Assembly (NCBI RefSeq): GCF_000247475.1
Contig: NZ_AHZC01000022.1
Location: forward strand, 1 to 64,000
Direction of reading: 5' to 3'
Source: Rhizobium sp. PDO1-076
GTDB lineage: Bacteria; Pseudomonadota; Alphaproteobacteria; Rhizobiales; Rhizobiaceae
DNA: 64,000 bases
The stretch's first letter is position 1; the number at the start of each line of letters is the position of its first letter. A program made the translations under genes and the position numbers. Positions 1-64,000 of this stretch are shown here, in pieces. A model generated the notes under the pieces. It was not told the DNA's origin and ran no database searches. It was given only the letters and a program-made list of their open reading frames with translations.

Positions 1-1
1 C

Positions 2-85
2 TCCAACGATGCCTATGCGGATCTCGCCGGTGCATTGAAAGCGGCAGCCGGAGGGGCGCAGGGCGGAGCGAGGCAGAGGGGATGA
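2..85 (+). CDS. C-terminal tail of an upstream gene, probably flagellar export ATPase FliI (5' end outside window)
   Basis: An open frame runs from the window edge to a TGA at 83-85 and ends in an Ala/Gly-rich tail after a stretch reading S-N-D-A-Y-A-D-L-A-G. FliI proteins often end with an acidic/aromatic 'Y-x-D-L-A' helix, and in rhizobia fliI sits immediately before the membrane-protein gene that precedes flgB. The identity is therefore inferred from context plus a short resemblance. The stop overlaps the next start as ATGA, so the genes are probably translationally coupled. Confidence 0.4.
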   Translation, partial: SNDAYADLAGALKAAAGGAQGGARQRG

Positions 86-657
86 CCATGACCGATTTTG
101 ATGCCGATGAACCCGTTGCACCGATCAGGCCGGCGCCCATTCGCCGACGTGTTTCGTCTGTTGACCGGGTACTGGCGGCGACCGGTGTGGCGCTGGCCTG
201 CGCGGCTGCCTTCTTCCCCTGGTATGTCTTTTTCAACGAGGAGAAGTTCGGAGTTCGCGTTGCCGACTGGCAAAGCACGCGTGACCTGCCGGAAGGGCCT
301 GGCCGTAACGTGTTCAGTGTCTCGCCGCTGGCCTTGGTCGACAATGACGACGAAAATGCCGGCGAGGGCAGCAATCCCCCGGCTGTCGATCAGATCGTCA
401 CGGCAACCGTGCCGACGCTTGGCAAGGAACGTCCGCAGGGGCTGGACGTGCCTGCCGCCCAGCCGTTTCCCGGTCAGAGCGGTTTCCGCCTGCTGCATGT
501 CGCCAACGGCCGTGCGCTGATCGAGGACGGCGGCACGATGTTCATGGTACGTGTCGGTTCGATTCTGCCCGACAACAGCCGCGTCGCGACGCTGGAGCAA
601 CGTGACGGCAAATGGGTCATCGTGACCTCCAAGGGCGATATATATCAGAACAACTAA
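82..657 (+). CDS. Conserved membrane protein of the flagellar locus, GspC/PilP-like C-terminus
   Basis: This is a 191-residue protein of unknown function. It has an acidic/basic N-terminus, one membrane segment at about residues 29-51, and a periplasmic part. The last 45 residues have the pattern 'G-R-A-L-I-E-D-G-G ... V-R-V-G-S-I-L-P ... V-A-T-L-E', which resembles the small beta domains of GspC and PilP of secretion and pilus machines. That resemblance is by eye only. It lies between the putative fliI tail (ATGA overlap) and flgB, so a role in flagellar assembly is inferred. ATG at 88 is an alternative start, six bases after a GAGGGG ribosome site. Confidence 0.7.
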   Translation: MTMTDFDADEPVAPIRPAPIRRRVSSVDRVLAATGVALACAAAFFPWYVFFNEEKFGVRVADWQSTRDLPEGPGRNVFSVSPLALVDNDDENAGEGSNPPAVDQIVTATVPTLGKERPQGLDVPAAQPFPGQSGFRLLHVANGRALIEDGGTMFMVRVGSILPDNSRVATLEQRDGKWVIVTSKGDIYQNN

Positions 658-658
658 A

Positions 659-688
659 CTTGTGTGGGTGGGGCAAGTCCCACGCAAG
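659..688 (+). promoter_or_regulatory. Hairpin between the membrane-protein gene and flgB
   Basis: CTTGTGTGGG (659-668) can pair with CCCACGCAAG (679-688), ten pairs including one G-U, around a ten-base loop. No T-run follows, so it is more likely an mRNA processing or stability element than a terminator. It sits in the only sizeable gap at the head of the basal-body operon, so a promoter for flgB may also lie here. Confidence 0.45.
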
Positions 689-733
689 ATTACTGGCCTA
701 GGCTCCGAGTGGTAAAAAGACGGAGTAACGCCC

Positions 734-1129
734 ATGAACCCAATCCAGTTGTTCGAGCTGGCTTCCCGACAGGCCGAATGGCTTTCGGTGCGTCAGCAGG
801 TTGTGGCAGGCAATATCGCCAACGCCAGCACCCCCAAATATCTGGCTAAGGACATCACCCCGTTCAGCGCAGTGCTGGACAATACGGCGATGGTACAGCA
901 CATGGCCGTGACCCAGCCCGGTCATATGGCGTCGAACGATATCAGCGCCGACAATATCGACATCGAGGAGTCAGAGCTCAACGACGAGATCGGCATCCAG
1001 GAATCGGGCAACTCCGTCGCTATCTCTGAAGAATTGTCCAAGACCGGCGAGATCAAGCGTCAGCATGAGCTGAACACCTCGCTGATGAGTTCCTTCCATC
1101 GCATGATGTTGATGACGGTGAAACGCTGA
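734..1129 (+). CDS. flgB: Flagellar basal-body rod protein FlgB
   Basis: A 131-residue protein of normal FlgB length. FlgB is a proximal rod subunit that crosses the periplasm. The N-terminus carries the rod/hook family motif ([11 protein letters not shown] at about residues 24-34). The C-terminal amphipathic helix '[13 protein letters not shown]' is typical of axial proteins. Axial proteins lack cleaved signals and leave through the flagellar export gate encoded further on. The stop shares one base with the flgC start (TGATG), so the two are coupled. Confidence 0.95.
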
Positions 1130-1551
1130 TGACCGATCCTTTAAGTGCAGCCCTGAAAATTGCCGGCAGTGGTCTGGAAGCCCAGTCCACCCGCATGCGC
1201 ATCGTCTCGGAAAACATCGCCAACGCGCGTTCGACCGGCGACACCCCCGGCGCCGATCCTTACCGCCGCAAGACCATCACCTTCGGCAGCGAGCTCGACA
1301 AGGTGTCCGGCGCGCAGGTGATCGAGGTCGAGAAGCTTGGCTTCGACAAGTCCGATTTCATCGAGGAATACGATCCGGGCAATCCGGCCGCCGATGAACG
1401 CGGCGTCGTCAAGATGCCGAACGTCAACGTGCTCATCGAAATGGGTGACATGCGCGAGACCAACCGAACCTATGAAGCCAATCTGCAGACCATCAAGCAG
1501 ACGCGCGACATGATTTCCCAGACCATCTCACTGCTGAAGGCTTCGCAATGA
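1129..1551 (+). CDS. flgC: Flagellar basal-body rod protein FlgC
   Basis: A 140-residue rod subunit. Near residues 20-35 it has the axial-protein motif '[13 protein letters not shown]'. Its C-terminus '[12 protein letters not shown]' is the conserved FlgC/FlgG-type terminal helix. FlgC builds the proximal rod with FlgB and FlgF. It starts on the last base of flgB and its stop overlaps fliE by four bases, so flgB-flgC-fliE behave as one translational unit, which matches their fixed stoichiometry in the basal body. Confidence 0.95.
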
Positions 1552-1901
1552 TTGATTCCATTTCCGGCGTAAGCGCATTTTCCAAGTCGATGGGTCTTGA
1601 TTCGCTGACCACCGAACTCTCCACCTTCGACATGTCGACCCAGGGTGTTGCGACAGCTGGCCTGACGCCCGGCATGTCGGCCGGCGAGACATTTCTTTCG
1701 ACCCTCAACAGCATGGCCACCGAAGCCGTCGGCAACCTGAAGCAGGCCGAGCAGACCTCGTTCGATGGCATGACCGGCAAGGCGAACACCCGCGAGGTTG
1801 TCGACGCCGTGATGTCGGCCGAGCAATCGCTGCAGACGGCGATCGCCTTCCGCGACAAGATCGTCAGCGCCTATCTCGAAATCACGAAGATGCAGATTTA
1901 G
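1548..1901 (+). CDS. fliE: Flagellar hook-basal body complex protein FliE
   Basis: A 117-residue protein. FliE is the adaptor joining the MS ring to the rod and is an early export substrate. The family C-terminal signature is visible at about residues 78-110 ([18 protein letters not shown]), followed by 'F-R-D-K-I-V-S-A-Y'. The N-terminal half is low in conservation, as expected for FliE. It starts with ATGA overlapping the flgC stop. An 18-base gap separates it from flgG. Confidence 0.93.
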
Positions 1902-1919
1902 TAAGCAGGGAACGGACAC

Positions 1920-2708
1920 ATGAGAGCTCTTGCCATCGCAGCGACAGGTATGGACGCCCAGCAGACGAATCTGGAAGTCATCGCCAACAACATCGCCAAC
2001 ATCAACACCACCGGCTTCAAGCGGGCGCGTGCTGAATTTACCGACCTGCTGTACCAGACCGAACGCGCCCAGGGCGTGCCGAACCGCGCCAACCAGGCGA
2101 TCGTGCCGGAAGGCGCCAATATCGGTCTTGGCGTGCAGACGGCCGCCGTCCGCAACATTCATACGCAGGGCGAACTGACTCAGACTGGCAACGAACTCGA
2201 CATGTCGCTGGTCGGTCGTGGCTGGTTCCAGGTCGAATCGCCGGATGGCACGACCCTCTACAGCCGCTCGGGCGCATTCAACATGAACGCCGAGGGTCAG
2301 CTGGTCACCATCGACGGCTATCTCGTCACCCCGCAGATCACCATTCCGCAGGATGCCAGCGAAGTTGTCATCAGCCGCACCGGTCAGGTCCAGGCACGCA
2401 TAGGCAACGATTCCGACTATACCGATCTCGGTCAGCTGACGATCGCAAACTTTGTCAACGAAGCCGGCCTGAAGCCGCTTGGCGACAACCTAGTGGCCGA
2501 GACGGCAGCGTCGGGCGAAGCGATTGTCGGCGTGCCGGAAGATCCGGGCTTTGGCTATATCAAGCAGGGCTATCTGGAATCGTCGAACGTCGATTCCGTC
2601 AAGGAAATCACGGACATGATCTCGGCACAGCGTGCCTATGAGATGAATTCCAAGGTCATCCAGACCGCCGACGAGATGGCTCAGATCGTCAGCAAGAACC
2701 TGAAGTAA
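1920..2708 (+). CDS. flgG: Flagellar distal rod protein FlgG
   Basis: A 262-residue protein, the normal FlgG length. The N-terminus has '[13 protein letters not shown]' and the axial motif '[15 protein letters not shown]'. The C-terminus '[13 protein letters not shown]' is the family hallmark. FlgG forms the distal rod that passes through the P and L rings, whose genes (flgI, flgH) follow. An in-frame ATG directly after 'ggacac' gives the family-typical N-terminus. Confidence 0.97.
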
Positions 2709-2725
2709 GGCAACTGGAGGCAAAC

Positions 2726-3199
2726 ATGAAGTTTCGCCGGAAAATCGGGAATGCAATTCGGGCTGTGGCGCTTGTCACAGCATCCGTCATGGGCATCGGC
2801 GCGGCGCTTGCGCAGGGAACCGCTGTCGTCCCCACCCAGATCATCTATCCCGGCGAGACCATCTCGGCCGCGCAGGTCAACGAGGTCGAGGTAACCAACC
2901 CCAACCTGACCGGCGGTTATGCACGCACCAAGGCGGAAGTTGTCGGCATGGTATCGAAGCGCACGCTTCTGCCGGGCCGCACCATTCCGACCAGCGGCCT
3001 GCGCGAAGCCTTCGCCATCAAGCGCGGTGCCAGCGTTCGTCTGACTTTCGCCATTGGCAACATGGTGATCAGCGCCGCCGGCACGCCCATGGTCGATGCC
3101 ACGGTCGGCGAGGTCATCAAGGTGCGCAACATTGATTCCGGCACGATCGTCACAGGCACGGTCATGGCCGATGGGACAGTACAGGTGATGGCGAAATGA
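2726..3199 (+). CDS. flgA: Flagellar P-ring assembly chaperone FlgA
   Basis: A 157-residue secreted protein. An N-terminal signal peptide (basic K-F-R-R-K followed by a hydrophobic stretch ending in A-L-A near residue 29) sends it to the periplasm. The mature part is a SAF-type beta-clip with 'K-R-T-L-L-P-G-R-T-I', and it ends in 'G-T-V-M-A-D-G-T-V-Q-V'. FlgA helps FlgI assemble into the P ring. The flgI gene follows with a four-base ATGA overlap. This is the short form of FlgA, usual in alphaproteobacteria. Confidence 0.93.
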   Translation: MKFRRKIGNAIRAVALVTASVMGIGAALAQGTAVVPTQIIYPGETISAAQVNEVEVTNPNLTGGYARTKAEVVGMVSKRTLLPGRTIPTSGLREAFAIKRGASVRLTFAIGNMVISAAGTPMVDATVGEVIKVRNIDSGTIVTGTVMADGTVQVMAK

Positions 3200-4317
3200 A
3201 GTTGTTTGCATCATCACGGATCGCCCTGTGTGTGCTGGCTCTGGTGCTGACGCCGTTTGAGTCTGCCATTGCCGCCAATTCGCGCATCAAGGATATCGCA
3301 TCCCTGCAGTCGGGACGGGACAATCAGCTGATCGGCTACGGCCTGATCGTCGGCCTGCAGGGCACTGGCGACAGCCTGCGCTCGTCGCCGTTTACCGATC
3401 AGTCGATGCGCGCCATGCTGCAGAACCTCGGCATCTCGACCCAGGGCGGCCAGTCCAACGCCAAGAACGTTGCTGCCGTCATGGTCACGGCAAACCTGCC
3501 GCCCTTTTCCAGCCCCGGCAGCCGCATCGATGCGAATGTCAGCTCGCTCGGCGATTCGACCTCGCTGCGCGGCGGCACGCTGATCATGACGTCGCTGACA
3601 GGCGCCGACGGCCAGATCTATGCCGTCGCCCAGGGCTCGGTCATCGTGTCCGGCTTCAATGCGCAAGGCGATGCGGCCTCCGTGCAGGAAGGCATCACCA
3701 CCTCCGGACGCGTCCCCGGTGGTGCGATCATCGAGCGCGAGCTGCCATCCAAGTTCAAGGATTCGGTCAACCTGGTGCTGCAGCTACGTAATCCCGACTT
3801 CACCACCTCCTTGCGCATTGCCGACACGATCAACGCCTATGCCGCCGCCAACTACGGCGCACCGATCGCCGAGGCCCGCGACAGCCAGGAAGTGGTGGTC
3901 CAGAAACCGCGCACGGCCGATCTCGCCCGCCTGATGGCGGATGTCGAAAATCTCGTGGTCGCGACCGATTCTCCGGCCAAGGTCGTAATCAACGAGCGCA
4001 CGGGCACGATCGTCATCGGCGCCGAGGTTCGTGTCTCGCGTGTTGCCGTGAGCTACGGAACGCTGACGGTCCAGGTGACGGAGACGCCACAGGTCATCCA
4101 GCCCGAGCCGTTTTCACGCGGCGAGACCGCGGTGCAGGAACAGACGGACATCATCACGCAGAAGACCGGCGACAAGGTGGTGATCGTCGACGGGCCTGAC
4201 CTGAGAACCCTTGTCAGCGGCCTTAACAGCATCGGCGTCAAGCCGGACGGCATTATCGCCATCCTCCAGGGCATCAAGTCCGCCGGCGCCCTACAAGCGG
4301 AGCTTGTCCTGCAATGA
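3196..4317 (+). CDS. flgI: Flagellar P-ring protein FlgI
   Basis: A 373-residue protein with a signal peptide (residues 1 to about 27). Family blocks are clear: 'R-I-K-D-I-A-S-L-Q' after cleavage, 'L-I-G-Y-G-L-I-V-G-L-Q-G-T-G-D', and the C-terminal 'L-N-S-I-G-V-K-P-D-G-I-I-A-I-L-Q-G-I-K-S-A-G-A-L' region (quoted in part). FlgI forms the periplasmic peptidoglycan-level ring around the rod. It overlaps flgA upstream and motE downstream by four bases each. Confidence 0.97.
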   Translation: MKLFASSRIALCVLALVLTPFESAIAANSRIKDIASLQSGRDNQLIGYGLIVGLQGTGDSLRSSPFTDQSMRAMLQNLGISTQGGQSNAKNVAAVMVTANLPPFSSPGSRIDANVSSLGDSTSLRGGTLIMTSLTGADGQIYAVAQGSVIVSGFNAQGDAASVQEGITTSGRVPGGAIIERELPSKFKDSVNLVLQLRNPDFTTSLRIADTINAYAAANYGAPIAEARDSQEVVVQKPRTADLARLMADVENLVVATDSPAKVVINERTGTIVIGAEVRVSRVAVSYGTLTVQVTETPQVIQPEPFSRGETAVQEQTDIITQKTGDKVVIVDGPDLRTLVSGLNSIGVKPDGIIAILQGIKSAGALQAELVLQ

Positions 4318-4844
4318 CACAGTCCAGGCATTTTCTCTCGCTGCCTCCGATCCTGCGCAACGGCCTGATCGTTTGTGCGATCGCCGTGCTGCCCGTTTTT
4401 GCCGACAACGCCGTCGGCCAGCAGCCGGTGAACCCGAGCGACGCCGAGATCCAGCAGTTCTGCACCGGGATCGCCGATGCCGCGCGCGACCAGCGCTATC
4501 TGTTGCAGAAGCAGGAACTGGAAAAGCTGCAGGCCGATGTCGACAGCCGCATCGCGGTTCTCGAAACCCGACGGGCCGAATACGAAGACTGGCTGTCGCG
4601 CCGCAACGAATTCATGAAGCAGGCCGAAGGCCAGCTGATCGAGATCTACAAGAAGATGGCGCCGGATGCGGCAGCACCGCAGCTCGAGGAGACGAATGTC
4701 ATCCTTGCTGCTGCGATCATCATGAAGCTGCCGCCGCGCCAGTCGAGCCTCATCCTTACTGAAATGCAGCCGGACAAGGCCGCCAAGGTCGCCGCGATCA
4801 TGTCGAGTGCCGGTGATTCCACTACGTCGAAGGATCCATCATGA
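4314..4844 (+). CDS. motE: Periplasmic motility chaperone MotE
   Basis: A 176-residue protein with an N-terminal signal peptide and a helical, Glu/Arg-rich middle. The C-terminal segment (about residues 120-165) resembles the MgtE N-domain, with 'L-P-P-R-Q-S-S-L-I-L-T-E-M-Q-P-D-K-A'. In Sinorhizobium meliloti the gene in this position between flgI and flgH is motE, whose product is a periplasmic chaperone stabilising MotC. MotC is encoded at 13958-15268 here, which supports the call. It overlaps flgI and flgH by four bases each. Confidence 0.88.
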   Translation: MTQSRHFLSLPPILRNGLIVCAIAVLPVFADNAVGQQPVNPSDAEIQQFCTGIADAARDQRYLLQKQELEKLQADVDSRIAVLETRRAEYEDWLSRRNEFMKQAEGQLIEIYKKMAPDAAAPQLEETNVILAAAIIMKLPPRQSSLILTEMQPDKAAKVAAIMSSAGDSTTSKDPS

Positions 4845-5554
4845 ACAAGCGTTCCCCGGCATTGCTGGCTGTTCTGTTTCTTGCCGGCTGCCAGAGCCAG
4901 ACCGTCAAGGAAATCGGCAACGCACCTGCGATGAGCCCGATCGGATCCGGCCTGCGTTTCAGCCAGACGCCGCAGATGGCCTTGTATCCCAAGCAACCGC
5001 AGGCCACCGCCAGCGGCTATTCGCTGTGGAGCGACAGCCAGTCGGCCCTGTTCAAGGATGCCCGCGCCCTCAACGTCGGCGACATCCTGACGGTAAACAT
5101 CCAGATCAACGACAAGGCATCGTTCGAAAACGAAACCGATCGCAGCCGCACCAATTCGAGCGGTCTGAGCTGGTCGACGGCCGTTGATCTGTTCGGCAAC
5201 GAGATCCCGGCAACCACCGGCGACCTGAGCTCCGGTTCCGACACCAGCACCCAGGGCAAGGGTACGACGGAACGCTCGGAAAAGCTGACCCTGCTGGTTG
5301 CAGCCGTCGTCACCGGCATCCTTGAAAACGGCAATCTGCTGATCAGCGGCTCGCAGGAAGTGCGCGTCAATCACGAGATCCGCATTCTCAACGTCGCCGG
5401 TATCGTGCGACCGCAGGATGTCGATGCCGACAACACGATTTCCTACGAGCGCATCGCCGAGGCGCGCATCTCCTACGGTGGCCGCGGCCGCCTGACCGAA
5501 GTGCAGCAGCCGCCCGTCGGCCAGCAGGTGGTCGATCTGTTCTCGCCGTTCTGA
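4841..5554 (+). CDS. flgH: Flagellar L-ring lipoprotein FlgH
   Basis: A 237-residue protein with a lipoprotein signal: lipobox L-A-G-C with Cys17 as the predicted lipidation site. Family features are 'S-L-W-S-D-S-Q-S-A-L-F-K-D-A-R-A' and the C-terminal stretch 'Y-E-R-I-A-E-A-R-I-S-Y-G-G-R-G'. FlgH makes the outer-membrane L ring. It is translationally coupled to motE. A 39-base gap with its own ribosome site follows before fliL. Confidence 0.96.
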   Translation: MNKRSPALLAVLFLAGCQSQTVKEIGNAPAMSPIGSGLRFSQTPQMALYPKQPQATASGYSLWSDSQSALFKDARALNVGDILTVNIQINDKASFENETDRSRTNSSGLSWSTAVDLFGNEIPATTGDLSSGSDTSTQGKGTTERSEKLTLLVAAVVTGILENGNLLISGSQEVRVNHEIRILNVAGIVRPQDVDADNTISYERIAEARISYGGRGRLTEVQQPPVGQQVVDLFSPF

Positions 5555-5593
5555 CGGCGGGAAAGCAAGACAGAGCAGGAACGGCAAGGTCCG

Positions 5594-6109
5594 ATGGAAC
5601 AAAACGAAGAGCCCACAGGCAAGAAGAAATCCGGCCTCATGACACTGCTCGTGCCGCTGGTCGTGCTGACCGTCGCAGGCGGCGGCGGCGGCTGGGTTAT
5701 CGGCAATATGTTGGCACCACAGGTGAAGCTGTCGGAAGATGCCGCGAAGGCAGCCGAGGCAGCGCCGGCCGCCGGCCATGGCGATGCAAAGAAGGAAGAG
5801 GGACTTCCCAAGATTGCCACCGAAGCCAATGGCATCGTCCAGCTGGAGCCGATCACGACAAATCTCGCATACCCGTCGGAAAACTGGATCCGGCTGGAAC
5901 TTGCGCTGATGTTCAACGGCGCGCCCGACGTCAAGATTGCCGAAGACGTGCATCAGGACATCATGGCCTATCTCAGAACCGTCTCGTTACAACAGGTCGA
6001 AGGGCCGCGCGGCTTCCAATATCTCAAGGATGACATCCAGGAGCGTGTTGACCTACGCTCCGAAGGGCGCGTATCGAAGGTGATGTTCAGGACGTTTGTG
6101 ATCGAATGA
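5594..6109 (+). CDS. fliL: Flagellar basal-body associated protein FliL
   Basis: A 171-residue protein with one membrane anchor (about residues 14-40, unusually Gly-rich) and a periplasmic domain. The C-terminal domain contains 'L-E-P-I-T-T-N-L-A', the 'E-D-V-H-Q-D-I-M-A-Y-L-R' helix and 'G-F-Q-Y-L-K-D-D-I'. This is the alphaproteobacterial FliL pattern. FliL surrounds the stator units and supports torque. It overlaps fliP by four bases. A second protein with a FliL-like C-terminus is encoded at 28147-28686. Confidence 0.93.
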   Translation: MEQNEEPTGKKKSGLMTLLVPLVVLTVAGGGGGWVIGNMLAPQVKLSEDAAKAAEAAPAAGHGDAKKEEGLPKIATEANGIVQLEPITTNLAYPSENWIRLELALMFNGAPDVKIAEDVHQDIMAYLRTVSLQQVEGPRGFQYLKDDIQERVDLRSEGRVSKVMFRTFVIE

Positions 6110-6843
6110 TTCGATTTTTTCTTGTTGCCGCTGTCATGATGATGGCGCCGGAAATTGCGCATGCGCAGCAGTTTCCGACGGAGATCTTCAATACGCCGAT
6201 CGATGGATCGGTGGCGGCCTGGATTATCCGTACCTTTGGTCTGTTGACCATCCTGTCGGTTGCCCCTGGCATCCTGATCATGGTCACCAGCTTCCCGCGT
6301 TTCCTGATCGCCTTTTCGATCCTGCGCTCGGGCATGGGTCTTGCGACAACACCCTCCAACATGATCCTCACCAGCATGGCGCTGTTCATGACCTTCTATG
6401 TCATGGCGCCGACCATGGATCAGTCTTGGCGAACCGGCGTCCAGCCGCTGTTGGCTAACCAGATCAACGAGGCCGAGGCGGTGGCGCTGATTGCCGAGCC
6501 CTTCCGCACTTTCATGACGGCAAATACGCGTGACAAGGATCTGCGGCTGTTCGTCGATATCGCCAATGAACGCGGCCAGGCCACGGTCACCGGCGACAAG
6601 GTCGACTACCGCGTGCTCGTTCCGGCCTTCATGCTGTCGGAAATCCGTCGTGGCTTTGAGATCGGCTTTCTGATCGTTTTGCCCTTCCTCGTCATCGATA
6701 TGGTGGTCGCCACGATCACCATGGCCATGGGCATGATGATGCTGCCCCCGACCTCGATTTCGCTGCCTTTCAAGATCCTGTTTTTCGTCCTAATCGATGG
6801 TTGGAACCTGCTGGTCGGCAGCCTGGTGCGCTCCTTCGTCTGA
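6106..6843 (+). CDS. fliP: Flagellar export gate protein FliP
   Basis: A 245-residue integral membrane protein with a cleavable-type N-terminal signal (ends near 'A-H-A-Q-Q'). It carries family blocks 'S-F-P-R-F-L-I-A-F-S-I-L-R' and 'P-T-S-I-S-L-P-F-K-I-L-F-F', followed by 'D-G-W-N-L-L'. FliP is the main subunit of the export gate, with FliQ and FliR encoded about 17-20 kb downstream. It is the last gene of the first operon; a 237-base gap leads to the flagellins. Confidence 0.97.
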   Translation: MIRFFLVAAVMMMAPEIAHAQQFPTEIFNTPIDGSVAAWIIRTFGLLTILSVAPGILIMVTSFPRFLIAFSILRSGMGLATTPSNMILTSMALFMTFYVMAPTMDQSWRTGVQPLLANQINEAEAVALIAEPFRTFMTANTRDKDLRLFVDIANERGQATVTGDKVDYRVLVPAFMLSEIRRGFEIGFLIVLPFLVIDMVVATITMAMGMMMLPPTSISLPFKILFFVLIDGWNLLVGSLVRSFV

Positions 6844-7043
6844 CCCTTAAAAAATTGTTTACCACTTCCCTTGCGGCGTTGTTTACCAAGGATTTATCCA
6901 GCTTTATCGATCCCTAATTTGTTAAGGTGTTGGCAATACTTGGCGGTCAGTTTGGTCCTCACACGAAGGGTCTGGTAGACGAAAAAATCGCTACCGAATG
7001 GCATGATGCCGAACTGTCGTAGCCGGTAATTTCCAGTCCGGTA
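6844..7043 (+). promoter_or_regulatory. Upstream region of the first flagellin gene
   Basis: This is an AT-richer spacer than its surroundings and no gene is seen in it. A direct repeat TTGTTTACC occurs at 6855-6863 and 6879-6887, 24 bases apart, and GTTAAGG occurs near 6921. GCCGAAC near 7009 resembles the -10 half of a flagellar sigma-28 promoter, but the -35 half is not convincing. The transcription start therefore cannot be fixed by eye. Confidence 0.4.
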
Positions 7044-7074
7044 TGTCCCCATTAGTATCTTGTTTTAAGGGACA
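7044..7074 (+). promoter_or_regulatory. Leader hairpin pairing the Shine-Dalgarno of the first flagellin
   Basis: TGTCCC (7044-7049) pairs perfectly with GGGACA (7069-7074), enclosing 19 bases. The 3' arm contains the ribosome site AAGGGA for the ATG at 7081. The upstream CCGG-T-ATG block (7038-7045) is shared with the other flagellin leaders. Folding would hide the ribosome site, as expected for a translational switch. Confidence 0.55.
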
Positions 7075-7080
7075 AAAAAC

Positions 7081-7986
7081 ATGGCCAGCATTCTGACCAA
7101 CACCAACGCTATGTCTGCACTTTCGACGCTGCGTTCGATCTCCGCCAACATGGAATCCACCCAGAACGCGATCTCCACGGGCAAGAGCGTTGCATCTGCT
7201 TCGGACAACGCTGCGTACTGGTCGATCTCGACCACGATGAAGTCCGACAACATGGCTCTCGGCGCAGTCTCCGACGCGCTCGGCCTCGGCGCTGCCAAGG
7301 TTGACACGGCCTATGCCGGTATGGACGCCGCCATCGACGTCGTAACCGAAATCAAGGCCAAGCTCGTCGCCGCCAAGGAACAGGGTGTCGACAAGGAAAA
7401 GATCCAGGAAGAAATCTCGCAGCTTCAGGATCAGCTGACTTCGATCGCCGAATCCGCTTCGTTCAACGGCCAGAATTGGCTGGCGAATGAAGGTGGCGAC
7501 GTGACAGTCATCACCGGCTTTGTCCGCGCTGCCGACAACACGGTCACCGTCAAGTCGAGCACGATCACGCTGGACGACACCAACATGCTGTTCAGCGCTG
7601 ACGCAGCTGGCGTTATCGACGAAGCAACCGGCATCCTGGGTGCCAACGGCACGGCCTCGTCGTCGAGCATCGTCGGCTTCGAAATCGACAACGACACCGA
7701 CTCCGCTACGCTCGACAACCTGCTTACCGACGTTGAAACCGCTCTGACCAGCATGGTCAGCGCCGGCGCAACGCTCGGCTCGCTGTCCAGCCGTATCGAT
7801 CTGCAGTCCGAGTTTGCAGACAAGCTTTCCGACGCCATCGAAACCGGCATCGGCCGTCTCGTCGACGCCGACATGAACGAAGAATCGACCCGCCTCAAGG
7901 CCCTGCAGACCCAGCAGCAGCTGGCGATCCAGGCTCTGTCGATCGCCAACAGCGACTCGCAGAACATCCTGTCGCTCTTCCGTTAA
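7081..7986 (+). CDS. flaA: Flagellin FlaA
   Basis: A 301-residue flagellin, the major filament subunit. The N-terminal D0/D1 coiled coil (M-A-S-I-L-T-N-T-N-A-M, then 'S-D-N-A-A-Y-W-S-I-S-T') is conserved. So is the C-terminal D0/D1 segment, with 'D-A-D-M-N-E-E-S-T-R-L-K-A-L' and 'I-L-S-L-F-R' at the end. The central variable domain is short, as in Agrobacterium flagellins. FlaA is the principal flagellin in this family; the letters here follow order only. The gene is expected to be under the FtcR cascade, with FlaF/FlbT acting on the mRNA. Confidence 0.95.
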   Translation: MASILTNTNAMSALSTLRSISANMESTQNAISTGKSVASASDNAAYWSISTTMKSDNMALGAVSDALGLGAAKVDTAYAGMDAAIDVVTEIKAKLVAAKEQGVDKEKIQEEISQLQDQLTSIAESASFNGQNWLANEGGDVTVITGFVRAADNTVTVKSSTITLDDTNMLFSADAAGVIDEATGILGANGTASSSSIVGFEIDNDTDSATLDNLLTDVETALTSMVSAGATLGSLSSRIDLQSEFADKLSDAIETGIGRLVDADMNEESTRLKALQTQQQLAIQALSIANSDSQNILSLFR

Positions 7987-7998
7987 TCGCAAGAACGG

Positions 7999-8018
7999 GC
8001 CGGCCCGTGAGGGCCGGC
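7999..8018 (+). other. Perfect hairpin just after flaA
   Basis: GCCGGCCC (7999-8006) pairs with GGGCCGGC (8011-8018) around a GTGA tetraloop. It starts 12 bases after the stop codon. No T-run follows, so it is likely a 3' stability or RNase-processing hairpin. The true terminator lies at 8116-8146. Confidence 0.6.
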
Positions 8019-8150
8019 TAAACTATCCCGACGCCGATATGCCTTGGTGGCTGACCAGAGGCGCGCGAAGGGAAAGCTTCAACACCCGGAGGCTGAACCG
8101 GGTAAGTGGCTGCGGAGGTCGCGTCTGGAAACAGACGCGACCTTTTCGTT
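8019..8150 (+). ncRNA. Possible flaA 3'-UTR-derived small RNA (candidate)
   Basis: Between the flaA-proximal hairpin and the next terminator lie about 100 bases with no reading frame. They contain a second hairpin, ACCCGG (8084-8089) with CCGGGT (8098-8103), and then the strong terminator. A long structured 3' UTR of this shape can yield a small RNA. No promoter or conservation evidence was available, so this is only a candidate. Confidence 0.2.
8116..8150 (+). terminator. Intrinsic terminator of flaA
   Basis: A twelve-base-pair stem, AGGTCGCGTCTG (8116-8127) with CAGACGCGACCT (8132-8143), is capped by a GAAA tetraloop and followed by TTTTCGTTTT. It is one of the strongest terminators in the window. 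Confidence 0.9.
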
Positions 8151-8348
8151 TTATTAAGCATTTTTTGTTACGCGCGCGTGCACGCGAAGATTGCAAGTTT
8201 TTATAGCGATCGGGCATCTCTTCGAATTGCCTTAGGCCTTCGTTAACCAACATGCGTTTATCTGAACGCATCGAAGGGGCGAGCTAACCATTCAAATTCA
8301 GCCGGTTAGCAGGCATGACGCTGTGCGCTTCTACCGGTGATACCGGAA
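8151..8348 (+). promoter_or_regulatory. Upstream region of the second flagellin gene
   Basis: A non-coding spacer containing GTTAACC at 8242-8248 and CTAACCA near 8284. A small hairpin CCGGT-GAT-ACCGG occupies about 8334-8346. No convincing promoter pair was found by eye. Confidence 0.35.
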
Positions 8349-8377
8349 TGCCCTTCCTATTCAGCCATTAAGGGGCA
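8349..8377 (+). promoter_or_regulatory. Leader hairpin pairing the Shine-Dalgarno of the second flagellin
   Basis: TGCCC (8349-8353) pairs with GGGCA (8373-8377) around 19 bases. The stem can extend by TT/AA with one bulged G. The 3' arm overlaps the ribosome site AGGGG for the ATG at 8385. The geometry (19-base loop, arm ending seven bases before the start) matches flaA although the stem bases differ. Confidence 0.5.
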
Positions 8378-8384
8378 CACACCT

Positions 8385-9299
8385 ATGACGAGCATTTTGA
8401 CAAACGTCGCCGCAATGTCGGCACTCAGCACTCTGCGCAGCATCAGCAGCGGCATGGAAGAAACCCAGTCGCGCGTTTCCTCCGGCGAGCGCGTCGGCGA
8501 AGCGTCTGACAACGCAGCTTACTGGTCGATCGCAACGACCATGAAATCCGACAACATGGCCCTCTCGGCTGTCTCCGACGCCCTCGGCCTCGGCGCATCC
8601 AAGGTCGATACCGCCTATGCCGGTATGGACGCTGCCATCGACGTCGTGAAGGAAATCAAGGCCAAGCTGGTAACGGCGACTGAAGAAGGCGTCGACAAGG
8701 CCAAGGTTCAGGAAGAGATCTCGCAGCTGCAGGAACAGCTGATGTCGATCGCTGAATCGGCTGCATTCAGCGGCGAGAACTGGATTGCCGGCGACGCTGC
8801 AGACGTGACCGTCGTTTCCGGTTTCGTCCGTGATGCCAACAATGCGGTTTCCGTAAAGACCACCACCTACACGCTTGACGACGCAGCTGACGGCACGCTG
8901 CTGTTTGGTGGCGACGGCGCAGGCGGCATCGACGACACGACTGGTGTTCTCGGCACTGCCGGCGGCGCGACGATCGGTGTATCGGTATACGAACTCGACA
9001 TCAGCACGTTCGACGGCACCGAAATGGCTGAAGCCCTGACGCTTGTTGATGAAGCCCTGGCTTCCATGACGAGCGCTGCTGCGGAACTCGGTTCGATCTC
9101 CACCCGCATCGAACTGCAGGAAGATTTTGTCGGTTCTCTCTCGGACTCGCTCGATAGCGGTATCGGCCGTCTGGTCGACGCTGACATGAACGAAGAATCG
9201 ACCCGCCTGAAGGCTCTGCAGACCCAGCAGCAGCTGGCTATCCAGTCGCTCTCGATCGCCAATTCTTCTTCGGAAGTCATCCTCTCGCTCTTCCGTTAA
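8385..9299 (+). CDS. flaB: Flagellin FlaB
   Basis: A 304-residue flagellin starting M-T-S-I-L-T-N-V. This start is chosen because it matches the conserved flagellin N-terminus and follows AAGGGGCAC; an in-frame ATG 48 bases upstream would add a non-flagellin tail. The D0/D1 ends are nearly identical to FlaA, including 'D-A-D-M-N-E-E-S-T-R-L-K-A-L' and 'L-S-L-F-R'. The middle differs. It is a secondary filament subunit in relatives. Confidence 0.95.
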   Translation: MTSILTNVAAMSALSTLRSISSGMEETQSRVSSGERVGEASDNAAYWSIATTMKSDNMALSAVSDALGLGASKVDTAYAGMDAAIDVVKEIKAKLVTATEEGVDKAKVQEEISQLQEQLMSIAESAAFSGENWIAGDAADVTVVSGFVRDANNAVSVKTTTYTLDDAADGTLLFGGDGAGGIDDTTGVLGTAGGATIGVSVYELDISTFDGTEMAEALTLVDEALASMTSAAAELGSISTRIELQEDFVGSLSDSLDSGIGRLVDADMNEESTRLKALQTQQQLAIQSLSIANSSSEVILSLFR

Positions 9300-9337
9300 G
9301 CCTAGGCTTCCGGTCAATAGCAAGATCGCAATTTTGG

Positions 9338-9366
9338 AAAGCCGCCCTCCGGGGCGGCTTTTTTTT
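9338..9366 (+). terminator. Intrinsic terminator of flaB
   Basis: AAGCCGCCC (9339-9347) pairs with GGGCGGCTT (9352-9360) around TCCG, followed by six further T residues. Confidence 0.9.
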
Positions 9367-9381
9367 ACATCGTCAAATTGC

Positions 9382-9460
9382 GTTAACCATGCATTAACCA
9401 TGTCCGGTTTACATGAAGGTCAAGTAACGATGGATTAACCAAAACGAAGAAGCGGTTAAT
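9382..9460 (+). promoter_or_regulatory. Repeated (G)TTAAC motifs upstream of the third flagellin
   Basis: GTTAACC at 9382, ATTAACC at 9393 and ATTAACC at 9434 occur with GGTTAAT (the inverse orientation) at 9454. The first two are 11 bases apart, about one helical turn, which is the usual geometry for tandem OmpR-family binding sites. FtcR, encoded at 17499-18170, is of that family. The assignment is inference. Confidence 0.35.
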
Positions 9461-9498
9461 AGCATTAGGCAAGGCCATCGTTCCCGGACAGACCGGGA

Positions 9499-9529
9499 TG
9501 TCCCAGAAACTAGCCATTTTTAGGGGACG
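9499..9529 (+). promoter_or_regulatory. Leader hairpin pairing the Shine-Dalgarno of the third flagellin
   Basis: GTCCC (9500-9504) pairs with GGGAC (9524-9528), with a flanking T-G wobble and a 19-base loop. The 3' arm contains AGGGGAC, the ribosome site for the GTG at 9535. A second small hairpin, CCCGG-ACAGA-CCGGG, lies just upstream at 9483-9497. Confidence 0.5.
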
Positions 9530-9534
9530 CGCAA

Positions 9535-10470
9535 GTGACCAGCATTTTGACAAACAATGCAGCTATGACTGCACTCCAAACCCTTCGTACTATTGATTCC
9601 AGCATGGAAGACACACAGGCGCGCGTATCGTCTGGTCTCCGTGTCGGCACGGCGTCCGACAACGCCGCCTATTGGTCGATCGCGACCACCATGAGATCCG
9701 ATAATATGGCACTCTCGGCCGTGCAGGATGCACTCGGCCTCGGCGGCGCTAAGGTTGATACGTCCTACGCCGCGATGGAAAGCGCCATCGAAGTCGTCAA
9801 GGAAATCAAGGCCAAGGTCGTGGCGGCAACCGAAGAGGGTGTCGACAAGGCCAAGATCCAGGAAGAAATCGACCAGCTCCAGGAGCAGCTCCGTTCGGTC
9901 TCGCAATCTGCAAGCTTCAGCGGTGAGAACTGGATCGCCGGCGATGCCGGCACCAAGACGGTCGTATCTGGTTTTGTCCGCGATTCCACCGGCGCGGTAA
10001 CGGTCAAGACGACGGAATACATTCTCGATGATGCCGCTGATGGCAACCTGTTGTTCGGTGGCGACGGCGCCGGCAACATCGAGTACACAACGGGTATCCT
10101 TGGAACGGTCTCGGCATTCACGGGTGTCGGCGACGTGTCGGTTGATACGCTCGACCTCAATGCCTTCGATCCGGCAGACATGGCCGCCAATATGCAGGAA
10201 TCGCTGGATCTCATTGAAACTGCCTTGCAGAGCATGACGAGCGCGGCCGCTGAACTCGGCTCGATCTCGATGCGTATCGAACTCCAGGAGGACTTTGTCA
10301 GCACGCTCACCGACTCGATCGACTCCGGTATCGGTCGTCTCGTCGACGCCGACATGAACGAAGAATCGACCCGCCTGAAGGCCCTGCAGACCCAGCAGCA
10401 GCTCGCCATCCAGTCGCTGTCGATCGCCAACACCGCTTCCGAAAGCATCCTGACTCTCTTCCGTCAGTAA
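9535..10470 (+). CDS. flaC: Flagellin FlaC (GTG start)
   Basis: A 311-residue flagellin reading M-T-S-I-L-T-N-N-A-A-M from a GTG codon. No upstream ATG gives a better start, and GTG aligns exactly with the ATG of its paralogues. Conserved D0/D1 segments flank a central domain that shares 'L-L-F-G-G-D-G-A-G' with FlaB. FlaB and FlaC are the closest pair in the cluster. The weaker GTG start suggests a lower translation rate than flaA. Confidence 0.95.
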   Translation: MTSILTNNAAMTALQTLRTIDSSMEDTQARVSSGLRVGTASDNAAYWSIATTMRSDNMALSAVQDALGLGGAKVDTSYAAMESAIEVVKEIKAKVVAATEEGVDKAKIQEEIDQLQEQLRSVSQSASFSGENWIAGDAGTKTVVSGFVRDSTGAVTVKTTEYILDDAADGNLLFGGDGAGNIEYTTGILGTVSAFTGVGDVSVDTLDLNAFDPADMAANMQESLDLIETALQSMTSAAAELGSISMRIELQEDFVSTLTDSIDSGIGRLVDADMNEESTRLKALQTQQQLAIQSLSIANTASESILTLFRQ

Positions 10471-10529
10471 GGGCGCCTTGGCTAGGGGCGACTTCGTCCC
10501 GCGCTGACAAGTCGGATGTATTCGGTATG

Positions 10530-10560
10530 AACCGCACCCAGAAATGGGTGCGGTTTTTTT
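10530..10560 (+). terminator. Intrinsic terminator of flaC
   Basis: AACCGCACCCA (10530-10540) pairs with TGGGTGCGGTT (10545-10555) around a GAAA tetraloop, and a run of T residues follows. Confidence 0.92.
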
Positions 10561-10640
10561 GTGCCTTGCGTGAGGCTGGCCGAATATTGCGGTTTTGCGC
10601 CGAAGCGGATTTCCGACCTTGCCAAATCGCGGTCGCGTTT

Positions 10641-10761
10641 GTTAACTGGCACCGTTAACGATTTGTTAATGGTTACGGGGACCAGCGGTATGCTGGTCTG
10701 CATGATGCCCCTCCGTTGCCACCGGTATGCTTCCGGCCTTTTGGATTGACGATTAAGGGCA
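10641..10761 (+). promoter_or_regulatory. Upstream region and leader structures of the fourth flagellin
   Basis: GTTAACT (10641), GTTAACG (10654) and GTTAATG (10665) form a closely spaced direct repeat. A perfect hairpin GACCAGC/GCTGGTC lies at 10679-10697. The leader has the shared CCGGTATG block (10722-10729). The ribosome site AAGGGC (10755-10760) can pair with GCCTTT (10736-10741), one wobble, around 13 bases. Confidence 0.45.
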
Positions 10762-10766
10762 CCTCA

Positions 10767-11735
10767 ATGACCAGCATCATGACCAACGCTGCCGCAATGG
10801 CGGCCCTGCAGACTCTGCGCTCGATCGATACCAATCTGGAAACGACGCAAAGTCGTGTCTCCTCGGGTTATCGGGTCGAGACGGCGTCGGACAATGCCGG
10901 CTACTGGTCGATCGCTACCACGATGCGCTCCGACAACGCTGCATTGTCGACGGTCGCGGATGCGCTGGGTCTGGGTGCCGCAACGGTCGATACCGCTTAC
11001 ACGGCACTCGACAACGTCATCGAGGTCATGTCGTCGATCAAGGCCAAGCTGGTCGCCGCAAGCGAGCCGGGCGTCGACAAGGAAAAGATCAACGAGGAAA
11101 TGAAGCAGCTGAAGAACCAGCTGGTTTCAGCGGCACAGTCGGCATCATTCTCCGGTGAGAACTGGCTCTACAATACGAATGTCAACGAACTGGGCACCAA
11201 ACAGGTTGTCTCGTCGTTCGTGCGCGGCGCCGACGGCAGCGTTCAGGTCACCACGCTGGATTTCGATACCGCCGATTCCGTCCTGATCGATACGGAAGAT
11301 GCTAGCCGCGGCTTCCTGACCAAGGCGATCGACGCGGACACACTTGTTGCGGACCCGACGGGTACGGCGCGCGAATATTACCTTCTCGACGTCGGTTCCG
11401 TCGTGCCGCCGACGGGCGATCCGATCGAGATCGACAACGACACCGACACCGACACGTTGGATGACATGATCAGCGTTGTCGACGATCTGATCAGCCAGCT
11501 GACCGACGCTGCCGCAACGCTTGGCGCGATCACCAGCCGCATCGAGATGCAGGATAACTTCGTCTCCAACCTGATGGACGTGATCGACAAGGGTGTCGGT
11601 CGTCTGGTCGATGCCGACATGAACGAGGAATCGACCCGTCTGAAAGCCTTGCAGACCCAGCAGCAGCTCGGCATCCAGGCACTGTCGATCGCCAACAGCA
11701 GCGCAGAAAAGCTGCTCACCCTGTTCCGCGAGTAA
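10767..11735 (+). CDS. flaD: Flagellin FlaD
   Basis: A 322-residue flagellin starting M-T-S-I-M-T-N-A-A-A-M. This start follows AAGGGC and aligns with the paralogues; an in-frame ATG at 10716 adds 17 unrelated residues. It is the most divergent and longest of the four: it has an enlarged central domain and 'Q-L-G-I-Q-A-L' in place of 'Q-L-A-I-Q'. It keeps the 'D-A-D-M-N-E-E-S-T-R' block and ends L-L-T-L-F-R-E. It is probably a minor filament component. Confidence 0.94.
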   Translation: MTSIMTNAAAMAALQTLRSIDTNLETTQSRVSSGYRVETASDNAGYWSIATTMRSDNAALSTVADALGLGAATVDTAYTALDNVIEVMSSIKAKLVAASEPGVDKEKINEEMKQLKNQLVSAAQSASFSGENWLYNTNVNELGTKQVVSSFVRGADGSVQVTTLDFDTADSVLIDTEDASRGFLTKAIDADTLVADPTGTAREYYLLDVGSVVPPTGDPIEIDNDTDTDTLDDMISVVDDLISQLTDAAATLGAITSRIEMQDNFVSNLMDVIDKGVGRLVDADMNEESTRLKALQTQQQLGIQALSIANSSAEKLLTLFRE

Positions 11736-11789
11736 ACGCAAGCCTCGGCACCATGGCCAGATACGCCGTCGATACGGCATGGAACTTTT

Positions 11790-11817
11790 GGGCCGCGCGA
11801 TCATCCTGGCGCGGTCC
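11790..11817 (+). terminator. Probable hairpin terminator after flaD
   Basis: GGGCCGCGC (11790-11798) pairs with GCGCGGTCC (11809-11817), one wobble, around ten bases. Only a weak T stretch follows, so termination may be partial, with readthrough into the motor genes. The remaining bases to 12024 hold no convincing gene. Confidence 0.45.
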
Positions 11818-12024
11818 TTCGCATTCATCCTCGCGCAAGTTTGAAACCCTAGCTTCGGCCAAAGCACCCGTGGGCATATGCGCCCGCGACCGGCTCGATC
11901 CGAAGGTGATCTCGACATTGGAAGTGATGATGCTGCGCGTTCGGACATTTTTGAAATTCAGTCTGCTTGAGATCGATGACCGTTTCTCCGGAGCGGTCGT
12001 TCTCGCCGATGGAGGCGATCGCCG

Positions 12025-12672
12025 ATGAGCATGCCATTGACCCGTCTTTTGAAGGATTTTTCGGCGCCTCCCGCGCCGACGCCTTCGTTGTCGGTCCAGT
12101 TTGACGTCTCGGAGCCGGACCCGTTCGACATGGATTTTCCAGCCCTGCCGGAACCCGTGCCGGTCGACCTCGATGCGGAGCGCCGCGAGGCCTATGCCGA
12201 GGGGCATGAGGCCGGCGAAAAAGCCGCTGAAGAACGTTTGGAAGTCGATCGTCAGGCGATGGAAGTTGCCCATTCCCAGGCGATTGCCGAGCTCGAAGCC
12301 CGGCATCGCGAAGAGATGACGAAAGCCCTGTCCGAAAAGCTCCCCGCCATCATCAACGAGCTTTCGCTTGCGATCAGCGATCAGGTGGCGGTCGCTCTCG
12401 CTCCGCTGTTTTCCGATGCGGTGGCAGAAAAGGCCGTGAGCGATCTCGCCCATTTGCTGAAGACGGCCATCAGCGCCGGCGAGGCGGGGGTGATCGAGCT
12501 GCGCGGGCCAAAGGCGCTGTTTGCCATGCTGTCGACCCATATGTCGGACCATCTCGGGCTTATGCACCATGTCGAGGCGGACGATCTGGATCTGTCCGCC
12601 GAATTTGCTGAGGCCGCTCTGGTCACGCGTATATCGGCCTTTACGGCCAGCCTCAGGAAGGTGATCGGATGA
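12025..12672 (+). CDS. FliH-like flagellar protein upstream of motB
   Basis: A 215-residue soluble protein with a Pro-rich acidic N-terminus (about 1-50). A helical stretch carries the spaced small-residue pattern [13 protein letters not shown] (about residues 54-66), typical of the FliH GxxxG helix. A C-terminal part with '[13 protein letters not shown]' resembles the FliH/V-ATPase E-subunit region. FliH tethers and restrains the export ATPase FliI. Rhizobial loci carry an unnamed gene here, directly before motB. The family call is by pattern only. It overlaps motB by four bases. Confidence 0.6.
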
Positions 12673-13958
12673 GCGACGAGAATCACCATCACGGCAAGAA
12701 CGAAATCATCATCATCAAACGCCACGGCGGCGGCGATCACGATGGCGCCCATGGTGGCGCCTGGAAGATCGCCTATGCCGACTTCATGACGGCAATGATG
12801 GCGTTCTTCCTGGTTATGTGGCTGGTCAATGCTGCAAACGAGGAGACCAAGGCCTCCGTCGCCAGCTATTTCAATCCGATCAAGCTGTCGGATGAAAAGC
12901 CGACCGAGAAAGGCTTGAAGAAGCCCGTCGATCAGGCCGAGGGCGAGCAGAAGCAGGAACGCTCTAAGGTCGAGGCCGAGGAGCAGACGGTGGGCGCTGC
13001 GGCCGCGACCGGCGAAGACCAGACGGCAACGTCCGGCGACCAGGCGAATTATTCCGAAGCCGACTTCTTCGAAAATCCCTATTCCGTTCTGGCCGAGATC
13101 GCCCAGGAAGTCGGCCAGCAGGCCAATGTCAGCGCCAAGGGCGAGGGCGGCGCCGCCGATTCCGGTCCGTCGACGGGTGCCCAGGGCGGCGAAGCCTATC
13201 GCGACCCCTTCGATCCGGACTTCTGGACGCAGCAGGTCCAGACGGCCAATACGCCGGTCGGCAAGCCGACCGATGCAACGACGCCGGCCGAGCCGCAGAC
13301 CGCCGAGATCCAGCCGCCACAGGAACCGGCAGACCCGACGACACCGGATCAGCAGGTGGCACTTGTCGTGCCTGGACAGAAGCCTCAGATGCAGCCGGAC
13401 ATAGCTGAGCTGGCTAAGCCGGACGAGGGCAAGACGGAACAACCGCTGGACGGCAAGGCCGAGATGACTGCCGAGGCCGAGCTTGCGGTCCAGCAGGCAT
13501 CGGCCGACACGCTGAAGGCGCAGATCGAGGCCGAAATCGGCGGCGTATCCGGCAAGCTTGCCGAGGGTCTGATCGTAACCCCGGCCGAAGGCGGCCTGCT
13601 GGTGACGATCAGCGACCAGAGCGATCAGCCGATGTTCAGCGTCGGCTCGGCCGTGCCTCAGCGCGAAATGGTTCTGGCGATGGAGAAGATCGGCAAGTTG
13701 CTGCAGGCGCGGCCGGGATCGATCATTATCCGTGGCCATACCGACGGTCGCCAGTTCAAGGGCAACGAGAATGATAACTGGCGCCTCTCGATGGCCCGTG
13801 CCCACAGCGCCTATTACATGCTGTTGCGCGGCGGCCTGACGGAAGATCGCGTCCAGCAGGTGTCCGGCTTTGCCGACCGTCGTCTTCAGGTCCCGGATGA
13901 TCCGTTGGCCGATGCCAATCGACGCATTGAAATCCTGATTCAGGCGGAGCAGGGATAA
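12669..13958 (+). CDS. motB: Flagellar stator protein MotB
   Basis: A 429-residue stator subunit. The N-terminal membrane segment '[13 protein letters not shown]' contains Asp38, the expected proton-binding residue. The C-terminus (about 300-425) is an OmpA-like peptidoglycan-binding domain with 'R-G-H-T-D-G-R-Q-F'. Between them is an unusually long, Glu/Gln/Pro-rich linker of about 200 residues, a rhizobial trait linked to MotC control. MotB pairs with MotA, which is not in this window. It overlaps both neighbours. Confidence 0.96.
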
Positions 13959-15268
13959 TGACGCTCCGCAGGGTATCCATTTCGCTTCTGGCTCTCGCTT
14001 CGCTTGTCGGACTGGGCAATGCCGCGGCGCGCGCCAATGACATGGATACCATCCAGCCTTTCCAGATGCTGCGCTCGCTGCAGTTCGTGCAGGACACCGT
14101 GGTTCTGGGCGATCATTCTGCCGCCGAAATGCAGCGCTTCATGCTGGGAACCATCGACGAGCGCCTGCGCAGCGCCGATCAGGCGATCTTCGACGATCCG
14201 CGCAATGTCGATGCGGCCCTGATCTACGCCATGAGCGGTGGCAACCCGGCGACGCTTGAATACCTTGTTGCGCGTGACATCAACGGCAATTTCGACAATC
14301 GCATTGCCGACAGCCTGCGCAAATATCTCAGCGGCAAAGGCACCCTGATTGCCAAGTCCCTGGGGGAGATCAGCAAGGAATATCGCAACACCGACCTTGC
14401 GCCATACCTTGCTCTGGTCGCCGGGAATGTGACGATTACGCGCGATCCGGCCGATGCGCTGAAATTTTATGACTGGGCGCGCCTGACCGCACCCGGCACG
14501 ATCGTCGAGGAGGCGGCCCTGCGTCGCTCGCTCGCGGTTGCCGTCGATGCGAAGATTGTCGACAAGGCGGGCGGCTATGCCAATCGCTACGCACGGCGCT
14601 ACCTCTATTCTCCCTATGCCAGCCAGTTTGCCGATCTCTTCGTCCAGCTTGTCGTCGAGCACTATGACGTCATCAAGCAGGAAGATATCGAGGCCACTCT
14701 GGGATATATGGACAATGATCGCCGGCGTGAGGTCTATCTTCGCATCGCCCGCAAGGCGGCGATTGCCGGGCGCAAGGACCTGACCAAGATGGCAGCCGAT
14801 CAGGCCCGGGCTCTGTCTGGAACAGCGGAAGGGGCCGATGCACTTGCCAATCTCTATGGCAGCCTGGCCAACATCTCGACGGAAAATGTCGATGACGCCA
14901 TGCAGGCGATCATGGATATTCCAGCGGAATCACTTTCGCCGAAGGATCTTGCGCTGCGCCGCGCAGCAGAAGCCGTTGCCAAGGAAGTGCTGCGTAAACC
15001 GGAACCACCGCCTGAAAGCCTGACGCAAGCCAACGCTAATACAACTGATGCAGATGCAGGCGCGGTGGCTGCGGCAGAGGATGATGCGGAGTTGCAGGAT
15101 CCGACGGCGCCACCAACCCCTGCCGCCGCGCCGCAACCGCAGCCCGTTTCGGCTGAGGCCGACGCAGGCAATGCCGCCGCACTCGATCCGGCGGTTCGTA
15201 CCTTTGTTGACACCGGACGCTCCAAGCTGGACGCGATCGATGATCTTCTCAAGCAGGAAAGCCCCTGA
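13958..15268 (+). CDS. motC: Periplasmic motor protein MotC
   Basis: A 436-residue protein with a signal peptide (cleavage near A-A-R-A at about residue 26). A helical body is followed by a C-terminal low-complexity Ala/Pro/Asp-rich region (about 350-420). In Sinorhizobium meliloti, MotC is a periplasmic partner that binds MotB and is needed for rotation, with MotE as its chaperone. Position between motB and fliK matches exactly. The start is the last base of the motB stop codon. Confidence 0.92.
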   Translation: MTLRRVSISLLALASLVGLGNAAARANDMDTIQPFQMLRSLQFVQDTVVLGDHSAAEMQRFMLGTIDERLRSADQAIFDDPRNVDAALIYAMSGGNPATLEYLVARDINGNFDNRIADSLRKYLSGKGTLIAKSLGEISKEYRNTDLAPYLALVAGNVTITRDPADALKFYDWARLTAPGTIVEEAALRRSLAVAVDAKIVDKAGGYANRYARRYLYSPYASQFADLFVQLVVEHYDVIKQEDIEATLGYMDNDRRREVYLRIARKAAIAGRKDLTKMAADQARALSGTAEGADALANLYGSLANISTENVDDAMQAIMDIPAESLSPKDLALRRAAEAVAKEVLRKPEPPPESLTQANANTTDADAGAVAAAEDDAELQDPTAPPTPAAAPQPQPVSAEADAGNAAALDPAVRTFVDTGRSKLDAIDDLLKQESP

Positions 15269-15270
15269 CC

Positions 15271-16713
15271 ATGATGGATGCATATATAGCCCCCAGGATC
15301 CCCACAACGGATACAGCGGCCTCCCATGCGACATCGGGTGGGCGCGCAGATAAGTCCAGCGAAGGTGGTTTTTCCGAAGCCCTGTCAACTTCGAGCCGCC
15401 AGGATCAGGGCGATGCGAGTGACAGCGAAGTGGAGGCTGACGCAGGATCGGGCAACGAGCAGGGCGATGCCGCCGCGGTAGAAACCGGGCGCGCGAAGCG
15501 TCCGATCATCGATCTGTCCCAGGCAAGCCTGCTGAAGTCCGCTTCGGCGGAGACGACGAATGCTGTTGACGAGCAGCTTGATCAGCAGACAGTGGCTATC
15601 GACGGCAAGGACAAGACCAAGGGCAAGGTAAAGGCGCCTGTCGAGACGGACGGTACGGCTTCGTCGCTCGACGAGCAGCAGCTTTTAGCGCTTGTGAAGA
15701 GCGGTGGTCTGAAAGCTGCCGCCGCCAATGGCGAGAAAGCCGCAGAGGCAGACAGCGACGTTTCGGCAACCGAAGACGGTACCTCCGCGGACGGGAAGAG
15801 TGCCGATCTCGGGGATGTCTTGTCGCTTCTGACAACGGGGGCTGCGACCGAGCAGGCCAATGGCCAGGCAACGGTGCGCGACGCCATTGAAGGCAACAAG
15901 ACGATCGTTGACGGTCAGGGCGAACAGATGGTCGAGGCACTCTCTGGCCGCGACGTGTCTGCAGGCGACGCCGAGACCGCTACTGACAGCGGCGAAACGG
16001 ATCAAACATTCCGCTTCGTGCGTGCCGACGGCAAGGGTGAGCCCCTCACTCTGAGAAGCGAAGGCGCCCAGACCGTTCGGGATGAGGGTGGGCCGGCCTC
16101 TTCGACTGTCGAAACGGTCACCGTCATCGATGCACGCCGCTTCCTGGCGCCGGTCTCGAGCAACAACGCCGCTTCGATCACGGCCGCCATGGTTGGCGAT
16201 AGCGAGTGGATCAGCGCGATGTCGCCCGGCTCGGAACTGGCCAATGCCGCAACGCAATCCAGTCAGGGCAAGGTCGTCAATACCCTGAAGATCCAGATGA
16301 ACCCGATCGAGCTTGGCAGCGTTACGGCCACGCTGAAGCTGACGGGCGAAGAGCTTTCGGTGCAATTGACCGTCGAGAACCACGCAGCATTGCAGAAGTT
16401 GACCAAGGATCAGGACGAGATCCTCAAGGCATTGCGCGCACAGGGGCTGACCGTCGACCAGGTGCAGGTCAACATTCAGGTCGCGCCCGCCGATCGTAGC
16501 GCCGACAGCCAGAACAGTGGTAGCGGCCAGCAGAACGGTCAGTCGGGACAGCAGGCGTCCGATCAGTCGGGACGACAGGCCGGTGGCGATCGCCAGGCAC
16601 GCGGTGACACTTCGGGCGACAGTGTGAGGGTGACGGATGACAGGACGCTTCAGCCAGCTGGCAACCAGGCTGTTGCCGATGACAGCACTCGTCCTGATCT
16701 CATTTACATCTAG
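15271..16713 (+). CDS. fliK: Flagellar hook-length control protein FliK (formerly MotD)
   Basis: A 480-residue protein: a long disordered N-terminal two thirds rich in Asp, Glu, Ser and Ala, then the FliK C-terminal core (about 335-415). The core has 'I-Q-M-N-P-I-E-L-G-S-V-T' and 'L-K-L-T-G-E-E-L-S-V-Q-L-T', and a Gln/Ser/Gly-rich tail follows. FliK measures hook length and switches export from hook to filament proteins; the rhizobial gene was once called motD. Its last 77 bases overlap the next gene in another frame. Confidence 0.92.
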   Translation: MMDAYIAPRIPTTDTAASHATSGGRADKSSEGGFSEALSTSSRQDQGDASDSEVEADAGSGNEQGDAAAVETGRAKRPIIDLSQASLLKSASAETTNAVDEQLDQQTVAIDGKDKTKGKVKAPVETDGTASSLDEQQLLALVKSGGLKAAAANGEKAAEADSDVSATEDGTSADGKSADLGDVLSLLTTGAATEQANGQATVRDAIEGNKTIVDGQGEQMVEALSGRDVSAGDAETATDSGETDQTFRFVRADGKGEPLTLRSEGAQTVRDEGGPASSTVETVTVIDARRFLAPVSSNNAASITAAMVGDSEWISAMSPGSELANAATQSSQGKVVNTLKIQMNPIELGSVTATLKLTGEELSVQLTVENHAALQKLTKDQDEILKALRAQGLTVDQVQVNIQVAPADRSADSQNSGSGQQNGQSGQQASDQSGRQAGGDRQARGDTSGDSVRVTDDRTLQPAGNQAVADDSTRPDLIYI

Positions 16714-17218
16714 CGCCTCGGCCAGTGTCGGCGTCTGCGAGCGCGAGATCAGCGCTGCCGCAGCAAAATATGGGGTGCCGGAAGGCATACTTTATTCCGT
16801 CGGCCTGACCGAAACCGGTCGCAAAGGATCGCTTCAGCCCTATGCCATGAATGTCGAAGGGCGGGCAGTCTATTCGGGCGACATGAACGAAGCGCTTGGC
16901 GCGTTTCAGGTGGCGCGCGGGCAGGGAGCCAAGCTGATCGACGTGGGTTGCATGCAGATCAACCAGCACTTTCACGGCGACCAGTTCACCTCGGTTCAGG
17001 CCATGTTCGATCCGAAAAAGAACGTCGAATATGCCGCCCGCTTCCTCAGCAAGCTCCACAATCGACACGAGACCTGGACGATGGCAGTGGCCCGATATCA
17101 TGCCGGGCCGAACAATGACCCGGCGCAAAAGCGCTATGTCTGTCGCGTTATCGCCAATCTGGTCGCCACCGGCTACGGCACCTGGACGACCAATGCGCGT
17201 CAATTTTGCGGTGAATAG
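16637..17218 (+). CDS. Periplasmic lytic transglycosylase of the flagellar locus
   Basis: A 193-residue protein with a signal peptide (basic start, hydrophobic core, S-A-S-A near residue 28). Its SLT-type lysozyme fold has the catalytic-region pattern 'Y-S-V-G-L-T-E-T-G', 'D-V-G-C-M-Q-I-N' and 'A-V-A-R-Y-H-A-G'. It probably opens peptidoglycan for rod growth, because the FlgJ-like protein in this locus lacks a muramidase domain. The start at 16637 is preferred over ATG 16679 because only it keeps the charged signal-peptide head. The first 77 bases lie inside fliK. Confidence 0.88.
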   Translation: MTGRFSQLATRLLPMTALVLISFTSSASASVGVCEREISAAAAKYGVPEGILYSVGLTETGRKGSLQPYAMNVEGRAVYSGDMNEALGAFQVARGQGAKLIDVGCMQINQHFHGDQFTSVQAMFDPKKNVEYAARFLSKLHNRHETWTMAVARYHAGPNNDPAQKRYVCRVIANLVATGYGTWTTNARQFCGE

Positions 17219-17247
17219 CAATCTTTGGTTGTTTGACAGCCACATTA

Positions 17248-17385
17248 GTGCCGATTTGATAATTGTGGCAAGACTGCGGACAATTGGGGCAAAGCAAGAG
17301 CTTGCGCGAAGCTTGCGTTAACTTTTCCACTAAAAAATAGTGCGCGATAGTGGGTATACCCACTACATATAGATCAAATCGGCAC
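17248..17385 (+). repeat. 13-base inverted repeat in the ftcR upstream region
   Basis: GTGCCGATTTGAT (17248-17260) recurs inverted as ATCAAATCGGCAC (17373-17385), perfect over 13 bases and 112 bases apart. The two copies flank the 18-base palindrome at 17348-17365. They may be paired protein-binding half-sites or arms of a large leader structure. Confidence 0.6.
17348..17365 (+). promoter_or_regulatory. Perfect 18-base palindrome upstream of ftcR, candidate activator site
   Basis: TAGTGGGTATACCCACTA is an uninterrupted palindrome 134 bases before the ftcR start. In S. meliloti this gene is switched on by VisN/VisR, a LuxR-type pair, and LuxR-type boxes are palindromes of about this length. 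The link is inference. A smaller dyad CACTA/TAGTG (17328-17342) lies next to it. Confidence 0.5.
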
Positions 17386-17498
17386 CAATTCGTTAATCAA
17401 TTATTAATATCTATCATTAACTTTCGCCAGTTGTCGCTGAATCCCTCGATTCGTACCCATAGTGCATCGAAACACCACACTGATTCGGAGGCGGCTGA

Positions 17499-18170
17499 AT
17501 GATCGTCGTGGTTGATGAGCGCGAGCTCGTGAAAGACGGGTACACTTCTCTATTTGGACGGGAAGGTATTCCATCCACCGGATTTGATCCGGCGGAATTC
17601 GGGGAATGGGTCACTACGGCGGCTGATTCCGACATTGCGGCAGTTGAGGCTTTTTTGCTCGGTCAGGGCGAAAGCACATTGGAACTGCCGCGGGCAATCC
17701 GGGATAGAACCCAGGCACCGGTGATCGCAGTCAGCGATCAGCCGTCCCTGGAGGCGACGCTGGCCCTGTTTGATTGCGGCGTCGATGACGTCGTGCGCAA
17801 GCCGGTCCATCCTCGTGAAATCCTGGCGCGGGCGGCAGCCATTCGCCGGCGTCTGAAGGCAATTTCCAACTTCACGGAAATCGGCCCTATCCGGGTTTTC
17901 TCCGATGGTCGCGATCCGGAAATTTCCGGCGACGTATTTCCTCTGCCGCGGCGCGAGCGTCGTATCCTGGAATACTTGGTCGCAAATCGCGGTCGACGCG
18001 TTTCGAAGACCCAGATCTTCAACGCCATCTACGGTATCTTCGACGAGGAAGTCGAAGAAAACGTTGTTGAAAGCCATATCTCCAAGCTTCGCAAGAAGCT
18101 TCGCAAGAAGCTCGATTTCGACCCGGTCGATTCCAAGCGCTTCCTTGGCTACTGCATCGACTGGAGCTGA
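17499..18170 (+). CDS. ftcR: Flagellar transcriptional regulator FtcR (Rem)
   Basis: A 223-residue OmpR-family regulator. The N-terminal receiver-like domain (about 1-115) keeps 'V-V-D-E-R-E' and the 'R-K-P-V-H-P' lysine block. At the usual phosphorylation strand it reads A-V-E-A-F, with no obvious acceptor Asp. The C-terminal winged helix (about 140-223) has '[10 protein letters not shown]' and '[12 protein letters not shown]'. In Brucella (FtcR) and Sinorhizobium (Rem) it activates the later flagellar genes. It is transcribed alone, with its own regulatory region of 280 bases. Confidence 0.93.
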
Positions 18171-18302
18171 TTGGGCAGCATGCGGTTCCCTGCGTGGGGA
18201 CGGCTGATCGGATGAATTCGACCGATAGCCGGAATGTCATACAGCCTCACGCAAGGCCCATCTCCTAGTCTCCGTACTGACTACCGAAGCGAGGATTTTA
18301 AT

Positions 18303-19511
18303 ATGAGCCTTTACGGAACAATGCGAACCGGCGTGTCCGGGATGAATGCCCAGGCGAACCGCCTCGGCACCGTCGCTGACAACATCGCGAATTCCAGCAC
18401 TGTCGGCTACAAAAAGTCGTCGACACAATTTTCATCGATGATTTTGCCAAGCACTGCAGGCCAGTACAATTCGGGCGGTGTCGAAACGGATGTCCGTTAT
18501 TCGATCTCCAGCCAGGGCACTTTCAGCTACACCACATCCTCGACCGATCTTGCGATCAACGGCGATGGCTTCTTCATCGTATCGGGTGAAGACGGCGTCG
18601 AGTACCTGACCCGCGCCGGTGCATTCACCTTGCAGGACGATGGTAGTTTGCAGAACTCCGCCCGCTATACGCTGATGGGTTATGAATATGACTCTGCTGC
18701 CGATCCGACGATCGTCGTCAACGGCTTCGACGGCCTGACCGAGGTGAACCTGTCCGGTTCCGGCATTTCTGCTGTTGCCTCCACGAGTGGGGCGCTTTCG
18801 GTCAATCTGCCGAACTACGAGGCCGATGGCTACGTCAAAACGACCTCGCTGAAGGTCTTCGACAGCCAGGGAACGAGCCGTCTTGTCGAATTTACCTACA
18901 CGAAAGACAGCGACAACAACTGGACAGTCGATGCTGTCATTCCTGAAACCGGCGATGTGCTTCTGGCCGGTGCAGCAATGGAGTTCGACAGCGATGGCAA
19001 GTTGATTAATCCGGATCCGGCCGAGTTTGTGCTCGATCCTGTTGCCGATATCGATGGCGCCACGATCCCCGCCATCACGCTGAGCGTTGCTGGTACGACG
19101 CAGCTGGCGTCTGATTTCTCGGTGCAGAACGGCAAGGTCGACGGCAATGCGGCATCGAAGGTCAAGGGTTACGAAATCGATGACACCGGTGTGGTTTCCG
19201 TCGCTTATGAAAACGGTGACCTTGTGCCCACGTTCCGCGTGGCGCTGGCCAGTGTGCAGAGCCCGGACAACCTCAATCCGGTGGCTGGTAACCTCTACAC
19301 TCAGTCCAATGATTCTGGTGTGGTTGTCATGGGTTATGCCGGCTCCAGCGGCTTCGGCAGCATCATCTCCGGTGCACTCGAAGACTCCAATGTCGACGTG
19401 GCTGAAGAGCTCACCGCGATGATCGAGTCCCAGCGCAACTACACAGCAAACTCCAAGGTATTCCAGACCGGCTCCGAATTGATGGAAGTCCTGGTCAACC
19501 TGAAGAGATAG
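18303..19511 (+). CDS. flgE: Flagellar hook protein FlgE
   Basis: A 402-residue hook subunit. The start M-S-L-Y-G-T-M-R-T-G-V-S-G is the family N-terminus, preceded by GCGAGG; an in-frame ATG 69 bases upstream would add a non-conserved tail. The axial motif 'V-A-D-N-I-A-N-S-S-T-V-G-Y' and the C-terminal 'E-L-T-A-M-I-E-S-Q-R-N-Y-T-A-N-S' are present. FlgE forms the flexible hook whose length FliK sets. It heads the flgE-flgK-flgL series. Confidence 0.97.
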   Translation: MSLYGTMRTGVSGMNAQANRLGTVADNIANSSTVGYKKSSTQFSSMILPSTAGQYNSGGVETDVRYSISSQGTFSYTTSSTDLAINGDGFFIVSGEDGVEYLTRAGAFTLQDDGSLQNSARYTLMGYEYDSAADPTIVVNGFDGLTEVNLSGSGISAVASTSGALSVNLPNYEADGYVKTTSLKVFDSQGTSRLVEFTYTKDSDNNWTVDAVIPETGDVLLAGAAMEFDSDGKLINPDPAEFVLDPVADIDGATIPAITLSVAGTTQLASDFSVQNGKVDGNAASKVKGYEIDDTGVVSVAYENGDLVPTFRVALASVQSPDNLNPVAGNLYTQSNDSGVVVMGYAGSSGFGSIISGALEDSNVDVAEELTAMIESQRNYTANSKVFQTGSELMEVLVNLKR

Positions 19512-19533
19512 TTCGAAAAGTTAGGGTAGCCTT

Positions 19534-20991
19534 ATGTCGCTTGCATCATCGCTTGGCACTGCTCAGGGAATCTTCCGGAACACGGGGCAACAGACCTCCG
19601 TGCTCACGACGAACATCGCCAATGATGGAAACGAGAACTACGTAAGGCGCCAGGCTGTCGTTACCAACACCGTATACGGTGCGACGATGGTCCAGAACGA
19701 ACGTTCGCAGCAGATGGCTCTGCTGCGACAGTTTTCCAGCGCGACATCGCAGCAGAGCTCGCAAAGCACGCTGCTGGAAGGTCTGGAAACGATCTCCAGT
19801 GCGCTTGGCGGCAATGACTACGAATTGTCGACGTCCACCTACCTCGCCAATCTGCAGAGCAGCCTGCAATCCTTTGCAGCAGCACCAGGTGAGTACGCAC
19901 TGGCATCCACCGTGGTCACCGATGCGATCGATGTTGCCAATTCTCTGAACAATGCGACGGCTTCGACCCAGCAGCTGCGCGCCGATACCGACGCCCAGAT
20001 TGCCGAACAGGTCGAGAGCCTGAACAAGCTTCTCGCCGAGTTCAAGACGGTGAATGACTCGGTCATTCGTCTGACGGCAACCGGTGGCGAGCCGAGCGAT
20101 TATCTCGACCGGCGTGATACGCTGGTCAAGGAGATTTCCGGCATCGTTGGTGTCAGCATCAACATGCGCGAAAACAGCGACATGGTGCTGTACACCTCGG
20201 ACGGCACAACGCTGTTTGAAACCGACCCGCGCGAAGTCACCTTCGATCGCAAATACAATTACGACGCATCGGTCACCGGAAACTCGATCTATATCGACGG
20301 AACTCCGGTTCGTGCGGGCGTCGGCGGCAACACTGACGGACAGGGCACGCTGAGCGCGCTGGTCCAGTTGCGCGACGTCATTGCACCGACCTTCCAGGTG
20401 CAGCTCGATGAAGTGGCGCGTGGCCTGATCGAGGCCTTTGCCGAAACCGATCCCTCGGGCGGCCAGCCGGATGCACCCGGCCTGTTTACCTGGTCGGGTG
20501 GCACCACGCTGACGTCCGGCACCGTCGAGCCGGGACTGGCCGCAAAGATTGTTGTCAATGACGCTGTGCGCTCCGATGCCGGCGGTGATCCGACGCTGAT
20601 CCGCGATGGCGGAATCAACGGCACCGACTATGTCCACAACACAGCCGGGGCTTCGGGTTACACCGACCTGATCAACACCTATGTCGACGCCATGTCGGCC
20701 GACCGAGACTTCTCGGCGGACGCCGATCTGACCACGACGACCAGCCTGCTGTCTTTCGCCAGCGACTCCATCGGCTGGCTTGAGGAATATCGTTCGACGG
20801 CCACCTCGGCCGGAGACAACAAGAGCGCGCTCTATGAGCGCACATACCAGACATATTCGTCGAAAACGGCGGTCAGTCTCGACGAAGAACTTTCTCTGCT
20901 GCTCGATGTTGAGCAGTCCTACAAAGCTGCAGCCAAGCTTGTCTCGACAATTGACGAGATGCTGGAAGCCGTGCTGCAGATGGCGGGGTAA
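19534..20991 (+). CDS. flgK: Flagellar hook-associated protein FlgK (HAP1)
   Basis: A 485-residue junction protein joining hook and filament. The N-terminal D0/D1 helix reads 'Q-T-S-V-L-T-T-N-I-A-N-D-G-N-E-N-Y', and the C-terminal segment is 'S-Y-K-A-A-A-K-L-V-S-T-I-D-E-M-L'. The alphaproteobacterial form lacks the long insertions of enteric FlgK. It follows flgE by 22 bases with its own ribosome site (GTTAGGGTAG) and is followed by flgL after six bases. Confidence 0.95.
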   Translation: MSLASSLGTAQGIFRNTGQQTSVLTTNIANDGNENYVRRQAVVTNTVYGATMVQNERSQQMALLRQFSSATSQQSSQSTLLEGLETISSALGGNDYELSTSTYLANLQSSLQSFAAAPGEYALASTVVTDAIDVANSLNNATASTQQLRADTDAQIAEQVESLNKLLAEFKTVNDSVIRLTATGGEPSDYLDRRDTLVKEISGIVGVSINMRENSDMVLYTSDGTTLFETDPREVTFDRKYNYDASVTGNSIYIDGTPVRAGVGGNTDGQGTLSALVQLRDVIAPTFQVQLDEVARGLIEAFAETDPSGGQPDAPGLFTWSGGTTLTSGTVEPGLAAKIVVNDAVRSDAGGDPTLIRDGGINGTDYVHNTAGASGYTDLINTYVDAMSADRDFSADADLTTTTSLLSFASDSIGWLEEYRSTATSAGDNKSALYERTYQTYSSKTAVSLDEELSLLLDVEQSYKAAAKLVSTIDEMLEAVLQMAG

Positions 20992-20997
20992 TCCTGA

Positions 20998-22062
20998 ATG
21001 TCGACTTCAAACGTATCCAATATCTCCATACAGACGTCGATGCGTTTGACCATCCGGCAGGCGCAGACCGAACTGCTGCAGGCGCAGCAGGAGGTCAGCA
21101 CCGGGTACTTCGCCGATATCGGCGCCGAACTGGGCAGCAAGACGTCGACGGTGGTCGATCTCAACCGCGAAAGCCTGCGCCTGTCCTCGATCCTCAGCAA
21201 CAACAGCATTGCGACCCAGCGGCTGTCTGGCTCTCAGGAAGCCCTGAATCAGATCGCCAAGGCGGCCGAGGAGATGAACCAGTCGCTGATCACGATCTCG
21301 GGTTCGACCAATACCGATACAATTGGTACGACGATCGGCACGGTCAAGAGCTCGCTCGACACCATGACCGACATGGCCAATTCGGCTATAAACGGCGAAT
21401 TCCTGTTCTCCGGCATCAATACCGATGTGCAGCCGCTCGCCAAGTACGACGAAACCTCGGCGGCCAAGGTCGCCTTCGACAATGCATTTAACAGCTATTT
21501 CGGCTTTGCACCGACCGACACGGCCGGTACAGCAACGATCGTCGCCACTGGCGGTGCGCCGAGCATGGAAGACTTTATCGGCAACGTCCTGGAACCGATG
21601 TATTCCGGAGCCGACTGGACGACGGACTGGTCGAGTGCCTCCGATGAGGTGATGACGAGCAGGATTACGCAGTCTGAGACGGTGAACACCTCGGCATCTG
21701 CCAATGAAGACGGTTTCCGCTACTTCGCCCTTGCTGGGGTCATCACCCAGGAGCTGATGAACATCGGCGCGCCGGCCGATGCCGTCACCGTGGCAATCAA
21801 TTCGGCGATTGACTACACCGGCAAGGCCATCAGCGGAATCAACAAGACCAGATCTGAGCTTGGTCTTTCGGAAAACCGGATCGAGAAGGCAGATTCGTCC
21901 TTGCAGATCCAGGTCGACATCATCGAGACGAGCCTGTCCAGCAAGATCGAGGTTGATGCTTATGAAGCGTCGACGAAGGTCAACAGTCTGCTGGCAATGG
22001 TGGAAGCATCCTACACGCTGACCGCCAAGATCCAGGCGCTGAGTCTCGTAAACTACCTTTGA
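20998..22062 (+). CDS. flgL: Flagellar hook-associated protein FlgL (HAP3)
   Basis: A 354-residue flagellin-related junction protein. It has a conserved flagellin-like N-terminal helix (about residues 10-70, 'Q-T-S-M-R-L-T-I-R-Q-A-Q') and C-terminal helix ('S-L-L-A-M-V-E-A-S-Y-T-L-T-A-K-I'). FlgL links FlgK to the first filament turn. The spacing of six bases to flgK indicates a shared transcript. Confidence 0.93.
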   Translation: MSTSNVSNISIQTSMRLTIRQAQTELLQAQQEVSTGYFADIGAELGSKTSTVVDLNRESLRLSSILSNNSIATQRLSGSQEALNQIAKAAEEMNQSLITISGSTNTDTIGTTIGTVKSSLDTMTDMANSAINGEFLFSGINTDVQPLAKYDETSAAKVAFDNAFNSYFGFAPTDTAGTATIVATGGAPSMEDFIGNVLEPMYSGADWTTDWSSASDEVMTSRITQSETVNTSASANEDGFRYFALAGVITQELMNIGAPADAVTVAINSAIDYTGKAISGINKTRSELGLSENRIEKADSSLQIQVDIIETSLSSKIEVDAYEASTKVNSLLAMVEASYTLTAKIQALSLVNYL

Positions 22063-22099
22063 TGATCAAAGGTACTGAGTAAAACTGAAGGGCAAATGA

Positions 22100-22447
22100 A
22101 TGTACCAGTTTTCATACGCCGAAATCATGGAAGATGGGGTGGCCGACGCGAAGGATCGCGAGCGTCAGGCCCTGGATCGGACAATTGATTTGCTGCGGGC
22201 GGCTGCACTGAAGGCCAGCTATTCGCGCGAGGCGATTGAAGCGCTTTACTACACACGACGGGTCTGGGTCCGCTTCATTGAGGATCTGCAGCATCCCGAA
22301 AATCAGCTGGCTGTCGAAGTTCGCGCCAATCTGATTTCCATCGCTATTTGGATTTTGAAGGAATGCGACCGGATCCGGAAGCGCCAGTCAGACAATTTCC
22401 AGGGCATCATAGACGTGACAACCATCATCAGGGATGGACTTAAATGA
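22100..22447 (+). CDS. flaF: Flagellar biosynthesis regulator FlaF
   Basis: A 115-residue helical cytoplasmic protein with the FlaF family features 'Y-A-E-I-M-E-D-G' near the start and '[12 protein letters not shown]' in the middle. In Caulobacter, FlaF promotes flagellin synthesis and secretion and opposes FlbT. It overlaps flbT by four bases (ATGA), so the two antagonists are made together. Confidence 0.94.
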
Positions 22448-22893
22448 AGAGCACTTTGCGCATCTCGCTCAAGTCGGGCGAACGGATCTTTATCAACGGA
22501 GCGGTTCTTCGCGTCGACCGCAAGGTTGCTTTGGAGTTCCTGAACGACGTGACTTTCCTCCTGGAAAATCACGTTCTCCAGCCCGACCAGGCCACCACGC
22601 CTCTGCGTCAGCTCTACTTCATTGCGCAGATGATGCTGATCAATCCGGAAGGCCGCGAACAGTCGATGGCGATGTTCCGCAAGTCGATCATCATGCTGCT
22701 GAACTGCTTTCAGAACGAAGAAATTCTGGCCGAGCTGAAGCGTGTCGATGCGATGGTTTCGTCCGGGCGAGCCTTTGACGCGCTGAAGGCAATACGCTCG
22801 CTTTATACGGTCGAGGACCGGATTTTGAGCAGCGATGAGATGAGCCCGGCAACGATCGAGCAGATTCGCAAGGAGATCGCGCCATGGCGGTAG
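22444..22893 (+). CDS. flbT: Flagellin mRNA regulator FlbT
   Basis: A 149-residue protein matching FlbT. It starts '[14 protein letters not shown]' (from residue 8) and continues with '[12 protein letters not shown]'. In Caulobacter, FlbT binds the leader of a flagellin mRNA near the start codon and lowers its stability and translation. The four flagellin leaders in this window share a Shine-Dalgarno-pairing fold, a plausible target. It overlaps flgD by ten bases. Confidence 0.95.
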
Positions 22894-23345
22894 ATGCAGT
22901 CGGCAGCACGACAAGTGCCACGACGACAAAGACGACGACTGATACCTCGGCCTCCAGCGCTTCGGCGTCTGCCTCGCTGGACTACGAAAGTTTCCTGAAG
23001 CTCCTGATTGCTCAAATGCAGAACCAGGATCCGACCGATCCGATGGATGCCAGCGAGCAGATCTCGCAGTTGGCCACCTTCTCGCAGGTCGAGCAGACGA
23101 TCCAGACCAACTCGAACCTCGAGACTCTGATCACCGGCAACGCCCTGACCAACGCCTCGAACTATATCGGCAAGACCATCACCAGTGCCGATGAAAAGAC
23201 GACCGGCGTCATCCAGTCCGTGCGTGTCTATAGCGACACGATGGTCGCCATGACGACTGACGGCAAGGAAATTCCGATCACCGTCGGCGTTCGTGTGGGC
23301 GAACCGAAGGCGACGACAACCGATACAGAGACGTCCGGCACCTAA
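22884..23345 (+). CDS. flgD: Flagellar hook assembly scaffold FlgD
   Basis: A 153-residue hook-capping protein. The N-terminal export/capping motif is clear: '[15 protein letters not shown]' at about residues 35-49, then '[14 protein letters not shown]'. It is much shorter than enteric FlgD, lacking most of the C-terminal beta domains, as is usual in rhizobia. A Ser/Thr/Ala-rich leader precedes the motif. Confidence 0.95.
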
Positions 23346-23403
23346 AGTGCTAAGCCTTCTGGAGTGGAGGGCTTGATTCGCCGCTCCGGAAGGACCCCGT
23401 CTC

Positions 23404-23670
23404 ATGAATGAGGCTGACGCACTCGATATTATGCAGGCCGCCATCTGGACGATCCTGATGGCATCCGGGCCAGCCGTTGCTGCCGGCATGATTGTCGGCG
23501 TGGTGATCGCGCTGATCCAGGCGCTGACCCAGGTTCAGGAAATGACCCTGACTTTCGTGCCGAAGATCCTGGCGATCCTGATTACCATCGGCATCACCGC
23601 ACCATTTGCCGGCGCGCAGATTTCCCTTTTTGCCAACATGGTTTTTTCCCGCGTCCAGTCGGGGTTCTGA
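23404..23670 (+). CDS. fliQ: Flagellar export gate protein FliQ
   Basis: An 88-residue protein with two membrane segments (about 15-40 and 52-78) and the FliQ motif 'A-L-I-Q-A-L-T-Q-V-Q-E-M-T-L-T-F'. It forms the export gate with FliP and FliR. A good GGAAGGAC ribosome site precedes the ATG. A 124-base spacer separates it from flhA, in which no gene or clear terminator was seen. Confidence 0.96.
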   Translation: MNEADALDIMQAAIWTILMASGPAVAAGMIVGVVIALIQALTQVQEMTLTFVPKILAILITIGITAPFAGAQISLFANMVFSRVQSGF

Positions 23671-23794
23671 TCGGATCGCCTGAGCGTCCGAACGCTTCCT
23701 GACACCCTCGCGCAAGCTTCGCCGTCTATCTCTTTTCCCGATACTGCCCGAAGCTCGGCTTCAGGATGACTTCTCATGAAGAGATGGAACGGAC

Positions 23795-25882
23795 ATGGCG
23801 CAACCTCCTGCAATCGTAATTCCGAAGGTTAGTCCGAGCGGACGCGATATTGGCTTTGCTCTCGGCATCACCCTGATCCTCGGCATTCTGTTCCTGCCGA
23901 TCCCGCCGTTCCTGATCGACATGGGACTGGCCTTCTCGATCGCTTTCTCCGTGCTGATCCTGATGGTCTCGCTGTGGATCCAGCGTCCCCTGGATTTCTC
24001 ATCCTTTCCGACTATTCTGCTGATCGCGACCATGATCCGCCTGTCGCTCAATATCGCGACGACACGTGTGATCCTGTCCCATGGCCACGAGGGCCATGGT
24101 GCGGCTGGTGGTGTGATCGCCGGCTTCTCGAGCCTGGTCATGGGCGGTGACTTCGTCATCGGTCTGATCGTCTTCATGATCCTGATCACCGTCAACTTCA
24201 TCGTCATCACCAAGGGTGCAACGCGTATCGCCGAAGTCGGCGCCCGCTTCACCCTCGACGCCATCCCCGGCAAGCAGATGTCGATCGACGCCGATCTGTC
24301 GGCCGGTATCATCGACGAAAAGGAAGCTCAGCATCGCCGTAAGGAACTCGAGCAGGAAAGCTCGTTCTTCGGCGCGATGGACGGTGCCTCGAAATTCGTC
24401 CGCGGCGACGCCATCGCCGGCCTGATCATCACCGGCATCAACGTCTTCGGCGGCATCATCATCGGTTATTTCCGTCATGGCATGGAAATTGGTGAAGCGG
24501 CCGACGTCTTCGTCAAGCTGTCTGTCGGCGACGGTATCGTTTCGCAGGTGCCGGCTCTCGTCGTTTCGCTGGCTGCGGGTCTTCTCGTCTCGCGCGGCGG
24601 CACACCCGGCTCGACCGACCAGGCGGTCATCAACCAACTGAGCGGTTATCCGCGCGCGCTGTGGGTTGCCGCCTCGCTGATGGCCGCCTTGGCGCTGGTT
24701 CCCGGCCTGCCCTTCATCCCCTTCATGGCCCTTGGCGGCGTGATGGCATTCGGTGCCTGGTTCATCCCGCGTCAGCTCGAAGCCGAAAACAAGGTCAAGC
24801 GCGACCAGGAAGAAAAGAAGGTCATTCAGAACAAGGAAGCCGAGAAGGACTCGGTCAAGTCTGTCCTGAAGACCGCCGAAATCGAGCTTGCGCTTGGCAA
24901 GCTGGTTTCGACCCGCCTGCTCGGCGCCCATCAGGAACTGGCCTTCCGCGTCGGCAAGATGCGCAAGAAGTTTGCCAGCCAGTACGGCTTCGTCGTGCCG
25001 GAAATCAAGGTGACCGACGACATCGCCATTCAGGACAAGTCCTACCAGATCCGCATCCATGGCACGACGATTGCATCGAATGCGCTGCGCGTCGGCGAAG
25101 TGCTCGTTGTCACAGGGTCCGGTCGCAAGCCGAAGGTCCCCGGCGACGAGATCCGCGAACCCGCTTTCGGCATGCCGGCGGTCTCCGTCCTGGAAACCTT
25201 TACCGAAGAACTGAAACGCGAAGGCTTCCACCCGATCGATAACGTTTCGGTCGTGCTCACCCATGTCAGCGAAGTCATCCGCAACAACCTGCCGCAGTTA
25301 CTTTCCTACAAGGACGTCAAGATCCTCATCGATCGCCTTGATCCGGAATACAAGAAGCTGGCCGATGAAATCTGCTCGTCGCACATGTCCTATTCCGGTC
25401 TGCAGGCAGTCTTGAAGCTTCTGCTGGCTGAGCGCGTCTCGATCCGCAACCTGCATCTGATTCTCGAAGCCGTGGCAGAGCTTGCGCCGCATGTGCGCAA
25501 GACCGAACAGATCGTCGAGCATGTACGGGTGCGCATGGCCCAGCAGCTCTGTGGCGACCTGACCGACAACGGTGTCCTGCGCGTGCTGCGCCTCGGCTCG
25601 AAGTGGGATCTCGTCTTCCACCAGGCGCTGAAGCGCGATGCCAAGGGCGAAGTCGTCGAATTCGACATCGATCCGCGCAGCCTCGAAGAGTTCAGCGAGC
25701 AGGCGAGCCAGGTTATCCGCGACTTTATGGACCGTGGGCTTCCTTTCGTGCTTGTCACCTCGCCGGAAACACGGTCCTATGTTCGCATGATTATCGAACG
25801 CTTGTTCGCCACGCTGCCGGTTTTGTCTCACGTCGAACTGGCCAAGGGCATCGAGATTAAGATCCTGGGCTCCATTTCATGA
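23795..25882 (+). CDS. flhA: Flagellar export apparatus protein FlhA
   Basis: A 695-residue protein. About eight membrane segments occupy residues 15-315, including the conserved cytoplasmic FHIPEP loop pattern '[16 protein letters not shown]' and '[11 protein letters not shown]'. A large cytoplasmic C-terminal domain (about 330-695) docks chaperones and substrates. FlhA forms the nonameric export ring. It overlaps fliR by four bases. Confidence 0.97.
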
Positions 25883-26628
25883 TAACAGACCCGGAAGGGA
25901 CCGTTCTCGCACTCTTTGCGGTCTTCTGCCGCATTGGCGCCTGCATGATGACCTTGCCGGGTTTTTCCTCCGCGCGCATTTCGATGACGATCCGGGTGCT
26001 GCTGTCGGTCTCGATGTCTCTGGCGTTGCTGCCGATCCTCTTCGACACGGTTTATCCGCGTGTTTCTGGTGGCGGATATACCTACATCCAGCTGATTGTC
26101 GCCGAAGTCCTGATCGGCGCGATGTATGGCCTGGTTCCCAGGCTTTACGTGCTTGGTCTGCAGTTTGCCGGATCGGCCACATCCATGGCGATCGGCTTCA
26201 ACTCGCCGGGTGCGGCCGATGTCATCGAAGATACCAGTGAAAACCAGCTGACAAACCTGATCAGCTTCGGCGGATTGCTGCTTCTTTTCATGCTGGATTT
26301 CCACCATGTGGTCTTCCGCGCTCTGGTCGAATCCTATTCGGTCATGCCGCTGGGCGGCTTTCCCGACACCCAGAAGATGTTGATCACGCTGAGCGACACG
26401 CTGTCCAAGACCTTCATGCTGATGCTGCGGCTGGCAAGCCCGTTCATCATCTTCGGCCTGATGTTCAACGTGGGTGTCGGCCTGGTCAACAAGCTCGCGC
26501 CGCAGATCCCGATCTTCTACATTTCCACGCCTTATCTGCTGATTGGCGGACTGCTGCTGGTCTATTTCTCCATCGCGGCGATGGTCATGCAGTTTGCCCA
26601 GTCTTTCCCGATGATCTTCGACTTCTAG
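25879..26628 (+). CDS. fliR: Flagellar export gate protein FliR
   Basis: A 249-residue protein with about six membrane segments. Family features include 'G-A-M-M-T-L-P-G-F'-like sequence near the start (here C-M-M-T-L-P-G-F), 'G-F-N-S-P-G-A-A-D' and '[18 protein letters not shown]'. It completes the FliPQR gate. It begins inside the flhA stop and is followed by an intergenic palindromic repeat. Confidence 0.96.
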
Positions 26629-26629
26629 T

Positions 26630-26727
26630 GCAATTCCAGCAAAAGTGGGAACCGGTTTTGCGTACGGAATTGCGTAACAACAAAGAGATAGAGCATTGAA
26701 GGCGCTCCGTTTTCGCCGGAAATGCTC
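26630..26727. repeat. Two-palindrome intergenic mosaic element (RIME-like)
   Basis: Two adjacent dyads fill the fliR-downstream gap. The first has GCAATTCC (26630-26637) with GGAATTGC (26666-26673) and an inner GCAAAA/TTTTGC. The second has GAGCATT (26691-26697) with AATGCTC (26721-26727) and an inner GGCG/CGCC. This layout and wording match the small Rhizobium-specific intergenic palindromic elements. Identification is from memory of the family. Confidence 0.6.
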
Positions 26728-26751
26728 TAGGCCGCGCCAGAGGACCGCCAA

Positions 26752-27162
26752 ATGGGACCGAAAAAGCAGTCCGAAAAGCTGAAGCGCCTGGTCGCAGTGC
26801 AGCGCCACATGGAACGCATGGCGGAGAGCGATCTCAGCACGACCGCGAAACGCATCGAGGAGAACACGGTCTCCATGGATTCGGTGATGGATGCCATCGG
26901 CTCGCTGGAACCCGTGCATCGCCTGTTCGCGCAGAATTATGCGGATCGCTTCGATCGCCTGTCGAACTCGGACAAGCAGCTCCGTGGACTTCAGCAGGTT
27001 CAGGAGATGAAGGTCATGCGCGAACGCGCCAAGGGTGATCGTCTGGAGGAGAACATGAGGGACGCCCGCGATCACGAAGATCGCGAAGCCGATGACAATT
27101 CCATCTATGATCTGATCGATCTGCAGTTTGCCACACCAGCCTCCAGCAAGCTTCACGAGTGA
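26752..27162 (+). CDS. Small coiled-coil flagellar protein, FliJ-like
   Basis: A 136-residue, highly charged, almost wholly helical protein with no signal peptide or membrane segment. It starts M-G-P-K-K-Q-S-E-K-L-K-R-L and continues with 'V-Q-R-H-M-E-R-M-A-E-S-D-L', resembling the size and coiled-coil character of FliJ, the export-ATPase stalk and chaperone escort. No named fliJ is seen elsewhere in the window. The call rests on size, composition and position between fliR and the FlgJ-like gene. Confidence 0.55.
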   Translation: MGPKKQSEKLKRLVAVQRHMERMAESDLSTTAKRIEENTVSMDSVMDAIGSLEPVHRLFAQNYADRFDRLSNSDKQLRGLQQVQEMKVMRERAKGDRLEENMRDARDHEDREADDNSIYDLIDLQFATPASSKLHE

Positions 27163-27195
27163 TAGTCGCCGCGAACACATATCGAGGATGTCATC

Positions 27196-27753
27196 GTGGC
27201 CATTTCCCCTCCGAGCGATCTCGTGCTGGACGTTGTCCGGGCGGCTGATCCGTCGCAAGTTGCTGCAGCGCAGGAAAAGCTCAAGACAAACCGGGCAAAT
27301 TTTCTGGCAACGAGCCTGGCCGAAAAGGGTGCCGGCTTTGGAAATGCCGTCGAGATCCTGAACAAGGCCAGTGCTGCCGAGGCGCGTGCGACCGCTGCAG
27401 ACAAGGCCGAGGGCACCGAGCCGCCGAAGGTCTACCGCGACTTCGAAGCGGTTTATCTGACCAACTTTGTCCAGTCGATGCTGCCGGATGACAGCGAGGA
27501 AGTTTATGGCAAGGGCAATGCCGGCGAGATGTGGAAGAGCATGATGGCCGAACAGATGGGTTCGGTGATCGCGGACTCCGGTGGCATCGGCATCGCCCAG
27601 CAGATGTATGACGAAGCACTTGCCCGTACCCGCGGTCAGGACACTGCCAATGCCAAGACGGACGAAGCTGATCGAAGCCGGGCTTTGAGCTGGGTGACCG
27701 ATCTTGAACGGCGCACGCTCGGCGCCTCCGCCGAATCCAAGTCCGCACAATAA
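27196..27753 (+). CDS. Rod-binding protein, FlgJ N-domain / CheL type (GTG start)
   Basis: A 185-residue protein. The region from about 85 to 145 ('Y-R-D-F-E-A-V-Y-L-T-N-F-V-Q-S-M-L' and 'M-W-K-S-M-M-A-E-Q-M-G') is the FlgJ N-terminal rod-capping domain. The muramidase domain of enteric FlgJ is absent, as in Caulobacter CheL-type proteins; the separate lytic transglycosylase at 16637-17218 may supply that activity. The start is a GTG eight bases after GAGG. Confidence 0.85.
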   Translation: MAISPPSDLVLDVVRAADPSQVAAAQEKLKTNRANFLATSLAEKGAGFGNAVEILNKASAAEARATAADKAEGTEPPKVYRDFEAVYLTNFVQSMLPDDSEEVYGKGNAGEMWKSMMAEQMGSVIADSGGIGIAQQMYDEALARTRGQDTANAKTDEADRSRALSWVTDLERRTLGASAESKSAQ

Positions 27754-27778
27754 TTAGAATACTTTTTGAGGTGACATC

Positions 27779-28147
27779 ATGGAAGTTGTTTCGAGCGAAT
27801 ACCGTGTGAAGACGGTTCTTGGTCGTCTGGAACGCATTATCGACAATGAAAACGAACGGATCGGCAAGGATCGCGAATTCGATTTCAAGGTGTCGAATGC
27901 CCACAAGAGCCGCTGCCTCTATGAACTGACAATGCTGTTCAGGGAGACGGATCCGCGCGAAATCGCCGTCAACTACGTCGAGCAGATGCATTCGCTGAAG
28001 AAGAAGCTCGCCCTCAATGTCCGTCGCGTCGAAGCGCATATGAACGCTGTGCGCGCCGTTGCCGATCTCCTGAAGAATGCCGTGCGCGACGCGGACGGCG
28101 ACGGTACCTATTCCCAGGAACAGTTCCTTCTGCATAGCGAGTTCTGA
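27779..28147 (+). CDS. Small helical flagellar-locus protein, possible FlgN-type chaperone
   Basis: A 122-residue, all-helical cytoplasmic protein preceded by GAGGTG. It has N-terminal 'T-V-L-G-R-L-E-R-I-I-D-N-E-N' and a central 'Y-E-L-T-M-L-F-R-E-T'. FlgN, the chaperone of FlgK and FlgL, is of similar length and helicity and starts with a comparable 'L..L...I..E...L' helix. The match is weak, so function is inferred from position near the end of the flagellar operon. The stop shares one base with the next start. Confidence 0.5.
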   Translation: MEVVSSEYRVKTVLGRLERIIDNENERIGKDREFDFKVSNAHKSRCLYELTMLFRETDPREIAVNYVEQMHSLKKKLALNVRRVEAHMNAVRAVADLLKNAVRDADGDGTYSQEQFLLHSEF

Positions 28148-28686
28148 TGGGAAAGATTCTGGCCGTTGGTTTGTGGGTCTGCATCGTCACGCTCGGCGCC
28201 GTCTACGGCGCCATCAGCCTGGCAACGGCCCCGGCTGGCCCCAGCGAAGAGGACCAGAAAGCTCCGCTTGAACTGGTCAAGGGCGAGCCGATCACCATTC
28301 CGGTCATTTCGGATGGTGGCGTGTCGGGCTACTTCCTCACCCGCGTTTCGTTCATGATGGACAAGGCGAAGATCACCGGCGTCGAGCTGCCGATGACCGA
28401 GCTGATGACCGACGAGCTGTTTACCCTTCTGATTGGCAACAAGATGGTCGATCTTGCCAATACCAAGGGATTTGACGTCGCTGTCTTCCGCGAGAAGATC
28501 AAGACCGACATGAATGCCCATCTCGGCGAGGGCTTCGTCAGTCAGGTCCTGATCGAACAGCTTGACTACGTCTCCAAGGAGGTTGCCCGCAAGGCAGCCG
28601 ATGGCGACAGCCGCGGGCCTCTGGACGCGACCGTGATCGTCGAAGGCGAAAAGGTCGAGGAACCGGCGGCAGGTTCGGGCCACTGA
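28147..28686 (+). CDS. Membrane-anchored protein with FliL-like C-terminus
   Basis: A 179-residue protein with one N-terminal membrane segment (about 4-26) and a periplasmic domain. The C-terminal part reads 'M-T-D-E-L-F-T-L-L-I-G-N-K', then 'F-R-E-K-I-K-T-D-M-N-A-H-L-G-E-G', close to the FliL pattern of a short helix followed by 'L-R-x-x-I-x-x-x-x-N-x-x-L-G'. A standard fliL is present at 5594-6109, so this would be a second FliL-type protein. It is the last gene before the locus terminator. Confidence 0.6.
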   Translation: MGKILAVGLWVCIVTLGAVYGAISLATAPAGPSEEDQKAPLELVKGEPITIPVISDGGVSGYFLTRVSFMMDKAKITGVELPMTELMTDELFTLLIGNKMVDLANTKGFDVAVFREKIKTDMNAHLGEGFVSQVLIEQLDYVSKEVARKAADGDSRGPLDATVIVEGEKVEEPAAGSGH

Positions 28687-28719
28687 ACCGCCCGCACTCG
28701 CATTGGCTACAGATTGAAG

Positions 28720-28755
28720 ACAGGAGGGTGCAATCCGGATTGCCCCTCCTGTTTT
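28720..28755 (+). terminator. Terminator closing the flagellar locus
   Basis: ACAGGAGGG (28720-28728) pairs with CCCTCCTGT (28744-28752). An inner self-complementary GCAATCC/GGATTGC (28730-28743) extends the stem and TTTT follows. It separates the flagellar genes from folD. Confidence 0.85.
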
Positions 28756-28888
28756 GCATCGCGCTAACCGATCTCGTTGCCGCAACTCTTGCAAAATGCC
28801 GCAATTTGACAGCATAGGACGGAGACAGGCAAACGGCGCCGGGTCGATGACGCTAGCTTGTCGAAACGTGAGGCGAGGGCGAGAGACA

Positions 28889-29788
28889 GTGACGACGGTG
28901 ATTGATGGAAAGGCAGCGGCCGCATCGGTGGTCGAGGCGGTAACCTCTGCAGCAGCAGTCCTTGAAACGCGCGGCCATCGCAAACCCGGCCTTGCCGTGG
29001 TGATCGTCGGCAATGATCCGGCAAGCCACGCCTATGTCGGCGCCAAGAGCAAGATGGCCAAGCAATGCGGCTTCAATTCCATCCAGCATACATTGCCGGA
29101 AGACACGTCCCAGGACGACCTGATGGCCCTTGTCGCGTCGCTCAATGCCGACACGACCATTGACGGCATCCTCGTCCAGCTTCCGCTGCCGAAGCCGCTG
29201 AATTCCGATCCGGTGATCCAGTCGATCCTGCCGGAAAAGGATGTCGACGGTCTGCATGTGGTCAATGCCGGCAAGCTGGCGATTGGCGATACCAGGACCG
29301 GCCTTGTGTCCTGTACGCCGGCCGGTGCCATGATCCTGGTGCGCCAGGTGCGTGGATCCGACCTCTCCGGCCTCAATGCGCTGGTCATCGGCCGCTCCAA
29401 CCTGTTCGGCAAGCCGATGGCCCAGCTCCTGCTGGCCGCCAATGCCACGGTGACGATCGGACATTCGAAGAGCCGCGACCTGCCGGCTTTGGCGCGCGAG
29501 GCCGATATTCTGGTCGCTGCGGTTGGTCGTCCTGAAATGGTCAAGGCCGACTGGGTCAAGCCGGGCGCGACGATTATCGATGTCGGCATCAACCGGATCG
29601 CGGCTCCTGAGCGCGGCGAAGGCAAGTTCCGTCTTGTCGGCGACGTGGCCTTTGCCGAGTGCAAGCCCGTAGCAGCCGCTATCTCGCCTGTACCAGGCGG
29701 CGTCGGTCCGATGACCATCGCCATGCTGATGGCAAACACCGTGATTGCGGCCTATCGCGCAGCGGGTGAAACAGCTCCGAGCTTCTGA
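28889..29788 (+). CDS. folD: Methylenetetrahydrofolate dehydrogenase / cyclohydrolase FolD
   Basis: A 299-residue bifunctional cytoplasmic enzyme interconverting methylene-, methenyl- and formyl-tetrahydrofolate with NADP. Family blocks are 'Y-V-G-A-K-S-K' (catalytic Lys region), 'C-T-P-A-G-A-M', '[10 protein letters not shown]' (dinucleotide site) and '[10 protein letters not shown]'. The GTG start at 28889 gives the usual length; an in-frame upstream ATG at 28754 would add 45 unrelated residues overlapping the terminator. Confidence 0.95.
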
Positions 29789-29807
29789 GCTGGGAGCCGC
29801 CCGGCGA

Positions 29808-30851
29808 TCAATCCGCCGCCGGCGCCGGCCCTGTCGAGGACCTGACCACCAGATCGACCTTCCACAATTCCTGCTGCTGCGGCTGCATGTCCGTGCCGGT
29901 GTGGATCATAGCGATCAGCCGTTCGGCGACGCGCTTGCCGGCCTGGCGCAGCGATGAGCGTGTGGTCGTCAACGGGACGCTGAAATTTTCCGGTTTCAGC
30001 AGTGGCAATTCGTCGTCATGGGCGATGAGCGATACATCTACCCCGAGCTTCAGGCGCGCTTCGTTGAGTGCCCTGACGGCACCGAGCGCCAGAACGGTGC
30101 TGGCACAGAGCACGGCCGTCGGCCGCTGCGGTCCGCTGAGGATTTCCTTCATGCCGCGATAACCCTGCTCGTCGCCCATGAAGGTGTTGCGGATATGGGC
30201 CGGGTCGAGGGCCAGCCCTTGTTCGGCAAGGGCCCTTTCCGTGCCTTGTTTCCGGCGGAAGGCAAAATCAAGGTCGGCAGGTCCGTTCAGCAGCGCGAAG
30301 CGCTTGTGGCCGAGCTGCAGCAGGAAACGCGTCGCATCATAGAATGCGCCTTCGTTGTCGACGTCGAGAAAAGCATAGTCCGTCGCGCGTCCGTAGGAAC
30401 GGCCATGCACGATGAAGGGCAGGGAAAGGGACTGCGCCATGGCGATGCGCGGATCGTTCTCGCGCATATAGGCGAGATAGTAGCCATCGACGCTGCCGCT
30501 GGCCACCAGCCAGCGGATCGCTTCCTGCTCGTCCTCCACCCGCGCCGGCATGATGACGAAGTGAAAGTCGTGTTCGATCGCGACCTCTGCCAGGCCGCCC
30601 TGAAATTCGGCAAAATGGATGTCTGAGGCATGGTCGGGCGAAACCGGCATGATGAGGCCGATCGATCCGGCTTTGCCGGTGGCCAGTCGCTGGGCAGCCC
30701 GGTTGGGCCGGTAGCCGGTTTCCTTGGCTGCCTTCAGCACGCGTTGACGGGTTTCCTCGTTGACCTCGGGGTAACCGTTGATGGCACGGCTGATCGTCGT
30801 TTGCGACAGGCCGAGCATGAGCGACAGTTCTTTGAGATTCACGGCAGGCAA
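29808..30851 (-). CDS. aglR: LacI-family repressor AglR of the alpha-glucoside operon
   Basis: A 347-residue LacI-type repressor. The N-terminal helix-turn-helix and hinge (1-60) read 'L-G-L-S-Q-T-T-I-S-R-A-I-N-G-Y-P-E-V'. A periplasmic-binding-like effector domain follows. It is divergent from aglE, and CAAAGCGCTT-type operators lie between them, so it should repress the agl genes until an alpha-glucoside binds. It matches aglR of Sinorhizobium in position and family. Confidence 0.92.
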   Translation of the reverse strand: MPAVNLKELSLMLGLSQTTISRAINGYPEVNEETRQRVLKAAKETGYRPNRAAQRLATGKAGSIGLIMPVSPDHASDIHFAEFQGGLAEVAIEHDFHFVIMPARVEDEQEAIRWLVASGSVDGYYLAYMRENDPRIAMAQSLSLPFIVHGRSYGRATDYAFLDVDNEGAFYDATRFLLQLGHKRFALLNGPADLDFAFRRKQGTERALAEQGLALDPAHIRNTFMGDEQGYRGMKEILSGPQRPTAVLCASTVLALGAVRALNEARLKLGVDVSLIAHDDELPLLKPENFSVPLTTTRSSLRQAGKRVAERLIAMIHTGTDMQPQQQELWKVDLVVRSSTGPAPAAD

Positions 30852-30900
30852 TTCCTCTCCCTCGCTGGGAAACCGCCGGTTCTTCCTCCCTCCGGCATTT

Positions 30901-30912
30901 CAAAGCGCTTCG
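30901..30912. promoter_or_regulatory. LacI-type operator near aglR
   Basis: CAAAGCGCTTCG differs at one base from the palindrome at 31063-31074 and lies 50 bases upstream of the aglR start. Its position suits autoregulation or looping with the second site. Confidence 0.6.
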
Positions 30913-31062
30913 ACTATGCAGCAGTTTTCGCTTGGGCGACAAGTCCGAACTTGCCATAATTGCGCGCACCTGCACCATTTTAGGATGCGCTTTGCGACTA
31001 TTTGGAGCAAATTTGCGATAGCTCTTGACTCTTCGGGGATGGGAGTGGGATGACTTGTAGGC

Positions 31063-31074
31063 CAAAGCGCTTTG
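31063..31074. promoter_or_regulatory. LacI-type operator upstream of aglE
   Basis: CAAAGCGCTTTG is a perfect 12-base palindrome with the central CG step typical of LacI-family operators. It lies 62 bases before the aglE start, within the likely promoter region. It and the site at 30901 are 162 bases apart. Confidence 0.75.
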
Positions 31075-31135
31075 AGGAAGGGGCTTTCGAGCCAATGGAC
31101 GTTTGGCCGTCCATATGTGATGGGAGGTATATCAC

Positions 31136-32494
31136 ATGAAGAAACTGTTTTTGATCACGGTCGCTGCCGCAGCGCTGACCACAGGTATGACGTCCGCCGC
31201 CGAGTTGAAGTTCAAGCCGGGCGAGGACGCGAAATTCAATTGGGCGAGCTTTGAAGAGTTCAAGAAGGCGAATGACCTCAAGGGTCAGACCCTGAGCATC
31301 TTCGGACCCTGGCGCGGCGAGGACCAGGCTCTGTTCGAGAGCATCTTTGCCTATTTCGAGGAAGCCACGGGCGCAGACGTCCAGTATTCCTCGTCGGAAA
31401 ACTACGAGCAGCAGATCGTCATCGACACCCAGGCCGGCAGCCCGCCGAACATTGCCATCCTGCCGCAGCCGGGCCTGATTGCCGACCTCGCGTCGAAGGG
31501 CCATCTGACGCCGCTGGGCGACGAGACGAAGAACTGGCTGCTTGAAAACTATTCCGCCGGCCAGTCCTGGGTCGATCTCTCGACCTACAAGGGCAAGGAC
31601 GGAACAGCGGCCCTCTACGCACTGCCCTACAAGATCGATGTGAAGTCGTTGGTCTGGTACGTGCCGGAAAACTTCGAGGACGCCGGCTATGAAGTGCCCA
31701 AGACCATGGAAGAGTTGAAGGCGCTGACCGAAAAGATTGCCGCTGACGGCGGTACGCCGTGGTGCATCGGGCTCGGTTCGGGCGGTGCGACCGGCTGGCC
31801 GGCAACCGATTGGGTCGAAGACATGATGCTGCGCACGCAATCCGCTGATGTCTACGACAAGTGGGTTACCAACGAGGTTAAGTTCAACGATCCGGCCGTC
31901 ATCGGTGCGATCGAGGAATTCGGCTGGTTTGCCCGCAATGACAAGTTTGTCGATGGTGGCGCCAAGGCCGTGGCCTCGACCGACTTCCGCGACAGCCCGA
32001 AGGGTCTCTTCGGTGCGCCGCCGAAATGCTATCTGCACCATCAGGCGTCGTTCATCCCGTCCTTCTTCCCTGAGGGCACGGTTGTCGGCGAAGATGCCGA
32101 CTTCTTCTACATGCCGCCTTATGCATCCAAGGCCGATCTCGGCAATCCGGTGCTGGGTGCCGGAACGCTCGCCATGATCGCCAAGGATAGCCCGGCTGCC
32201 CGCGCCTTCATCGAGTTCCTCAAGACCCCGATCGCGCATGAGACCTGGATGGCGCAGTCGAGCTTCCTCACCCCGTTCAAGGGTGCCAACAAGGAAGCCT
32301 ATGCCAATGCCCCGATGGCCAAGCAGGGTGACATCCTCCTGAATGCCACCACGTTCCGCTTCGACGGTTCCGACCTGATGCCCGGCAAGATCGGCGCCGG
32401 CGCCTTCTGGACCGGCATGGTGGACTATTCCGGTGGCAAGTCTGCGGAAGACGTGACCGGCGAGATCCAGAAGGCCTGGGACGCCCTGAAGTAA
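31136..32494 (+). CDS. aglE: Alpha-glucoside ABC transporter substrate-binding protein AglE
   Basis: A 452-residue periplasmic sugar-binding protein with a clear signal peptide ending near T-S-A-A (about residue 22). The body is a family-1 extracellular solute-binding fold, with 'L-S-I-F-G-P-W-R-G-E-D' and 'G-S-P-P-N-I-A-I-L-P-Q-P'. In Sinorhizobium, AglE captures sucrose, maltose and trehalose for AglFGK. The ribosome site GGGAGG lies just before the ATG. A strong hairpin follows the gene. Confidence 0.94.
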   Translation: MKKLFLITVAAAALTTGMTSAAELKFKPGEDAKFNWASFEEFKKANDLKGQTLSIFGPWRGEDQALFESIFAYFEEATGADVQYSSSENYEQQIVIDTQAGSPPNIAILPQPGLIADLASKGHLTPLGDETKNWLLENYSAGQSWVDLSTYKGKDGTAALYALPYKIDVKSLVWYVPENFEDAGYEVPKTMEELKALTEKIAADGGTPWCIGLGSGGATGWPATDWVEDMMLRTQSADVYDKWVTNEVKFNDPAVIGAIEEFGWFARNDKFVDGGAKAVASTDFRDSPKGLFGAPPKCYLHHQASFIPSFFPEGTVVGEDADFFYMPPYASKADLGNPVLGAGTLAMIAKDSPAARAFIEFLKTPIAHETWMAQSSFLTPFKGANKEAYANAPMAKQGDILLNATTFRFDGSDLMPGKIGAGAFWTGMVDYSGGKSAEDVTGEIQKAWDALK

Positions 32495-32515
32495 GTCTCT
32501 CCGAAGAGGGAGCAC

Positions 32516-32544
32516 CGCCGGGCTCGTGGAAATCGAGCCCGGCG
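32516..32544 (+). other. Intercistronic hairpin between aglE and aglF
   Basis: CGCCGGGCTCG (32516-32526) pairs perfectly with CGAGCCCGGCG (32534-32544) around seven bases, with no T-run. Such hairpins after binding-protein genes protect that part of the mRNA and keep the binding protein in excess over the permeases. Confidence 0.7.
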
Positions 32545-32619
32545 ACAGATACAAAAATGCCTGCGGTCCGGCGTCATGTGCCTATGGCGAGGGGGACCCC
32601 GTAAAGGGAGGGAACGCAA

Positions 32620-33630
32620 GTGGAACAGCTATTCTTTGCATTGTTGACGATCGTGATCGGTGTCGCGGCAGCCATAGGTTATTTCTATGGATCCAACCTG
32701 CTGCTCGACATGATCTTTCCGTCGCGCATCGCGGACACGACCCGCGCATCCGAAAACCTGCGCAAGGCGGCGCTGATCCGCCCTTGGCTGTTTCTCGGGC
32801 CAGCCCTGATCTCGCTGGCGGTCTATCTGGTTTATCCGCTGTTTTCCTCGGTGGTCTATGCGTTTCTCGACCGGTCCGGCGAGAACTATGTCGGCCTCGC
32901 CAATTTCCGCTGGATGCTGCAGGATGGCGAATTCCGCCAGTCGATCTACAACAATCTCCTCTGGCTGATCGTCGTGCCGGCGGCCGCCACGCTGTTCGGC
33001 CTGATCATCGCCGCCATGACCGACCGCATCTGGTGGGGCAATATCGCCAAATCGCTGATCTTCATGCCGATGGCGATCTCCTTTGTCGGTGCCTCGGTCA
33101 TCTGGAAATTCGTATACGATTACCGCGATGCCGGTTCCGAGCAGATCGGCATCCTGAACGCCATCGTCGTCGCCTTCGGCGGCGATCCGCAGATCTGGAT
33201 CGCGCTGCCGTTCTGGAACAATATCTTCCTCATGGTCATCCTGATCTGGATCCAGACGGGTTTCGCCATGGTTCTTTTGTCCGCAGCGCTGCGCGGCATT
33301 CCGGAAGAAACCATCGAGGCCGCGATCATCGATGGTGCAAATCCCTGGCAGATCTTCATGAAGATCAAGGTGCCGCAGATCTGGAACACCATCGCGGTCG
33401 TCTGGACCACCATCACCATCCTCGTCCTCAAGGTCTTCGACATCGTTCTGGCGATGACCAACGGCCAGTGGCAGACACAGGTTCTCGCCAACCTGATGTT
33501 CGACTGGATGTTCCGCGGCGGCGGCGATTTCGGCAAGGGTGCCGCCATCGCTGTCGTCATCATGATCATGGTCGTGCCGATCATGATCTGGAACATCCGC
33601 AATGCCCGCCGTGAAATGGAAGGACACTGA
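32620..33630 (+). CDS. aglF: Alpha-glucoside ABC transporter permease AglF (GTG start)
   Basis: A 336-residue inner-membrane permease with about seven to eight membrane segments, including an extra N-terminal one (about 5-25). The cytoplasmic EAA loop 'E-E-T-I-E-A-A-I-I-D-G-A-N-P-W' (about 227-241) contacts the ATPase AglK. The GTG start follows AAGGGAGGGAA. It pairs with AglG, whose start lies one base after the aglF stop. Confidence 0.93.
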   Translation: MEQLFFALLTIVIGVAAAIGYFYGSNLLLDMIFPSRIADTTRASENLRKAALIRPWLFLGPALISLAVYLVYPLFSSVVYAFLDRSGENYVGLANFRWMLQDGEFRQSIYNNLLWLIVVPAAATLFGLIIAAMTDRIWWGNIAKSLIFMPMAISFVGASVIWKFVYDYRDAGSEQIGILNAIVVAFGGDPQIWIALPFWNNIFLMVILIWIQTGFAMVLLSAALRGIPEETIEAAIIDGANPWQIFMKIKVPQIWNTIAVVWTTITILVLKVFDIVLAMTNGQWQTQVLANLMFDWMFRGGGDFGKGAAIAVVIMIMVVPIMIWNIRNARREMEGH

Positions 33631-33631
33631 G

Positions 33632-34777
33632 ATGCACGCCACCAAGCTTTCGCCGCTGACGATCGTCGTCAATCTCACCGTTTTGCTGCTGGTCGCGCTC
33701 TGGACGCTGCCGACTGCCGGCCTGCTGATCTCGTCGCTGCGCGACAAGGACCAGATCGTCGCCTCCGGCTGGTGGACGGCGCTGACCACATCCAGCCAGA
33801 ACGCCATCTACAGGGCGCCGCCGGCCAGCGCCCAGGTCGAGGAAAATGGCCAGTTCGTCATTGCCGGCAATGTCTTCGACGGCAAGGGCGGAACCGTCAG
33901 CGCCTTCGGTGTCAACATCAACAGGCCGGCCGATTTCGAACCGGGCGCCGTTGCCGAGCGCAATGACGGCAGCAAGCTGACGCTGCAGGAAAACGGCGAT
34001 TTCCGCCTGGAATCGCCCAAGGCGTTCGAGGGCTCCCGCGGCGACCGTATCTTCTTCACCTCGGCCGTCCCGCCGCGCTTCACGCTGGAGAATTACCAGA
34101 CGGTGCTCAATTCCGAAGGCATCGGCAAGTCCTTCATCAATTCGCTGACGGTGGCCATTCCGTCGACCATCATCCCGATCCTGGTTGCGGCCTTTGCCGC
34201 TTATGCACTCGCCTGGATGAAATTTCCGGGGCGCTCCATCCTGCTTGCGGTCATCGTCGGCCTGCTCGTCGTGCCGCTGCAGATGTCGCTGATCCCGCTT
34301 CTCAAGATGTACAACGGCGTCGGCGCCTTCTTCGGCGTGCCGGCCAAGGGTTATGTCGGCATCTGGCTGGCGCATATGGGCTTCGGCCTGCCGCTCGCCA
34401 TCTATTTGCTGCGCAACTACATTGCCGGCCTGCCGCGCGAGATCATGGAATCGGCCCGTGTCGACGGCGCCTCCGATTTCGAGATCTTCATCAAGATCGT
34501 CTTGCCGCTGTCCTATCCGGCGCTCGCCTCGTTTGCCATCTTCCAGTTCCTCTGGACCTGGAACGACCTTTTGATCGCCATGGTTTTCCTCGGTTCCGGC
34601 GACAACGAGCTCGTTCTGACCGGACGCCTCGTCAACCTGCTCGGCTCGCGCGGCGGCAACTGGGAAATCCTGACGGCATCCGCCTTCATCACCATCATCG
34701 TTCCGCTCTGCGTCTTCTTCGCCCTGCAGCGCTACCTCGTCCGGGGTCTGCTCGCTGGCTCGGTCAAGGGCGGTTGA
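33632..34777 (+). CDS. aglG: Alpha-glucoside ABC transporter permease AglG
   Basis: A 381-residue permease. The start at 33632 is chosen because it follows GGACACTGAG directly after the aglF stop; an in-frame ATG at 33602 lies inside aglF. After the first membrane segment (about 10-34) comes a long hydrophilic insertion (about 50-145). Five more membrane segments and the EAA loop 'M-E-S-A-R-V-D-G-A-S-D-F-E' follow. The insertion should lie in the periplasm and may touch AglE. Confidence 0.92.
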   Translation: MHATKLSPLTIVVNLTVLLLVALWTLPTAGLLISSLRDKDQIVASGWWTALTTSSQNAIYRAPPASAQVEENGQFVIAGNVFDGKGGTVSAFGVNINRPADFEPGAVAERNDGSKLTLQENGDFRLESPKAFEGSRGDRIFFTSAVPPRFTLENYQTVLNSEGIGKSFINSLTVAIPSTIIPILVAAFAAYALAWMKFPGRSILLAVIVGLLVVPLQMSLIPLLKMYNGVGAFFGVPAKGYVGIWLAHMGFGLPLAIYLLRNYIAGLPREIMESARVDGASDFEIFIKIVLPLSYPALASFAIFQFLWTWNDLLIAMVFLGSGDNELVLTGRLVNLLGSRGGNWEILTASAFITIIVPLCVFFALQRYLVRGLLAGSVKGG

Positions 34778-34815
34778 GCGTGCGATTTCTCCACTGACAT
34801 GCACAAGGACCGAAC

Positions 34816-36471
34816 ATGAGCTCTCCGACGCAATCGATGCTGACCGCTGACAAGGACTGGTGGCGGGGTGCGGTGATCTACCAGATCTATCCGCGCTCCT
34901 ACCAGGACTCCAATGGCGACGGCATCGGTGATCTCAAGGGCATCACCGCGCGCCTGCATCATATTGCCGAACTTGGCGCCGATGCGATCTGGATCTCGCC
35001 CTTCTTCGCCTCGCCGATGAAGGACTTCGGCTACGACGTGTCGAACTATGTCGACGTCGATCCGATGTTCGGCTCGCTCACCGATTTCGACGGGCTGATC
35101 GCAGAGGCTCATCGCCTGGGCATTCGCGTCATGATCGACCTGGTGATGTCGCACTCGTCGGATCAGCATCCGTGGTTTGTCGAAAGCCGCTCGAGCCGCG
35201 TCAATCCGAAGTCGGACTGGTATGTCTGGTCGGATCCGAAGCCGGACGGCGCGCCGCCGAACAACTGGCTGTCGATCTTCGGCGGTTCGGCCTGGCAGTG
35301 GGATCCGACGCGCATGCAATATTACATGCACAACTTCCTGACCTCGCAGCCCGACATGAATCTGCACAATCCGGAAGTGCAGGACGCGCTGCTCGCCGCC
35401 ACCCGCTTCTGGCTGGAGCGCGGCGTCGACGGCTTCCGTCTCGACACGATCAACTTTTACTTCCACGACAAGCAACTGCGCGACAATCCGGCGCTGGCGC
35501 CGGAGCGCCGCAATGCCTCGACGGCACCGGCGGTCAATCCCTACAATTTCCAGGAGCACCTCTACGACAAGAACCGCCCGGAAAATATCGCCTTCCTCAA
35601 GCGCTTCCGGGCCCTGCTCGACGAATATCCGGCAATTGCCGCCGTCGGCGAAGTGGGCGACAGCCAGCGTGGTCTCGAGATCGTCGGCGAATACACTTCC
35701 GGCAACGACAAGATGCAGATGTGTTATGCCTTCGAATTCCTGGCGCCGGAACCGCTGACGCCGGATGTGGTCAAGCAGACGCAGATCAATTTTGCTGCCG
35801 CCGCCCCGGAAGGCTGGGCCTGCTGGGCATTTTCCAACCACGACGTCGTCCGCCACATCAGCCGCTGGGGCGCCGAGGTGCTCGATCGGGACACCTATGC
35901 CAAGATGATGTCGGCGCTGCTGCTGACCCAGCGCGGCTCGGTCTGCATCTATCAGGGCGAAGAGCTTGGCCTGACCGAGGCCGAAATTGCCTTCGAAGAC
36001 CTGCAGGATCCCTATGGCATCCAGTTCTGGCCGGAATTCAAGGGTCGTGACGGCTGCCGCACGCCGATGGTCTGGGACAATCACGCGGCACAGGCCGGTT
36101 TCTCGACAGCCGCCAAGACCTGGCTGCCGATCCCGGTGGAGCATGTGCTGCGGTCGGTGAACACGCAGGTCGGCAAGGAGGAGACGGTTCTCGAGCATTA
36201 CCGCCGGTTCCTGTCGTTCCGCCGCAAGCATCCGGCCTTTGCCAAGGGCGATATCGAATTCCACGCCGCCGGCGAAACGCAGCTGGCCTATACGCGATCC
36301 TTCGGCAACGAGACGCTGCTCTGCCTGTTCAACATGAGCCCGGAGGCGAGCACAATGGCGCTTCCGGCCGGCGAATGGGTGGCGCTCGAAGGCCATGGCT
36401 TCACAAGTGAGATGAACGGCAACCACGTAGAATTGCCGGCATGGGGCGCGTATTTCGCGCGTCATGTCTAA
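34816..36471 (+). CDS. aglA: Alpha-glucosidase AglA (GH13)
   Basis: A 551-residue cytoplasmic family-13 glycoside hydrolase. Conserved regions are 'D-L-V-M-S-H-S-S-D-Q-H' (region I), 'D-G-F-R-L-D-T-I-N-F-Y' with the nucleophile Asp (region II), 'A-V-G-E-V-G-D' with the acid/base Glu (region III) and 'F-S-N-H-D-V-V-R' (region IV). It hydrolyses imported alpha-glucosides to glucose and the partner sugar. It lies between the permease and ATPase genes. Confidence 0.94.
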   Translation: MSSPTQSMLTADKDWWRGAVIYQIYPRSYQDSNGDGIGDLKGITARLHHIAELGADAIWISPFFASPMKDFGYDVSNYVDVDPMFGSLTDFDGLIAEAHRLGIRVMIDLVMSHSSDQHPWFVESRSSRVNPKSDWYVWSDPKPDGAPPNNWLSIFGGSAWQWDPTRMQYYMHNFLTSQPDMNLHNPEVQDALLAATRFWLERGVDGFRLDTINFYFHDKQLRDNPALAPERRNASTAPAVNPYNFQEHLYDKNRPENIAFLKRFRALLDEYPAIAAVGEVGDSQRGLEIVGEYTSGNDKMQMCYAFEFLAPEPLTPDVVKQTQINFAAAAPEGWACWAFSNHDVVRHISRWGAEVLDRDTYAKMMSALLLTQRGSVCIYQGEELGLTEAEIAFEDLQDPYGIQFWPEFKGRDGCRTPMVWDNHAAQAGFSTAAKTWLPIPVEHVLRSVNTQVGKEETVLEHYRRFLSFRRKHPAFAKGDIEFHAAGETQLAYTRSFGNETLLCLFNMSPEASTMALPAGEWVALEGHGFTSEMNGNHVELPAWGAYFARHV

Positions 36472-36486
36472 AAGGGGAGGAAGACA

Positions 36487-37575
36487 ATGACGGGCTTGGT
36501 TCTCAAGGACATTCGCAAGGCATACGGGCAGGTCAAGGTTCTGCACGGGATCGATCTCGACATCAAACAGGGCGAGTTCATCGTCTTTGTCGGGCCGTCG
36601 GGCTGCGGAAAATCAACGCTTCTGCGCATGATTGCCGGCCTTGAGGACATTACCAGCGGTGAAATGCTCATCGATGGCCAGCGCGTCAACGATATCCCGC
36701 CATCCAAGCGCGGCATCGCCATGGTGTTCCAGTCCTATGCGCTCTACCCGCATATGACGGTCTACGACAACATGGCGTTTGGCATGCGCATTGCCGGAGA
36801 GAGCAAGCAGGAGATCGACCGGCGCGTGCGTGCGGCGGGCGACATCCTGCAGCTCGGACCGTATCTCGACCGCCTGCCGAAAGCCCTGTCCGGTGGCCAG
36901 CGCCAGCGCGTCGCCATTGGGCGCGCCATCTGCCGCGATCCGAAGGTCTTCCTCTTCGACGAGCCGCTGTCGAACCTGGATGCGGCCCTGCGCGTCGCCA
37001 CCCGCATCGAGATCGCCAAGCTCAACGACAGCATGCCGGACACGACGATGATCTACGTCACCCATGACCAGGTCGAGGCGATGACGCTTGCCGACCGGAT
37101 CGTCGTGCTGTCTGCCGGCCGCATCGAGCAGGTCGGCCCGCCGCTGGAACTCTATGAGCGTCCGGCCAATCTTTTTGTCGCGCAGTTCATCGGCTCGCCG
37201 GCGATGAACATCATGCCGGCAACCATTGCCGAAGCCGGTCCGGCAACCACCCTGAAGCTCAAGGATGGCAGCACGGTCGCCGTCGATATCGCGACGCAGG
37301 TAAGCGAAAAGGGCAAGGCCGCAAGTTTCGGCGTTCGCCCGGAAGACATCGCGATTGCCACCGGTGACGATTATCTTTTCGAGGGGCTTGTCGATATCGT
37401 TGAGGCGCTGGGCGAAGTGACGATGCTCTACGTCCAGGGACCGGCCGAGGACGCGCCGATCGTCGTCAAGCTGCCGGGTATCGTCGATGTTAAGAAGGGC
37501 ACGAAGCTGCGCTTCTCCGCCGACAAGTCGAAGCTGCACCTTTTTGACGCAGCCGGCCAGACCTATCGCCGTTGA
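36487..37575 (+). CDS. aglK: Alpha-glucoside ABC transporter ATPase AglK
   Basis: A 362-residue MalK-type ATPase. It has Walker A G-P-S-G-C-G-K-S-T (about 37-45), signature L-S-G-G-Q-R-Q-R (about 135-142), Walker B V-F-L-F-D-E-P, and the H-loop in 'Y-V-T-H-D-Q-V-E-A-M'. The C-terminal third is the TOBE regulatory domain. It energises AglEFG. It is the last gene of the agl operon and a strong terminator follows. Confidence 0.95.
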   Translation: MTGLVLKDIRKAYGQVKVLHGIDLDIKQGEFIVFVGPSGCGKSTLLRMIAGLEDITSGEMLIDGQRVNDIPPSKRGIAMVFQSYALYPHMTVYDNMAFGMRIAGESKQEIDRRVRAAGDILQLGPYLDRLPKALSGGQRQRVAIGRAICRDPKVFLFDEPLSNLDAALRVATRIEIAKLNDSMPDTTMIYVTHDQVEAMTLADRIVVLSAGRIEQVGPPLELYERPANLFVAQFIGSPAMNIMPATIAEAGPATTLKLKDGSTVAVDIATQVSEKGKAASFGVRPEDIAIATGDDYLFEGLVDIVEALGEVTMLYVQGPAEDAPIVVKLPGIVDVKKGTKLRFSADKSKLHLFDAAGQTYRR

Positions 37576-37613
37576 GCCCCGGTTTTCTAGGTGTTTTCGC
37601 CTGATTGAGGATT

Positions 37614-37650
37614 AAGGCCCTGTTAGCCCTAGTTGCGACAGGGCCTTTTT
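37614..37650 (+). terminator. Terminator of the agl operon
   Basis: AAGGCCCTGT (37614-37623) pairs with ACAGGGCCTT (37638-37647) around 14 bases. The TTTTT run (37646-37650) begins in the last stem bases. Confidence 0.9.
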
Positions 37651-37745
37651 GCACCCAGGAATGAGCCGCCCAAAATACCAACTGTTAAACTGTCACTGCT
37701 AGCTTTTTGCTCATAAGAACGGACAAAAAAATAGGGACAGGAACA

Positions 37746-38150
37746 ATGGCAGCGCCAAGTGGTTCTCATTTTCTGAAAAAGGAAGAATCCTTCATGTACG
37801 ACCGGGAAAACCGGTACCGCATGGAAGACACGATGAACGCGGGACGTCTCGAGTATACCGAGAACGGCATGACGCATATGGCCGCGCGCCGCTGCGACGT
37901 CGTCCGCATCTCGATGAGCGGGGCGATCATTTCGCTGATCACGCAGGTCAATCTTCCTAAGCAATTCTACTTCGACATTCCGGATGCACGCATCAACAAG
38001 ATCGGTAGCATCCTGCTGAAGACGTTTTCCAACAATACCGCCGAGATCCGCTTCCTGCGTCTGCTGACCCAGAAGGAACTCGACCGTATCTTCGTCTTCT
38101 CCACTCATCCGGCCCACAGGGACCGCGTGCTCGACGTTCGTAGCTGGTAA
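37746..38150 (+). CDS. PilZ-like small protein
   Basis: A 134-residue cytoplasmic protein. The second half has the PilZ-type pattern 'A-A-R-R-C-D-V-V-R-I-S-M-S-G-A-I-I-S', comparable with R-x(4)-R ... D/N-x-S-x-x-G of c-di-GMP receptors, but the residues are not a clean match, so ligand binding is uncertain. The start at 37746 follows AGGGACAGGAACA; an in-frame ATG at 37707 lacks a ribosome site. It is monocistronic, between two terminators. Confidence 0.75.
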   Translation: MAAPSGSHFLKKEESFMYDRENRYRMEDTMNAGRLEYTENGMTHMAARRCDVVRISMSGAIISLITQVNLPKQFYFDIPDARINKIGSILLKTFSNNTAEIRFLRLLTQKELDRIFVFSTHPAHRDRVLDVRSW

Positions 38151-38174
38151 GGCCGCTTTTTTCGTTTCGTGATC

Positions 38175-38215
38175 GAAGGCCGGTGTGGCGCAAGCTACAC
38201 CGGCCTTCAGTTTTT
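38175..38215 (+). terminator. Terminator after the PilZ-like gene
   Basis: A 15-base-pair stem (38175-38189 with 38194-38208, one wobble) carries a GCAA tetraloop and is followed by TTTTT at 38211-38215. Confidence 0.92.
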
Positions 38216-38275
38216 CTGACTGGACATCGACCGCAAAGCTCATAATCCTCCCGGCCAAACACAGGGGAGATATTC

Positions 38276-38980
38276 ATGTCGGAAAATAAGGTTGCCATCG
38301 TCACTGCGGGCGGAAGCGGAATGGGAGCAGCCGCTGCCAAGCGGCTGGCCGCCGATGGCTTCAAGGTCGCCATCCTGTCGTCCTCCGGCAAGGGCGAGGC
38401 GCTGGCGCAGGAACTCGGCGGGATCGGCGTCACCGGCTCCAACCAGTCGAACGACGACCTCAAGCGCCTGGTCGACGCCACCATGTCCACCTGGGGCCGG
38501 GTCGATGTCTTGGTTAACAGCGCAGGCCACGGTCCACGCGCGCAGATCCTCGAAATTACCGACGAGGACTGGCACAAGGGCATCGACGTCTATCTGATGA
38601 ACGTCATCCGCCCGACCCGTCTGGTCACGCCGATCATGCAGGCGCAGAAATCGGGCGTGATCATCAACATCTCGACGGCCTGGGCGTTTGAGCCGAGCGC
38701 CATGTTCCCGACGTCTGCCGTCGCGCGTGCCGGCCTTGCCGCCTTCACCAAGATCTTTGCCGATACCTATGCGGCTGAAAACGTCCGGATGAACAATGTT
38801 CTTCCGGGCTGGATCGACAGCCTGCCGGCCACAGAGGAGCGCCGCGAAGGGGTGCCGATGAAACGATATGGCACCAGTGAGGAAGTCGCTGCAACGGTTG
38901 CCTTTCTGGCCTCGTCCGGCGCCGGATACATTACCGGCCAGAACATCAAGGTCGACGGTGGTCTGACGCGCTCCGTCTGA
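38276..38980 (+). CDS. Short-chain dehydrogenase/reductase homologue with altered active site
   Basis: A 234-residue Rossmann-fold protein. The cofactor motif T-A-G-G-S-G-M-G (residues 10-17) and 'N-S-A-G' (81-84) are kept, and Ser133 matches the catalytic Ser. At the Y-x-x-x-K position the sequence is S-A-V-A-R (Ser147, Arg151), so the catalytic Tyr and Lys are both replaced. It may bind a dinucleotide without normal SDR catalysis. The physiological substrate is unknown. It is monocistronic, preceded by GGGGAG. Confidence 0.85.
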   Translation: MSENKVAIVTAGGSGMGAAAAKRLAADGFKVAILSSSGKGEALAQELGGIGVTGSNQSNDDLKRLVDATMSTWGRVDVLVNSAGHGPRAQILEITDEDWHKGIDVYLMNVIRPTRLVTPIMQAQKSGVIINISTAWAFEPSAMFPTSAVARAGLAAFTKIFADTYAAENVRMNNVLPGWIDSLPATEERREGVPMKRYGTSEEVAATVAFLASSGAGYITGQNIKVDGGLTRSV

Positions 38981-39212
38981 CATTTTGCCGGTGTGGCGGC
39001 TCCGGCATAGTGAGGTATGCCGGTACCGATGGCGGGAGGATGCAGATTTCATCCCGCCATGTGACAAGAAAGATCGACGCGTAAACCTCTTGGTTACCAA
39101 ACTTCTTCATTCTTTAGGGCATCCGACAGAACGGGATCTCCAATCTGTCTGGCCTGTAAGAGTGTCGGCATCGCCGTATTGATGCCATGTGAGTCCGGTA
39201 GCGAGTATCAGT

Positions 39213-40532
39213 ATGGCGTCCTCGACCAAGTTTGTGTCCGGTGGCAATGTGTCTGCCGTTGTAAAGACGAAGTCGCGCACCAGGAAGCGCGGCTCCAGCA
39301 TGCCGACCATCATGGGCATCGGTCTTGCTTGCGGCTTCTGGGCCATGGCCACCCTTGCAATCGTCAAGGGCCTGTCCAGCTCGGCCGTCGAAGCACCGGT
39401 TCTGGCCGGCCATTCGCTGCCGCGCCCCGAACTGGCGCTGACCCAGCCGCTGGCCCCACGCCCGATCACCACGGCCAGTGCCCAGCATGCAGCGCTTGAA
39501 AAGATGCGCGCCCGTTTTGCCGAAGCGATTGCTGCGACCGATCATCTGGGCCTGCTGATGTTGCCGGCCGCCATGCGGCTGGCCGAAGTTGATAAATCTG
39601 ATCGTCTGCTGCTTGCCCGCATCGAGAGCTTCACCGATCCGCAGGCCATGGCTGTGCTGCGAGACGCGCTGGTCGAGGCGGAAGCGACCCGCCAGCAGGC
39701 TGGTCTTGCCACTGCCGCACATGAGCGCCGCACCGCCGCCGATGACGTCGATCCGGTGATGACCGCCTCCATTCCCGTAGCCGCCAGCGCCGCGACAATG
39801 GCGCTCGGCTACGCCGCCCCATCGACGGCCGCCGACGTGGTTGCCGCAGCCGATCCGCGCGAGGAGCCATTTGTCGAATTGCTGTCCGAACCGGACATGG
39901 ACCACGATGCCCTGCCGGATGATGGCCCGATGCCGGGTTCCAAGCCGAAGCCCAAGGCTGTGCTGGTCGAGCCTTTGACCACCGAAACGCCTGCCGCGCC
40001 GCCGAAGCCGAAAAAGACCAAGACTCTGTCCAGCATGCTGGCCTATGCCAAGCCGGACAATCCGATCACCACCGATGATGGCGCCGGTGGCCTGTTCAGC
40101 CGCAAGTCGAAACTTCCGGGTGCCGGCAGCCGTATCGCGGTCTATGTCATCGATGAAGCCGTCGTTCACATGCCGAATGGCGAAAAGCTCGAGGCCCATT
40201 CCGGACGCGGCCACATGCGCGACAAGCCGAAGTTCGTCCATATGAAGAACCAGGGGCCGACTCCGCCGAACGTCTATACCCTGCGCATGCGTGAATCCCG
40301 GTTTCACGGCATCGAGGCGATCCGCATGACCCCGGTCGGCGATTCCAGGATGTACAATCGCGACGGCTTCCTGACCCATACCTATCTCCTGCGCCGGCGC
40401 GGCGACAGTTCCGGCTGTGTCGTGTTCGAGGATTACAATCGTTTCCTCAATGCCTTCAAGCGCGGCAATGTGAAGACGCTGGTCGTCGTGCCAAGCATGC
40501 GCGAACTGCCGAAATACATGGCGATGCTCTAG
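39213..40532 (+). CDS. DUF2778 protein, L,D-transpeptidase-like, membrane-anchored
   Basis: A 439-residue protein with a basic N-terminus and one membrane segment (about 31-51). A helical and Pro/Lys-rich linker is followed by a C-terminal DUF2778 domain (about 300-439). The domain contains 'H-S-G-R-G-H' and 'H-T-Y-L-L-R-R-R-G-D-S-S-G-C', giving a His389/Cys402 pair like the active site of Tlde1/L,D-transpeptidase-type enzymes. A periplasmic peptidoglycan-modifying role is inferred. A GTG at 39189 is an alternative start. The bases from 38981 to 39212 hold no other gene. Confidence 0.8.
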   Translation: MASSTKFVSGGNVSAVVKTKSRTRKRGSSMPTIMGIGLACGFWAMATLAIVKGLSSSAVEAPVLAGHSLPRPELALTQPLAPRPITTASAQHAALEKMRARFAEAIAATDHLGLLMLPAAMRLAEVDKSDRLLLARIESFTDPQAMAVLRDALVEAEATRQQAGLATAAHERRTAADDVDPVMTASIPVAASAATMALGYAAPSTAADVVAAADPREEPFVELLSEPDMDHDALPDDGPMPGSKPKPKAVLVEPLTTETPAAPPKPKKTKTLSSMLAYAKPDNPITTDDGAGGLFSRKSKLPGAGSRIAVYVIDEAVVHMPNGEKLEAHSGRGHMRDKPKFVHMKNQGPTPPNVYTLRMRESRFHGIEAIRMTPVGDSRMYNRDGFLTHTYLLRRRGDSSGCVVFEDYNRFLNAFKRGNVKTLVVVPSMRELPKYMAML

Positions 40533-40563
40533 CAGCTTCTGCCTTTGTCCTGACCATTCCTTC

Positions 40564-40600
40564 ACGCCCCCGACCATCCATCCCGGTCGGGGGCGTTTTT
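40564..40600 (+). terminator. Terminator after the DUF2778 gene
   Basis: ACGCCCCCGACC (40564-40575) pairs with GGTCGGGGGCGT (40585-40596), with T residues at 40596-40600. Confidence 0.92.
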
Positions 40601-40697
40601 GTTGGCGGCAAACCTGCTTGCAAGGGAGCTTGGCGCCGGGCCGGTGATCGCGCCGCTATGGGGGCATTCAGGTGCCGATAAAAATTGTGCACTATTT

Positions 40698-40767
40698 AAT
40701 TGATAGCAATTGACAGTCGCGTGAATCTGCGCGATATAGATTGCGCACAAGCAAATTGCGCGCAATT
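40698..40767 (+). promoter_or_regulatory. Promoter with two AATTG-N4-CAATT dyads (OhrR/MarR-like operator)
   Basis: AATTGATAGCAATT (40698-40711) and AATTGCGCGCAATT (40754-40767) share the same five-base arms and four-base spacer. A perfect -35 TTGACA (40710-40715) overlaps the first dyad. A plausible -10 (GATATA or TATAGA, 40733-40740) lies between the dyads. This geometry suits repression by a MarR/OhrR-type regulator. The regulator gene is not in this window. Confidence 0.6.
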
Positions 40768-40784
40768 AACAAAGGAGCTGCCAA

Positions 40785-41756
40785 ATGTCGGATCGAAACT
40801 CAACTGCACTCTCCCTCACCCGCAGGGGCGCGCTGGTGGCCGGAACGGCATTCGCAGCCCTCGCTTTGGTGAATGCCCCGGCATTCGCAACCCCTTCATT
40901 CGCCTCTACCACATCAGGAGATTTGATCATGAGCAGCATCACCACCAAGGACGGCACGAACATCTTCTACAAGGACTGGGGCTCCAGAGACGGCCAGCCT
41001 GTCCTCTTCTCGCATGGCTGGCCGCTCTCGTCGGATGCCTGGGATGCCCAGATGCTGTATTTCGGCCTGCAGGGTTACCGGGTCATCGCCCATGATCGCC
41101 GCGGCCATGGGCGTTCCGACCAGCCCTGGAACGGCAACAACATGGACCAGTATGCCGATGATCTGGCCGAGCTGATCGAGAAACTCGACCTCAAGGACAT
41201 CGTCATGATCGGTCATTCGACCGGCGGTGGCGAAGTGGCCCACTATATCGGTCGCCACGGCTCGGCCCGTGTCGCCAAGGTCGTCTTGGTCGGCGCCGTT
41301 CCGCCGCTGATGCTGAAGACGGAAGCCAATCCGGAAGGCGTGCCGATGGAAGTGTTCGACAGCATCCGCGCCGGCACGGCAAACAACCGGTCGCAGTTCT
41401 ACTATGACCTGACGCTTCCCTTCTACGGCTTCAACCGCGAGGGTGCCACCGTCAACGAAGGCTTCCGCGAAAGCTTCCGCCTGCAGGGTCTCGCCGGCGG
41501 CATCAAGGGCCAGTACGATTGCATCCGCGAGTTTTCGGAAGTCGACTACACCGACGACCTGAAGGCGATCGACAAGCCGACCCTGATCATCCACGGCGAT
41601 GACGACCAAATCGTGCCGATCAAGGCAACAGCTGAAAAGGCCGCCAAGCTGGTCAAGGGCTCCATCTTCAAGGTCTATGAAGGTGGCCAGCATGGTCTCG
41701 CCCAGACGCAGGCGGACAAGTTCAATGCCGACGTCCTGGGCTTCATCCGCGGCTGA
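40785..41756 (+). CDS. Alpha/beta hydrolase (non-heme haloperoxidase type) with Tat-like leader
   Basis: A 323-residue protein. Residues 1-43 form a twin-arginine-like signal (L-T-R-R-G-A-L-V then a hydrophobic Ala/Leu stretch). The rest is a full non-heme haloperoxidase/esterase with nucleophile Ser145 in G-H-S-T-G, Asp274 and His303. An internal in-frame ATG at 40929, eight bases after AGGAG, begins a complete leaderless enzyme (M-S-S-I-T-T-K-D-G). Both exported and cytoplasmic forms may therefore be made. The substrate is unknown; perhydrolase and esterase activities are common in the family. Confidence 0.88.
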
Positions 41757-41768
41757 GCCAATGCAGGA

Positions 41769-41897
41769 ACCCTTCTCCCGTAGCAGGGAGAAGGGTCCTT
41801 GGCGAAGGGGAGGCGGGTGAGGGACGAGCGTCGAACTCGGGACGCGCTGAACTGCATGCCCCTCACCCTGACCCTCGCCACCCCAGCAGGGCGAGGG
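41769..41897. repeat. Intergenic palindromic repeat / convergent terminator region
   Basis: ACCCTTCTCCC (41769-41779) pairs with GGGAGAAGGGT (41786-41796). Further on, CCCTCGCC (41872-41879) pairs with GGCGAGGG (41890-41897). The wording resembles a widespread rhizobial intergenic repeat. It lies between convergent genes and may end transcription from both sides. Confidence 0.6.
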
Positions 41898-41914
41898 ATC
41901 CTTTTGTGCCGGCT

Positions 41915-42700
41915 TTACATTGCCGGCATCACGGTGATCGCACGCACCGGCATCTCGACGCCGGCGAGCGCACCGGTCTTGGTGGCGGCACCGGTTTCCA
42001 GATTGACCGTGTAGAGGCTGTTGTCTGCCACCAGCCAGGCGGTATTCTTGCCTTCGCCGGTTGCCTGGATGTCGAAGGCATAGGTCTTCGGCATGCCTTC
42101 GATGCCGAGCTTGCCGATCGCCTTCAGTGTCCCGTCATTCGGCTTGGTCTGCTGGATCAGTGCGCCGATCGTCGCATCGATATTGTACATGGCCGTCTTT
42201 TCCGGCTTGCCCATCGAATTGGTATAGGCGGCCGCCACCGTGTTGGGCGCTTCGCCCTTGTGCATGTCGCCCTCTTCGAAGGCGAGATTGCCGTCGACGG
42301 TGACGGCACCGGTGTCGGGATGAACGCGGTAATTCGTCGTGCCGGTCATGTAGCGCAGGCGGTCGGCGGCAGGGTTGAAGTTCACCACAACCGGCGCCGC
42401 GCCGATCGTGAGCGGCTTGTCCATCTTGGCAACTTCAGTGGCAGCACCGGTCGCGGGGTCGATCGTGACAATGACGCTGTCTGCAGTTACGCCGACAATG
42501 GTCTTCGTGCCCGGGCGAAAGTCGAGGCCGACCAGTTTCGTCACGCCGGTCACGTCCATCGTCTTGGTGGTATCAGGCTTGTCGGTATCGAACATCACGA
42601 GTGTCTTATCGCCGGCAAGGCCGAGGGCAGGCGCCGCATGGGCTGAAAACGCGGTCAGCGCGGTGGCGGCGGTCAGGCTGAGAATGCTCAAGGTCTTCAT
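41915..42700 (-). CDS. Secreted DUF4394 protein
   Basis: A 261-residue protein with a signal peptide (cleavage near A-H-A at about residue 21). A repeated beta-rich body follows, with 'F-D-T-D-K-P', 'G-L-D-F-R-P-G-T-K' and 'N-P-A-A-D-R-L-R-Y', the DUF4394 (beta-propeller-like) signature. The start at 42700 is used because upstream in-frame codons lack a signal peptide. It is divergent from an ECF sigma factor gene and is a plausible target of it. No biochemical function is known to me. Confidence 0.85.
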   Translation of the reverse strand: MKTLSILSLTAATALTAFSAHAAPALGLAGDKTLVMFDTDKPDTTKTMDVTGVTKLVGLDFRPGTKTIVGVTADSVIVTIDPATGAATEVAKMDKPLTIGAAPVVVNFNPAADRLRYMTGTTNYRVHPDTGAVTVDGNLAFEEGDMHKGEAPNTVAAAYTNSMGKPEKTAMYNIDATIGALIQQTKPNDGTLKAIGKLGIEGMPKTYAFDIQATGEGKNTAWLVADNSLYTVNLETGAATKTGALAGVEMPVRAITVMPAM

Positions 42701-42963
42701 GGTCTTCTCCCGAATATGTTGATCCGGAAAGCGCCGGAATGGCACCTCCTGAACTTTAGACACGCGGGCGATGCACTTTGGATGCAGCGAATTCGTATTT
42801 ATTTCTGCATCCAAATCGTCTGCTGCCGTGTCTCATCCGTAGAAGGGATGAACACATGGGTTTGATCGGGGATATGGATCATCGGCAGCGGGGCGCGGGT
42901 GAGAAGCCTTGCAATCGCCCGTCGCGCCGCTACGCTTTGGTCAGACGAGGAAAAGGAGTTCGG
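42701..42963. promoter_or_regulatory. Divergent region between the DUF4394 gene and the ECF sigma gene
   Basis: These 263 bases carry both start signals, including AAAAGGAG before the sigma gene. They should hold an autoregulated ECF promoter, but no convincing -35/-10 pair was identified by eye. Confidence 0.35.
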
Positions 42964-43515
42964 ATGGAGGATCCGCAACAGCGGCTGGAGATGGCGCTGA
43001 AGTCGTGCGCTGTCGGGGACCGCAAGGGACTTGCCGTGATCTATCACAGCGAGGCCGCGCGCATGGTGACGATCGCCGAGCGCATCCTGCGCCGCCACGA
43101 TCTGGCCGAGGAAATCGTCCAGGAAGCTTTCCTGCAGATCTGGCAGAAGGCCGGGCAATATAGTCCCGAACGCGGTTCCGCCCGCGGCTGGCTCTATGCC
43201 GTGGTCAGGAGCCGCTCGCTCAATGCCATCCGCGACGGACGGCGTGAGGAACTGACCGATACGGAAAGCCTGGAGCGGTTGCAGGACGAGGCACAGGATG
43301 GCCTGTTTGCCGATCTGTTCGACGATCTCGACCAGTCGAGCCGCCTGCGCGCCTGCCTGCAGCGCCTGGATGCCCTGCGCCGCAAGACCGTCCTGATGGC
43401 CTATGTCTCGGGCTATAGTCATGGCGAGATTGCCGGTCGGCTAAAACTGCCGCTCGGAACCGCAAAGGCCTGGATCCGCCGCTCGCTTCTGGCATTGCGG
43501 GAGTGCATGGCATGA
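42964..43515 (+). CDS. ECF RNA polymerase sigma factor, SigK type
   Basis: A 183-residue ECF sigma factor. Region 2 (about 25-90) has 'D-L-A-E-E-I-V-Q-E-A-F-L-Q-I-W'. Region 4 (about 125-180) has 'G-Y-S-H-G-E-I-A-G-R-L-K-L-P-L-G-T-A-K'. The start at 42964 follows AAAAGGAGTT. The stop overlaps the anti-sigma gene (ATGA), the classic arrangement of a sigma with its inhibitor. It probably activates its own operon and the divergent DUF4394 gene. Confidence 0.93.
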   Translation: MEDPQQRLEMALKSCAVGDRKGLAVIYHSEAARMVTIAERILRRHDLAEEIVQEAFLQIWQKAGQYSPERGSARGWLYAVVRSRSLNAIRDGRREELTDTESLERLQDEAQDGLFADLFDDLDQSSRLRACLQRLDALRRKTVLMAYVSGYSHGEIAGRLKLPLGTAKAWIRRSLLALRECMA

Positions 43516-44255
43516 CCGAGCCGTTGAACATCGATGAACGCGCTGACGCCTATGTGCTCGGCCTGATGGATGACACCGATCGTGCCGCTTTCGAAACGGC
43601 GATGGAAGGCGATGCGGCTTTGCAAAGGGCCGTCGGTCTCGCCCGCGACCGCTTCGTCGAACTCGATCTGGCTGGCGAGCCATCAAGCCTGTCCCCCGAT
43701 CTCTGGGCGCGCATAGAGGGCCAGTTGCAGTCGCCGGAGCAAGTGTCGGGGACCGTGCCGGTAGAGCGGAGCGGGCGAGCCGCGGAGCCTCCCGTTCCAC
43801 CAGCGAATGACAATGCAATCAGTGCACTCGGCCGCTGGAGACGCATGGCACTGTTGGCGACCGCAGCCTCTGTTCTCCTCATCGCCGGCCTCGCCTATAC
43901 CCTGACCAACCGGCCTGATCCGCAGGTCATCGCCATCCTGATGAACGATGCCGGCCAGCCGGTGGTGATGATCGAGGATTTCGGCAATGATGCCGCAAGG
44001 GTAACGCCGCTGGTCGATGTCGACGTGCCCGCCGATCGCTCGCTGCAGGTCTGGACGCTGCCGTCGAAGGACTTGGGACCGGTCTCGCTGGGCGTTCTCG
44101 ACAGCTGGCGCACGGTCATGGTCGAAGGCCCCGGCCTGCCTGGACCGCAGGAGACGCAGCTGTATGAGATCACCATCGAACCGCTGGGTGGCTCCCCGAC
44201 AGGCCGGCCAACGGGACCGATCCTCGGCAAAGGCTTTGCCAAGGTGCCGCGCTGA
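43512..44255 (+). CDS. Anti-sigma factor, RskA type
   Basis: A 247-residue single-pass membrane protein. The N-terminal cytoplasmic part (1-110) has 'D-A-Y-V-L-G-L-M-D', typical of RskA/anti-sigma K. It is followed by a membrane segment (about 111-131) and the periplasmic RskA domain with 'L-Q-V-W-T-L-P-S' and 'G-P-Q-E-T-Q-L-Y-E'. It should hold the upstream-encoded sigma factor inactive until a cell-envelope signal releases it. Confidence 0.92.
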   Translation: MTEPLNIDERADAYVLGLMDDTDRAAFETAMEGDAALQRAVGLARDRFVELDLAGEPSSLSPDLWARIEGQLQSPEQVSGTVPVERSGRAAEPPVPPANDNAISALGRWRRMALLATAASVLLIAGLAYTLTNRPDPQVIAILMNDAGQPVVMIEDFGNDAARVTPLVDVDVPADRSLQVWTLPSKDLGPVSLGVLDSWRTVMVEGPGLPGPQETQLYEITIEPLGGSPTGRPTGPILGKGFAKVPR

Positions 44256-44359
44256 GATTGGCGTGATCTAAATCGCTACCGGTGTCACGGCGCTCAAGCC
44301 TGCCTGTGGCCAGACAGACGAGCAGGCCGGATCGGGCCCGCTCGGTGATCTGTCGGTCT

Positions 44360-46177
44360 CTAGAAAAGCACGCTGGCGCCCTGATCCGCCGGTCCGGCGA
44401 TACGGCGGAAGCTGGCGAACAGTTCGCGGCCCATGCCGAATTCATTGTCGTCGAGATTGACCGTCGCGGCCGGGCGGCCAGCAAATTCGCCGGCATTGAC
44501 CAGCACTTCCAGCGTGCCGGCAATCGCGTCGAGACGAATGATGTCGCCATCCCGGATCTTGGCGATCGGGCCGCCGTCGACGGCCTCCGGCGTCACATGG
44601 ATGGCCGCCGGCACCTTGCCGGATGCACCTGACATGCGGCCGTCGGTGACCAGTGCCACCTTGAAGCCGCGATCCTGCAGCACGCCGAGCGGCGGGGTCA
44701 GGCGGTGCAGTTCCGGCATGCCGTTGGCGCGCGGACCCTGGAAGCGCACGACCGCGATGAAATCACGCTCGAGTTTGCCGGCCTTGAAAGCCTCCTGCAG
44801 TTCCTGCTGGTCGTTGAACACGATCGCCGGTGCCTCGATGACATGGCGCTCCGGTTTGACGGCGGAGATCTTGATCACCGCCTTGCCGAGCGAGCCGGTC
44901 AGCATCTTCAGGCCACCATTCGACTGGAAAGGCTTGTCGTAGGTGGTGAGCACCTTCGGGTCTGCGCTCTGTTCCGCCGATGGCTCGCGCCTGACGGTGC
45001 CGTCGTCGGCCAGCTTCGGATCGATGGCATAGGCGCTCAGACCCTGGCCATAGACCGTGCGCACGTCGTCATGCAGATATCCCGCCTTGAGGAGTTGCTT
45101 GATCAGGAAGCCCATGCCGCCGGCCGCGTGGAAATGGTTCACGTCGGCAAGCCCGTTCGGATAGACGCGTGCCAGCAGCGGCACGATGTCGGAAAGCTCG
45201 GAAATGTCTTCCCAGGTCAGCTTGATGCCGCCCGCCCGCGCCATGGCGAGCAGATGCATCGTGTGGTTCGTCGAGCCGCCGGTCGCATGCAGGCCGACCA
45301 CGCCATTGACGATCGAACGCTCGTCGATCATCTCGCCGGCCGGGGTGAACTCGTTGCCGAGTGCCGTGATCGCCAGCGCCCGCTTGGTCGCTTCTCGTGT
45401 CAGTGCGTCGCGCAGCGGTGTGCCCGGATTGATGAAGGAAGCGCCGGGCAGGTGGAAGCCCATGATCTCCATCAGCATCTGGTTGGAATTGGCCGTGCCG
45501 TAGAAGGTGCAGGTGCCAGGCCCATGATAGGACTTGGATTCGGCTTCGAGCAGTTCCTCGCGGCCGACCTTGCCTTCGGCATAGAGCTGGCGGATGCGCG
45601 ACTTCTCGTCATTCGGCAGACCGGTGGTCATCGGACCGGCCGGCACGAAGACGGCCGGCAGATGGCCGAAGGTCAGGGCGGCGATCATCAGGCCGGGCAC
45701 GATCTTGTCGCAGACACCGAGATAGACGGTGGAATCGAACATGTTGTGGCTGAGACCGATGCCGGCGGACATGGCGATCGCGTCGCGCGAAAACAGCGAC
45801 AGTTCCATGCCGGGTTGGCCTTGCGTCACGCCATCGCACATCGCCGGCACGCCGCCGGCCACCTGCGCCACGCCGCCGACTTCGGCTGCCGCCTTGCGGA
45901 TCTGGGCCGGATAGGTCTCGAACGGCTGATGCGCCGACAGCATGTCGTTGTAGGAGGTGATGATGCCGAGATTGGGGACGATGTCGCCGGCAAGCGCCGC
46001 TTTGTCCCCGGGGGAACAGACGGCAAAGCCGTGGGCGAGGTTGCCACACGAAAGCGTCGAACGATGCACGCCCTTGGTGATCGCGCGGCGCGTGCGCTCC
46101 AGATAGAGCTCGCGGGTCGGTTTCGACCGTTCGACAATGCGCTTGGTAATGGCTTCGATACGGCGATCTGCACTCAT
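44360..46177 (-). CDS. edd: Phosphogluconate dehydratase Edd
   Basis: A 605-residue enzyme converting 6-phosphogluconate to 2-keto-3-deoxy-6-phosphogluconate, the first committed step of the Entner-Doudoroff pathway. It is an IlvD/Edd-family iron-sulfur dehydratase, with '[12 protein letters not shown]', '[13 protein letters not shown]' and 'D-G-R-M-S-G-A-S-G'. The start at 46177 gives the family N-terminus M-S-A-D-R-R-I. It is third in zwf-pgl-edd, 136 bases after pgl. Confidence 0.96.
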
Positions 46178-46273
46178 CGGATGTTGCTCCTCAACTGGGC
46201 GCGAGCGCCTTGGGCACGCATCGCGCGGAGGGCCTCGACAGGCCCGAACGTTCACGTCTTGTCGTTATAAAGC

Positions 46274-46300
46274 CCCTGCCGGTCTCCTCAACCGGCAGGG
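46274..46300 (-). other. Hairpin between pgl and edd
   Basis: CCCTGCCGGT (46274-46283) pairs with ACCGGCAGGG (46291-46300) around seven bases. Read on the minus strand it follows pgl and is trailed by GGGCTTTATAA. It could be a weak terminator or a processing site reducing edd expression relative to zwf-pgl. Confidence 0.55.
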
Positions 46301-46313
46301 CAGGGCAAGCCTC

Positions 46314-47012
46314 TCAGGGCGCCCAATAGATGTCGGGTACCGTCGCAGCGCGTTCAAGCACGGCCCGGATCGGCATGTCGGCTTCGTCCGTACCGGACAG
46401 CGCCTTGTCCAGCACGGTCTTCTTTTCCGCGCCTTCGATATGCACGACCAGCAGGCCGGCGTCCTGCAACGCCGAGAACGACAAGGTCAGCCTTGCCTCA
46501 CCGGCGCCCGGCGCTTCCATGGTCATCACCCGGCGTGGCTTCGAAAGGTCGAGCGCGTCTGCCAGATGGTCGCCGCCCGGGAAGAACGAGGCCGTGTGGC
46601 CATCGGTCCCCATGCCGAGGATGGCGACGTCGAAAGGCTCGCTCATCCCCGGAATGATCCCGGATGCTGCCGTGGCAGCGTCCTCGATGGTTGCTTCCGG
46701 ACGATAGAGCGGCACGAATTCGGCCGATACCGCTTCGTTCTTCAACAGATGCGTCGCGACCAGAAGATGGTTCGACCGCGCATTGTCTGCCGGCACGAAG
46801 CGTTCGTCGACCAGGGTGATCTTGACCTTCGACCAGTCGAGCTTGCACGCCGACAGAGCCTCGAAAAAGGCCTTCGGTGTCGAGCCGCCGGAAACGGCGA
46901 GCGTCGCCTCTCCCTTGGCTGCAATCGCTGCGGCCAGCGCCGAGGCAACGCGCGTGGCCAATGCCTCGGCCAGCGCCGCTCCGGTCTCGAATGTATGCAT
47001 GTGATGCGCCAT
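46314..47012 (-). CDS. pgl: 6-phosphogluconolactonase Pgl
   Basis: A 232-residue cytoplasmic enzyme hydrolysing 6-phosphogluconolactone. Motifs are 'S-G-G-S-T-P-K-A-F' near residue 40, 'D-E-R-F-V-P-A-D-N-A-R-S-N' and 'G-M-G-T-D-G-H-T-A-S-F-F-P'. The start at 47012 (M-A-H-H-M-H-T-F) gives normal length; further upstream codons run into zwf. It lies 14 bases after the zwf stop, so the two are one transcript. Confidence 0.95.
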   Translation of the reverse strand: MAHHMHTFETGAALAEALATRVASALAAAIAAKGEATLAVSGGSTPKAFFEALSACKLDWSKVKITLVDERFVPADNARSNHLLVATHLLKNEAVSAEFVPLYRPEATIEDAATAASGIIPGMSEPFDVAILGMGTDGHTASFFPGGDHLADALDLSKPRRVMTMEAPGAGEARLTLSFSALQDAGLLVVHIEGAEKKTVLDKALSGTDEADMPIRAVLERAATVPDIYWAP

Positions 47013-47026
47013 CGCGATCCCCGGCC

Positions 47027-48499
47027 TTAGTCGTTTTCGTGCCATGTACGGCCGTCGCGCTCGATCAGCGCGATGGCCTGGCTTGGTCCCCAGGTGCCGG
47101 ACGTATAGCCCTGCGCCTTCTGGCCGATTTCTTCCCAGGCTTTCAGGATCGGATCGACCCAGTTCCACGCTGCCTCGACTTCGTCGCGGCGCATGAACAG
47201 CGTCTGGTTCGAACGGATGACGTCCATCAGCAGGCGCTCATAGGCATCCGGATTGCGGACCTCGAAGGCCTGGGCAAAGCTCATGTCGAGCGATACGTGG
47301 CGCAGGCGCATGCCACCCGGACCCGGATCCTTGATCATCAGCCATTGCTTGACGCCTTCGTCCGGCTGCAGGCGAATGACCAGCTTGTTGGCTTCGATGC
47401 GGCCGGCGCTTTCGCCGAAGATCGAATGCGGGATCGGCTTGAAGGCGATGACGATCTCGGACATGCGGCTGGCAAGACGTTTGCCGGTACGCAGGTAGAA
47501 CGGTACGCCGGCCCAGCGCCAGTTGTTGATCTCGGTCTTGATGGCAACGAAGGTCTCGGTGTCCGAGGTCGCTTCCAGCTCTTCCTGATAGCCGTTGACC
47601 GGGCCGCCGGCAGAGGCGCCGGCGCGGTACTGGCCGCGCACGGTCAGCTTCTCGACATTAGCGCCGGTGATCGGCTTCAGCGAGCGCAGCACCTTCAGCT
47701 TCTCGTCGCGCACCGCTTCGGCGTCGAGCGAGGAGGGGGCTTCCATGGCAACCAGGCAAAGCAGCTGCAGGATATGGTTCTGCACCATGTCGCGCAGCGC
47801 GCCGGCCTTGTCATAATAGGTGACGCGACCTTCCAGGCCGACGGATTCGGCAACCGTGATCTGCACATGATCGATATGGGCAGAGTTCCACAGCGGCTCA
47901 TAGAGCGCGTTGGCAAAACGCAGCGCCATCAGGTTCTGCACGGTTTCCTTGCCGAGATAGTGGTCGATACGGAAGATCTGCTCTTCCTTGAACACCTTGC
48001 CGATCGTGTCGTTCAGCGCCTGGGCCGATGCGAGATCGCGGCCGATCGGCTTTTCCACCACGATGCGGGTCGACTTGGTGATCAGCTTGTGATCGCGGAT
48101 CTTGTCGGCGATGTCGCCGAAGATCGACGGGGACACCGCGAGATAGAAGGCGCGCACGATGTCTTTGCCGGCGTCGAGCAGCGTCTTCAGCTGCGGCCAG
48201 CCCTGATCGGACTTGGCGTCGACTGCGACATAGAAGATGCGGGCGAGAAATTTCGCCAGCTCGGCCTCGTCGAGTTCCTCTGCCTTCAGATGTTCCTTCA
48301 GCGCGGCGAGCGTGTACTGACGATATTCGTCGTCGGTCATGGCCGTGCGCGAAGCCCCGATGATGCGCGTCGGCTCGGTCAGCTGGCCGGCCAGCTGGCG
48401 ATGATAGAGCGCTGGCAACAGCTTGCGTTCGGCAAGGTCGCCGGTGCCGCCGAAGACGACATAGTCAAAAGGTTCAACGGGGATGATCTGGCTGCTCAT
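47027..48499 (-). CDS. zwf: Glucose-6-phosphate dehydrogenase Zwf
   Basis: A 490-residue enzyme oxidising glucose 6-phosphate to 6-phosphogluconolactone with NADP. It has the Rossmann motif 'G-G-T-G-D-L-A-E-R-K-L' near residue 17 and the catalytic block 'R-I-D-H-Y-L-G-K-E'. The start at 48499 (M-S-S-Q-I-I-P-V) gives standard length. It opens the zwf-pgl-edd operon; its promoter must lie in the 50-90 bases after the terminator at 48553-48576, unless readthrough supplies it. Confidence 0.97.
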   Translation of the reverse strand: MSSQIIPVEPFDYVVFGGTGDLAERKLLPALYHRQLAGQLTEPTRIIGASRTAMTDDEYRQYTLAALKEHLKAEELDEAELAKFLARIFYVAVDAKSDQGWPQLKTLLDAGKDIVRAFYLAVSPSIFGDIADKIRDHKLITKSTRIVVEKPIGRDLASAQALNDTIGKVFKEEQIFRIDHYLGKETVQNLMALRFANALYEPLWNSAHIDHVQITVAESVGLEGRVTYYDKAGALRDMVQNHILQLLCLVAMEAPSSLDAEAVRDEKLKVLRSLKPITGANVEKLTVRGQYRAGASAGGPVNGYQEELEATSDTETFVAIKTEINNWRWAGVPFYLRTGKRLASRMSEIVIAFKPIPHSIFGESAGRIEANKLVIRLQPDEGVKQWLMIKDPGPGGMRLRHVSLDMSFAQAFEVRNPDAYERLLMDVIRSNQTLFMRRDEVEAAWNWVDPILKAWEEIGQKAQGYTSGTWGPSQAIALIERDGRTWHEND

Positions 48500-48552
48500 A
48501 CGGCGTCTCTCACTCGGCAAGTTAGTTGGACAGGTTTGTAATCTAATCGATT

Positions 48553-48576
48553 TAAAAAAGCCACCCCGCGGGGTGA
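48553..48576 (-). terminator. Terminator between the DUF2007-like gene and zwf
   Basis: CACCCCG/CGGGGTG (48562-48575) is a complete palindrome. On the minus strand it is followed by GCTTTTTT (T-run opposite 48554-48559). It ends the upstream small gene just before the zwf promoter region. Confidence 0.8.
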
Positions 48577-48585
48577 ATTTTGCAT

Positions 48586-48990
48586 TCACTTATCGTTTTG
48601 CGGCACGCGTTGCGTCTGGTTGCGGCAATTGACCACAAGGCCAGAGGACGGCGGGGCTGCCGCAAAACCGAGCAGGGCAATGAAGAGGACAGCAATCCAG
48701 ACGCGGTAAGAAATCGCGCGGCGATCATCGCCTTGGTCCGGTTCGGCTTCTATCGATCGCAGCAGTGCGGTTGTCCGCTGCGCTTGCCGCGCAGGGACAC
48801 GGATCGGGATACCGCCGACTGCACCGGCATAGTGCGGCAGGTTGGCAATGAGGTGCCATTGCTTCGCCACGACCACAATGCCATGAGCCTCGAGATAACC
48901 GAGGCACATCGAAAAGTCGCGGATGCCGTAAGCGATAGCGACGCATTCGAGGCTGTCGCCCCGGTCCGACAGGCAGGACCCTACCTGCAT
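48586..48990 (-). CDS. Small DUF2007-like protein with C-terminal membrane anchor
   Basis: A 134-residue protein. The N-terminal half ('I-A-Y-G-I-R-D-F-S-M-C-L-G-Y-L-E-A-H-G-I', then 'P-I-R-V-P') resembles the DUF2007 small-ligand or signal-transducing fold. A membrane segment lies at about 97-120. The start at 48990 is chosen because codons further upstream enter the neighbouring oxidoreductase gene. Codon use is consistent with a real gene. Function unknown. Confidence 0.6.
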   Translation of the reverse strand: MQVGSCLSDRGDSLECVAIAYGIRDFSMCLGYLEAHGIVVVAKQWHLIANLPHYAGAVGGIPIRVPARQAQRTTALLRSIEAEPDQGDDRRAISYRVWIAVLFIALLGFAAAPPSSGLVVNCRNQTQRVPQNDK

Positions 48991-48991
48991 A

Positions 48992-50278
48992 CTAGAACCT
49001 GTCCCGCAGCGCATACCAGGTCAGCGCCAGGAACAGAAGCGGGCTTCTGAACCGTGCACCACCGGGGAAAGGCGGGATCTTGAGTTGTTTGAGCAGGTCC
49101 AGTTCACTCGAATTTCCGGCAATCGAATCGGCGTACATCTTGCCTGAATAGTTTGACAACATCACGCCATGACCGGAAAAACCGCCGATCGAGGTGACGC
49201 CGGGCATGACCTCGCGGGCAAAGGGCTTGCGCGGCAGCGTGATGCCGACCGAGCCGCCCCAGGCATGGGTCATCTCGATGTCTTTCAGGGAAGGGTAGAT
49301 CTCGGCGATCTGGCGCCGGATATGGGTGGAGATGTCGCGCGGACTGTCCGAGGTATAGGCCTCGCGGCCGCCGAACAGCAGCCGTCCGTCCTGGCTCTTG
49401 CGGAAGTAGCGCACGACGAAGCGGCTGTCGGCGACGGCTTCCGAGCCCGGGATCACATCCGGGAATTTGTCGAGCGGCACGGTCGCGCCGATGAACGAGC
49501 GGATCGGCATCACCCGGGCAGCCGTCACCGGTTCCAGATTGCCGATATAGGCATTGGTCGCGATCAGCACCTTGTCGGCGGTAATCGTGCCGCGGGGCGT
49601 CTCGATCATCGTCTTGCCGCCGTTCTGGCGGATCGCCGTGGCCGGCGTCATTTCATGGATGCGCGCCCCGGATCCTGCCGCCACGCGCGCCAGACCGATC
49701 AGCATCTTCAGCGGATGGATATGTCCGGTGCCGGTATCGCGCACGCCGCAGAAATAGCGCTGCGATCCTAGGCGCTCGGCCGTCTCGGCCTGGTCCATGA
49801 AGCTGACATGCGGATAGTTGTAGCGCGTCGCCAGGATCTCGGCCGAACGCCGATAGTCGTCGCCGTAGCTTTTCTTGTGCGAGACATTCATCTGCCCCGG
49901 CATGTATTCCATGTCGATACCATGCGTATCGGCAAAGCCGAGCAGATGCTGCTTTGCGTTTTCCGCCATGTCGAACAGCGCCTTGGAGCGCTCATAGCCG
50001 AGCTCATCTTCCAGTTCGTCCGGCCAGGCACGCTGGCCGGTGCCGAGCTGGCCGCCATTGCGGCCCGATGCGCCGTCGCCGAAGCGATGGCCTTCGATCA
50101 GCACGACCGAGACGCCACGCGTCGCCAGATGATAGGCCGCCTGCAGGCCTGTATAGCCGCCGCCGACAATGGCGACATCGGCGGTCGTCGAGCCGTCAAG
50201 CGCCGGATATTCCGGCCGCTCCCCGGCACTCGCCTGATACCAGGACAGGCCGGGTGCGATAGGACTTTGCCATGCCAT
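48992..50278 (-). CDS. puuB: FAD-dependent amine oxidoreductase, PuuB / gamma-glutamylputrescine oxidase type
   Basis: A 428-residue DAO-family flavoprotein. It has the FAD motif 'V-G-G-G-Y-T-G-L-Q-A-A' near residue 38, 'S-G-R-N-G-G-Q-L-G-T-G', and the C-terminal 'G-G-F-S-G-H-G-V'. It follows a puuA-like gamma-glutamylputrescine synthetase gene by 12 bases, so it most likely oxidises gamma-glutamylputrescine. Related family members act on other amines, so the substrate is inferred. Confidence 0.85.
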   Translation of the reverse strand: MAWQSPIAPGLSWYQASAGERPEYPALDGSTTADVAIVGGGYTGLQAAYHLATRGVSVVLIEGHRFGDGASGRNGGQLGTGQRAWPDELEDELGYERSKALFDMAENAKQHLLGFADTHGIDMEYMPGQMNVSHKKSYGDDYRRSAEILATRYNYPHVSFMDQAETAERLGSQRYFCGVRDTGTGHIHPLKMLIGLARVAAGSGARIHEMTPATAIRQNGGKTMIETPRGTITADKVLIATNAYIGNLEPVTAARVMPIRSFIGATVPLDKFPDVIPGSEAVADSRFVVRYFRKSQDGRLLFGGREAYTSDSPRDISTHIRRQIAEIYPSLKDIEMTHAWGGSVGITLPRKPFAREVMPGVTSIGGFSGHGVMLSNYSGKMYADSIAGNSSELDLLKQLKIPPFPGGARFRSPLLFLALTWYALRDRF

Positions 50279-50290
50279 GAACCGCGCTCC

Positions 50291-51727
50291 TCAGACGTTC
50301 AGGAGAAGGAATTCGCGTTCCCACGGGCTGATCACCTGCATGAAGGTCTCGAATTCGCCGCGCTTGACGCCGGCATAGAGGCCGATGAACTCGGCGCTCA
50401 GCACTTCCGCCAGCGCATCATCCGATTCCAGCTGCGACACGGCCTCCAGCAGGCCGCGCGGTAGATCGACCGAACCTTCGTTGGCGGTGCCTTCCGATGC
50501 TGCCGTCGGCTCGACCTCTTTCAGGATGCCGAGCAGGCCGCAGCCGAGCGAAGCGGCGAGCGCCAGATAGGGATTGCAGTCGGAGCCGGGCAGGCGGTTT
50601 TCGATGCGCCGCGCTGCGGCGTCGGACACAGGAACGCGGAAGGCCGTGGTGCGGTTGTCATAGCCCCAGGCATTGTTGACCGGTGCCGACATGTCGGGCG
50701 TCAGGCGGCGATAGGAATTCACGTAGGGCGCCATCATCACCAGCGCCTTGGGCACGAAACTCTGCATGCCGCCGATGAATTGGAAGAATTCCTTCGACGG
50801 GGAACCATCGGGATTGGAGAACACGTTTTTGCCGGTCTCGATATCGACCACTGACTGATGGATATGCATCGCCGATCCCGCCTGGCCCTGCATCGGCTTG
50901 GCCATGAAGGTGGCATAGATGCCGTGCTTGAGGGCAGCCTCGCGGATCGTGCGCTTGAACAGGAAGACCTGATCGGCAAGCTCGATCGGATCGCCGTGTC
51001 GCAGGTTGATCTCGAGCTGCGCCGGCCCCTCTTCATGGATCAGCGTGTCGATTTCCAGACCCTGCTTCTCCGAGAAGTGATAGATGTCGTCGATCAGTTC
51101 GTCGAATTCGTTGATGCCGGCAATCGAATAACCCTGGCCGCTGACGATGGCCCGGCCGGAGCGGCCCTTCGGCGGATGCAGCGGATAGTCGGGGTCGTCA
51201 TTGGTGGCGACGAGATAAAATTCGATTTCCGGCGCGACGACCGGTTTCCAGCCGCGATCCGCATACATGCGCACCACGTTTTTCAGCACGTTGCGCGGCG
51301 TATAGGGCACGTCCTCGCCGGTCGAGCCGACGATGTCGCAGATCACCTGCGCGGTCGGGTCGGTCTCCCATGGCACGACGGACAGCGTCGAAAGATCGGG
51401 CACCAGCTTCAGGTCGCTGTCGCGTGGCTCGTAGCGGAAATTGCCGGTTTCTTCGGGATATTCGCCGGAAATCGTGTGCCGGTAGAGCGCGGACGGCAGC
51501 GCCAGCGACGTGTTCGACGTGAACTTCGATGACGGCATCATCTTGCCGCGCGGCACGCCGGCAAGATCCGGCGTGATGCATTCGATATCCTCGATGCCGC
51601 GTGCACGCAGCCAGCCGGCCGCTTCCTTCCAACTGCTGACGCCACGCATCGATCTGGGGTCCGGGGGAATGCTCGCCTTTTTCTTTGCCGCGCCTTGGGG
51701 TCTCAGCATTGTCTTTTTAGGAGGCAT
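50291..51727 (-). CDS. puuA: Glutamine synthetase family protein, PuuA / gamma-glutamylputrescine synthetase type
   Basis: A 478-residue GS-fold ligase with catalytic-domain blocks 'A-P-E-I-E-F-Y-L', 'G-P-A-Q-L-E-I-N', 'G-Q-A-G-S-A-M-H-I-H-Q-S' and 'N-R-L-P-G-S-D-C-N-P-Y'. A basic N-terminal extension of about 30 residues precedes the family start. With the PuuB-like oxidase it would start putrescine breakdown by joining putrescine to glutamate. It is divergent from the flavoprotein gene at 51853. Confidence 0.88.
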   Translation of the reverse strand: MPPKKTMLRPQGAAKKKASIPPDPRSMRGVSSWKEAAGWLRARGIEDIECITPDLAGVPRGKMMPSSKFTSNTSLALPSALYRHTISGEYPEETGNFRYEPRDSDLKLVPDLSTLSVVPWETDPTAQVICDIVGSTGEDVPYTPRNVLKNVVRMYADRGWKPVVAPEIEFYLVATNDDPDYPLHPPKGRSGRAIVSGQGYSIAGINEFDELIDDIYHFSEKQGLEIDTLIHEEGPAQLEINLRHGDPIELADQVFLFKRTIREAALKHGIYATFMAKPMQGQAGSAMHIHQSVVDIETGKNVFSNPDGSPSKEFFQFIGGMQSFVPKALVMMAPYVNSYRRLTPDMSAPVNNAWGYDNRTTAFRVPVSDAAARRIENRLPGSDCNPYLALAASLGCGLLGILKEVEPTAASEGTANEGSVDLPRGLLEAVSQLESDDALAEVLSAEFIGLYAGVKRGEFETFMQVISPWEREFLLLNV

Positions 51728-51852
51728 GTCTCACCGGTTCGGATTGTTGATGCCAGCATCATAACCAGACTTTGCCAATTGGCGAGGGGGGACCGTTGAC
51801 TTTGACGGCCCGATCGAAAAGACAGGCGGTGAACTCGGATCGGGAGCCAAGC

Positions 51853-53034
51853 ATGGCCAAGCAGTATGATGTCGCCATCCTTGGCGCAGGCGCGGCCGGC
51901 ATGATGGCAGCGATGGCGGCGGGCAAACGCGGCCGCTCGGTTGTCATTCTCGACCACGCCAAGGCACCGGGCGAAAAGATCCGCATCTCCGGCGGCGGCC
52001 GCTGCAACTTCACCAACATTCATGCCGGTCCGAAGAACTATCTGTCGAACAATCCGCATTTCGCCAAGTCGGCGCTGGCTCGCTATACCCCGCATGATTT
52101 CATCGCCATGGTCGATCGCCACAAGATTGCCTGGCATGAGAAGACCCTTGGTCAGTTGTTCTGCGATGACAGCGCCAAGGATATCATCCGCATGCTGCTC
52201 GAAGAGATGCGGGCCGCCCATGTCGACCTCAGGCTTTCGACTACGATCGACACGGTCGAGCACGGCATCGACGGCTTTCGCCTGCAGACTTCGGAGGGGG
52301 CAATCACGGCCAGATCGCTGGTGGTTGCCTGCGGCGGAAAGTCGATCCCGAAAATGGGCGCTACCGGTTTTGGCTATCGTATCGCCGAGCAATTCGGCCT
52401 GACCGTGACCGAGACAAGGCCGGCGCTCGTGCCCTTGACGCTGGAGCCGAACCTGCTCGCCGATCTGGCCGAGCTCGCCGGTGTTGCGGTCGACGCCGAA
52501 ATCCGCCACGGCAAGACAAGCTTCCACGAAGCCATGTTGTTCACCCATCGCGGTCTCTCGGGTCCGTCGATCCTGCAGATCTCCAGCTTCTGGCGCGAGG
52601 GCGACGAGATCCTCCTGTCGCTGGAACCGGATGTGGCGATCCTCGAGGGCCTGAAGCAGGCCAGGCGCGAAAACGGTCGACAGGCGGTACAGACCGTGCT
52701 TGCCCAGCACCTGCCCAAGCGCCTTGCGCAATATATTGCCGACAGCCTGAAGCTGGACAGGCCGCTGGCCGATCAGTCTGACAAGGCCTTGGCGGCCGTC
52801 GAGCAGCATCTCCGCCGCTGGGTAATCAAGCCCGCCGGATCGGAAGGTTATCGCACTGCGGAAGTCACCCTCGGCGGTGTCGACACACGCCACCTCGATA
52901 GCCGCACGATGATGGCCAGGGATGTCCCGGGTCTCTATTTCATCGGCGAATGCGTGGATGTCACCGGTTGGCTGGGCGGCTTTAATTTCCAGTGGGCCTG
53001 GGCGTCCGGATTTGCCGCTGGCGAGAGCTTGTGA
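51853..53034 (+). CDS. BaiN / HI0933-like FAD-dependent oxidoreductase
   Basis: A 393-residue flavoprotein with the FAD motif 'L-G-A-G-A-A-G-M-M-A-A' (about 9-19), 'S-G-G-G-R-C-N-F-T-N' and C-terminal 'G-L-Y-F-I-G-E-C-V-D-V-T-G'-like sequence (begins P-G-L-Y-F). This is the conserved HI0933/BaiN family of unknown general role; one member reduces bile-acid intermediates. The start at 51853 gives the family N-terminus; in-frame codons upstream lie in the shared promoter region with puuA. Confidence 0.9.
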   Translation: MAKQYDVAILGAGAAGMMAAMAAGKRGRSVVILDHAKAPGEKIRISGGGRCNFTNIHAGPKNYLSNNPHFAKSALARYTPHDFIAMVDRHKIAWHEKTLGQLFCDDSAKDIIRMLLEEMRAAHVDLRLSTTIDTVEHGIDGFRLQTSEGAITARSLVVACGGKSIPKMGATGFGYRIAEQFGLTVTETRPALVPLTLEPNLLADLAELAGVAVDAEIRHGKTSFHEAMLFTHRGLSGPSILQISSFWREGDEILLSLEPDVAILEGLKQARRENGRQAVQTVLAQHLPKRLAQYIADSLKLDRPLADQSDKALAAVEQHLRRWVIKPAGSEGYRTAEVTLGGVDTRHLDSRTMMARDVPGLYFIGECVDVTGWLGGFNFQWAWASGFAAGESL

Positions 53035-53245
53035 CCGCGCATCAATGGCCGGCTTGGCCACAATGTTTGCCTTTTCCAGTGATCCACGCCAGCTTCGCCT
53101 GATAATTCAGCACTTGTTAACATGCGTCCGCCATCCTGAAGCACTGCCGGAGCGGTGACCCTCAGGGATCCGTGACATGACGTCGGGCCGGCAAGCCCGA
53201 AAAGGCATGCTTCCTGTCGAGTGGCCCACTATGAGGACAGCGCTG

Positions 53246-53389
53246 ATGAACAGACATGATCGCAAACCCCGCGCCATTGCCATTGCCCGCACGCGGGACG
53301 CCGACCGCGACCGGCTGCTCCATATCGCCATTCTCAGCGCTTACGCAGCAAGCGCGCTGGCCGCTCTTGCCATCTGCCTGATCCACTGA
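53246..53389 (+). CDS. Possible small membrane protein (47 residues)
   Basis: A short frame with a basic N-terminus (M-N-R-H-D-R-K-P-R) and a hydrophobic C-terminus (I-A-I-L-S-A-Y-A-A-S-A-L-A-A), a single-pass membrane pattern. GAGGAC lies eight bases upstream of the ATG. An in-frame start at 53177 would give 70 residues. Without comparative data this is tentative. Confidence 0.35.
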   Translation: MNRHDRKPRAIAIARTRDADRDRLLHIAILSAYAASALAALAICLIH

Positions 53390-53720
53390 TCACGTCCACA
53401 GCAGAATGAACGGCCGGCCGACAAAGGCCGGGCCGCTATTCTCGCCGGATATAAATTCCGATCCGATGCGTCCCGCTGCGTGTCCTGTCTTGCTGCCGAT
53501 CCGGCCTTCGAGTCTGCTTGAGCCTAAGCTTGGACACGTGCACGGCTGATGTGAAGCGGTCACGCGCTTTCACTTAACTTCGTCTTGATACTTTTGTTGC
53601 AGGCTTTTCCACGGAGACTTGCCGAAAAATCGCTGCACATTGTTTCAGGTTGCGCGGCGATGGATTGCAGGCGGGGAGGAAGTCGGCGCGCAAGCGTCGC
53701 AATTGCTTGGAGGAAACAAG
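53390..53720. other. Non-coding stretch before the chemoreceptor gene
   Basis: No convincing gene is seen. A frame open from 53619 joins the chemoreceptor in frame, but it lacks a ribosome site and its extra residues are not receptor-like. The receptor promoter is expected here. The ribosome site TGGAGGA (53708-53714) precedes the TTG start. Confidence 0.4.
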
Positions 53721-56243
53721 TTGATCGATCGTATTTTGTCGCGTTTTTCGATATCGACCAAGGTCATGGCCTTCGTCCTGCCATTTGTGCTGTCGATCAC
53801 GGTCGTCGGCCTGATGGGCCTTTATGCGTCCGGCATGCTGCAGCAGCGCATGGAGATCTCCAACGGCACGATGCGTTCGCTCAACGGCTTCCGCAATGTC
53901 AATGCAACGATGGCGCGTTTTCTCAGCGAAACGTCGGAGGAAACGCGTGCCGCCGTTCTTGCCGAATTGTCGGCCCAGCAGGGCACGCTGCAGGTCAACG
54001 TCACGGAAATCGGTGCAGACGGCGTGGGTCGCAATTTTCTCGACGAAGCGATTGCCGGCACCGGTGCGATCAACCAGAAGATCGACAGCCTGTGGCAATT
54101 GCACCAGGCCGAAGTTCAGCTCGCAACCGGCATCAACGAACATCTGAAGGGCCTGATGGCCCAGCAGATCCGCGTCTCCGACGAAGCGCAGAAATTGCAG
54201 CGCGCCGTGGTCTCGGGTGAAAATGATGCGAAGAGCGCGCTGCGCGAAGCCGATCGTCTGACAGCCGCCGCCAATTTCATGGCCACGCTCGCCAGGGACT
54301 ATTTCTCCGCCGGCCTGCCCGAGGCGCAGTTCCCGGTTCTGCAGAAGGCGCTGCCCGAACTGGTCAAGACCCAGCGCAAGATTGCAACCGCCCTGCCGCC
54401 GCAGCACAAGGATCTGGGCAAGGCCCTGCAGGCAACCATTGCCGAATTGAAGGAAAAGCTCGCCACGGATGATACCAGCCTGGAGGCCGGTCGCGCCATC
54501 GGGCCGGTCATGGCGAAATTCCGTGGTTATGAGGCCATCCTGCGCGCCAGTGCAGCAGAAAAGAATGCGCTCGCCGTCAGCCGCTTTGCCGCCGTCGAAA
54601 CCAGCGCGGTACAGGCCGCCGATGTCCTGTCGGGCAGCCGCATGCTGATTGCCGATGTCTATGACCTGCGCCTGATCACCGCCGCCTTCCTGATGGCCAA
54701 GGATGACAAGGCGCGCGATCCGCTGCTGCGCCAGATCAAGCTGGTCGGCGACAACCTCGCCGTGCTCGGCGGCAGCATCGCCGACAAGGCATTTTACGAA
54801 AGCCTCACTGCCGCCATCACCCCGCACCTGGCTGGCCTGACAGCCGACAGCGAGACGCTGGTCAAGTCCAGCGCCGACCGCATTACAAGCTATGCCGAAG
54901 CCAGCCGGACCATGGATACGATCTGGGCGTCGCTGACCGCCTTTGCCGATCTGCAGAAGGATGTGGCCGGCACGGAAACCCAGGAAGCCAACCGCCTGTC
55001 GATCTCGACCATGGTCGTCGGCGTCGTTGTCGCCATCATTGGCGGCTTCGCACTGGTGCTCACCTTGCAGCGACCGATCGCCCGCATCACGGCAACCATG
55101 CAGCGTCTTGCAGAAGGCGACCTGGAAGCCGGCATCATCGGCGACAAGCGCGGCGACGAAATCGGCGCGATGGCGCGCGCGCTTGGCGTCTTCAAGACCA
55201 ATGCTCATACCAAGATCGAGATGGAGGCAGAGCGCCACCGCGAGCAGCAGGAAGCCGAAGCCGAGCGCCGTCGCAACGATGCCGACAAGCGGGCACTGGA
55301 TGCCGAGATCGACCACGCCGTGACGAAGCTCGCCCAGGCTCTGGAACGTCTTGCCAATGGCGATATTTCCTTCGAGATCGAGGACCGGTTCCATGGCCGC
55401 CTCGAAACCCTGCGCACCGATTTCAACCTGTCGCTGGCCCGCCTGCGCGACACCATGCGTCAGATCGCCGGCAATGTGGACATGATCCAGAACAACGGCC
55501 GCCAGATGGCGCAGTCGGCCGTCGATCTCGCCCGCCGCACCGAACAGCAGGCGGCATCGCTCGAGGAGACGGCGGCCGCCGTCGACGAGATCACCGTTGC
55601 CGTAAGGTCCGCCTCCGAACGCGCCGAGCGCGTCAATGGCGTGGTGCGCGACGCCAAGAAGAATGCCGATGAATCCGCCGTCGTTGTCGGCAGTGCGATT
55701 TCGGCCATGGGCCGGATCGAGGAAGCCTCGGGCCAGATCTCCAGCATTATCGGCGTGATCGACGAGATCGCCTTCCAGACCAATCTGCTGGCGCTTAATG
55801 CCGGCGTCGAGGCCGCTCGTGCGGGCGAGGCTGGCAAGGGCTTTGCCGTCGTCGCGCAGGAAGTTCGTGAACTGGCCCAGCGCTCGGCCGGTGCCGCCAA
55901 GGAAATCAAAGGGCTGATCAATCGCTCCGCCCAGGAAGTCGCAAGTGGTGCCACCCATGTGCAGCAGACCGGTGAAGTCCTGTCGCGCATCGGCAGCCAG
56001 ATTTCCGCCATCAGCGAACATGTCGAGAAGATCGCCGAAACCAGCCGCGAGCAGTCCGGCGCTTTGCAGGAGGTCAACGGCGCCGTATCGCGCATGGACC
56101 AGATGACCCAACAGAATGCCGCCATGGTCGAGGAAGCGACAGCCGCAACCCAGGATCTCTCGGGTCAGACGGATGCGTTGCGCGACCTGCTGCAGCAATT
56201 CCGTATCGAGACCGAGCGAGCCGGCGCGGCACGGGCGGCGTAA
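53721..56243 (+). CDS. Methyl-accepting chemotaxis protein (TTG start)
   Basis: An 840-residue receptor. A membrane segment (about 15-36) is followed by a long helical periplasmic domain (about 37-420). A second membrane segment (about 423-447) leads to HAMP (about 448-500) and a cytoplasmic signalling coiled coil. The tip has '[19 protein letters not shown]' (about 680-700). TTG at 53721 is chosen because it follows GGAGGA by six bases and gives M-I-D-R-I-L-S-R-F; the upstream ATG at 53619 adds 34 unlikely residues. The ligand is unknown. It probably feeds the flagellar motor encoded here. Confidence 0.9.
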
Positions 56244-56585
56244 GCCGCTGTAAGGATAGGCACCGCGTCCGGGGCGCCATTGCAGTCGGCATTTCTCCCA
56301 TCGGGGAAGTCGGCTGCAGGCCGCAACACGGGCCGAAAGGCAATGTGGCGGATTGTATTCATCGCTAATGCAATCAAAAGACGATCGCCAGGTTAGCAAA
56401 AACTAAAAGTTGACAATGCCGGTGTGCTTGCCTATATCGGGCCTGTCGATATTTTGCTTGCTGAGCTTTGGTTACCGCGCGTTTTATGAGCGTGCCCTGA
56501 ACGAACCTTCATTTCAAAATTCGCTACCACCATCCGCAGCGCTTCGGCACTGTGGTTACTCAATACTGCTATGAAAGGGTTCATC
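56244..56585 (+). other. Long untranslated region upstream of the cold-shock gene
   Basis: No gene is seen in these 342 bases. Cold-shock genes commonly have long leaders that act as thermosensors, and an AT-rich block lies near 56,380-56,420. No terminator for the chemoreceptor was clear. Confidence 0.35.
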
Positions 56586-56795
56586 ATGATCACCGGCACA
56601 GTAAAATGGTTTAATTCCACCAAGGGCTTCGGCTTCATCCAGCCTGACAATGGCGACGCTGACGCGTTCGTTCATATCTCTGCCGTCGAGCGCGCCGGAA
56701 TGCGCGAAATCGTCGAAGGCCAGAAGATCGGCTTCGACCTCGAGCGCGACAAGAAGTCGGGCAAGATGTCTGCTTGCAACCTGCAGGCTGTATAA
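56586..56795 (+). CDS. Cold-shock family protein CspA type
   Basis: A 69-residue single-domain nucleic-acid-binding protein. It has RNP1 'K-G-F-G-F-I-Q' and RNP2 'D-A-F-V-H-I-S-A-V', with N-terminal G-T-V-K-W-F-N. The start at 56586 follows AAAGGG and gives the family N-terminus; an in-frame ATG at 56571 would add five residues. It acts as an RNA chaperone. It is monocistronic with its own terminator. Confidence 0.95.
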   Translation: MITGTVKWFNSTKGFGFIQPDNGDADAFVHISAVERAGMREIVEGQKIGFDLERDKKSGKMSACNLQAV

Positions 56796-56859
56796 TCGGA
56801 AACTGCTTTCCTTTGACCGCGGATGTACCGGCACTGTCGAAAGCAAGTTTACCCAGGGA

Positions 56860-56886
56860 GGTCAGGCTGATTGCCTGGCCTTTTTT
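56860..56886 (+). terminator. Terminator of the cold-shock gene
   Basis: GGTCAGGC (56860-56867) pairs with GCCTGGCC (56873-56880), one wobble, around TGATT, and is followed by six T residues. Confidence 0.85.
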
Positions 56887-56963
56887 GTTGCAATCCATCG
56901 GATCGCCGTTAGGCCTATCTTGATGCTGGCTGGCAAGGCCGGGCCAAAACATCGGGAGAAGCC

Positions 56964-57998
56964 ATGAATGATGCGAAGACTGTGACTGGTTCGAACAATC
57001 CATCATCGCTGGAGCCGCTGGGCTGGTCTGAATTTTTCAGCACGCAGGTCACGCCCGACGAAATGGACCTCGCGCCCCGGCGCATTTCTTCCGTTCATCG
57101 TTCGCGCCTCGAGGCGATCGATGCCCGTGGCCCGGTGGCACTCGAGATCGGCTCGAACGTCAACACCGCAGACTTTGCCGTGGGTGATTGGGTTCTCGCC
57201 GATCCCTTCACGCAGATGCTGGTCCGCCGGCTTGACCGCAAGACGGTCCTGCAGCGGCGCACCGAACTGAAGCACGGCCAGCAGCTGGCCGCAGCCAATG
57301 TCGATACGCTGTTCATTGCCACGTCCTGCAACGCCGATTTCAATCCGGCACGGCTGGAGCGCTATCTGATCATGGCGCATCAGGCTGGAGCGACGCCGGT
57401 GATTGTGTTGACCAAGGCCGACACCGTCGCCGATGCGGACACCTATGCGCAGCAGGCAAGGGCCTTGCAGCGCGATCTGTCGGTCGTTGTCCTCAACGCC
57501 AAGTCGGCAGATGCGATTGCAGCATTGAAACCCTGGTGCGGCGCAGGCCAGACGGTTGCGCTGGTCGGCTCGTCCGGCGTCGGCAAGTCGACGCTGGTCA
57601 ATACGCTTGCCGGATCCGAAAGCCTGCAGAAGACCGGCGACATCCGCGAATATGATGCGCAGGGTCGCCACACCACGACGGCCCGCTCGCTGCACGCGAT
57701 TGCCGGCGGTGGCTGGGTGGTTGATACGCCGGGCATCCGCACGCTTTATGTCAGCGACATCGCCGACGGCATCGAAGCCCTGTTCAGCGATATTACCGAT
57801 CTCGCCGAGCAGTGCCGCTTTCGCGATTGCACCCATGTGCATGAGCCGGGCTGTGCGGTCCAGGCCGCGGTCAAGACGGGCACCCTCGATGCCGATCGTG
57901 TGGAACGTTGGCGTGGTCTGCTGGAGGAAAGCCGCAGCCGCACGCCGATCACATCGGGACCGCGCGGCAACAAGACCGTGCGCAAGAAAAAATACTGA
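56964..57998 (+). CDS. rsgA: Ribosome small-subunit GTPase RsgA
   Basis: A 344-residue circularly permuted GTPase that checks 30S maturation. The N-terminal OB-like region comes first. The G4 motif 'L-T-K-A-D' (about 152) precedes G1 'G-S-S-G-V-G-K-S-T-L' (about 202), and G3 'D-T-P-G' follows. The C-terminal zinc site is 'C-R-F-R-D-C-T-H-V-H-E-P-G-C'. The ribosome site GGGAGAAG precedes the ATG. It appears to be a single-gene transcript. Confidence 0.93.
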   Translation: MNDAKTVTGSNNPSSLEPLGWSEFFSTQVTPDEMDLAPRRISSVHRSRLEAIDARGPVALEIGSNVNTADFAVGDWVLADPFTQMLVRRLDRKTVLQRRTELKHGQQLAAANVDTLFIATSCNADFNPARLERYLIMAHQAGATPVIVLTKADTVADADTYAQQARALQRDLSVVVLNAKSADAIAALKPWCGAGQTVALVGSSGVGKSTLVNTLAGSESLQKTGDIREYDAQGRHTTTARSLHAIAGGGWVVDTPGIRTLYVSDIADGIEALFSDITDLAEQCRFRDCTHVHEPGCAVQAAVKTGTLDADRVERWRGLLEESRSRTPITSGPRGNKTVRKKKY

Positions 57999-58246
57999 CC
58001 ACCCCCTTTGCATGCTGCCTTTCTTTACAGGGCAGCATGGCGGATGGCACGGACAGACAGGCATGCCGATGCGCCAGTCCGGACCTCATCCTTGTAAAGA
58101 CGCAGCCTCTTCCCACATAGAGAACACGTCGAGGCGGCCGCCTGCGAAAAGATCGCGGGCAGACTAGGCCGACCCAATCCTTACCATCCAACACGAATTC
58201 CACAGGTTTCGGCGCCCCGCCGGATCCCGCACGAACGGAGACTTTC

Positions 58247-58405
58247 ATGTCCGATAAAAACACAAGCGCTGAAGCCAAGCCCTACGAGCCGATCGCGTTT
58301 GCCAAGAAGCATCGTATCTCGGTCGAGGACGCCAAGGCGATCATCGAAAAACACGGCGCCGATCGTAAGTCGGCCGACAAGGAAGGTCGACGCGTCAGCG
58401 TCTGA
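58247..58405 (+). CDS. Small basic/acidic protein (52 residues), weakly DUF3606-like
   Basis: A 52-residue charged protein, M-S-D-K-N-T-S-A-E-A at the start and 'F-A-K-K-H-R-I-S-V-E-D-A-K-A' in the middle. It is preceded by GGAG at 58237-58240. The central helix pair loosely resembles DUF3606-type small proteins. A GC-rich hairpin follows. The good ribosome site and helix pattern support a real gene; function unknown. Confidence 0.6.
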   Translation: MSDKNTSAEAKPYEPIAFAKKHRISVEDAKAIIEKHGADRKSADKEGRRVSV

Positions 58406-58417
58406 CCCGAGTAACCA

Positions 58418-58446
58418 TCTCCGCGCCAGCCTTGCCGGCGCGGAGA
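58418..58446 (+). terminator. GC-rich hairpin after the 52-residue gene
   Basis: TCTCCGCGCC (58418-58427) pairs with GGCGCGGAGA (58437-58446) around nine bases. There is no T-run, so termination is uncertain. Confidence 0.45.
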
Positions 58447-58495
58447 CGATCCAGACTATAAAGCAGGCGGTTGACGGCCAATGATACCGATCGCC

Positions 58496-58714
58496 TCACT
58501 CGGCCGGTTGCCCGTCACGGCACCACTCCCGCTCCGCGTTCGCTTTCGCTTTCGCGACCGCCTGTTTCCGCCGCTTGGCGCTCCAGGCTTTGCTCAGTCG
58601 CGTCCACCAGCTTTCCCGGTAAGCCTGATAAAACGCCTCTTCTTCGACGCGAGGATTCTGCGTATTGCGCTCTCTGAGGGCCTCGACAGCCATCGCTGCA
58701 TAGATCTCGACCAT
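58496..58714 (-). CDS. Small basic protein (72 residues), unknown
   Basis: A 72-residue protein, M-V-E-I-Y-A-A-M-A-V-E at the start. A Trp-containing centre 'E-S-W-W-T-R-L-S-K-A-W' and a Lys/Arg/Ala-rich C-terminus follow. The start at 58714 follows AGGAGAT on the minus strand. It is divergent from a LysR regulator 89 bases away and is therefore a candidate target of it. Function unknown. Confidence 0.6.
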   Translation of the reverse strand: MVEIYAAMAVEALRERNTQNPRVEEEAFYQAYRESWWTRLSKAWSAKRRKQAVAKAKANAEREWCRDGQPAE

Positions 58715-58787
58715 GACGGATCTCCTCTCGTTCAATCCATCACCCCATCTATTCGACAAATTTAGCTCCATAAACACGGGAGAATGC

Positions 58788-58817
58788 GCTATATGTTTCA
58801 TCCATGAAAAACATAGC
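58788..58817. promoter_or_regulatory. Imperfect dyad overlapping the lysR start
   Basis: GCTATATGTTTCAT and ATGAAAAACATAGC form an imperfect inverted repeat centred on the start codon of the LysR gene. It may be an autoregulatory site controlling both this gene and the divergent 72-residue gene. Confidence 0.4.
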
Positions 58818-59676
58818 ATGGGATTCCTATCAGCTCTTTCTGCAAGTCGCCCGGCTGGGTGGCCTGACCGGGGCGGCGTCCGCCAGTGGATTGAGCCCCG
58901 CCACCATCGGTCGTCGCATGCTGGTGCTGGAGGAGGATCTGGGGCGGCCGCTGTTTCACCGCAGCCAGACCGGCTACACGCTGACCGGCGACGGCAAGGT
59001 CCTGCTCGATCATCTGGGTGAGCTGGAATCCGCCTCGCGCAAGGTCGATATCTGGCGACGCGGGACAGCGTCCGATGCCCTGGTGCGGATTGCGGTCGGC
59101 ACCTGGATCGGCTGGCTGCTGGCGGAAAACTTCCCGGCCATTCGCCAGGAGCGCGATGCCTTTCGCATCGATCTTTTCATCGGTGAACAGCGCGCCAGTC
59201 TCGCCCACCGGGAAAGCGATATCGGCATGCGCGCTTTCGAACCGGATGAGCTCAACCTCGCCACGTCCCTGGTCGGGGAGGTCGCCTATGCGCCTTTCCG
59301 GGCCCGCAACACGGGCGATGCCGGGCCGGAGCGCTGGTTGGCCGTCGATCGGGATAACGCCATTTCCGCCTATCTGCGCTGGCCGCATGAGCAGGTGGCG
59401 GACCGGATCGTTGCCACCGTCAACCGTCCGCGCTCGCTCAGGGATCTGGCGCTGGCGGGTGCGGGCATTGCGGTGCTGCCCTGTTTTGTCGGCGATCTGG
59501 AGCCGCGGCTGCAGAGGGCGGGCGGGGAGATCGTCGACCTGCGCCACCGCCAGTGGATCGTGATGAACAACGACGACCGCCATCGCCCGGAGATCCGCAC
59601 GGTGGTCGACCGCATGACAAAACTGCTGCGCTCGCATTCCGAGCTTTTTGCCGGACATCGCGCCAACCGCGCGTGA
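58804..59676 (+). CDS. LysR-family transcriptional regulator
   Basis: A 290-residue regulator. The N-terminal winged helix (about 5-65) reads 'F-L-Q-V-A-R-L-G-G-L-T-G-A-A' and 'L-S-P-A-T-I-G-R-R-M-L-V-L-E'. The effector-binding domain (about 88-275) has 'A-G-A-G-I-A-V-L-P-C-F' near its end. The target may be the divergent 72-residue gene. The effector is unknown. Confidence 0.88.
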   Translation: MKNIAWDSYQLFLQVARLGGLTGAASASGLSPATIGRRMLVLEEDLGRPLFHRSQTGYTLTGDGKVLLDHLGELESASRKVDIWRRGTASDALVRIAVGTWIGWLLAENFPAIRQERDAFRIDLFIGEQRASLAHRESDIGMRAFEPDELNLATSLVGEVAYAPFRARNTGDAGPERWLAVDRDNAISAYLRWPHEQVADRIVATVNRPRSLRDLALAGAGIAVLPCFVGDLEPRLQRAGGEIVDLRHRQWIVMNNDDRHRPEIRTVVDRMTKLLRSHSELFAGHRANRA

Positions 59677-59691
59677 ACTGGCGCCGGCTCT

Positions 59692-59749
59692 GAAGAAAAA
59701 GCCCGCACAACGACCGTCGCTCCTCCCCCGAGGTGATCCTTGTGCGGGC
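59692..59749 (-). terminator. Terminator of the aceA-downstream small gene
   Basis: GCCCGCACAA (59701-59710) pairs with TTGTGCGGGC (59740-59749) around 29 bases. On the minus strand the stem is followed by TTTTTCTTC. It lies between the convergent LysR gene and the small gene. Confidence 0.7.
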
Positions 59750-59792
59750 AGCCGTTCCGGAGGTCAGGGCCGGACGGTAGACGGTGTTCTGA

Positions 59793-60038
59793 TCAGGCGG
59801 CGTGGGCGCCCTGGGTCACGATGACTGGGATCAAGAGGTCGCCCCAGTTGCCGTCGCCACCATGGTGGCGGGCGGAGCGGACCAGCTCGACGGACACGCC
59901 GGCATCGACGGCCTTCATGATCGAATGGTTCAGGCGATGCAGGTCATTGGCCAGCATGCGGATCATCGCCTGCTGATCGGTGCTCATGGCCGACGACTGT
60001 TCTTCTGCGCGTTCTTTGACTCGGGTCTGCGGGGTCAT
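59793..60038 (-). CDS. Small conserved-looking protein downstream of aceA (81 residues)
   Basis: An 81-residue protein preceded by AGGAGAAATACC. A charged N-terminus leads to a helical core 'M-I-R-M-L-A-N-D-L-H-R-L-N-H-S-I' and a Gly-rich end. There is no signal peptide or membrane segment. It lies on the same strand as aceA, after a palindromic repeat, and may share its transcript. Function unknown. Confidence 0.65.
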   Translation of the reverse strand: MTPQTRVKERAEEQSSAMSTDQQAMIRMLANDLHRLNHSIMKAVDAGVSVELVRSARHHGGDGNWGDLLIPVIVTQGAHAA

Positions 60039-60072
60039 GGTATTTCTCCTCTTGTATTGGGGGTTGTTGAAT

Positions 60073-60192
60073 GACCTCCCCCTTGAGGGGGGGAGGTCGC
60101 AGCAAAGCTGCGGGTGGGGGTGATCCGTTGCGTCTCGCGAAGGTCACCCCACCCCGGCACTTCGTGCCGACCCTCCCCCTCAAGGGGAGGGT
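60073..60192. repeat. Mosaic repeat with four tandem hairpins
   Basis: Four dyads lie in series: GACCTCCCCC (60073) with GGGGGAGGTC (60089); GCAGC/GCTGC (60099-60111); CGGCAC/GTGCCG (60155-60169); and ACCCTCCCC with GGGGAGGGT (60170-60192). The pattern matches a widespread rhizobial intergenic repeat. It lies between aceA and the small gene. Confidence 0.65.
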
Positions 60193-60199
60193 GCGTGTA

Positions 60200-61489
<1,290 letters not shown>

Positions 61490-61556
61490 TGTAGTCTCCC
61501 TTTCACTCCTCGATGCGAGCTCGTCGTCAATTCCGCTCGCCTTTGATGTGACTAGA

Positions 61557-61706
61557 TTTACATCGCGCCGCACAAATCAGCTAGAAAAAACATGAAATCA
61601 ACGCGTTGAAAGAGGTTAGGCTGTCTTGTCTTTGACAAGCTCGAAGTGTAAAGCTGTAAATCCTGTAAAGTTACGACGGGCGGGAATGTTGTCGGAATTT
61701 GTAAAG
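61557..61706. promoter_or_regulatory. Repeated TGTAAA motifs between aceA and the RamB-type gene
   Basis: TGTAAA occurs at 61647, 61655, 61664 and 61700 on the + strand, and once inverted (TTTACA) at 61557-61562. The first three are spaced eight and nine bases apart. This is a candidate operator array for the divergent regulator. Confidence 0.45.
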
Positions 61707-61716
61707 AGGCTGTCGA

Positions 61717-63144
61717 ATGGCTGAGAACAAGATCTTTGCCGGCCCGCGTGTCCGGCGCATCCGCAATGGTCTGGGCCTGACCCAGACGGCGATGGCCGAG
61801 GCGCTGGAAATCTCGCCCTCCTATCTCAACCTGATCGAGCGCAACCAGCGTCCGCTGACGGTCCAGCTGCTGCTGAAACTGGCATCGGTCTACAAGGTCG
61901 ATCTCGACGAGTTGCAGGGCGAGGCCGGCGGCACGGCGAGCCTGCTGCGCGAGGTCTTCGCCGATCCGCTTCTGTCCGGCGAACTGCCGGGCGATCAGGA
62001 GCTGATCGAGATTGCCGAAGCAGCACCCAATGCGGCAAACGGCATCGTCAAGCTCTACCGCGCCTATCGCGAGCAGGCCGCGCGCCTGACCGATCTCGCC
62101 GATCTTCTGGCCCGCGAAGGCCATGAGACGTCCCTTTCGGGCGCCAGGCTGCCGATTGACGAAGTGCGAGAAGTGATCGAGAGGCGCGCCAATTTCCACG
62201 CCCGCATCGAGGATGCCGCCGAGGCCTTCCACGCCGCCCTTGGATTGGTCGCCGGCGATGATCTCGCGGTTGCCCTGAAAGCCTGGCTGAGAAACAAGCA
62301 CGGCATCGTCGTGCGCGCCCTGCCGGTGCAGACCATGCCGTCACTGCGCCGCCGCTACGACCGCCATTCCATGCGCCTGTTTCTGTCCGAGCGGCTGTCC
62401 GCCTTCGACCAGTTGCGCGAAGTGGCGATGGAGGTCTGTCTGCTGGCGTTGAATGACGAGATCCAGGCAGCGCTGGAGGATCTGGCCCTGACCTCCGGCG
62501 AGGCGAGGCGGCTCGGCCGTTTCGAACTGGCGCGTTATGCCGCCCATGCGTTGATGATGCCTTACGGCGCCTTCCTGTCGGCGGCCCAGCGCGCGCGCTA
62601 CGATATCGACGTCCTGCGCGCCCGCTTCAATGTCTCGTTCGAGCAGGCGGCCAATCGCCTGACCATGCTGCAGCGGCCGGGTGCGCAGGGGGTGCCGTTT
62701 TTCCTTCTGGAAGTCGACAATGCCGGCAATCGCTTCCGTCGCAGCGGCGCGCAAGGCTTTCCCCAGGCAAAATTCGGCGGCCTCTGTCCCAAGCTCAACA
62801 TTCATGTGGCTTTCGCCCAGCCGGCCCAGATTCTTGTCGACCATGTCCAGATGCCGGATGGCGCTGGTTTTCTGACGGTCTCGCGAACGCTGGAGGGACC
62901 CCAGGCGGGTTTTGGCGAACGGGTGAGGCGCACGGCATTGCTGATCGGCTGCGACATCGCGCAGGCGGACGATGTGGTTTATGCGGATGCCGTCCGTGCG
63001 CCGGCGGTGGAGCCGGTTCCGATCGGCACCGCCTGTCGGCTGTGCGAGCGTTCGGGCTGTCTGTCGCGCGCCGAGCCGCCTTTGACGCGTCCGCTCGGCC
63101 TTGATGAAATGGTCACGGGATTGAGCGCCTTCGATTTCCAGTAA
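61717..63144 (+). CDS. RamB / ScfR-type XRE-family regulator of acetate metabolism
   Basis: A 475-residue regulator. The N-terminal XRE helix-turn-helix (about 10-65) has 'L-G-L-T-Q-T-A-M-A-E-A-L-E-I-S-P-S-Y-L'. A middle region of the ImmA/IrrE-like type is followed by a C-terminal DUF2083 domain with the Cys cluster 'C-R-L-C-E-R-S-G-C'. In actinobacteria RamB controls isocitrate lyase; the divergent position next to aceA supports the same role here. Confidence 0.88.
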   Translation: MAENKIFAGPRVRRIRNGLGLTQTAMAEALEISPSYLNLIERNQRPLTVQLLLKLASVYKVDLDELQGEAGGTASLLREVFADPLLSGELPGDQELIEIAEAAPNAANGIVKLYRAYREQAARLTDLADLLAREGHETSLSGARLPIDEVREVIERRANFHARIEDAAEAFHAALGLVAGDDLAVALKAWLRNKHGIVVRALPVQTMPSLRRRYDRHSMRLFLSERLSAFDQLREVAMEVCLLALNDEIQAALEDLALTSGEARRLGRFELARYAAHALMMPYGAFLSAAQRARYDIDVLRARFNVSFEQAANRLTMLQRPGAQGVPFFLLEVDNAGNRFRRSGAQGFPQAKFGGLCPKLNIHVAFAQPAQILVDHVQMPDGAGFLTVSRTLEGPQAGFGERVRRTALLIGCDIAQADDVVYADAVRAPAVEPVPIGTACRLCERSGCLSRAEPPLTRPLGLDEMVTGLSAFDFQ

Positions 63145-63282
63145 TTCAGGGCAGGCCCAATATTGCCTTTGCAACTGCGAAGAATTTCGCTTGTCGCCCG
63201 TCCAATTCCTTTCTAGTCTCTTAAAAAAACAACGGGAATGGCATGCGAGACCCTCGGTCCGCAGGCAGGAACAGGAGAAAAA

Positions 63283-64000
63283 ATGAAGGCTCATTTCATT
63301 CGTACAGCGTCGGTGGCCCTCGCGACGATCTTCATCGCATCGGCTGTCCAGGCGCAGGAACGCGTCGTCCACGTCTACAACTGGTCCGATTATATCGACG
63401 AATCTGTCCTGGAGGATTTCACCAAGGAAACCGGCATCAAGGTCGTCTATGACGTCTTCGATTCGAACGAATTGCTGGAAACCAAGCTGCTCGCTGGCGG
63501 CTCCGGCTACGATGTCGTCGTGCCGACCGGTCCATTCCTGGCCCGCCAGATCACGGCCGGCGTGTTCCAGAAGCTCGACAAGTCGAAGCTGCCGAACCTC
63601 GCCAACATGTGGCCGGAAATTTCCGAGCGCCTGGCCAAGTACGATCCCGGCAACGAATATGCCGTCAACTACATGTGGGGCACGACCGGCATCGGCTACA
63701 ACGCCGCCAAGATCAAGGAAGCGCTCGGCGCCGACTTCAAGGTCGATAGCTGGGATGCGATCTTCAAGCCGGAAAACGCGGAAAAGCTGAAGGCCTGCGG
63801 CATCAACATTCTCGATGCTTCGGACGAGACCTTCGCGATCTCGATGAACTACATCGGCAAGGACCCGGACAGCAAGGCGGCCGCCGACCTCGAAGCCGGT
63901 GGTGCCGTCTATTCCCAGATCCGCCCGTTCGTTAAGACCTTCAACTCATCCTCCTATATTGATGATCTCGCCAATGGCGACATCTGCGTGACGATTGGTT
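63283..64000 (+). CDS. Polyamine (putrescine) ABC transporter substrate-binding protein, PotF type, 3' end outside window
   Basis: 239 codons are visible. The start at 63283 follows ACAGGAGAAAA and gives a signal peptide ending near A-V-Q-A-Q. The body reads 'V-Y-N-W-S-D-Y-I-D-E' and 'G-Y-D-V-V-V-P-T', the PotD/PotF hallmark. The N-W-S-D-Y-I block contains the polyamine-contact Trp/Ser region. Together with puuA/puuB at 48,992-51,727 it suggests putrescine use. The bases 63145-63282 hold its likely promoter. Confidence 0.9.
   Translation, partial: MKAHFIRTASVALATIFIASAVQAQERVVHVYNWSDYIDESVLEDFTKETGIKVVYDVFDSNELLETKLLAGGSGYDVVVPTGPFLARQITAGVFQKLDKSKLPNLANMWPEISERLAKYDPGNEYAVNYMWGTTGIGYNAAKIKEALGADFKVDSWDAIFKPENAEKLKACGINILDASDETFAISMNYIGKDPDSKAAADLEAGGAVYSQIRPFVKTFNSSSYIDDLANGDICVTIG

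Follow-up and report, generated by a model that had tools for sequence, protein, structure and literature searches.

In Caulobacter, the cited passages describe FlbT as a repressor that acts through the flagellin 5′ UTR and blocks translation as long as the hook-basal body is unfinished; FlaF-aided secretion of one flagellin relieves the repression (PMC3930126, PMC4347634, PMC9812332, PMC7591256). The fljK 5′ UTR of Caulobacter crescentus resembles the leaders described here in being an alphaproteobacterial flagellin leader accompanied by FlbT and FlaF, for which the passages report translational control. This likeness is drawn from the published description; the leader sequences compared from outside the order are those of seven genomes with GCAAAANGC. 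In Brucella melitensis, FlbT differs in acting positively, being required for production of flagellin (fliC) according to the passages cited (PMC8781033, PMC9812332). The comparison with fliC likewise follows the published description. Brucella belongs to the same order as the Rhizobium strain studied here. Flagellin translation is controlled via the leader by CsrA for Campylobacter flaA, as far as the passages available describe it. Bacillus hag is also controlled through its leader by CsrA. Both differ from the present case in the protein involved, which binds GGA motifs.

The flg-Rhizobiales RNA motif (RF01736) resembles the present element in being a candidate structured RNA of Rhizobiales, and it sits before flagellar operons. 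It differs in its 141-position model, and it was rejected as the identity of the leader, giving no match in the genome of the strain or, at the gathering score, in the window (the whole stretch analysed, 64,000 nucleotides of Rhizobium sp. PDO1-076). RF01736 matches were found in three of 60 genomes, one of them above the cut-off.

Architecture of the flagellin leaders

Judged from their sequences, the flagellin mRNAs of rhizobia and many relatives appear to start with a pair of small hairpins. The second lies over the ribosome start site, so that flagellin synthesis would probably have to await the opening of this hairpin by some factor. From 5′ to 3′ the order is H1 (NCCGG-loop-CCGGN′), a single A, and H2 (UGUCCC-loop-GGGRCA) over the Shine-Dalgarno (SD) sequence (Table 1). 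The upstream hairpin H1 was absent from the initial annotation of this DNA, which had described half of the two-hairpin leader.

Table 1. Leader elements and genes of the flagellin locus, in window coordinates
Feature	Coordinates	Strand	Evidence or remark
flaA GCATGATGC box, probable core promoter element (putative role)	7001..7009	+	recurrent position among relatives' leaders
flaA H1: GCCGG 7022-7026 / CCGGT 7038-7042	7022..7042	+	outermost pair covaries
flaA H2: TGTCCC 7044-7049 / GGGACA 7069-7074, over SD, loop 19	7044..7074	+	model match E 1.7e-17
flaA, flagellin	7081..7986	+	PF00669 + PF00700
flaB GCATGACGC box	8313..8321	+	
flaB H1: ACCGG 8333-8337 / CCGGA 8343-8347, outer A.A unpaired	8333..8347	+	
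flaB H2: TGCCCTT 8349-8355 / AGGGGCA 8371-8377 (7 pairs, one G.U); core TGCCC 8349-8353 / GGGCA 8373-8377, loop 19	8349..8377	+	model match E 1.8e-10
flaB, flagellin	8385..9299	+	
flaC GCATTAGGC box	9462..9470	+	
flaC H1: CCCGG 9483-9487 / CCGGG 9493-9497	9483..9497	+	
flaC H2: GTCCC 9500-9504 / GGGAC 9524-9528, loop 19	9500..9528	+	model match E 1.9e-7
flaC, flagellin, GTG start at 9535	9535..10470	+	
flaD GCATGATGC box	10700..10708	+	
flaD H1: CCGG 10722-10725 / CCGG 10733-10736	10722..10736	+	TATG inside H1 loop
flaD degenerate H2: GCCTTT 10736-10741 / AAGGGC 10755-10760 (one G.U pair, one base common to H1 stem)	10736..10760	+	no family-model match
flaD, flagellin	10767..11735	+	
FlaF	22100..22447	+	PF07309 E 1.6e-32
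FlbT, candidate trans-acting partner, clade A	22444..22893	+	PF07378 E 1.8e-42; trees

An SD-hiding arm had been proposed for all four leaders. The SD is indeed paired with an upstream arm of its own leader in flaA, flaB and flaC, but flaD shows this in degenerate form only, and its leader gave no match to the family model in a search of its own genome at E ≤ 1. The flaD CCGG-N-ATG (10722-10729) contains the 5′ arm of H1, because a second CCGG lies 3′ of that ATG. The H2 loop of flaA contains the motif GTATCTTGT, and the loop motif is present in a subset of leaders. The Pfam matches confirm that FlbT and FlaF are encoded in the same locus, as first annotated.

An upstream open reading frame starting at the CCGGN-AUG was considered and rejected: it is not kept in one frame with the main start (100/66/44), and in 69 of 210 leaders it ends upstream of that start. 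The AUG is found in 210 of 213 leaders, but these leaders had been selected for [AUC]UG.

Conservation and predicted SD accessibility

Leaders from Rhizobiaceae-type loci were gathered from 260 start sites, reduced to 245 by a start-peptide filter and removal of own-genome duplicates, and then to 236 distinct leaders, 213 of which carry the CCGG block. Allowing G.U pairs and taking the best position, all six bases of the H2 arm can pair with the SD region (6/6) in 198 of these 213, where dinucleotide and mononucleotide shuffles give 28 and 6.5. With Watson-Crick pairs only, the corresponding figures are 85 against 5.0 and 0.8. H1 is present in 207 of the block leaders, compared with 16 in shuffles. 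A GCATGATGC-type box occurs at most 35 nt upstream of H1 in 254 of 264 leaders (9.4 expected), and in 241 of the 264 its distance to the first CCGG is 12 or 13 nt.

The loop of exactly 19 bases first noted in flaA, flaB and flaC is present in all three, but it is not a constraint: H2 loops span 11-27 nt across the 198 leaders, with 19 nt in 38, and H1 loops in relatives span 4-16 nt. The stem differences within the window had been read as compensatory. Their arms do pair; they are nevertheless weak evidence of compensation, because the commonest arm pair in relatives is UGUCCC/GGGGCA with a U.G pair (86 of 213 leaders).

Folding-energy z-scores of the four full window leaders are unremarkable (-1.12, -1.04, -0.92 and -0.65), and single-leader folding energy is no evidence for structure. 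Folded from 6 nt before H1 to the start codon, flaA, flaB and flaC are each predicted to form H1 and H2; when 30 nt of coding sequence are added to flaA, H1 drops out of the minimum-energy fold. Predicted SD accessibility for this leader type has medians of 0.17 and 0.20, compared with 0.37 for MPV/MPI-type flagellins, 0.34 for other open reading frames of the window and 0.44 for flagellins outside the order. In the window it is 0.09 for flaA, 0.19 for flaB, 0.30 for flaC and 0.45 for flaD; closure is therefore not clear for the last two. Conservation, the co-adaptation of the arms and the predicted accessibility give good support to a shared SD-hiding structure in flagellin leaders, the core of the initial annotation.

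Covariation and natural variants

When the aligned leaders were checked for covariation, tree-aware analysis supported only the outer H1 pair, which occurs as AU, GC, GU, CG and UA. With 13 pairs tested, its E-value is 0.002 in 154 leaders and 0.0004 in 60 leaders outside the training set. Over all pairs it is 0.37 in the 154 leaders, where two non-structural column pairs rank higher, and 0.033 in the 60. Only 113 of 207 leaders actually have pairing bases at these positions. No H2 pair was individually significant in either set (best E 0.10). The 154 leaders derive from 311 after an 86% filter, with leaders having <72 nt upstream left out. The set of 60 contained poor matches up to E 10, and the model placed the 3′ arms of genus g62 out of register in it, lowering power.

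In g62, a genus of family f18, both H2 arms have been rewritten, as UGUCUUUC/GAAAGACG or UGUUUCC/GGAAACG. An arm-swap comparison, which used 151 of the 154 leaders and ignored relatedness, gave the 11 f18 leaders -8.35 kcal/mol with their own arms and -4.91 kcal/mol with those of other families. Families f36 and f23 show the reverse: on average, pairing is better with the arms of other families. A small genome, G199, has H1 rewritten as GCUGC/GCAGC.

H2 stem strength varies between families, and the loss that the initial annotation had named as counting against it, an SD kept without its complementary arm, does occur. Three genomes of the strain's own family (G104, G140 and G171) retain H1 and the SD but have no H2 arm, and by weak own pairing H2 has decayed in f36 and part of f23. 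Since H2 has decayed in some relatives while H1 stays, H2 gating is not universal. With its natural variants, in which either hairpin has been rewritten or H2 lost, the element lends itself directly to binding, probing and reporter assays.

Distribution across the order

The family model was trained on 207 of the 213 leaders, thinned to 79 Rhizobiaceae-type leaders by an 88% similarity filter. It matched 46 of 64 unseen leaders at E ≤ 0.01, in regions chosen among the matches listed: 45 of 63 leaders from other families, covering 10 families, and G199. MPV/MPI-type flagellin leaders, some from the same genomes as leader-bearing genes, gave 0/18 matches at E ≤ 10. The order was represented by 120 regions and the class by 40, both chosen among the matches listed; 26 order regions without a start by the N-terminal pattern and five class regions were excluded.

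Elsewhere in the strain's own genome there are eight weak matches (E 4.6e-4 to 0.76); the downstream sequence was inspected for five of them (L088-L092), and no clear gene start follows any of these. Across the class, matches at E ≤ 0.001 occur in 16 of 240 genomes, the strain's own genome counted in, the best match other than its own having E 3.4e-5. From these sequence matches we would claim the element for the order only, and the class-wide matches are not taken as evidence outside it.

No Rfam family matched the flagellin leader, the only matches in the window at the gathering score being to ar35, and a literature search of titles and abstract starts, mostly without subscription journals, returned no paper describing this leader. 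The leader apparently represents a new family within a known kind of element, and would be a new candidate Rfam family: a compact RNA element that precedes flagellin genes in 11 families, the strain's own and 10 others, all from one order.

Proposed function and alternative explanations

We propose that the flaA, flaB and flaC mRNAs carry a conserved structured leader of ~60-70 nt, with H1 near the presumed 5′ end followed by the linking A and H2. With the SD as the 3′ strand of H2, the ribosome site would be kept mostly closed and flagellin translation would be low by default. A factor that recognises the first hairpin, the linker or the loop of H2 could then either open H2 or keep it closed, the likeliest being the FlbT lineage inherited along with these flagellins. 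In the literature passages available on rhizobial flagellin genes, neither a mapped transcript start nor probing or binding results for the leader were found. Taken as a whole, the reading of a conserved two-hairpin leader as a translational gate on these three mRNAs, with the FlbT lineage as the likeliest factor, is in our judgement probable, though far from assured.

The leader may instead stabilise the mRNA, with H1 near the 5′ end shielding it from 5′-end-dependent decay and H2 of minor importance for translation. Were the GCATGATGC box a -10 region, H1 would begin some 6-8 nt into the transcript, given the usual spacing between a -10 region and the transcript start. H1 persists where H2 has decayed, and the significant covariation falls on H1. 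We regard stabilisation as possible but doubtful, as it leaves unexplained both the H2 arm that follows the SD sequence in g62 and the low SD accessibility. It is unlikely that the CCGG repeats and TGTCCC/GGGACA are instead protein-binding or promoter sites in the DNA with an incidental RNA fold. H1 does keep a distance of mostly 12-13 nt from the GCATGATGC box, and ACCGGT and CCGG are palindromic in DNA, but the loop lengths of both hairpins vary, and DNA operators rarely tolerate variable spacing between halves. In addition, the 3′ half is tied to the SD, both arms have changed jointly in f18, and G.U pairs occur frequently.

RNA thermometers also make use of short stems that cover the SD, and H2 might melt with temperature without needing a protein. 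This seems rather remote given that no Rfam thermometer family matches the leaders at the gathering score and that H2 stem strength differs among families; the adjoining H1 and the loop motif of a subset also suggest a ligand. Flagellin paralogues duplicate with their 5′ regions, and the block common to them might be inherited similarity with no selected RNA structure, which would agree with the ordinary single-leader energies and with the lack of individually significant H2 covariation. We consider this very improbable, because the element is found in 10 other families while its loops diverge, there is covariation at the outer H1 pair, and arms that have been rewritten remain complementary.

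Association with FlbT

To return to the translational gate, FlbT is a plausible candidate ligand of the leader, a suggestion that draws on correlation with FlbT clade. The FlbT/FlaF-responsive switch of the initial annotation likewise stands as a correlation. Of 52 genomes of the order that carry flagellin genes, 51 encode FlbT. Its homologues fall into clades A and B (split support 1.000), with one of each in the four genomes for which both copies were fetched, and the two-hairpin leader co-segregates with one deep clade, A. FlbT is no less present alongside flagellins that lack the leader (MPV/MPI) and also accompanies leaders with the H2 arm lost, and G231 has a clade-A FlbT, yet a flagellin without the leader. 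The association may only reflect joint inheritance of the whole flagellar system.

The flagellin leaders of the seven genomes outside the order have different hairpins, GCAAAANGC, and their FlbTs lie outside clade A. Tentatively, FlbTs and flagellin leaders might form co-evolving RNA-protein pairs with clade-specific hairpins: clade A with the NCCGG-H1 and SD-hiding H2, one subclade from outside the order with GCAAAANGC, and clade B with flagellins lacking such a leader. If so, the leaders would be what FlbT recognises, and its regulatory sign might vary from clade to clade. As part of the same reading, the GCAAAANGC hairpins would follow a TTGC box at the presumed flagellin mRNA start.

Leader hairpins of the window flagellins

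Four consecutive flagellin genes are present in the window, as are genes for FlaF and FlbT. The initial annotation had proposed that each of the four leaders can hide its Shine-Dalgarno (SD) sequence in a hairpin whose pairing arm follows a CCGG-N-ATG block, forming a shared translational switch responsive to FlbT/FlaF. The SD-pairing arms were indeed found upstream of flaA, flaB and flaC, the flaB stem being longer than first described (TGCCCTT/AGGGGCA). The proposal does not extend to flaD, which is out of register: its CCGG-N-ATG contains the 5' arm of a different hairpin, which the proposed SD stem overlaps by one base.

Flagellar features of the window
Feature	Position	Description
flaA	starts 7081	first of four consecutive flagellin genes
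flaB	starts 8385	second of four consecutive flagellin genes
flaC	starts 9535 (GTG)	third of four consecutive flagellin genes
flaD	starts 10767	fourth of four consecutive flagellin genes
FlgK, second flagellin-domain protein, FlaF, FlbT, FlgD	19534-23345	Pfam

Directly 5' of the SD-covering hairpin (H2) lies a second hairpin, H1 (NCCGG/CCGGN'), whose 3' strand is the CCGG of the block. Folded from 6 nt before H1 to the start codon, flaA, flaB and flaC each have a minimum-energy structure of H1 followed by H2; when the segment is extended 30 nt into the coding sequence, that of flaA retains H2 and loses H1. Folding energies of the single window flagellin leaders are not unusual, so the case rests on comparison.

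The GTG start of flaC is common to close relatives (e.g. leaders L008-L013 and L017-L019); flaA, flaB and flaD differ. CtrA-like TTAA-N7-TTAA sites occur upstream of flaC (9383-9397) and flaD (10655-10669), and passages in two papers report CtrA binding or motifs at S. meliloti flagellin promoters (PMC4433202, PMC3616915).

Conservation of the element

A FlaA scan returned 74 loci which, with the window and one locus from its own genome, gave 236 distinct 150-nt stretches. The block precedes [AUC]UG in 213 and is absent from 23, mostly flaD-like genes plus one long flagellin of the window's genome. Allowing G.U pairs and the best position, the arm pairs with the SD region at 6/6 positions in 198 of the 213 and at 5/6 in the other 15, compared with 28 (dinucleotide) or 6.5 (mononucleotide) at 6/6 when the arm-to-start region is shuffled; with Watson-Crick pairs only, the 6/6 count is 85 against 5.0 or 0.8, respectively. 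H2 loops span 11-27 nt. Of the 213 leaders, 207 have the H1 pairing CCGG/CCGG (16 expected); its loops measure 4-16 nt and its outer fifth pair is formed in 113 of the 207. The two hairpins are linked by an A in 210 of the 213. Of 264 leaders, 254 have a box matching or close to GCATGATGC in the 35 nt preceding H1 (9.4 expected), and in 241 of these the distance is 12 or 13 nt. The box is probably the core promoter, which would place the transcript start just before H1; no mapped start turned up in the literature searched.

A covariance model built from 79 Rhizobiaceae-type leaders matched flaA, flaB and flaC in the window's genome and found no other convincing site there. A further flagellin of this genome, on another contig (570 aa; L005, contig C354, start 1492), lacks both the CCGG block and the H2 arm. 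Within the genus, 21 of 22 genomes, own included, match at E 5.7e-8 or below; the exception, G018, is 76% complete. Across the order, 70 of 199 genomes reach E<=0.01, many of the weaker matches being probably due to chance. To avoid model-driven choice, the order was also searched for flagellins, and 120 upstream regions were taken from among the matches listed. Of these, 94 had an assignable flagellin start, 76 sharing the N-terminal type of the window and 18 belonging to a second, MPV/MPI type. Of the 64 window-type leaders tested, 46 scored as carrying the element (E<=0.01): 45 of 63 from other families (10 families) and that of G199, a 1.5-Mb genome of the window's family in which H1 reads GCUGC-UUAGA-GCAGC. 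All 18 MPV/MPI leaders were negative, even at E<=10. Five genomes (G154, G178, G184, G210, G215) carry both types.

Changes in the two hairpins and loss of H2 in some leaders

Within family f18, genus g62 has H2 arms reading UGUCUUUC/GAAAGACG or UGUUUCC/GGAAACG, or near one of these, while the other sampled f18 genome (G166) retains UGUCCC/GGGACA. Own arms pair at -8.35 kcal/mol in 11 f18 leaders, versus -4.91 with arms of other families, and the own arm is the best of 151 in five of nine g62 leaders. Over all 151 leaders the values are -9.04 (own) and -8.00 (permuted), in a test that ignores relatedness. Against the H2 reading, arms from other families pair better on average than the own arms in f36 and f23, and G104, G140 and G171 each have one flagellin leader that has lost the H2 arm while keeping H1 and an SD. 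H1 is therefore the more deeply conserved part. Leaders L144, L146 and L147, with a longer H1 (AUACCGG/CCGGUAU) and no H2 arm, represent natural H2 loss.

In a purpose-written, tree-aware test modelled on R-scape, the outer H1 pair gave E 0.002 among 13 pairs in 154 leaders, but 0.37 when every column pair was considered, with two non-structural pairs ranking above it. In 60 leaders not used to build the covariance model, this pair ranks first (E 0.0004 among 13 pairs; 0.033 over all). No H2 pair was significant in this test (best E 0.10). At the second H1 pair, U-A replaces C-G in two f23 genomes (three leaders).

A putative translational gate and its association with FlbT

The predicted median probability of an unpaired SD is 0.17 for 235 Rhizobiaceae-type leaders and 0.20 for 76 window-type order leaders; it is 0.37 for the 18 MPV/MPI leaders, 0.34 for 27 further ORFs on the plus strand of the window (putative starts) and 0.44 for flagellin leaders from outside the order (n = 35). 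The accompanying P values are too small owing to relatedness among the sequences; the predicted difference has a consistent direction. Within the window, predicted values are 0.09 (flaA), 0.19 (flaB), 0.30 (flaC) and 0.45 (flaD), and are thus clearly low in flaA and flaB only. The modelled anatomy fits a translational gate. The main rival, that H1 is an mRNA stability element, is compatible with such a gate, and the two may hold together.

Published passages on FlbT make this protein the likeliest candidate ligand of the leader. The H2-loop motif GUA-NNN-YGU (e.g. window 7055-7063), present in 26 of 153 leaders from five families (1.7 expected), may be a second contact. FlbT is encoded in 51 of 52 flagellin-bearing order genomes examined, the exception being 86% complete. 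A tree of FlbT from 40 selected stretches and the window resolved two deep clades (split support 1.000), A with 25 members, including the window's, and B with 16. Every genome that contributed one of the 25 clade-A proteins has a flagellin of the window's type; six of the genomes that yielded only clade B had no flagellin start assigned, and hence no leader type. The four genomes with both copies sampled (G178, G210, G215 and G231) have one FlbT of each clade. In G154, G178, G184, G210 and G215, the clade-A gene is no more than about 22 kb from a flagellin with the leader; in G231, which also has clade-A FlbT, the single leader read lacks the element. The association of FlbT with the leader could have arisen through inheritance of the whole flagellar system.

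Outside the order, seven genomes each have one flagellin leader (L314, L316, L320, L323, L325, L326, L333) with GCAAAANGC hairpins following a sigma-54-like TTGC box. These leaders have no Rfam match, and a second flagellin leader in three of the genomes (L313, L318, L334) is without the hairpins. The seven genomes make up all but one of an FlbT subclade of eight (support 0.957).

No Rfam family matches the H1-H2 leaders at gathering score, relaxed thresholds returning only unrelated families, and the element is not described in the literature searched, as judged by titles and abstract openings. Control of flagellin by an SD-hiding leader is of an already known kind; what appears to be new is the leader family itself, its breadth and its association with a FlbT clade. 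Elsewhere in the window, Rfam places the alphaproteobacterial sRNA ar35 at 56755-56889, with a score (45.7) just above the gathering threshold of 45.
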